From contig PMIU01000023.1 in NCBI GenBank assembly GCA_003157195.1, positions 1-10,849 of the forward strand: a stretch of 10,849 nucleotides of DNA, in the 5' to 3' direction. This DNA is from Candidatus Nomurabacteria bacterium. Its GTDB lineage: Bacteria; Patescibacteriota; Minisyncoccia; Phycocordibacterales; UBA9973. The stretch's first letter is position 1, and each line of letters starts with the position of its first letter. The position numbers and the translations under genes were made by a program. Of the stretch, positions 1 through 10,849 are shown piece after piece. Below the pieces are notes generated by a model that was given only the letters and a program-made list of their open reading frames with translations, did not search any database and had not been told where the DNA came from.

Positions 1-35
1 TATAAAGTAGAAAGTTATAAAGTTCATCAAGTAGA
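1..35. repeat. Degenerate 7-9 bp tandem repeat (TATAAAG-like), spacer copy 1
   Basis: This short segment before the first gene reads as successive variants of one unit: TATAAAG, TAGAAAG, TTATAAAG, TTCATCAAG. Its positions 7-35 match 895-924, downstream of the PrgI gene, with only a few differences, so the two spacers share ancestry. The segment is cut by the window edge, so its full extent and any promoter in it cannot be judged. Confidence 0.7.
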
Positions 36-383
36 ATGAAAATAGAAAAATTTGAAGAAATAATATCATGGCAAAAAGGAAAAGAATTAACGGTCATTGT
101 TTATATAGTATTTAAGAGTTGTAAAGATTTTAGTTTTAAAAATCAGATAGAAAGGGCCTCGGTCTCAATAATGAATAATATTGCTGAGGGGTTTGAAAGG
201 CGAACAAATAAAGAGCTGAAAAACTTCTTGTTTATATCGAAGGGGTCTGCCGGAGAAGTCAGATCTATGTTAAACTTAGGTTTAGAGTTAAAATACATTA
301 CGGAACGAGATTTTAAGAAAATGTATGATTTGACTCTAGAAATTTCTAAGCTATTATCAGGTTTTATTAAAACCCTGGATTAA
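36..383 (+). CDS. Four-helix-bundle protein (S23 / 23S rRNA intervening-sequence protein family)
   Basis: The 115-residue product is wholly helical in appearance and matches the four-helix-bundle (S23-like) family. Recognisable features are the opening KIEKFEEIISWQKGKEL (residues 2-18), the central stretch around residues 37-52 (NQIERASVSIMNNIAEGFER) and FLFISKGSAGEVRSML near residues 64-79. Length is normal for the family. Members were first found inside intervening sequences of 23S rRNA genes but are also common as stand-alone genes, with no established biochemical activity. Here there is no rRNA nearby. The gene stands at the head of a type IV secretion-like cluster and is bracketed by AT-rich repeats in opposite orientation, which suggests a portable cassette rather than a working part of the apparatus (inference). 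The ATG at 36 has no clear Shine-Dalgarno site. Family assignment is firm; function is unknown. Confidence 0.9.
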   Translation: MKIEKFEEIISWQKGKELTVIVYIVFKSCKDFSFKNQIERASVSIMNNIAEGFERRTNKELKNFLFISKGSAGEVRSMLNLGLELKYITERDFKKMYDLTLEISKLLSGFIKTLD

Positions 384-397
384 CATTGTGTTGCATC

Positions 398-460
398 AAC
401 TTTATAGATTTATGAATCCAATTACTTTACAACTTTATAAACTTTATAACTTTATGAACT
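398..460. repeat. Degenerate tandem repeat (CTTTATAA-like), spacer copy 2
   Basis: The spacer between the four-helix-bundle gene and the PrgI gene contains consecutive copies of ACTTTATAA, ACTTTATAA and CTTTATGA, preceded by looser copies. It is the complement of the TATAAAG unit seen before position 36, so the first gene is flanked by inverted repeats. The word TGAATCCAA at 413-421 recurs at 942-950 in the next spacer. No ribosome binding site is visible before the ATG at 468. Confidence 0.75.
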
Positions 461-467
461 AACTCCC

Positions 468-893
468 ATGCAGTTCAAGGTCCCACAATTTTTAGACATC
501 GAGGACAAAATTTTTGGCCCCTTTACTTTCAGGGAGTTTGCTTATTTGGCCGGCGGAGCGGGTTTGTGTTATGTAATTTTTAAATTAATGGGTCTTCTTT
601 TTGGAGCTATACCGATTTTAATCATTGCTGGGTTTTCTGGAGCTCTCATTTTTTATCGTCCCAACAATAAGCCCTTCGTCTATATGATAGAATCCGGTTT
701 TAAATATTTCACTCAGAACAAACTTTATATTTGGAAAAAGAAAAAACAAGTTGCAAATGGTAAATCAAAAATCGTGAATGAAGATAATAGTCAAATGATA
801 TATGGAAACAAGTTGACCGGCAGCAAACTGCGAGATTTGGCTTGGAGCCTCGATGTTCTTGATTTAAGAAAAAATCAAGAACATCAGTTATAA
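468..893 (+). CDS. PrgI family membrane protein (type IV secretion-like)
   Basis: The 141-residue protein begins MQFKVPQFLDIEDKIFGPFT and has two adjacent hydrophobic segments at about residues 24-45 and 46-64, followed by a basic tail (KKKK near 91-94). This is the layout of the PrgI family, a small inner-membrane component encoded next to VirB4 ATPases in Gram-positive and CPR conjugation-like clusters. The VirB4-type genes directly downstream support this. The last 45 or so residues are hydrophilic and unlike the core family. Their coding sequence holds a perfect 14-bp inverted repeat (852-885). The ATG at 468 is chosen because the family motif starts immediately after it; no Shine-Dalgarno site is seen. 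PrgI is thought to contribute to the membrane channel, but its exact role is not established. Confidence 0.85.
   Translation: MQFKVPQFLDIEDKIFGPFTFREFAYLAGGAGLCYVIFKLMGLLFGAIPILIIAGFSGALIFYRPNNKPFVYMIESGFKYFTQNKLYIWKKKKQVANGKSKIVNEDNSQMIYGNKLTGSKLRDLAWSLDVLDLRKNQEHQL
852..885. other. Perfect 14-bp inverted repeat at the 3' end of the PrgI gene
   Basis: Positions 852-865 (GATGTTCTTGATTT) and 872-885 (AAATCAAGAACATC) are exactly complementary and separated by the 6-base loop AAGAAA. The structure lies inside the coding region, encoding about residues 129-140, and ends 5 bases before the stop codon. No run of T follows, so it does not look like an intrinsic terminator. It could protect or process the mRNA, or affect ribosomes near the stop. 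Confidence 0.75.
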
Positions 894-894
894 T

Positions 895-985
895 GTAGAA
901 AGTTTATAAAGTCCATCAAGTAAATACAATGCAAATTAATTTGAATCCAACTTTATAACTTTAAGAACTTTATGAACTTTTAACT
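895..985. repeat. Spacer copy 3: TATAAAG-like repeats followed by inverted CTTTATAA-like repeats
   Basis: The left half (895-924) resembles the spacer before position 36. The right half (942-985) resembles the one at 398-460, including TGAATCCAA. The halves are in opposite orientation: AAAGTTTATAAAGT at 899-912 can pair with ACTTTATAACTTT at 950-962 apart from one bulged base, so the transcript could fold into a hairpin between the PrgI gene and the next gene. Confidence 0.75.
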
Positions 986-993
986 AGACATCT

Positions 994-1635
994 ATGGCTT
1001 TAAACGCAAAAGCAACACAAGAATTCATACCAATCAAAGAAGTGCGCGACGGCATCGTCGTCTTAAAAGACGGCGACTTGCGGGCTATTGTGCTGGCCAA
1101 TTCCGTCAACCTATCTTTGAAATCCGATGACGAGCAGAAGGCAACCATTTTACAATTTCAAAACTTCTTAAACACTTTGGATTTTTCCATACAAATATCA
1201 ATCCAGTCCAGAAAATTGGACATCCGACCATACCTCCTCTTGTTGGAAAACAGAGTAAAGGTGCAGACCGAGCCGCTCTTGAAATTACAAACAAAAGAAT
1301 ATATAGAATTCATTAGAAATTTTACAGAGACAGTGGCCATAATGACAAAAAGCTTTTTTGTGGTCGTGCCCTATACCCACACCGTTTTGAAGTCAGACTC
1401 GGGAATATTTGGAAGATTTTTCAAAAGAGGAAGTAAGGAACAAAATCGGGTAGCGAAAGAAGTTGACTTCGAAGAAAAGAGGTCTCAATTGGAAGAGCGG
1501 GTAGCTGTAATCCAACAAGGCCTAGGCCGTTGCGGTATAAACTCCGCGCAATTGGGCACCGAAGAAGTGGTGGAGGTATTTTATAAAGTTTTCAACCCAG
1601 GGGAATTGGAAGGAAAAATTAAGCTGGAAGCTTAA
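994..1635 (+). CDS. VirB4 N-terminal-like protein (TraC-like), separate gene
   Basis: This 213-residue soluble protein has no Walker motifs or membrane segments. It contains FIPIKEVRDGIVVLKDGDL (residues 11-29), then LANSVNLSLKSDDEQ and FLNTLDFSIQISIQSRKLDI (near 58-77), ending in VFYKVFNPGEL (195-205). These resemble the N-terminal, non-ATPase domain of VirB4/TraC-type proteins. Here it is a stand-alone gene just ahead of a VirB4 ATPase, an arrangement I associate with CPR genomes. It probably docks on or regulates the ATPase at the inner face of the membrane (inference). The start at 994 is supported by the conserved segment beginning soon after; no ribosome binding site is visible. The 47-bp gap to the ATPase gene is made of AT-rich repeats. 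The family link rests on recognition by eye. Confidence 0.7.
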   Translation: MALNAKATQEFIPIKEVRDGIVVLKDGDLRAIVLANSVNLSLKSDDEQKATILQFQNFLNTLDFSIQISIQSRKLDIRPYLLLLENRVKVQTEPLLKLQTKEYIEFIRNFTETVAIMTKSFFVVVPYTHTVLKSDSGIFGRFFKRGSKEQNRVAKEVDFEEKRSQLEERVAVIQQGLGRCGINSAQLGTEEVVEVFYKVFNPGELEGKIKLEA

Positions 1636-1638
1636 TTT

Positions 1639-1680
1639 TTCAAGTAAAAAGTTATAAAGTTTATAAAGTAGAAAGTAAAA
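1639..1680. repeat. Degenerate tandem repeat (TATAAAG-like), spacer copy 4
   Basis: Successive units read TAAAAAG, TTATAAAG, TTTATAAAG, TAGAAAG, TAAAA, in the same orientation as the spacer before position 36. They fill the whole gap between the VirB4 N-terminal-like gene and the VirB4 ATPase gene. The last unit, GAAAG about 7 bases before the ATG at 1683, might act as a weak ribosome binding site. Confidence 0.75.
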
Positions 1681-1682
1681 AA

Positions 1683-3539
1683 ATGAGCATACTAGATAAC
1701 ATAAAAAATTTATTTGGAAAAAAGGGAATGTCTGCTGGAGGACAAGCGCGAGCTTCCACTTTGGCTATCTTGCCGGAAGAAATTTATGAATCCGCCAATT
1801 TGGAACTGGAAGACGTCATCGCGCCTTCCGCCCTGAAAATCGAACCGAAATCAATAAACTTGGGCGAGAAAATTGCCCGCACTTTTTTCATAATATCCTA
1901 TCCGCGATTTTTGACCGACAATTGGTTTTCTCCGATTATCAATTTGGATAAAGTTTTTGATATTTCAATTTTTGTTCACCCGATAGACACCTCATTAATG
2001 CTAAGGCAGTTTCAGAAAAAAGTTGCCGAAGTGCAGAGCCAGATCTCTGTGCGTGAGGGCAAGGGAATGGTGCGCGACCCGATGCTCGACACCGCCTACC
2101 AAGACCTGGAAGGACTGCGGGATAATTTAATCCAAGCCCAAGAAAAAATGTTTGATGTTGGCGTCTACATCACCATATACGCCGACAATGATTTGGAACT
2201 TTTTAAAATTGAAAATGAAATAAAATCAATGTTAGAATCAAAATTGATCTATATCAAGCCGGCCCTTTTCCAGCAAGAAGAAGGTTTCAAAAGCGTTATT
2301 CCGGTGGAAATGGACTTGCTCAATATACACCAGAAACTAAATTCCGAGCCGCTTTCCAGCGTCTTCCCGTTTATTTCTTCCGACCTGACTTCCGACAAAG
2401 GCATACTCTATGGCATCAACAGAAGCAATTCCAGTCTGGTTATTTTCGACAGATTTTCTTTGGAAAATTACAATTCGGTAACTTTTGCCAAGTCCGGTTC
2501 CGGAAAATCTTATGCCACCAAGTTGGAAATTTTAAGGTCTTTAATGTTTGATACTGATGTCTTGGTGATAGACCCCGAGCGGGAATATGAATTCTTGTCC
2601 GAAGCTGTCGGGGGAAGATATTTCAATATTTCTCTATCAAGCGACCACCACATCAATCCTTTCGACCTGCCGATCCCGCGCGAAGACGAGACAGCTGAGG
2701 ATGTTTTGCGATCAAATATTATAAATTTGGTCGGACTTTTGAGACTGATGCTAGGGGGGCTAACCCCGGAGGAAGATTCGATGGTAGACAGAGCTATATC
2801 GGAGACTTACGCGATGAAAGACATTACCCCTGAGTCGGATTTCTCAAACATTGAACCCCCGCTTTTGTCAGACTTCGAAATGGTGCTCTCGGGGATGGAC
2901 GGCAGCGACTCTGTGGTGCAAAGATTGGTGAAATACACCAAAGGTTCTTGGGCGACATTTTTAAACAGGCCGTCGAATGTGGATATCAATAAAAAGTTCG
3001 TGGTATTTTCCGTTCGTGATATGGAAGACGAACTGAAACCGGTCGCCATGTATATCATTATGCATTACATTTGGACTGCTGTACGCAAGAATCTAAAAAA
3101 GCGCCTGCTGGTAGTTGACGAAGCTTGGTGGATGATGAAATCGGAAGACACGGCGTCGTTCTTGTATTCCATTGCCAAGAGAGGACGAAAATATTATCTG
3201 GGCCTTTCCACTATTACCCAGGATGCCGCTGACTTTATGAAATCTCCATACGGAGTGCCTATCATTACCAACTCTTCAATCCAGCTTCTCTTAAAACAAT
3301 CTCCGACTACCATTGACCTATTGCAAAAAACTTTCAATTTAACGGACGAAGAAAAATATCTGCTTTTGGAATCCAATGTGGGAGAAGGAATATTCTTTGC
3401 CGGGACAAAACACGTTGCTATAAAAATAATCGCCTCCTACACCGAAGACCAAATCATCACCTCTGACCCTTCACAGATACTGTCAAACCAAAAAGCCAAG
3501 CACGAACAGGAAGAGAGGGAGATTGCTGGGAAGCAGTAA
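1683..3539 (+). CDS. virB4: VirB4-family type IV secretion ATPase
   Basis: The 618-residue protein is a VirB4/TraC/CagE-type ATPase, the motor that energises assembly or transport in type IV secretion and conjugation systems at the cytoplasmic face of the membrane. Residues 1-240 form the VirB4 N-terminal part, with the segment SYPRFLTDNWFSPIINLD near 72-89. The ATPase core follows: Walker A FAKSGSGKSYATK (about 268-280), LVIDPEREYEFL (about 294-305), Walker B RLLVVDEAWWMM (about 474-485), KRGRKYYLGLSTITQD (about 500-515), and a glutamine/serine-rich sensor region further on. Length is somewhat short for VirB4, consistent with a related N-terminal-like domain being encoded separately just upstream. 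All ATPase motifs look intact. Start at the ATG at 1683. The 3' end is followed by a 7-bp tandem repeat and then a new promoter. Substrate (DNA or protein) cannot be told; no relaxase or coupling protein gene is in view. Confidence 0.93.
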   Translation: MSILDNIKNLFGKKGMSAGGQARASTLAILPEEIYESANLELEDVIAPSALKIEPKSINLGEKIARTFFIISYPRFLTDNWFSPIINLDKVFDISIFVHPIDTSLMLRQFQKKVAEVQSQISVREGKGMVRDPMLDTAYQDLEGLRDNLIQAQEKMFDVGVYITIYADNDLELFKIENEIKSMLESKLIYIKPALFQQEEGFKSVIPVEMDLLNIHQKLNSEPLSSVFPFISSDLTSDKGILYGINRSNSSLVIFDRFSLENYNSVTFAKSGSGKSYATKLEILRSLMFDTDVLVIDPEREYEFLSEAVGGRYFNISLSSDHHINPFDLPIPREDETAEDVLRSNIINLVGLLRLMLGGLTPEEDSMVDRAISETYAMKDITPESDFSNIEPPLLSDFEMVLSGMDGSDSVVQRLVKYTKGSWATFLNRPSNVDINKKFVVFSVRDMEDELKPVAMYIIMHYIWTAVRKNLKKRLLVVDEAWWMMKSEDTASFLYSIAKRGRKYYLGLSTITQDAADFMKSPYGVPIITNSSIQLLLKQSPTTIDLLQKTFNLTDEEKYLLLESNVGEGIFFAGTKHVAIKIIASYTEDQIITSDPSQILSNQKAKHEQEEREIAGKQ

Positions 3540-3541
3540 AA

Positions 3542-3572
3542 TAGGCATTAGGCTCTAGGCGTTAGGCATTAG
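3542..3572. repeat. 7-bp tandem repeat, 4.4 copies (TAGGCAT-like)
   Basis: Directly after the virB4 stop codon the sequence reads TAGGCAT, TAGGCTC, TAGGCGT, TAGGCAT, TAG in exact 7-bp register. This is a different family from the TATAAAG-like repeats upstream but has a similar period. Short heptanucleotide tandem repeats (STRR) are known from cyanobacterial intergenic regions; no relationship is claimed beyond the format. Confidence 0.85.
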
Positions 3573-3576
3573 CAAA

Positions 3577-3585
3577 TGATATAAT
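3577..3585 (+). promoter_or_regulatory. Extended -10 promoter (TGATATAAT), leaderless geometry
   Basis: TG-A-TATAAT at 3577-3585 is a perfect extended -10 element. A start about 7 bases downstream would fall at 3592-3593, only 2-3 bases before the ATG at 3595, so the mRNA would be leaderless or nearly so. No convincing -35 is present, as expected for extended -10 promoters. It would drive the signal-peptide fragment, the Ig-like gene, the pilin-hydrolase and the stalk protein. Confidence 0.6.
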
Positions 3586-3594
3586 ACGTAAAGT

Positions 3595-3696
3595 ATGAAA
3601 TTGAGATTCTTATTATTATATTTGGCTATCGTGCTTATAGTAACAAGCGTTATTTTGCCTTTTAAAACAAGCGCTTCTTCTCCGGATACCATTTAG
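3595..3696 (+). pseudogene. Signal-peptide fragment ended by in-frame TAG (5' part of the Ig-like protein gene)
   Basis: From the ATG at 3595 the frame encodes 33 residues: a short basic start (MKLRF), a hydrophobic core (about 5-22) and a likely signal peptidase site after KTSA (about residues 24-27), then SSPDTI and TAG at 3694-3696. Past the TAG the same frame continues as LNIAPQMPAPGENV and on to the stop at 4579-4581. The fragment is therefore the secretion signal of the downstream protein, separated by one nonsense codon. A CAG (Gln) to TAG change would explain it. The extended -10 box directly upstream shows this is the original start. Alternatives are an assembly error, or readthrough. 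Confidence 0.75.
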
Positions 3697-3714
3697 TTAA
3701 ATATTGCCCCACAG

Positions 3715-4581
3715 ATGCCAGCCCCCGGTGAAAATGTGAACATTTCTCTAAACAGTTATGTTGATAATTTAAACAGTGTTTTGATATCCTGGTCTGTGAA
3801 CGGCAAAAGTGGGTTGTCGGGGATCGGCAAAAAGTCTTTTTCTGTAAACGCTCCGGCGGCGGGACAACAAACTACCGTTGTGGCCACCATAAAATTGCCT
3901 GACGGCGATATCAACACAACGATGATAATCAAATCGTCGGTAATGGTGTTGCTTTGGCAGGCGGATGATTCTTATGTGCCACCTTTTTATAAAGGGAAGG
4001 CTTTGCCTTCACCAGAAAGTGAAGTAAAAGTAGTGGCTATGCCGGAAATTAGGTCCGGTTCGCAAACGATGAGTCCCTCCAACCTTGTTTATACCTGGAA
4101 ACAGGATTATAACAACGCACAAGACGCTTCCGGTTACGGCAAAAATTCTTTTACATATGTGAATGATTACTTGGACAGCTCAAACAACATAGACGTAGTG
4201 GCCTCGACGACCGACCAAACTTCTTCATCAGAAGCAAGCATAGACATAGGCACATACCAGCCTAAAATTGTGTTTTATAAAAATGATGCCAAACTGGGAA
4301 CGTTGTGGGAACTAGCCCTGGCCGACGGGCATAAAGTAACTGGAGACGAAACCATCCAAGCCGCGCCGTATTTCATTTCACCGGGAGACATCCGCATACC
4401 TACCCTCGCTTGGACTTGGTCTATAAACGATAGCCCGGTGACCATAGAGAGCTTTCAACAAAATTTGATGCCACTGAAAGTACAATCTGGTACTTCCGGA
4501 ACATCTAAAATAGATTTGCAAATTAATAATACTTACAAAATTTTCGAAAATGTAAGTAAAGAAATTAATGTAAACTTTTAA
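3715..4581 (+). CDS. Ig-like repeat protein body, cut off from its signal peptide by an amber codon
   Basis: This is the open part (288 residues from the ATG at 3715) of a gene that originally began at 3595. It resembles a conserved CPR secreted protein found beside pilin genes, with the pattern APxPAPGENVxISLxSYxxNLxSVxISWxVNG. About three Ig/PKD-like beta modules are suggested by Trp-containing strands at W26 (ISWSVNG), W128 (YTWKQDY) and W235 (WTWSIND), the first two followed by a G-x-G-K-x-SF turn. Without the signal peptide the product would stay in the cytoplasm. The ATG at 3715 has no ribosome binding site, so the gene may be a pseudogene or depend on readthrough. The body carries no other disruption, so any inactivation is recent. 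The stop overlaps the next gene's ATG by one base (TAATG), pointing to translational coupling. Probable original role: extracellular or surface partner of the apparatus (inference). Confidence 0.65.
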   Translation: MPAPGENVNISLNSYVDNLNSVLISWSVNGKSGLSGIGKKSFSVNAPAAGQQTTVVATIKLPDGDINTTMIIKSSVMVLLWQADDSYVPPFYKGKALPSPESEVKVVAMPEIRSGSQTMSPSNLVYTWKQDYNNAQDASGYGKNSFTYVNDYLDSSNNIDVVASTTDQTSSSEASIDIGTYQPKIVFYKNDAKLGTLWELALADGHKVTGDETIQAAPYFISPGDIRIPTLAWTWSINDSPVTIESFQQNLMPLKVQSGTSGTSKIDLQINNTYKIFENVSKEINVNF

Positions 4582-5699
4582 TGAAAAAATATATAACATA
4601 CATTTTAATAATAATTGCGCTGGTGGGAATTTTTAGTCCGGCATATAAAACACAAGCTCAGGTAACGGGTATTTGTGTTGATGGCAGTAATGTCAGAGAT
4701 GGTTTATCGCAAGCTGACTGCGCAAGTATACCTGGAGCAACGTGGACATTAGACCCTGACGGAAAGTGCACTTTCCCAGATGGACACATAGAACCCAACT
4801 ATAAAGCAAAAAATTGCGCAGAAAATAAAGGAACTTGGGCTGGCCCATATGTTCTCTTGGCTCCACTGCCTTGTCAAAAGGGTGATGCTGGATGTGATGA
4901 AAACGGAAAACTAACATCCTTTGACCCAACTGGTCCAAATAAAATCGGTGGGTATTTGAATTTAATTATAAAGATATTCATAGGCCTGTGCGCCGTCTTG
5001 GCTGTGGTGATGATTGTCATAGGCGGGATAGAATATATGACGAGCGAACTGATATCCAGCAAAGAAGCAGGCAAGGAAAGAATTACCCACGCAATTTTTG
5101 GTCTTCTTTTGGCTCTTGGAGCTTGGACGCTCTTGAACCAAATAAATCCGGACATACTAAATACGGACTTGAAAAGCTTGGCAGACGTTTCGGTATCAGT
5201 GGATGTGATAGTGGGCGGTGAATCTACGACAGCCTTTAAGGATATAAGTTCCGATTTGGTAAAATCCACAAGCATAAATTGCAGTACGAATCTCGTTGCA
5301 ACTGCCAATTCTTTTATCGGAAACTCTACCTATAGTCAAACAAATAGAAATACCATTAGTGGGGGAAAAGCAGTGGTAGATTGTTCTTCTTTTGTTGATC
5401 AAGTGTATAAATGTGCTCAATTACCAATACCAGGAAGCACCACAACTGAAATTTTTGACACAACAAAAGGTGCTACTGCAATTACAGCTCAGGATCTAAA
5501 AACTCTAAAGGTGGGTGATTTAATTGGTTGGAAAAAAGGTGATACTGCTGGTGGAACAAAAGAAGATAATGGCCATGTTATGATGTATATAGGTGATGGG
5601 AAGATAATAGATGCCATGGGAGGAACTACAAATGGTGTTACTACAAGACTTCTAAAAGATACAACAGCAGCACGATTAACGTATATAAAAAGAATTTAA
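4581..5699 (+). CDS. VirB2/TrbC-type pilin-like protein fused to an NlpC/P60 peptidoglycan hydrolase
   Basis: The 372-residue protein has four parts. Residues 1-27 are a signal peptide (likely cut after KTQA). Residues 28-110 are a Cys-rich region with two similar units, C32...C47...W55 and C63...C79...W86. Residues about 124-190 carry two membrane segments (126-150 and 169-186) joined by a short polar loop, typical of VirB2/TrbC pilins. Residues about 230-372 look like an NlpC/P60 domain: VVDCSSFVDQVYKC with candidate nucleophile C268, VGDLIGWKKGD (311-321), GHVMMYIGDG with H332, and IIDAMGG with D344 as possible third residue. NlpC/P60 enzymes cut peptide bonds in peptidoglycan stems. The combination suggests a membrane-tethered wall-opening enzyme of the secretion apparatus. 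G+C counted by hand is about 47% in the pilin core (4981-5220) and 37% in the hydrolase part (5341-5640), which hints at acquired domain DNA. The third catalytic residue is uncertain. Confidence 0.8.
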   Translation: MKKYITYILIIIALVGIFSPAYKTQAQVTGICVDGSNVRDGLSQADCASIPGATWTLDPDGKCTFPDGHIEPNYKAKNCAENKGTWAGPYVLLAPLPCQKGDAGCDENGKLTSFDPTGPNKIGGYLNLIIKIFIGLCAVLAVVMIVIGGIEYMTSELISSKEAGKERITHAIFGLLLALGAWTLLNQINPDILNTDLKSLADVSVSVDVIVGGESTTAFKDISSDLVKSTSINCSTNLVATANSFIGNSTYSQTNRNTISGGKAVVDCSSFVDQVYKCAQLPIPGSTTTEIFDTTKGATAITAQDLKTLKVGDLIGWKKGDTAGGTKEDNGHVMMYIGDGKIIDAMGGTTNGVTTRLLKDTTAARLTYIKRI

Positions 5700-5708
5700 T
5701 TAAATTTT

Positions 5709-7058
5709 ATGACAAGAAGAAATTTTATACTTTTAGTAATAGTCCTGGTCATCGTCGTAATCGCGATTTTTGTGTTTTTATTTTCCCAACCCAATACAAC
5801 CACGCCGGGAGGGGAGGGCACGGGCACAAACTTTTTCTCGCAGTTTAATCCTTTTGCAAGCAATAAAACAAAAACTCCCGTGGTGACGCCTCCAGTTACT
5901 ACACCCGGAACCGAACCCGGCACAACTCCGGAAACAACTTCAAAATTAATAAAGATTTCCAGTATGCCGATTGCGGGGTTTGGGGTGTTTAGTAAAGAAC
6001 GAATCAAAGTTGTGCCGGTGGTGACTCCAGACCCCACCCTAACCCTCCCCTTAGCAGGGGAGGCAGCAAAAACTCCACCAAAAACTACAAAAGTAGTCGC
6101 GCCACTTACAGAATTTATGCCAGCTTTGCGATATGTAGACAGAGCCACCGGAAACATTTTTGAAACTTTCGCCGACAAAATTCAAGAGCAGAAATTTTCC
6201 ACAACGGTGATACCAGAGATATATGATGCATATTTTGGAAACAATGGACAGTCTGTAGTTATGCGATATTTGAAAACCGATGGCAGAACCATAGAAACTT
6301 TTGCAAGTAATCTTCCGAAGGAACTTTTGGGGGCAGACCCTACGGTTACTAATGAAATAAAAGGTTCTTTCTTGCCAGAAAACATCAAAGACATCAGTTT
6401 GTCACCCGACAATTCGAGTATATTTTATTTATTCAACAGCGGAGATAATATGGTGGGCACAACGATGAATTTGGCAACAAGTAAAAAGGTGCAAATTTTT
6501 ACTTCGCCGTTTACTGAATGGCTGTCACAGTGGCCAAGCACGGGAACAATCACTCTCACGACCAAACCTGCTTCTGGTATACCGGGATATATGTATACGC
6601 TAAACACTAATACGAAAAATCTATCCAGCTCACTCGGCAACATAAACGGTCTTACCACGCTTTCTAGTCCAAACGGCAAATTAATCCTATATAACAACGA
6701 CAGTTTGTCACTCAATATTTATCATACAGACACAAAAGTTTCAGACCCGGTAGGAGTCAGAACTATGCCCGAGAAATGCATCTGGAGTAGCGCTAGTGAC
6801 GCTATATACTGCGCTGTGCCGAAATCAATACCTTTAGGCACGTACCCGGACTCTTGGTACCAAGGAGAAGTGTCTTTCAGTGATCAAATTTGGAAAATAG
6901 ATATTAAAACCGGAAATACGACTCTGCTCGTAGACCCACTCACCATAAGTGGCGGGGAAGAGATGGATGGCACAAAACTCGCATTGGATGCCGGTGGAAA
7001 TTATTTATTTTTTGTAAATAAAAAAGATTCTTTTCTTTGGGAATTCGCGCTTAAATAG
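5709..7058 (+). CDS. Membrane-anchored protein with Thr/Pro-rich stalk and propeller-like C-terminal body
   Basis: I do not recognise a named family. The 449-residue protein has an N-terminal anchor (hydrophobic residues about 6-26 after MTRRN), a low-complexity Thr/Pro/Gly-rich stalk (about 28-135) and a globular part (136-449). In the latter, short strand motifs recur, such as DISLSPDNSSIFYLF, TTLSSPNGKLILYNN and WKIDIKTGNTTLLVD. Such SPDG-like turns are typical of WD40-like/PD40 beta-propellers, so a propeller fold is plausible but unproven. The topology is N-in with a large extracytoplasmic body. It follows the pilin-hydrolase gene by 9 bases and is probably in the same transcript; it may be an external scaffold or sensor of the apparatus. 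The stalk at residues about 106-120 is encoded by a REP-like palindrome (6027-6064). The gene ends in TAG and overlaps the convergent jag gene by 8 bp. Confidence 0.75.
   Translation: MTRRNFILLVIVLVIVVIAIFVFLFSQPNTTTPGGEGTGTNFFSQFNPFASNKTKTPVVTPPVTTPGTEPGTTPETTSKLIKISSMPIAGFGVFSKERIKVVPVVTPDPTLTLPLAGEAAKTPPKTTKVVAPLTEFMPALRYVDRATGNIFETFADKIQEQKFSTTVIPEIYDAYFGNNGQSVVMRYLKTDGRTIETFASNLPKELLGADPTVTNEIKGSFLPENIKDISLSPDNSSIFYLFNSGDNMVGTTMNLATSKKVQIFTSPFTEWLSQWPSTGTITLTTKPASGIPGYMYTLNTNTKNLSSSLGNINGLTTLSSPNGKLILYNNDSLSLNIYHTDTKVSDPVGVRTMPEKCIWSSASDAIYCAVPKSIPLGTYPDSWYQGEVSFSDQIWKIDIKTGNTTLLVDPLTISGGEEMDGTKLALDAGGNYLFFVNKKDSFLWEFALK
6027..6064 (+). repeat. REP-like palindromic element, copy A, inside the stalk protein gene
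   Basis: CCTCCCCT (6044-6051) and AGGGGAGG (6056-6063) form a perfect 8-bp stem around the loop TAGC, preceded by the C-rich arm AGACCCCACCCTAACC. The element is read in frame as PDPTLTLPLAGEA. A related copy lies on the - strand at 7312-7349. Its C/G-rich make-up contrasts sharply with the AT-rich surroundings. It is a likely dispersed palindromic repeat that landed in a tolerant linker. Confidence 0.75.
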
Positions 7059-7551
7059 TTCCAATGTATTTTATTACCACCCGGCGAGAAGGGCCAAAAC
7101 CGACTGATTCGGTTTTTAAGTCTGTTGCCTCGGACAAAAATTCATGGACGATTCTGCGTTCAAAAGAAGACATCGGGTCAACTTCTATATTTGATTTAAA
7201 ATACCTAGCTCGTTCGGACATCATATGGGCAATAGCGCGAACATTTTCCACCCGCTTTTTCTGAAAGCCGTTGATATCCACAAGAATAGATATTTCGTCG
7301 GTTCTGTCTTTAGCCCCTCTCTCTTGGGGAGGGGTTGGCGAGGGGGTCTTATTCTCAATTATCCTACGTACAATATGATTCAACGCCTGCAATCCCTCGC
7401 CTTCGCGTGAAATGAAAAAATGCGGTTCACTCACTTCCACCGAAATCCACATATTTTTAGGACTGTCTTCGGTAACCTCAATTCCACTCATCTTTACGGT
7501 GGTCTTTTCAATTAATTCTTTTACTAATTTTTGAATTTCTTGTTTATCCAT
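7051..7551 (-). CDS. jag: Jag / KhpB-like RNA-binding protein (KH + R3H domains)
   Basis: The 166-residue protein has a KH domain (about residues 20-95) and an R3H domain (about 100-166). The KH loop reads ISREGEGLQALNHIV (47-61), where the usual GxxG is SREG. The segment VDINGFQKKRVENVRAIAHM (91-110) is typical of Jag, and the R3H signature is R132-x3-H136 in ERRIVHEFL. Jag/KhpB proteins bind RNA and in Firmicutes influence cell division and envelope homeostasis. The N-terminal Jag_N domain of longer homologues is missing. A REP-like element encodes residues about 68-80 (KTPSPTPPQERGA), inserted between the KH helix and its last strand. The start at 7551 overlaps the end of yidC by 8 bases, with AGAAG upstream as a weak ribosome binding site. 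Position next to yidC is the usual one. Confidence 0.9.
   Translation of the reverse strand: MDKQEIQKLVKELIEKTTVKMSGIEVTEDSPKNMWISVEVSEPHFFISREGEGLQALNHIVRRIIENKTPSPTPPQERGAKDRTDEISILVDINGFQKKRVENVRAIAHMMSERARYFKSNIEVDPMSSFERRIVHEFLSEATDLKTESVGFGPSRRVVIKYIGTI
7312..7349 (-). repeat. REP-like palindromic element, copy B, inside jag
   Basis: Read on the - strand, this begins AGACCCCCTCGCCAACCCC, close to the start of the element at 6029 (AGACCCCACCCTAACC). It ends in a G/C-rich hairpin whose arms on the + strand are CCCCTC (7314-7319) and GAGGGG (7329-7334). It stays in frame in jag and encodes a Pro-rich insert in the KH domain. The two copies differ in the loop and lower stem, so they are related but not identical. 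Confidence 0.75.
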
Positions 7552-8269
7552 ATACTTCTAATTTAAATTCTTTTTTCTTCACATAAATCTGCTGGCCAAC
7601 CATAAAAAGATTGCTGGTGATCCAATATAAAGCAATCGCGCCGGAAATACTGTAAGCGATAAAAGTGACAATGAAAGGGAAAATGTATTTCATCTGGGTA
7701 TTCATACTTTTTGTGAAAGAATCCTGGAAAGATGGGTTACTACTAGAAGACACGGGTGGTTTCGGCATATAGTAAGCTTGCAGATACTGCGAGATACCAG
7801 CCAAAACTGCCAGAACTAAACTTTTCTTACTGATATCAATCAGCCCCAGGAAAATCATATTCATATGAGCGGGAATGTGGACAAAAGAATACAAAATTCC
7901 GTTGTTAAATTTTATTCCTTTGAAAAACACATAATACAAAGCGAAAATAATTGGAATCTGAATCAAAACCAAAAGACAACCGGAAAATGGATTGGTTTTG
8001 TGAACCTTATAGAGTTCAAAAGTCAGCCTGGCTTGTTCTTCTTTACTGGCGCCACTTTCTTTTATTTTATTAAGCTCTGGCGCGAGTATATTCATCTGCG
8101 CCTGGCTCTCGATGGATTTCTGAGAAAGGGGATAAAGCACCACTTTTACAAGGATAGTAAGGACAATAACAGCCACGCCAACGTCTCCACCAGGAACAAT
8201 AGATACTAAAAACGCCAAGGCGTTCAATAAAGGCTGATATAAAACGGCGTTCCAGATACTTGAAATCAT
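7544..8269 (-). CDS. yidC: YidC/Oxa1 membrane protein insertase
   Basis: The 241-residue protein inserts and folds membrane proteins, alone or with SecYEG. Hydrophobic segments lie at about 31-48, 97-116, 136-165 and 194-228 (the last likely two helices). The family signature NPFSGCLLVLIQIPIIFALY spans 93-112. The groove-facing positive residue in the first core helix is lysine (K42 in TILVKVVLYPL), where Bacillus SpoIIIJ has arginine. There is no lipoprotein signal and no large periplasmic domain, as in Gram-positive-type short YidC. An acidic/basic coiled hairpin loop lies between the first two core helices (about 50-92). ATG at 8269 has GAAAG just upstream. It lies in the rpmH-rnpA-yidD-yidC-jag series and is expected to be co-transcribed with it. 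Confidence 0.95.
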   Translation of the reverse strand: MISSIWNAVLYQPLLNALAFLVSIVPGGDVGVAVIVLTILVKVVLYPLSQKSIESQAQMNILAPELNKIKESGASKEEQARLTFELYKVHKTNPFSGCLLVLIQIPIIFALYYVFFKGIKFNNGILYSFVHIPAHMNMIFLGLIDISKKSLVLAVLAGISQYLQAYYMPKPPVSSSSNPSFQDSFTKSMNTQMKYIFPFIVTFIAYSISGAIALYWITSNLFMVGQQIYVKKKEFKLEVYG

Positions 8270-8309
8270 TCTTTCATTCTATATGAAAATGGAGAAAAAT
8301 GCCAGAAAA

Positions 8310-8519
8310 TTATTTTAAGGGTTCTATGTGATTCTTCTGCCATGGGTGGCAGCGGAGGATACGGCGGAAACCGAGATAGGTTCCTTTGGGTGCGCCGTAT
8401 TTTTCTATCGCTTGTTTGGTGTATTCGGAGCAGGTCGGATAAAAAACACATTTATTCTTTGGGGATAAAAATCTCTGATAAAAATTAATTAATTTTACTA
8501 AGTATTGTTTTAATTTCAT
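8310..8519 (-). CDS. yidD: YidD membrane protein insertion efficiency factor
   Basis: The 69-residue product shows the YidD pattern: FYQRFLSPKNKCVFYPTCSEY (residues 13-33), then QAIEKYG, KGTYLGFRRILRCHPW (45-60), with conserved cysteines at 24, 30 and 57. YidD is a small membrane-associated protein that assists YidC-dependent insertion. The ATG at 8519 is preferred over an in-frame TTG two codons upstream (8525). No later Met exists before the conserved region, so a 35-bp overlap with the end of rnpA is real. Such rnpA/yidD overlap is common and suggests coupled translation. Confidence 0.93.
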   Translation of the reverse strand: MKLKQYLVKLINFYQRFLSPKNKCVFYPTCSEYTKQAIEKYGAPKGTYLGFRRILRCHPWQKNHIEPLK

Positions 8520-8808
8520 TTTCAATTATTGAAGCATCATCTTGGTATTTTTTAAAAACAAAGGCGCCTGTGGTTCCGGTGGGGAATTGTTCTATATATT
8601 TTTTTAAAATATTATATCCCTTTCGTCTCAGAGAATTCCTTTTGACTGCCAGCTTAGCTACGCTTTTCGGCGCAATAAAGGAAATTTTTATTTCATTTTT
8701 ATCGGTTTTGATATATTTAAAAGTTAAATTAAGAGAATTCAAAAACCTGCCTTTTTTAAAGATTTCTTCTACTTCTCGCGTATTAGCCCTATTTTTTTTA
8801 GGAAGCAT
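8485..8808 (-). CDS. rnpA: Ribonuclease P protein component
   Basis: The 107-residue basic protein is the protein subunit of RNase P, which with the catalytic RNA trims 5' leaders from tRNA precursors. Family marks are the start MLPKKNR, the segment ISFIAPKSVAKLAVKRNSLRRKGY (about 42-65), which includes the RNR-like helix motif KRNSLRR, and the usual length near 110. The ATG at 8808 gives the canonical start; a GTG one codon earlier (8811) is possible. rpmH ends 6 bases upstream. There is no clear Shine-Dalgarno site, so translation may rely on coupling to rpmH. The RNase P RNA gene is not in this window. Confidence 0.95.
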   Translation of the reverse strand: MLPKKNRANTREVEEIFKKGRFLNSLNLTFKYIKTDKNEIKISFIAPKSVAKLAVKRNSLRRKGYNILKKYIEQFPTGTTGAFVFKKYQDDASIIENEIKTILSKIN

Positions 8809-8814
8809 CACTAT

Positions 8815-8949
8815 TTAAACAGATAATTTCTTTCTGCCTTTTTGGCGCCTTCTTTTCAGAACAGCTTTCCCGGTCTTGGTTCTGGACCTGACCAAAAATC
8901 CATGAGACTTTGCTCGTTTTCTTTTTTTAGGTTGATATGTTTGTGACAT
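8815..8949 (-). CDS. rpmH: Ribosomal protein L34
   Basis: This 44-residue gene encodes the small, highly basic large-subunit protein L34. The product starts [18 protein letters not shown] and ends [12 protein letters not shown], close to the universal L34 pattern (TYQPsxRKRxxxHGF ... RRRxKGRxxLSV). ATG at 8949, stop at 8817-8815. It heads the leftward operon with rnpA and is divergent from dnaA, the classic arrangement at a bacterial origin. The 94-bp spacer to dnaA carries DnaA boxes that may influence both genes. Confidence 0.96.
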
Positions 8950-8967
8950 ACAATGTAGCTTATCACA

Positions 8968-8987
8968 TTATCCACAGCTTATCAACA
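8968..8987 (+). promoter_or_regulatory. DnaA boxes between rpmH and dnaA
   Basis: TTATCCACA at 8968-8976 is a perfect consensus DnaA box (TTATNCACA). TTATCAACA at 8979-8987 differs at one position and lies in the same orientation. A third TTATC core occurs at 8960. Placement upstream of dnaA suggests autoregulation of dnaA or a part of a bipartite origin. Confidence 0.75.
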
Positions 8988-9029
8988 GGGTTAATAAGTT
9001 TTAAAAGATGTCTTCTAAAATAGAAATAG

Positions 9030-9035
9030 TATAAT
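9030..9035 (+). promoter_or_regulatory. -10 box (TATAAT) of the dnaA promoter, leaderless geometry
   Basis: A perfect TATAAT lies 8 bases before the dnaA ATG. Transcription starting about 7 bases downstream would begin at or next to the start codon, leaving no room for a ribosome binding site. No good -35 hexamer is seen at 16-18 bp spacing. The geometry matches that at 3580-3595. Confidence 0.5.
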
Positions 9036-9043
9036 ATGAAACT

Positions 9044-10387
9044 ATGAATACGAAACAACTTTGGAAAAATTGTCTGGTGGAAATAGAAGCAGGCATATCA
9101 AAGGCAAATTTCAGCACCTGGTTTAAAAATACATCTATAATTAAGGAAGACACGGGAATCATATATATAGGAGTGCCAAACGAGTTTGTGCGAGATTGGC
9201 TGATGAATAAATATCATAAACTCATTACCAAAACCATCGCTGATGCATACGAAAATATGCGCGCGGTGGAATACGTGATTACAAAAATAGAAAGTACTGC
9301 CAAGCAGGAAGTTATAAAAACAAGCGAAACAGCGGAAAAAGAGTTGCCTTTGAGGGATTTATATATAAATCCGGAAGATAATTTAAACCCACGCTACCAT
9401 TTTAACTCTTTTATCGTGGGAACATTCAACGAGCTGGCCTATGCCGCTTCTCAAGCGATAATAGATTCTCCGGGAACAAAATATAATCCATTTTTTATCT
9501 ACGGGGGAACGGGACTCGGCAAGACTCACCTGATTCAAGCTGTTGGAAACTCGATTAAAGAAAAATATCCCAATAAAAAGGTGCATTATATGACTTTGGA
9601 AAAATTTGCCAATGATTTTGTTAATTCAATGCAAAGCAATAAAGCAAACTCTTTCAAGGAAAAGTACCGCAAATATGATCTCTTGATTATAGATGACATC
9701 CAGTTCATCGGTAAGATGGAAAAAATCCAAGAAGAGCTTTTCCATACCTTTAATACTTTTCACGAGAACAATAAACAAATTATTTTTTCTTCCGACAAGC
9801 ATCCTAACTATATTCCGGAACTGGCGGATAGATTAAAATCACGTTTTGCAGCCGGAATGATTGTAGACATCTCCGAACCGGAATACGAATCCCGCTTGGC
9901 GATTTTGAAAGTAAAATTGCGCGAAATTAACGTCGATTTGGAAGAAGAGTTGGTGGAATATGTCGCAAGCTCAGTACAGGGCAACATTCGCGAATTGGAG
10001 GGAAGTTTGAATCTCATTGTCTGCCAATATCGCTTGAAAAATAAGCCTTTAACACTAATGGAAGTAAAAAACCTGCTAAAAAATAATATGCGACCAAAGA
10101 AAAATATGGCCATAAAAGATGTGGTCAAGATAGTCAGTGAATATTATAAACTCGAAGAAGGATCGGTTTATGAAAAAACCAGAAAAAAAGAAATAGTCAA
10201 AGCTAGGCAAGTCGTGATGTATCTGCTTCGTGAAGATTTTAATGTTTCTTATCCATTAATCGGACAAAAATTGGGCGGGAAAGATCACACCACTGTCATT
10301 CACTCTTGTCTGAAAATCAGAACAGATTTAAAAAATGATCCACAATTATTACAGGAGTTGGAACAGATAAGAATTATGTTTAAATAA
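9044..10387 (+). CDS. dnaA: Chromosomal replication initiator DnaA
   Basis: The 447-residue protein has all four DnaA domains. Domain I is residues 1-80 (LWKNCLVEIEAGISKANFSTWF). A short linker (about 80-108) follows. The AAA+ ATPase domain III has Walker A GGTGLGKTH (154-162), Walker B LLIIDDIQF (213-221), sensor-1 region IIFSSD (246-251), and the arginine-containing segment ADRLKSRF (261-268). Domain IV (about 352-447) carries the DNA-binding signature GGKDHTTVIHSCLKI (411-425). DnaA-ATP binds DnaA boxes and melts oriC. The linker is short compared with E. coli, as usual in small genomes. Start ATG at 9044, with a TATAAT 8 bases upstream. Boxes on both sides of the gene match its binding motif. 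Confidence 0.98.
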   Translation: MNTKQLWKNCLVEIEAGISKANFSTWFKNTSIIKEDTGIIYIGVPNEFVRDWLMNKYHKLITKTIADAYENMRAVEYVITKIESTAKQEVIKTSETAEKELPLRDLYINPEDNLNPRYHFNSFIVGTFNELAYAASQAIIDSPGTKYNPFFIYGGTGLGKTHLIQAVGNSIKEKYPNKKVHYMTLEKFANDFVNSMQSNKANSFKEKYRKYDLLIIDDIQFIGKMEKIQEELFHTFNTFHENNKQIIFSSDKHPNYIPELADRLKSRFAAGMIVDISEPEYESRLAILKVKLREINVDLEEELVEYVASSVQGNIRELEGSLNLIVCQYRLKNKPLTLMEVKNLLKNNMRPKKNMAIKDVVKIVSEYYKLEEGSVYEKTRKKEIVKARQVVMYLLREDFNVSYPLIGQKLGGKDHTTVIHSCLKIRTDLKNDPQLLQELEQIRIMFK

Positions 10388-10629
10388 CTGTTGGTAAGCG
10401 GTTAAAAAGACAATGAAAACAGAAACAAAACATGTTAACAAAGAGGGGGAAATTATGGATAGAGAAAAATGGAAAATAAAATTTTGTGTATAAACAGCAA
10501 TTTATTAAAATCTTATCAAATTAAAAATATTAAAAATATCTTTAAAAAACAACGACAAAAACCACTTATCAACTTATCCACTTGTGTAATAATAATAATA
10601 AATTATATATACAAGATATAAACAAATAT
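10388..10629. other. Candidate replication origin (oriC) in the dnaA-dnaN spacer
   Basis: This 242-bp gene-free, strongly AT-rich spacer holds DnaA-box-like sites: TTATACACA on the - strand at 10485-10493 (perfect), then TTATCAACT (10566-10574) and TTATCCACT (10574-10582), each close to consensus and in tandem. They are followed by five TAA triplets (10587-10601) and an AT-only stretch (10602-10610) that could be the unwinding element. The order boxes - triplets - AT tract resembles the DnaA-box/DnaA-trio arrangement described for bacterial origins. No open reading frame of note and no terminator hairpin after dnaA were seen here. Confidence 0.7.
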
Positions 10630-10849
10630 ATGAAACTAGAATGCTCGATTGAAAAATTAAAAAATAGTATCTCTCAAGTCGAAAGAATAACCGGGAAAAA
10701 TTTAACACTGCCTGTTTTGAATTCAATTTTAATGATTGCGTCAGGAAAATCTTTAAAATTAAGATCTACAAACTTGAGTCTTGGTATTGAAGTTGAAATT
10801 CCAGTAAAAATAGAGAAGGAAGGAACCCTGGCTGTTCCTGGGTCAGTTT
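10630..10849 (+). CDS. dnaN: DNA polymerase III beta subunit (sliding clamp), 5' part
   Basis: The first 73 codons are in the window; the gene runs off the right edge. The product starts MKLECSIEKLKNSISQVERI, continues TLPVLNSILMIASGKSLKLR and TNLSLGIEVEIPVKIEKEG, the typical N-terminal domain of the beta clamp (LPVLxxILxxxxxxxLxLxxTxLxxxI). The clamp encircles DNA and tethers polymerase III. It follows dnaA as in most bacteria. ATG at 10630 has no Shine-Dalgarno site; a TATAAA lies 7 bases before it, which in such AT-rich DNA is weak evidence for a separate promoter. Confidence 0.95.
   Translation, partial: MKLECSIEKLKNSISQVERITGKNLTLPVLNSILMIASGKSLKLRSTNLSLGIEVEIPVKIEKEGTLAVPGSV

Follow-up and report, generated by a model that had tools for sequence, protein, structure and literature searches.

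Why would a pilin of a type IV secretion system (T4SS) carry a cell wall enzyme, where would that enzyme have come from, and which wall would it act on? These questions are raised by one gene in a 10,849-nt stretch of DNA (hereafter, the window) on contig PMIU01000023.1 of a Candidatus Nomurabacteria bacterium (GCA_003157195.1), which belongs to a group of very small bacteria that probably depend on hosts. A sequence-only reading had described its product as a VirB2-like pilin fused to an NlpC/P60 hydrolase, with a composition break at the join, and had taken the hydrolase for a later addition. It had proposed a profile search, a structure prediction, and a survey of homologous pilins as checks. 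Together these upheld the fusion, the active-site residues, the break, and the separate origin, but the scale had been missed: at this locus, the tail of the pilin was repeatedly replaced by unrelated wall enzymes.

A pilin and an NlpC/P60 domain in one reading frame

The T4SS genes lie on the positive strand in the order PrgI, a 213-aa protein, a VirB4-type ATPase, u288, the fused pilin, and u449 (Table 1). They are followed by jag, yidC, and an rnpA-like gene, all three on the negative strand (the rnpA label being given from position and length rather than from a profile), and by dnaA on the positive strand. The u288 and pilin genes overlap by one base, and the pilin gene is two genes downstream of VirB4, the same arrangement as in relatives. 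Directly upstream of the operon, positions 36-383 encode a 23S rRNA-intervening-sequence (S23-type) protein (PF05635, E = 1.6e-30). The pair formed by the 213-aa protein and the VirB4-type ATPase recurs in relatives; the former may be the TrsD-like protein, related to the N-terminal part of VirB4, of PMC12102498.

Table 1. Features of the T4SS operon and of the fused pilin (window coordinates)
Feature	Positions	Strand	Basis
PrgI/VirB3-like protein	468..893	+	PF12666, 33.1 bits (cut-off 27)
213-aa protein ("VirB4N"), between PrgI and VirB4	994..1635	+	No Pfam match
VirB4-type ATPase, TraG P-loop domain	1683..3539	+	PF19044, E = 2.4e-25
u288, conserved, directly upstream of pilin gene	3715..4581	+	No Pfam match; found in relatives
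Pilin-NlpC/P60 fusion gene, 372 aa	4581..5699	+	ORF and Pfam
Likely Sec signal peptide, residues 1-27	4581..4661	+	Sequence by eye; model helix 2-17
Cys-containing N-terminal region, residues 28-120	4662..4940	+	Sequence
PF18895 core, residues 124-186	4950..5138	+	Pfam, model
Join and linker, residues 189-234	5145..5282	+	Divergence point of relatives' proteins
NlpC/P60 domain, residues 235-372	5283..5696	+	Pfam match 263-361 (5367-5663); model
C268, predicted nucleophile	5382..5384	+	70/70; aligns with D-C motif of CwlO
H332, predicted general base	5574..5576	+	70/70; aligns with G-H motif of CwlO
D344, candidate third active-site residue	5610..5612	+	Position counts in NlpC-type alignment
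u449, conserved, directly downstream of pilin gene	5709..7058	+	No Pfam match over cut-off; found in relatives

The pilin gene is a single unbroken open reading frame that matched two Pfam profiles above their cut-offs, T4SS_pilin (PF18895; E = 3.8e-7, 30.5 bits against a cut-off of 26.6) and NLPC_P60 (PF00877; E = 1.4e-10, 41.5 bits against a cut-off of 23). The VirB2/TrbC core named in the sequence-only reading was recovered as the PF18895 match and as two modeled helices forming a hairpin (residues 121-154 and 158-188), but the TrbC/VirB2 profile itself, PF04956, stayed below its cut-off (17 versus 27.9 bits). The two hydrophobic helices, joined by a short basic loop (SSKEAGKER), are those of a VirB2-like pilin; a length of 372 aa, which includes the added enzyme, sets the protein apart from small pilins that are mostly core. 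By eye, the N-terminal region holds six cysteines (C32, C47, C63, C79, C98, and C105), and in ten pairs compared it was far more variable than the pilin core.

The C-terminal domain was predicted to adopt a papain-like NlpC/P60 fold, and the predicted structure matched NlpC/P60 domains. In an alignment of 70 NlpC-type relatives, D267, C268, G331, and H332 were each present in every sequence, in agreement with the earlier numbering of C268 and H332 and with their candidate catalytic roles. Position 344 was Asp in 58 of the 70, Glu in 7, His in 3, Asn in 1, and a gap in 1; the third polar residue of NlpC/P60 enzymes is usually His, Asn, or Gln. The NlpC part also matched phage tail proteins with lysin activity (PHROG 1015, E = 2.2e-10).

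Relatives with near-identical pilins diverged past about residue 197-210 (window numbering). One database protein of 217 aa, P0002, is 99% identical to the pilin part of the window and stops just past the join, with its last few residues differing; its contig may have ended at a point where strains differ. The fusion is present in many other genomes and contigs and thus is not an accident of assembly.

The hand-counted G+C contents of 47% and 37% were reproduced on recomputation (47.1% for positions 4981-5220 and 37.3% for positions 5341-5640). The break lay at third codon positions: GC3 was 0.42 in the pilin (residues 89-213) versus 0.17 in the enzyme (residues 239-372), while the GC content of positions 1 and 2 was 0.44 and 0.46. 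Among ten other genes examined, the lowest GC3 of any 80 codons was 0.237. Compared with same-length segments of three operon genes, none of which was as low, the enzyme part had a z score of -4.6. Of 44 loci, 38 had an enzyme GC3 below the operon value, the difference exceeding 2 standard deviations in 23, and none had one that was higher by 2 standard deviations. Such values support a separate origin and fit cassettes drawn from an AT-richer pool, but they may also reflect constraint on the segment itself.

Wall-enzyme tails across the genus

We searched 100 genomes, including that of the window; 90 had a match at 1e-5, among them 57 of the 60 genomes of the genus. Fifty-nine neighborhoods were fetched (L036-L094), of which the genus supplied 51 and the order 8. 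Adding the window gene and L027 brought the genus loci to 53, and the seven genus genomes outside this count comprised three with no match, two with weak matches only, and two with fragments. Seventeen relatives in genome contigs carried names: Candidatus Nomurabacteria (10), Kaiserbacteria (3), the Parcubacteria group (2), Paceibacterota (1), and uncultured (1).

The VirB4-u288-pilin-u449 run was conserved in 51 genus loci, to the extent of each contig. In the mechanical list of reading frames, L043 and L074 each had one additional frame between u288 and the pilin, and the pilin and u449 of L086 were merged over a run of N. The gap between the pilin and u449 was less than 20 bases in most loci, the exceptions being L036 (233), L055 (81), and L067 (457). 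Among the fetched loci, the stretch ahead of the pilin core ranged from about 13 to 630 residues in length.

Tails were sorted with profiles built from labeled relatives. One of ten wall-enzyme types was found in 42 of the 53 genus loci, ten loci had no enzyme, and one was unreadable. The types were M15-like (10 loci), NlpC (6), VanY (5), SLT_2 (5), LysA (4), M15_4 (3), QRES (3), YkuD (2), LysB (2), and NPGNI (2). NlpC, VanY, M15_4, SLT_2, and YkuD had Pfam backing in the members tested; M15-like, LysA, QRES, LysB, and NPGNI are motif names only. Within the tail-class alignments, the motif residues expected of each family were conserved. Among the matches listed, 119 of 120 database proteins carried one of these tail types, as did 64 of 69 further new ones.

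At the order level, enzyme tails were rarer than in the genus, occurring in 7 of 28 loci (L084, L093, L094, L116, L126, L128, and L129); neither the genes of L126 nor the enzyme gene of L128 lay at the orthologous place. L126, from another family of the order, has two adjacent pilin genes, each with a tail (3581-5917), one an SLT transglycosylase (PF01464, E = 2.4e-14) and the second M15-like by eye. In L128, a pilin (1145-3028) has a long M23-like tail that scored just under the Pfam cut-off and matched PHROG 7767. The pilin of L119 (1340-3385) has a 533-residue tail that is beta-helix-like by eye and has no Pfam match.

Tail replacement against the history of the operon

Enzyme types were placed on a tree of four neighboring operon proteins from 41 genus loci (L067 was left out, its backbone being too short). 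The types required 27 changes, and 2,000 shuffles of the labels required 24 to 31 (mean, 28.4), with 23% at or below the observed value. On a more careful tree that included L084, the 42 loci required 28 changes, against 24 to 32 in shuffles (mean, 29.2; 29% at or below the observed value). No phylogenetic signal of enzyme type was detectable on either operon-protein tree (41 and 42 loci). When both members of a sister pair had an enzyme, its type differed in 13 of 14 pairs, two of the 13 being weakly supported; examples are L046 (YkuD) and L048 (LysB), L037 (NlpC) and L044 (M15-like), and L038 (NlpC) and L063 (M15-like). The absence of an enzyme was nonrandom: all nine loci without an enzyme that the tree contained fell within a single part of it, and adding them dropped the number of changes far below the shuffles.

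The same pattern was found between nearly identical pilins. Over the first 165 residues of P0120, P0119 and P0017 were 100% and 99% identical to it, and just past the second helix the three, which are metagenome-contig proteins compared at the protein level, diverged into YkuD (P0119), NlpC (P0017), and lysozyme-like (P0120) tails. In L042 and L043, the VanY tails were 78% identical, with third-base agreement of 0.63 at shared residues, versus 60 to 64% and 0.45 to 0.49 for the pilin core, u288, and u449; third-base agreement was 0.47 to 0.55 in other genes and 0.65 in the short N-terminal part. A tail clearly more alike than the core (by at least 0.10) was found in only 75 of 3,226 same-type pairs, a scarcity that would be expected were most exchanges older or their source pool wide. 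At this locus, the pilin tail has changed repeatedly from one wall enzyme to another, unrelated one.

In ten genomes searched for other copies of the tails, YkuD was found in none, NlpC was found in two and only within the fused pilin, and the M15-like tail was found only at the pilin; VanY was a separate gene in six of the ten. All seven proteins found with the NlpC part of the window alone also matched the pilin-core profile. Since YkuD, NlpC, and M15-like tails did not turn up a second time in any of the ten genomes, the tails were probably exchanged between genomes, and pilin genes of other genomes are the simplest source of the cassettes, all seven NlpC-part matches having a pilin core. 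In the shufflon of R64 PilV, a type IV pilin, alternative C-terminal segments that decide the partner are stored and inverted within one plasmid. Here, by contrast, no stored copies of YkuD, NlpC, or M15-like tails were found in the ten genomes.

Possible targets of the fused enzyme

On balance, we consider it likely that the locus encodes a T4SS-tethered peptidoglycan enzyme that acts at the site of contact and has an exchangeable tail. The protein would be a VirB2-like pilin of a chromosomal T4SS in a Candidatus Nomurabacteria-type (Paceibacteria) cell. Once it was exported, its helical hairpin would be held by the membrane or by a filament built from such subunits, and the Cys region and the NlpC/P60 domain would both be outside; both ends are expected there by the positive-inside rule, because the loop of the hairpin is basic. 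The enzyme is predicted from its sequence to cut peptidoglycan stem peptides, so the T4SS would gain a wall-opening activity built into a pilin at the contact point. The enzyme part behaves as a cassette, since across the genus the same pilin is joined to any of ten wall-enzyme types or to no enzyme, and replacement would proceed by exchange between genomes via the conserved flanks. Different partner walls or partner defenses favoring different enzymes would be the most likely driver. Counting against this explanation are the ten enzyme-less loci among the 53 of the genus, the lack of a strong GC3 break in 21 of 44 loci, the small number of same-type pairs with a tail clearly more alike than the core (75 of 3,226), and the presence of an enzyme tail in only 7 of the 28 order-level loci.

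The genome of the window is 91% complete, in 111 contigs. Its contig C10 contains seven further PF18895 matches, six of them over the cut-off; since the genome has these further pilins, it is unlikely that the fused protein serves as the main subunit of any filament. On the same contig (L095, about 1204-4013), small T4SS pilins stand in tandem, and one frame of about 239 aa has two pilin cores. The coupling-protein profile PF02534 had no match in this 91% complete genome.

The fused enzyme might instead substitute for VirB1, opening the cell's own wall for T4SS assembly while its type drifts by neutral exchange. VirB1 proteins open the cell's own wall in other T4SSs (PMC12857230), and most Patescibacteria with VirB2 were found without VirB1 (PMC12102498). 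The genome of the window contains Mur ligases and penicillin-binding transpeptidases, so its own wall is a possible target, and it had no other NlpC/P60 domain and no match to the SLT profile PF01464. It also counts against the contact-site explanation that a random pattern of types would be expected from the exchange of any working enzyme with the own wall as target, and that VanY and YkuD enzymes need not open a wall at all, which would fit trimming or remodeling too. However, ten genus loci retain the operon with no enzyme (though an enzyme encoded elsewhere could assist), and types that differ in the bond attacked have been swapped fast enough to erase all detectable signal, more than we would expect of a housekeeping part. 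We regard this alternative as unlikely. Because bond-differing enzymes replace each other, ten loci lack an enzyme, and the exposed N-terminal part is variable, the own wall is probably not the whole story. The sequence-only reading had suggested either opening of the wall at the secretion site or action on a neighboring cell; the pattern of replacement leans toward the neighbor, and we rank the wall of the partner first as target, with moderate confidence.

Polymorphic toxins likewise join differing C-terminal enzymes to an N-terminal part that stays constant, but a killing domain released into competitors is very improbable here, as no variable immunity gene adjoins the pilin and u449 comes next, mostly at once, in the loci listed. 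Least probable is an adhesin that chiefly grips partner peptidoglycan, with catalysis secondary, as proposed for inactive VirB1 homologues in some Gram-positive systems (PMC12857230), since the NlpC type keeps its active-site residues without exception and the other types conserve theirs.

The tethered, exchangeable enzyme that we favor resembles several known systems in part. VirB1-type enzymes (PrgK of pCF10, TraG of pIP501, and Orf14 of Tn916) are T4SS-dedicated wall enzymes, and those of Gram-positive bacteria are membrane anchored and act outside (PMC12857230). They are separate proteins, however, whereas here an enzyme that fits them in domain and genomic place, as judged from sequence, is the tail of a pilin and varies in type from genome to genome. 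Patescibacteria VirB2-like pilins (PMC12102498; the S. epibionticum array in PMC12857230) share the PF18895 core and the location near virB4, and the genome of the window also has an array of small pilins; they are small and sequence variable, and a fused enzyme is not mentioned in the section concerned. NlpC/P60 lysins of phage tails and tailocins (PHROG 1015; the diffocin baseplate, 8v3w) likewise place a wall enzyme on a target-contacting device, but the carrier and the machine are different, and the likeness is one of working principle only.

A survey of T4SS parts in 3,035 Patescibacteria genomes inferred VirB1 to be dispensable for the pilus and found VirB1 homologues near virB4 to be more common in Paceibacteria, 83 of them with extra, mostly wall-related domains (PMC12102498). 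Its section 13 makes no mention of a pilin-enzyme fusion, and some of those 83 homologues may be fused pilins of the present kind. The fusion may have gone unremarked because the sources name some of these proteins as "NlpC" or "M15" enzymes and others as "VirB2 pilin."

The Patescibacteria T4SS has been described as mostly lacking VirB1; a wall enzyme that forms part of a pilin and is exchanged from one species to the next would give it a concrete wall-facing activity. A stronger version, which we put forward tentatively as possible but short of probable, is a polymorphic "warhead pilin" in Nomurabacteria-type Patescibacteria, whose enzyme breaches the partner wall, moves from genome to genome even where the pilin lineages are nearly identical, and is a main determinant of which host walls can be opened. 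The tail type could serve as a marker for comparison with host identity, and at this locus a single pilin scaffold occurs in many natural combinations with distinct folded tails.
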